Of a DNA stretch of 7,738 nt, positions 1 to 7,738 are shown piece after piece (within the stretch, counting starts at the first letter, position 1; each line of letters begins with the position of its first letter). The position numbers were made by a program, and so were the translations under genes. This DNA is from Oscillospiraceae bacterium. GTDB taxonomy: Bacteria > Bacillota > Clostridia > Oscillospirales > Ruminococcaceae. Location: contig JAGAKC010000184.1 of the NCBI GenBank assembly GCA_017848155.1, forward strand, positions 1 through 7,738, written 5' to 3'. Under the pieces are notes generated by a model. The model worked only from the letters and a program-made list of their open reading frames with translations, made no database searches and was not told where the DNA came from.

Positions 1-2
1 AC

Positions 3-794
3 ATCTTCCGTCTTAACGACCCGATGTTTGCGGAGCTTACAGAGGTGTTTGATTTCAGCTATATCACGGTCAACATGAACGACCTGAAACAGCGGCTGCG
101 TATCAATACCCCTGTATTACTGGAGTTTCCTGCGCTGGCAAAGCTCTCCCCTGCCATAATCGGTCTTGCACAAAGCCAGATACACGGCAGGATATCAATG
201 ACACGATTAAGGGGCAGCTACCCCTTGCTTGGAGTAAAGGAAGCTGCTGCAATGGTGCACGGACTTAAAAACTCGGTGCCCGTGCCTGTTGACATCTGCC
301 CGATGAACAAGCATAAAACCGCTCTTGACAGCGCACTCAAATTCTCCCGTGCAGGTATCGACAGCCTTACGATGTGTTTGGGCGTGCCCGGAAGCTATGC
401 TTCTATAGAGGAATTTGTATTCACACTTATGTCGGTGCATGAGGTGATACTGAAAGAGATAAACATGGCAGGTCTTTGCAAGGCTGCGGTGTACCACCAG
501 CTGGTATTCGGAAAGGCAGCAGGCGACAGTATCGCTTATGTGATGCGGCTTCTGGATACAGATATACTGGGGCTTCGAAATGCTGATACAGGTCAGCGTG
601 TGCCGCTTAAAGTGACGCTTAAGGACAAGATGCGCCTTCAGAAGAATTTCGTCAGCGCACTTGAAAACTTCATAGACAGCGAGGAGATACCCGACGACCT
701 TGCATACGACATCTGTGAAGCTATAAAGAGATACGACACATCACTGTTTGACCAGCAGCTGATGTATACTCCCCCGAAAGGGACGCTTCAATAA
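3..794 (+). CDS. Homocitrate synthase/HMGL-like TIM-barrel protein, 5' end missing
   Basis: This is a 3' fragment. The frame is open from base 3, and the first ATG, at 24, has no ribosome binding site before it, so the true start lies outside the window. Numbered from that Met, residues 85-140 line up without gaps with the late-barrel part of NifV/LeuA-type enzymes as I know them: strand VPVDIC, then a helix, then AGIDSLTMCLGVPGS and an EEFVFTL helix. Where those enzymes have the metal-binding H-x-H-N-D, this protein reads C92-P-M94-N95-K96, so the two His and the Asp are replaced. It is therefore probably not a standard acyl-transferring enzyme. The C-terminal 80 residues are helical and unassigned. 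The fold assignment is an inference from pattern, and the substrate is unknown. It is followed after 26 bp by the HAD phosphatase gene on the same strand. Confidence 0.6.
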   Translation: MFRLNDPMFAELTEVFDFSYITVNMNDLKQRLRINTPVLLEFPALAKLSPAIIGLAQSQIHGRISMTRLRGSYPLLGVKEAAAMVHGLKNSVPVPVDICPMNKHKTALDSALKFSRAGIDSLTMCLGVPGSYASIEEFVFTLMSVHEVILKEINMAGLCKAAVYHQLVFGKAAGDSIAYVMRLLDTDILGLRNADTGQRVPLKVTLKDKMRLQKNFVSALENFIDSEEIPDDLAYDICEAIKRYDTSLFDQQLMYTPPKGTLQ

Positions 795-820
795 ATATAG
801 AAAGAACAAGGAAAAGAGAT

Positions 821-1624
821 ATGATAAAGCTGATAGCATCGGATATGGACGGCACGCTGTTGGATGAAAACAAACAGCTGCCCTCTGATTTTTACGAGGT
901 GATAGACTCTCTTCATGAAAAGGGCATCCGCTTCACAGTGGCAAGCGGACGTACCTACGCGGCGCTTGCTCACCTTTTCAAGGAGGAATACCTCACAAAG
1001 ATCGATTTCATCTGCGACAACGGCGCATATATCGTGCATGAGGGCAGGACAGTCGACATTACTCCTCTCGACCGTGCGACATTTGAGGAATTCGTAAAGG
1101 AAGCTGAAAAGATAGGCGGATTCAGACTGCTTGTTTGCGCGGTTGACGGTACATACCACCTGCCATGTGACCCTGACTTCGACAGGGAGGTCGCAAGATT
1201 CTACAAGAATCACATAGAATGTGATGATCTTATGTCGGTAAATGACACGATCTACAAGCTGGCAGTTTGCGATATGCAGGGCGCACAGGAGCGTGGAAAG
1301 CCTGCTCTTGATGCTGTATTCGGTGACAGGCTCAATATCCAGGTGTCAGGTCCTATCTGGATGGACGTTATGCGTGGCGGCGTCAGCAAGGGTGCAGCAC
1401 TTAAAAAGCTTTCAGAGATACTCGGTGTGGACAGAAGCGAGGTAATGGCATTCGGCGACTACTTCAATGACCTTGACATGCTGCAGAGCGCAGGAGTGAG
1501 CTTCGCAATGGAAAACGGCAATGAAACTGTAAAGCAGTACGCAGACCACATAGCGGAAAGCAATACACGCAGCGGAGTCACGAAGGCTATAAAGCAATAT
1601 GTGCTCAGCGAGGTGACTATATGA
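821..1624 (+). CDS. Cof-type HAD-IIB family phosphatase
   Basis: This is a cytoplasmic Mg-dependent phosphatase of the Cof/YbiV type, 267 aa, the normal length of the family (about 260-290). All four HAD motifs are visible: motif I DMDGTLLD with nucleophile Asp8 and acid/base Asp10; motif II VASGR with Ser42; motif III Lys190 in GGVSKGAAL; and motif IV FGDYFNDLDM with Asp213, Asn216 and Asp217. The C2-type cap lies between motifs II and III (about 80-185). Family members dephosphorylate sugar phosphates, FMN or PLP, but the sequence does not tell which. The start is supported by an AAGG at 808-811 nine bases before the ATG. The 3' end overlaps the next start codon as ATGA, which suggests translational coupling. 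Confidence 0.93.
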   Translation: MIKLIASDMDGTLLDENKQLPSDFYEVIDSLHEKGIRFTVASGRTYAALAHLFKEEYLTKIDFICDNGAYIVHEGRTVDITPLDRATFEEFVKEAEKIGGFRLLVCAVDGTYHLPCDPDFDREVARFYKNHIECDDLMSVNDTIYKLAVCDMQGAQERGKPALDAVFGDRLNIQVSGPIWMDVMRGGVSKGAALKKLSEILGVDRSEVMAFGDYFNDLDMLQSAGVSFAMENGNETVKQYADHIAESNTRSGVTKAIKQYVLSEVTI

Positions 1625-1956
1625 ACATACAGATATTCGGCAAGTCAAAGTGCTTCGACACGAAAAAAGCAGAGCGCTGGTTCAAGGAACGTGGAATCAG
1701 ATACCAGTTCATAGATGTGCTGTCAAAGGGACTCAGCAAGGGCGAGCTTGACAGTGTGGTCAAGGCGCTTGGCGGAAGCATCGACGCAGTGATAGACGAA
1801 AATGCAAAGGAATATGCGGAGATAAAGTATCTCTATGACGACGCAAAGCCTGAAAAGCTGACGGAGCGTCCTAAGCTGTATAAAACTCCGATAGTAAGAA
1901 ACGGCAAACAGGCAACCACAGGGTACAAGCCTGAAATATGGAAGGAATGGGAATAA
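1621..1956 (+). CDS. ArsC/Spx-family thioredoxin-fold protein
   Basis: This is a small 111-aa protein of the arsenate reductase (ArsC)/Spx superfamily (COG1393 type). The N-terminal strand IQIFGKSKC places Cys11 where the catalytic cysteine of this family sits. The segment FKERGIRYQFIDVLSKGLSK is the usual second strand-helix unit, and the end has the RPKLYKTPIV...TGYKPEIW pattern with the cis-Pro region (TP near 89). Cys11 is the only cysteine, so neither the CxxC of Spx nor a resolving cysteine is present. Any redox chemistry would need an external thiol. No ars genes or RNA polymerase context is nearby, so a true arsenate reductase role is unlikely, and it may be a generic thiol oxidoreductase. 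The start overlaps the HAD gene by 4 bp, which supports coupling. Confidence 0.82.
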   Translation: MNIQIFGKSKCFDTKKAERWFKERGIRYQFIDVLSKGLSKGELDSVVKALGGSIDAVIDENAKEYAEIKYLYDDAKPEKLTERPKLYKTPIVRNGKQATTGYKPEIWKEWE

Positions 1957-1960
1957 ACAA

Positions 1961-3238
1961 ATGGCAGATGTGATTATGATAATCATTCTCGTGGCGCTTT
2001 CAGCGTTCTTCTCGGCGAGCGAAACAGCTCTCTCCAGCGCAAACAAGATACGCCTTAAGAGCATGGCGGATAACGGCTCAAAGGGTGCGGAGCGTGCGCT
2101 GAGAGTAATCAAAAAATATGACAAGACCATCACCACTATACTTATAGGAAATAATATCGTAAACATCGCATGTTCATCTATCGCAACACTGCTGACAATA
2201 AATCTGATGAACAAGATGAACGCAGGCTCAGGCGATGAATTCGGCTCACTGGTATCAACAATAGCGACCACGATCATAGTACTTATTTTCGGTGAGGTAC
2301 TCCCCAAGAGTATTGCAAAGGATCATGCAGAGGGATTCAGTATAATGGTGTCCGCGCCTATCAGCATGCTGATGTTCATATTCACACCCTTTTCCGCATT
2401 GTTCATACTGCTGAAACAGGGTGTTGCAAAGCTCTTCCGCACAAAGGAGAGCGTAAGCATGACCGAGGAGGAGCTTAAAGTAATCATCGACGAGATCGAG
2501 GATGAGGGCGTACTTGAAACACAGGAATCAAACCTTGTGCGCAGTGCACTGGAATTTGATGAGATAACAGTGGACGAGATAATCACTCCCCGTGTAAGCA
2601 TAGTTGCGGTGGATATCTCCGAAACAGTGGACAATGTACGTGAAAAGTTCCTGACAGAGGAATACTCCCGTATGCCCGTTTACGAAAAGACTCTTGACAA
2701 TATCATCGGTATCATTACCGAAAAGGACTTCTTCAAGGCATACGAAAAGAGCCATGATTTCAGCATAAAGAGCATACTTCAGGAAACTATCTACCTGCCG
2801 CATATGCTGAAGATATCTGAAGTGCTTAAGACCATGCAGAAGCAGAAATGCCATATAAGTGTGGTGCTTGACCAGCACGGCGGTACGCTTGGTATCGTGA
2901 CCATGGAGGATATCCTTGAAGAGCTGGTGGGCGAGATATGGGACGAGAGCGATGAGGTAAAGGCGCCTGTAACACCCATAACTGATGATTCCTTTGAGAT
3001 ATACGGCGAGGTATCGCTCAATTCCCTGCGCCGCTACTTCAACACCCACGACATCGAGCTTGAGATCGAAAGTGAAGCTCACACAGTTGCAGGCTGGGTG
3101 CTGGAGCTTTTCGGAAGCATTCCCAAAAGCGGCGATGTGCATAAGACAGACGACTACATCGTGACCGTGCTCGACGCAGAGAATCTCCGTGTTGGCAAGG
3201 TACGGATGGAGATAACAAAAAAGACGGAAAACGACTGA
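1961..3238 (+). CDS. CNNM/CorC-family (HlyC/TlyC-like) membrane protein with CBS pair
   Basis: This 425-aa protein has the full layout of the family long called hemolysin-like and now seen as Mg2+/divalent-cation exporters. An N-terminal DUF21 membrane domain (about 1-160) contains the FFSASETAL signature at 16-24 and GEVLPKSIAK at 111-120, with hydrophobic segments near 4-20, 58-82, 97-115 and 128-152. Two CBS motifs follow (about 207-262 from ITPRVSIVAVD, and about 272-327 with GGTLGIVTMEDILEELVGEI). A C-terminal CorC_HlyC transporter-associated domain occupies about 340-420. It is probably in the cytoplasmic membrane with the CBS pair as a cytosolic nucleotide sensor. The GGAAGGAA ribosome binding site lies inside the end of the preceding gene, with only 4 bp between the stop and this ATG. 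A haemolytic role is not supported. Confidence 0.93.
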   Translation: MADVIMIIILVALSAFFSASETALSSANKIRLKSMADNGSKGAERALRVIKKYDKTITTILIGNNIVNIACSSIATLLTINLMNKMNAGSGDEFGSLVSTIATTIIVLIFGEVLPKSIAKDHAEGFSIMVSAPISMLMFIFTPFSALFILLKQGVAKLFRTKESVSMTEEELKVIIDEIEDEGVLETQESNLVRSALEFDEITVDEIITPRVSIVAVDISETVDNVREKFLTEEYSRMPVYEKTLDNIIGIITEKDFFKAYEKSHDFSIKSILQETIYLPHMLKISEVLKTMQKQKCHISVVLDQHGGTLGIVTMEDILEELVGEIWDESDEVKAPVTPITDDSFEIYGEVSLNSLRRYFNTHDIELEIESEAHTVAGWVLELFGSIPKSGDVHKTDDYIVTVLDAENLRVGKVRMEITKKTEND

Positions 3239-3257
3239 TGTCAGAAAGGATATCACC

Positions 3258-4175
3258 ATGACAGTTGAACAGCTTCAGAAAAAGATAGTTGAGCTCAAAA
3301 AGGAAAATGATATCTGCATACTCGCACACAGCTATCAGAGCCGTGAGATATGCGAAATAGCGGATATCGTCGGCGACAGCTTCAAGCTGAGCGTGGAAGC
3401 TCAGAAGGTGAAAAACAGGAAGATCGTGATGTGCGGCGTGCACTTCATGGCAGAAACAGCAAAGCTGCTCTCCCCCGACAAAACGGTGGTGATAGCCTCT
3501 GACGAAGCAGGATGTCTCATGGCCGAGCAGTTCACTCCCGAAGATGTTCTGCGCTTCAAGGAAACAAATCCCAACTACAAGGTGGTATCCTATATCAATA
3601 CGACTGCGGCACTGAAATGCGTGACAGATGTATGCGTGACCTCTTCCTCGGCTGTGGAGATAGTCGGAAAGCTGCCCGACCGTGATATACTGTTTATACC
3701 CGACCCGAATCTCGGAGATTTCGTGCAGAAAGCATACCCCGAAAAGAACATAGTTTGCTGGAACGGCGGCTGCCCCGTGCACGGAAAGATGACCGCCGAG
3801 GACGTTAAACGGATAAGGGCAAAATTCCCCGAGGCAAAGTTCCTCGTTCATCCCGAATGTCCCCCCGAGGTATGTGAGGGCGCAGACTACATAGGCTCTA
3901 CAGCAGGCATAATCGCCTACGCAAGAAAGAGCGATGCAGAACAGTTCATCATAGGTACTGAAATAAGCATCACCGAACAGCTGTCCTACGAGATGCCGCA
4001 TAAGCGTTTTGTAAATCTCTCAAAGCGGCTGATATGCTCGGATATGAAGATAACCACACTGACCGATGTATACGACGCTGTATGCGGCAGAGGCGGTCTG
4101 GAGATAACCTTTGACGATGACACTGCGGCAAAGGCTCGCCGCTGCATCGACGAGATGATAAGACTCGGCGGATGA
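3258..4175 (+). CDS. nadA: Quinolinate synthase NadA
   Basis: NadA condenses iminoaspartate with dihydroxyacetone phosphate to quinolinate in de novo NAD synthesis and needs a [4Fe-4S] cluster. At 305 aa this is the short, typical form. Recognisable blocks are AHSYQSRE (His24, Tyr26 in the substrate pocket), CGVHFMAETAKLLSP at 59-73, SDEAGCLMA with Cys86, SYINTTAALK at 111-120, NGGCPVHGKM with Cys172, HPECPPEV, GTE at 233-235 and LICSDMK with Cys260. Cys86, Cys172 and Cys260 match the three cluster ligands of characterised NadA proteins. The AAAGGA at 3245-3250 lies seven bases before the ATG. The usual partners nadB and nadC are not in the window, so the substrate must come from an enzyme encoded elsewhere. 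A terminator follows directly, making this the last gene of the run. Confidence 0.97.
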   Translation: MTVEQLQKKIVELKKENDICILAHSYQSREICEIADIVGDSFKLSVEAQKVKNRKIVMCGVHFMAETAKLLSPDKTVVIASDEAGCLMAEQFTPEDVLRFKETNPNYKVVSYINTTAALKCVTDVCVTSSSAVEIVGKLPDRDILFIPDPNLGDFVQKAYPEKNIVCWNGGCPVHGKMTAEDVKRIRAKFPEAKFLVHPECPPEVCEGADYIGSTAGIIAYARKSDAEQFIIGTEISITEQLSYEMPHKRFVNLSKRLICSDMKITTLTDVYDAVCGRGGLEITFDDDTAAKARRCIDEMIRLGG

Positions 4176-4183
4176 CAAATAAG

Positions 4184-4212
4184 AAAAGGGACGTTTTATT
4201 CGTCCCTTTTTT
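4184..4212 (+). terminator. Rho-independent terminator after nadA
   Basis: A perfect 10-bp stem AAAAGGGACG (4184-4193) pairs with CGTCCCTTTT (4201-4210) around a 7-base loop. The T run extends through 4207-4212. It lies 8 bases after the nadA stop codon and closes the plus-strand gene run. Confidence 0.9.
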
Positions 4213-4216
4213 CATA

Positions 4217-4247
4217 TGAAAATGCCCCGTGATATCCTCACGGGGCA
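4217..4247 (-). terminator. Rho-independent terminator of ackA
   Basis: A perfect 10-bp stem is formed by TGCCCCGTGA (4223-4232) and TCACGGGGCA (4238-4247) with a 5-base loop. Read on the minus strand it is followed by TTTTCAT, a short U tract. It lies about 20 bases beyond the ackA stop codon and abuts the nadA terminator, so the two convergent transcripts are insulated. The U tract is modest, but the GC-rich stem is strong. Confidence 0.8.
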
Positions 4248-4267
4248 AAAAGTATCTTTAGTAACGA

Positions 4268-5476
4268 TTACTTGTTAAGACCCTCTACCAGATCACGTGT
4301 ATCACGTGCGATAAGCAGCTCCTCGTTTGTGGGAACTACCCATACCTCTACCTTGGAATCGGGAGCGGAGATCTTAGCCAGCTTGCCGCGCAGACCTGCG
4401 TTAGCGTTCTCGTCGAGCTTGATACCAAGCACCTCCATGTTGCGGCAAACGTCAGCACGCAGATCATCGGAGTTCTCACCGATACCGCCTGTAAACAGAA
4501 CAGCGTCAAGACCGTTCATAGCAGCAGCATAGGAACCGATGTACTTCTTGATCTCATAGCGGAGCATCTCACCTGCAAGGATAGCTCTCTTGTTGCCCTC
4601 AGCGGCAGCAGCGGAGATATCACGGTTATCGCTGGAGATACCGGAGATGCCGAGGAAGCCGGACTTCTTGTTGAGGTAATCGCTTGTTTCGGAGGGTGTC
4701 ATGCCCAGCTTGTTTGCAACGAATGTAACAGCGGAGGGGTCAACACAGCCGGAACGTGTACCCATGATAACACCGTCAAGGGGAGTAAAGCCCATGGATG
4801 TATCAACGGACTTGCCGCCGTCAACAGCAGTGATGGAAGAGCCGTTGCCAAGGTGGCAGGAAACTATCTTGAGGTCCTTGATGTCCTTGCCCATAGCCTC
4901 TGCAAGAGCCATGGAAACGAAACGGTGAGATGTACCGTGGAAGCCGTACTTTCTTACGTGGTACTTCTCATAGCACTCGTAAGGCATACCGAACATGTAA
5001 GCCTTTTCGGGCATCGTCTGGTGGAATGCTGTATCGAATACAACTACCTGAGGAGTTGTTTCGGGAATTACCTTCTTGCATGCCCAGAGAGCCAGTGCGT
5101 GGGGGTGGTTATGTACGGGAGCAAGCTCTGCAAGGTCGTCTATCTTCTGGATTACCTCGTCTGTTACAAGAGTTGTCTTGTCGAATACCTCTGCGCCCTG
5201 CACGATACGGTGACCTACAGCGGATACCTCGCTCATGCTGTCCAGTACCTTAGCGTCGCCTGTTGTAAGTACCTCTACCAGCTTCTCAAAAGCCTCTGTA
5301 TGTGTGGGGAATGTGCAGTCCATATCAACAGTTGCACCTGTGTAAGCGGTGTGCTTGATGTGACCGTCGATACCGATACGGTCGCAGTTACCCTTAGCGA
5401 TAACGCTCTCGTCCTCCATATTGATGAGCTGATACTTCAGCGAGGAGCTGCCTGCATTGATTACCAGAATCTTCAT
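4268..5476 (-). CDS. ackA: Acetate kinase AckA
   Basis: AckA interconverts acetyl phosphate plus ADP with acetate plus ATP, the ATP-yielding step of acetate fermentation in the cytoplasm. The 402-aa length is typical. Residues match those mapped in the Methanosarcina enzyme: Asn7 in NAGSSSLKY, Arg90 in VGHRIVQGAE, His122, Asp148 in FDTAFH, His180 in GFHGTSHRFV, HLGNGSS at 208-214, Arg241 in GTRSG, GGIGEN at 330-335 and Glu385 in NEE. The minus-strand ribosome binding site AAAGGAAAA (complement of 5486-5494) lies ten bases or so before the ATG, and a clear promoter is further upstream. The gene stands alone; phosphotransacetylase (pta), often adjacent, is absent here. Large open frames on the opposite strand within this gene are shadows. 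Confidence 0.98.
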   Translation of the reverse strand: MKILVINAGSSSLKYQLINMEDESVIAKGNCDRIGIDGHIKHTAYTGATVDMDCTFPTHTEAFEKLVEVLTTGDAKVLDSMSEVSAVGHRIVQGAEVFDKTTLVTDEVIQKIDDLAELAPVHNHPHALALWACKKVIPETTPQVVVFDTAFHQTMPEKAYMFGMPYECYEKYHVRKYGFHGTSHRFVSMALAEAMGKDIKDLKIVSCHLGNGSSITAVDGGKSVDTSMGFTPLDGVIMGTRSGCVDPSAVTFVANKLGMTPSETSDYLNKKSGFLGISGISSDNRDISAAAAEGNKRAILAGEMLRYEIKKYIGSYAAAMNGLDAVLFTGGIGENSDDLRADVCRNMEVLGIKLDENANAGLRGKLAKISAPDSKVEVWVVPTNEELLIARDTRDLVEGLNK

Positions 5477-5537
5477 GTTTCAAAATTTTCCTTTCATATT
5501 CTTTCAACCGCTGTATTGCGGAAATAATTCACATAAT

Positions 5538-5566
5538 ATTTTATACCTTTTTCTCTGAAAAATCAA
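5538..5566 (-). promoter_or_regulatory. Sigma-A-type promoter of ackA
   Basis: On the minus strand a -35 box TTGATT (complement of 5561-5566) is followed by a 17-base spacer and a -10 box TAAAAT (complement of 5538-5543). This would give a 5' untranslated region of about 55 bases before the ackA ATG. An overlapping TATAAA is also available with a shorter, 15-base spacer. No operator-like repeat is obvious in the untranslated region. Confidence 0.6.
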
Positions 5567-5627
5567 GTGCTTTAATAAAAAAATATATAATTATGTAAAA
5601 ATTCGTGCGCTTTTCTGTAAAAGACAC

Positions 5628-5656
5628 TTGTAAAGCGAGTTAATTTGTGATATAAT
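5628..5656 (+). promoter_or_regulatory. Strong extended -10 promoter of the structured RNA
   Basis: The -35 box TTGTAA (5628-5633), a 17-base spacer and a perfect -10 box TATAAT (5651-5656) are present, with an extended -10 TG at 5648-5649. Predicted transcription starts at about 5662-5664, right at the first base of the outer stem of the RNA described next. It is arranged divergently from the ackA promoter with 61 bases between the two -35 boxes. Confidence 0.8.
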
Positions 5657-5661
5657 ATAAA

Positions 5662-5823
5662 GTGCGACACAACTGAATAATTTTTTGGGATAAGTATACA
5701 CTTTTATTATGGTAAAAGTGCATGCTCTTTTTTCGTATACTTTTCTCAAAGGATTCGGAAGTTGTGTCGCAGCAATCGGAGTTATGCATTTTTCGGTGCG
5801 TAGCTTCGGCTGCGCACTTTTTT
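5662..5823 (+). ncRNA. Unassigned structured RNA (sRNA or attenuator leader), ~160 nt
   Basis: From the predicted start the transcript can fold into one long rod. The outer stem is 12 perfect bp, TGCGACACAACT (5663-5674) with AGTTGTGTCGCA (5760-5771). Inside it, GAAT (5675-5678) pairs with ATTC (5753-5756) beyond a 3-base bulge. After an internal loop, TTTGGGA (5684-5690) pairs with TCTCAAA (5744-5750) with one G-U, then comes one T-T mismatch. Next, AAGTATAC (5692-5699) pairs with GTATACTT (5735-5742). The apex is ACTTTTA/TAAAAGT (5700-5706/5713-5719) with a 6-base loop. A 15-base strand (5720-5734) stays unpaired on the 3' side. A linker (5772-5795) and a terminator hairpin complete the RNA. 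I see no SRP, tmRNA, RNase P or known riboswitch motif. The rod with a one-sided bubble loosely recalls 6S RNA, but it is shorter. It precedes the gene at 5852 by 28 bases, so a leader role is equally possible. Confidence 0.65.
5796..5823 (+). terminator. Strong rho-independent terminator with UUCG loop
   Basis: A 9-bp stem GTGCGTAGC (5796-5804) pairs with GCTGCGCAC (5809-5817), including one G-U pair, closed by a TTCG tetraloop and followed by six T (5818-5823). It sits between the promoter at 5628 and the ribosome binding site at about 5840, so it either ends a small RNA or controls entry into the downstream genes. Confidence 0.9.
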
Positions 5824-5851
5824 ATTTCATTTTACTTTAGGAGGATAATGT

Positions 5852-6016
5852 ATGAAAGCAAAGAGGATCAGGGCAGTTTTGGGCGCAGGAGTTATTGCTT
5901 GCGCCGGTACAGCGTTTGGAGGGTGTGGAGGAACACCCTTTGATGTAATGTCAACAGCTGAAATAACTTTCAGCGACTATAGCGGACAGGCAAATCAGCA
6001 TCTTAGGGAGGAATAA
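5852..6016 (+). CDS. Small signal-peptide/lipoprotein-like ORF, 54 aa
   Basis: This small open frame has a strong ribosome binding site (AGGAGG, 5839-5844, seven bases before the ATG). The N-terminus MKAKRIRAVLGAGVIACAGT is a basic start followed by a short hydrophobic stretch ending in VIAC (Cys17), and a second candidate FGGC has Cys25. Either could be a lipoprotein cleavage site, though neither lipobox is ideal. The mature part is only about 30-37 residues and ends in a polar tail. It may be a genuine small exported peptide or the remaining N-terminus of a larger lipoprotein. The next gene starts 5 bases after the stop and its ribosome binding site (AGGGAGG, 6005-6011) lies within this ORF, so translation is probably coupled. 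I do not recognise a family. Confidence 0.6.
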   Translation: MKAKRIRAVLGAGVIACAGTAFGGCGGTPFDVMSTAEITFSDYSGQANQHLREE

Positions 6017-6021
6017 TAAAT

Positions 6022-6906
6022 ATGAAGAAAAGACTTTTAAGTATTGCACTTATTTCTTTACTGCTTATCAGTGCGGCAGGGTGCGCAAGCAAACCTGCCG
6101 AAAACGCAGGAACAACTGTCAACGAAGAGCCTGCCGCTTCTACAGAATCCATTAAAGCTAATGAGGGTGGCATTAGTGTGCCGAAGTTTAACGAAAAAAC
6201 CGAAGCAACAACAGCGTCTACTGCAAAGCCTGCCGAACCTGTTGTCGTATCCGACGGAAAGCTTGTTCCTGATTGCCCTGTTAATGTATCTGCCGACATT
6301 CCGTTACAGGAGTTTTACGTTATAAAGCCATGGGAAGAGTTCAACGACGCTACCGAAGATTATTACAACCGTTTTAATGTAACAAACTGCTACATCAAAG
6401 ATGTCCTTGAGTCCAATACGGATGTAATAGACCGTAGCAACGGCTTTAACAATACGCTTAGAAACGATTGCGATTTTAAGTTTGTCGGAGAGTGGTTTGA
6501 AGGACTCTACATGGAAGCGGTTTTTAACGGAAAGCTTGTTGACGGAAGCGGACGCTACGATGAACAGTACAACGTTGTTGGCAGAATAGAGGAAGACGAG
6601 CTGATAGAGATGCCGATAAAGGCGGTTGCGGATAGTTGTGAACAGATACACGACTTTTATGGACTGATTGATAGGTATCTTATCGAGTTTTACGATTGCA
6701 TTTCCATTGGCTCGACTCGTGAAGACGTTGAAGCGATTCTCGGCAAGGGTCATCTCGGTACACATCCCGAGTACACTACCGTAATGTACAACAACGGCAC
6801 TGCTACTATGGTCATCCACTATGAGACCGTAGATAAGGTAATCTCTTTCGACGACGAGAAAACCTACGACACCGTACATTCCATCTACCTTATCAGCAAC
6901 AAATAA
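6022..6906 (+). CDS. Putative lipoprotein with BamE/SmpA-like C-terminal region
   Basis: This 294-aa exported protein has a clear type II signal peptide: MKKR, a hydrophobic core at 5-18 and lipobox AAGC with Cys21 as the lipidated residue. A low-complexity linker rich in Ala, Thr, Glu and Pro (about 22-75) would hold the globular part away from the membrane. Residues 85-220 form an unrecognised acidic and aromatic domain. The end (about 226-292) carries SIGSTREDVEAILGKG, the start pattern of BamE/SmpA-like and related small lipoprotein folds, followed by alternating strands. This resemblance rests on a short motif and does not imply an outer membrane. AGGGAGG at 6005-6011 supports the start. 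No terminator follows, and the next small ORF begins 22 bases on. Confidence 0.88.
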   Translation: MKKRLLSIALISLLLISAAGCASKPAENAGTTVNEEPAASTESIKANEGGISVPKFNEKTEATTASTAKPAEPVVVSDGKLVPDCPVNVSADIPLQEFYVIKPWEEFNDATEDYYNRFNVTNCYIKDVLESNTDVIDRSNGFNNTLRNDCDFKFVGEWFEGLYMEAVFNGKLVDGSGRYDEQYNVVGRIEEDELIEMPIKAVADSCEQIHDFYGLIDRYLIEFYDCISIGSTREDVEAILGKGHLGTHPEYTTVMYNNGTATMVIHYETVDKVISFDDEKTYDTVHSIYLISNK

Positions 6907-6928
6907 AACAATTTGGGAGGATTAAAAA

Positions 6929-7027
6929 ATGACTGAAAGAGAAGAATTGATAACACATATTCCCGCAAGCGCCGAAATCATGGCGAAAATTGACAGATAC
7001 GAGGATCAAATTATATACTGGAGGTGA
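6929..7027 (+). CDS. Small ORF, 32 aa, hypothetical
   Basis: A short open frame begins MTEREELITHIPASAEIMAK and ends in YWR. It has a good ribosome binding site (GGGAGG, 6915-6920, eight bases before the ATG). Its last codons contain GGAGGTGA (7020-7027), which can serve as the ribosome binding site of the membrane protein gene that follows. The peptide is charged, probably helical, with no signal sequence or membrane segment. It could be a coupling leader peptide, a small protein in its own right, or the remnant of a longer gene. I recognise no family. Confidence 0.45.
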   Translation: MTEREELITHIPASAEIMAKIDRYEDQIIYWR

Positions 7028-7040
7028 AAAGTAAAAAAAA

Positions 7041-7738
7041 ATGAAAGGCGTTGGAAAAAATCATTTTGTAGGAGAAGATTTTACAGTAAAATCATTCCAA
7101 TTAGAACACAAAAAGTCATTAAGCAGAAAAATAATCGTTGGCACGATTTTCAGAAAAATACTGGACGCAGGATTATTATTTGTAGTGGTAGGTTTCTGCC
7201 GTCTTTTAAGCTATGATTTGCACAGCTGGTTTGGTAAAATTAGCTATTTACATATGTTTCTGTTTTTTTTAGGAGCATCTCTTATAGTAGGACTTGTACA
7301 AATTATAGTTAAAATAAAATTCGGAGAGCATGAACTCTATGAACCCTATGAACCAACAAGCACAACAATAAAGATTTTGCTTTGGATATTGAGATTATTA
7401 GCGCCTTTTTTGACAATAGGAATTGGATCGAATATACTTGCTTATGTGGAGTATAGTTATGCAGAAAGTGCAAAATATATCGTTGTCATATCATCTTTTT
7501 TATTGATGCAGGTTTTGCTGATGGGAAGAAAAAGCCTATTAGGTATCATTCTTTGGGGGATTTTCTGTGTAATCAAAAAAATATTATCTGCAATAATAAG
7601 CCTTTTTTTTACAATAGAAGATGCAATTATCGCTTTTTGTGATCTAATCGGAATTCATCTTTTTACCGCTTTGGTTGAGATTGTGCTGACAATCGGATCG
7701 ACAGCAGCTGTAAGCTACATTATCAAGCTATACCGGAT
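7041..7738 (+). CDS. Polytopic membrane protein, 3' end beyond the window
   Basis: An ATG-initiated frame stays open for 232 codons to the last base of the window, so the gene is truncated at its 3' end. A basic, soluble N-terminus of about 35 residues is followed by hydrophobic segments near 40-58, 69-91, 110-134, 145-162, 166-190 and 203-229, which predicts at least five or six membrane passes. A short acidic loop ELYEPYEPTS lies at 98-107. No catalytic or transporter motif is recognisable. The only plausible Shine-Dalgarno, GGAGGTGA (7020-7027), is 13 or more bases from the ATG, with a run of nine A (7033-7041) between, so spacing is longer than usual. The composition is markedly AT-rich: 13 G or C of 60 in 7561-7620 against 33 of 60 in 1261-1320. 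This suggests accessory DNA or a recently acquired gene. Confidence 0.75.
   Translation, partial: MKGVGKNHFVGEDFTVKSFQLEHKKSLSRKIIVGTIFRKILDAGLLFVVVGFCRLLSYDLHSWFGKISYLHMFLFFLGASLIVGLVQIIVKIKFGEHELYEPYEPTSTTIKILLWILRLLAPFLTIGIGSNILAYVEYSYAESAKYIVVISSFLLMQVLLMGRKSLLGIILWGIFCVIKKILSAIISLFFTIEDAIIAFCDLIGIHLFTALVEIVLTIGSTAAVSYIIKLYR

Follow-up and report, generated by a model that had tools for sequence, protein, structure and literature searches.

A widespread rod-shaped leader RNA, predicted to attenuate transcription, precedes genes mostly for predicted exported proteins

The forward strand of the window (the whole stretch of 7,738 nucleotides that was analysed) carries at 5662-5823 what is very probably one copy of a conserved and widespread family of leader RNAs, predicted from their sequences to be transcription attenuators and located before genes whose products are mostly predicted to be exported. 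The leader RNA falls outside every known class tested, and the comparison of its copies indicates that it is under selection as RNA. Among attenuating leader RNAs, a known kind, it is best read as a new, cis-acting and riboswitch-like class, with a regulon made up mainly of surface-protein genes; we infer from a model of rival pairings that the leader would control termination.

The rod, its terminator and the gene behind it

An earlier note on this DNA had proposed a real, structured rod RNA at 5662-5823, and the fold agrees with it base for base: the minimum free energy (MFE) is -66.9 kcal/mol against -33.2 +/- 3.3 for 200 shuffles (z -10.2), none of which was equal or better. The four nested helices and the perfect closing stem of 12 bp were recovered as described, the total being 40 bp and not about 38. 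This outer stem pairs 5663-5674 with 5760-5771 and encloses two interior arms, 5679-5699 and 5735-5755, which form helices of 12 bp (5679-5690/5744-5755) and 8 bp (5692-5699/5735-5742). The rod is capped by a U4/A4 hairpin at 5700-5719 (5700-5707 with 5712-5719, 8 bp), and the 15-nt unpaired bulge seen earlier indeed lies at 5720-5734, GCATGCTCTTTTTTC. A U.A-U triplex of the conserved A4 strand with the U tracts is conceivable. Mostly inside this bulge is the S/B strand (5718-5728, GTGCATGCTCT), which is complementary to a switch strand, X (5776-5790, TCGGAGTTATGCATT), beyond the outer stem; in the window, the S/B strand and 5778-5789 make a duplex of 11 bp. The suggestion that the unpaired strand is the functional face is likely correct, as this strand covaries with X (see below).

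The ends of the RNA are also as first proposed. A promoter-like site at 5628-5656 consists of the -35 hexamer TTGTAA (5628-5633), a 17-nt spacer and an extended -10, TGA-TATAAT (TATAAT at 5651-5656), which places the predicted start at about 5662, at the outer stem. At the other end, an intrinsic terminator hairpin at 5796-5817, GTGCGTAGC-TTCG-GCTGCGCAC (its stem being 5795-5818 in the terminator scan), is followed by a T tract at 5818-5823, and this UUCG hairpin with its T tract is the sole terminator-like site in 5480-6060. Homology across the genus has the same extent, beginning in the promoter region and stopping at the T tract, with sharp alignment ends.

Two features were absent from the earlier note. 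The first is a hairpin that competes with the terminator: X has two alternative partners, the S/B strand and 5795-5809 (the antiterminator), and the terminator is missing from the MFE fold because the hairpin 5776-5790/5795-5809 occupies its 5' arm and loop. The second is a gene right behind the T tract, which ends 15 nt upstream of a Shine-Dalgarno sequence, AGGAGG (5839-5844), and 28 nt upstream of an ATG (5852). This small lipoprotein-like ORF of 54 aa (MKAKRIRAVLGAGVIACAGTAFGGC..., 5852-6016), which has no Pfam match, is the predicted first gene under the leader, and a 294-aa lipoprotein-like gene at 6022-6906 probably belongs to the same operon. By consensus, the window has the layout of an attenuator, with a terminator between promoter-like site and start codon and no second promoter. 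The same arrangement recurs in its own genus: a -10 with at least 5 of 6 matches lies upstream in 89/90 copies, one of nine accepted -35 hexamers was also found in 89/90, and none of the 30 short-gap copies (start codon at most 35 nt from the terminator) has a -10 of 5/6 between the terminator and the start codon or Shine-Dalgarno. The genes behind short-gap copies thus likely depend on read-through.

Two other observations concern this region. In many own-genus copies (L051, L066, L078, L083, L092), the stretch from terminator to Shine-Dalgarno contains another conserved repeat, TTGCGG ... CCGCAA, which is hairpin-like and may add translational control. Near 2440 in L045, the downstream gene begins MKTKKI-stop in an A-run and appears to resume in another frame, seemingly a sequencing error or phase variation.

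Attenuation might instead be mediated by ribosomes translating a leader peptide inside the RNA. ATG codons do occur at 5709, 5722 and 5784 of the window, and 41 of 219 copies have a Shine-Dalgarno sequence before an ATG, GTG or TTG that opens a frame of 8 or more codons. However, Shine-Dalgarno and ATG are combined in just 3/219, the anchored frames are open in only 36, 50 and 52 of the 219 (anchorless copies being counted as not open) and no conserved translated ORF emerged among these 219 copies, leaving this reading highly improbable.

Covariation of the rod and of strand X

To collect copies, 80 larger stretches of the genus were taken and named genomes were scanned with a pattern based on the leader's 3' portion. 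The scan gave 83 loci, in metagenome-assembled genomes (MAGs) labelled Oscillospiraceae, Ruminococcus, Ruminiclostridium, Monoglobus, Clostridia and others, many of them from animal guts. A profile search yielded 179 hits and 144 distinct cores, of which 142 were usable and 126 were left at a cut of 93% identity. Alignment A1 contains 119 of these 126 representatives (omitting L046, L069 (without the hairpin), L074, L086:2807, L151, L173 and L196:7039), and a covariance model, R1, was built from it.

The compensatory changes that the earlier note expected in relatives are present in the outer stem and in both pairings of X. Within A1, the outer stem is predicted in 119/119 copies, with pair types such as GC84/CG16/UA10/AU8 and UA51/CG42/AU14/GC7 (n=119), and 16 of the 22 consensus pairs show double changes; extra pair types over the outer stem and the pseudoknot core were not above shuffles (119/500). 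The U4/A4 hairpin likewise varies in concert (column pair 71-119, CG83/UA24) and belongs to the MFE structure of just 91/119 copies, while each of the 9 pairs of the terminator stem is kept in 114-118/119. In a MAFFT alignment the arms are misaligned, so that RNAalifold did not recover the inner helices, and alignment-free tests of cognate against non-cognate strands took its place for the inner helices and the switch pairings. The interior helix is predicted in 118/119 copies, and cognate arms pair at -22.2 kcal/mol against -8.8 for non-cognate ones, the cognate being the best of 21 in 112/119. Among the nearly invariant segments are GGUAAAA, within the hairpin, and two that follow the outer stem, AAUA and CAAU; these suggest a candidate binding site.

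Strand X shows the same kind of constraint towards both of its partners. The antiterminator, formed by X and the terminator 5' arm plus loop, comprises 12 pairs, with 93.9% of cells paired and double changes in 7 pairs; a thirteenth position (column pair 217-239) pairs in 32/118 and was set aside as an internal mismatch. From 0 to 1 of 500 shuffles scored as high on five measures, and slid controls were 24-52% paired; the one slid by -1 is only 33.7% paired but reaches 19 double-change cells, where the antiterminator has 18. For X and the S/B strand, 93.6% of cells are paired over four core pairs. Distant copies (e.g. L249, L246, L241) have both partners altered together.

Permutations of cognate energies point the same way. 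The set consisted of 90 representatives drawn from the 197 parsed of 219 copies, the other 22/219 being unparsable for B:X. Both B:X (z -9.9) and X:Y (z -9.8) were matched by 0/5000 permutations each, as were their components tested separately (0/5000 each), while the control B:Y, expected to be unpaired, gave z -1.1 and 703/5000. Within the genus, alignment-free comparisons gave -16.05 vs -14.96 for X:Y (31/118 in the best 10%) and -10.9 vs -10.5 for B:X (20/108 in the best 10%), a weak contrast because X is nearly invariant there.

When permutation was restricted to copies of the same genome (84 copies, 14 genomes), which removes genome-level kinship, z was -12.7 for the outer stem, -6.1 for B:X and -5.6 for X:Y, with 0/3000 each. 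This result bears on the idea that the element is a dispersed repeat of the MITE or REP type that happens to contain a promoter. Such a repeat would fit with the inverted repeats, the sharp alignment ends and the high copy number in genomes, but copies within a single genome retain the outer stem, B:X and X:Y through compensatory changes, the copies are divergent (126 of the 142 usable cores survive the 93% cut) and their orientation is tied to a gene, so that we give the repeat reading very little weight.

The two hairpins of the predicted switch are close in energy, with means over 212 copies of -15.4 kcal/mol for the terminator and -13.1 for the antiterminator (-16.4 vs -16.5 in the window), and the MFE structure chooses the antiterminator in 109 copies and the terminator in 103, as expected for a switch. 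A conserved antiterminator, mutually exclusive with the terminator, was thus found, being weak in 19/212 copies.

Distribution of the leader and genes behind its copies

The window genome, a draft that is 77% complete, has 1 copy. In its genus, matches below 1e-10 occur in 26/43 genomes, in several of them many times. With R1, and with the window genome counted each time, matches occur in 34/297 genomes of the family (E <= 1e-3), 118/345 of the order (E <= 1e-4) and 96/391 sampled genomes of the class, likely Clostridia (E <= 1e-5); in a phylum-wide draw of 299 genomes the window genome alone matched, with 0/298 others. Twelve chosen genomes have 27, 17, 14, 12, 11, 10, 9, 7, 4, 1, 1 and 1 copies at E <= 1e-4. 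An exact-pattern search of viral contigs found no copy, none was found on plasmids, and a phage search gave two records from human faeces, the one that was opened being unannotated. A copy at 83% identity lies at MT835845.1:2060-2237 (L294), a human faecal contig deposited as Bacteriophage sp., from which we think it likely that the leader RNA is present in the human gut too.

Placement ties the leader to genes. In the own genus, 79 of 91 copies have room on both sides, and a Shine-Dalgarno sequence with an ORF of at least 100 aa follows within 120 nt in 68/79, against 4/79 on the divergent upstream side and 57/633 at random points. Of these 68 ORFs, 64 are exported-like (having a signal-peptide-like N-terminal stretch by our own hydrophobicity rule), against 33/222 control ORFs. 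Among the 82 downstream proteins scanned with Pfam (82 of 91 rows), LRR_8 occurs in 43 and LRR_5 in 39 (BspA type), and a lipobox-like motif was seen in 25 own-genus downstream proteins.

Outside the own genus, the link with a gene persists and the nature of the gene broadens. At the named loci beyond the own-genus stretches (50 of 89 same-sense hits, omitting 35 own-genus duplicates and 4 upstream tandem members), a gene begins within 150 nt in 45/48 copies with room, and 38 are exported-like. In other genera of the family (52 of 57 hits, omitting 2 on the reverse strand and 3 upstream tandem members), a gene lies downstream in 46/51, with 22/46 exported-like; in the class and order sample (45 of 46 hits), the counts are 34/44 and 21/34. 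This drop in the exported-like share suggests a regulon wider than surface proteins, and exported proteins as sole target were dropped from consideration since other genera showed other genes too. Further Pfam scans, of 43/46 and 69/79 downstream proteins, found LRR_5 in 3/43 and 22/69 and, among the matches listed, SLH, RCC1, Ig-like, GH9, dockerin and LiaF; AbrB/MraZ-like, DUF6364/RHH-like, AMP-binding and unassigned small proteins occur as well.

Some of the small proteins recur. The leader precedes small AbrB/MraZ-like genes at L142:1781-2017, L150:5903-6142 and L199:5891-6130 (L142 and L150 being Monoglobus-labelled MAGs), and small proteins sharing an ECCC-(D/N)EC motif in L205, L230, L266 and L272; the one from L230, the sole one scanned alone, had no Pfam match. 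Proteins of 109 aa that resemble RHH (DUF6364, weak) recur behind the leader in genomes G101 and G194 (L224-L228, L233).

The order promoter, RNA, terminator, gene is also that of type III toxin-antitoxin RNAs (ToxI, CptI), and a module of this kind, in which an RNA antitoxin and a leaky terminator precede a toxin gene, would share its parts with the leader, sometimes including tandem RNAs. However, the genes behind the leader often encode exported LRR, SLH, Ig-like or RCC1 proteins or lipoproteins, there is no Rfam match, and no nuclease toxin appeared among the matches listed (the best 25 of 60, 38 and 50 Pfam families for the 82, 43 and 69 downstream proteins). Of all the readings weighed here, we consider this one the least probable.

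A more serious alternative is a stand-alone, trans-acting sRNA of about 160 nt, whether a 6S-like decoy or an sRNA with a U-rich seed, both raised by the earlier note, with the downstream gene transcribed by leak-through. Near-universal promoter-like sites and well-kept terminator pairs would fit, and a few copies (L047, L262, L282 among them) have no gene close behind. Tandem leader pairs on the same strand occur in L144, L193, L196, L197/L269, L225, L227, L236, L254, L264, L276 and L280; inspection of the sequences upstream in L254 and L264 showed a separate promoter-like site and terminator for each unit, a duplication that a device acting purely in cis could do without. These complete units, together with the copies that have no nearby gene, make a trans-acting sRNA conceivable. 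Yet copies are placed directly before same-strand genes far more often than divergently, a free sRNA would have no need of the covarying antiterminator that rivals the terminator, and some genomes hold many divergent copies (up to 27). As for 6S RNA, which typically has one or two copies per genome and whose models are included in Rfam, the likeness lies in a long rod with an internal unpaired strand and its own promoter and terminator, whereas the leader is multi-copy in many genomes (1 to 27 in the 12 chosen), has no Rfam match at the window and 35 further loci, is tied to downstream genes and has an antiterminator. We find the sRNA reading a poor fit and unlikely, and favour an attenuator acting in cis.

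Relation to known leaders and a possible switch

That the RNA is unassigned, as the earlier note held, was borne out: no Rfam 15 family was found at 5662-5823 even with E = 10 allowed, and at 15 + 20 further loci the gathering threshold returned only tRNAs, none at the element. Elsewhere in the window, on the reverse strand at 4213-4311, sub-threshold hits to PyrG_leader and anti-hemB overlap the hairpin found at the 3' end of ackA and seem fortuitous. A parallel in genomic behaviour is with the c-di-GMP riboswitches of Clostridia (GEMM-I/II), which occur in many copies per genome before unrelated exported and surface proteins and are also represented in Rfam; the leader RNA differs from them in fold and sequence and matches no Rfam model.

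In mechanism, the leader resembles terminator/antiterminator riboswitches such as the crcB and pfl motifs described in PMC2864571: there too, a leader with a conserved folded domain precedes the gene, a terminator just before that gene overlaps a rival structure, and some classes occur in tandem. Unlike these, the leader RNA belongs to no Rfam class, would capture X with a bulged rod and often precedes surface-protein genes and not those of a metabolic pathway. The text consulted from PMC8040213, PMC2864571 and PMC8632094 does not describe the leader RNA, though an earlier, unnamed listing among published motif sets may exist.

A switch of the following kind may be proposed. As RNA polymerase leaves the rod, the rod would fold first, and its unpaired S/B strand would capture X in a pseudoknot; with X captured, the 5' arm of the terminator would be free, the terminator would form and the gene would be off. 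Release of X by a signal, or kinetic escape, would allow X to pair with the terminator 5' arm and loop, which would block the terminator and let polymerase continue into the gene. The signal could be a metabolite, a second messenger or a protein, and either state of the switch could be the favoured one. With so many unrelated genes behind the leader, a global signal seems likelier than the metabolite of one pathway. A more specific proposal, which we regard as a tentative possibility somewhat short of probable, is that the family would be a new riboswitch class of Clostridia, in which a rod aptamer with a strand-capture pseudoknot senses a global signal (e.g. a second messenger) and governs antitermination of BspA-type and other surface-protein repertoires.

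The anatomy of the switch is clear enough for direct tests of the termination model and for a direct search for its signal. If the attenuator reading is true, the family is a widespread unassigned regulatory RNA, found in about a quarter of the sampled class genomes (96/391) and without a match in Rfam 15, and it would define, in the genus of the window, a regulon rich in surface LRR proteins and lipoproteins.
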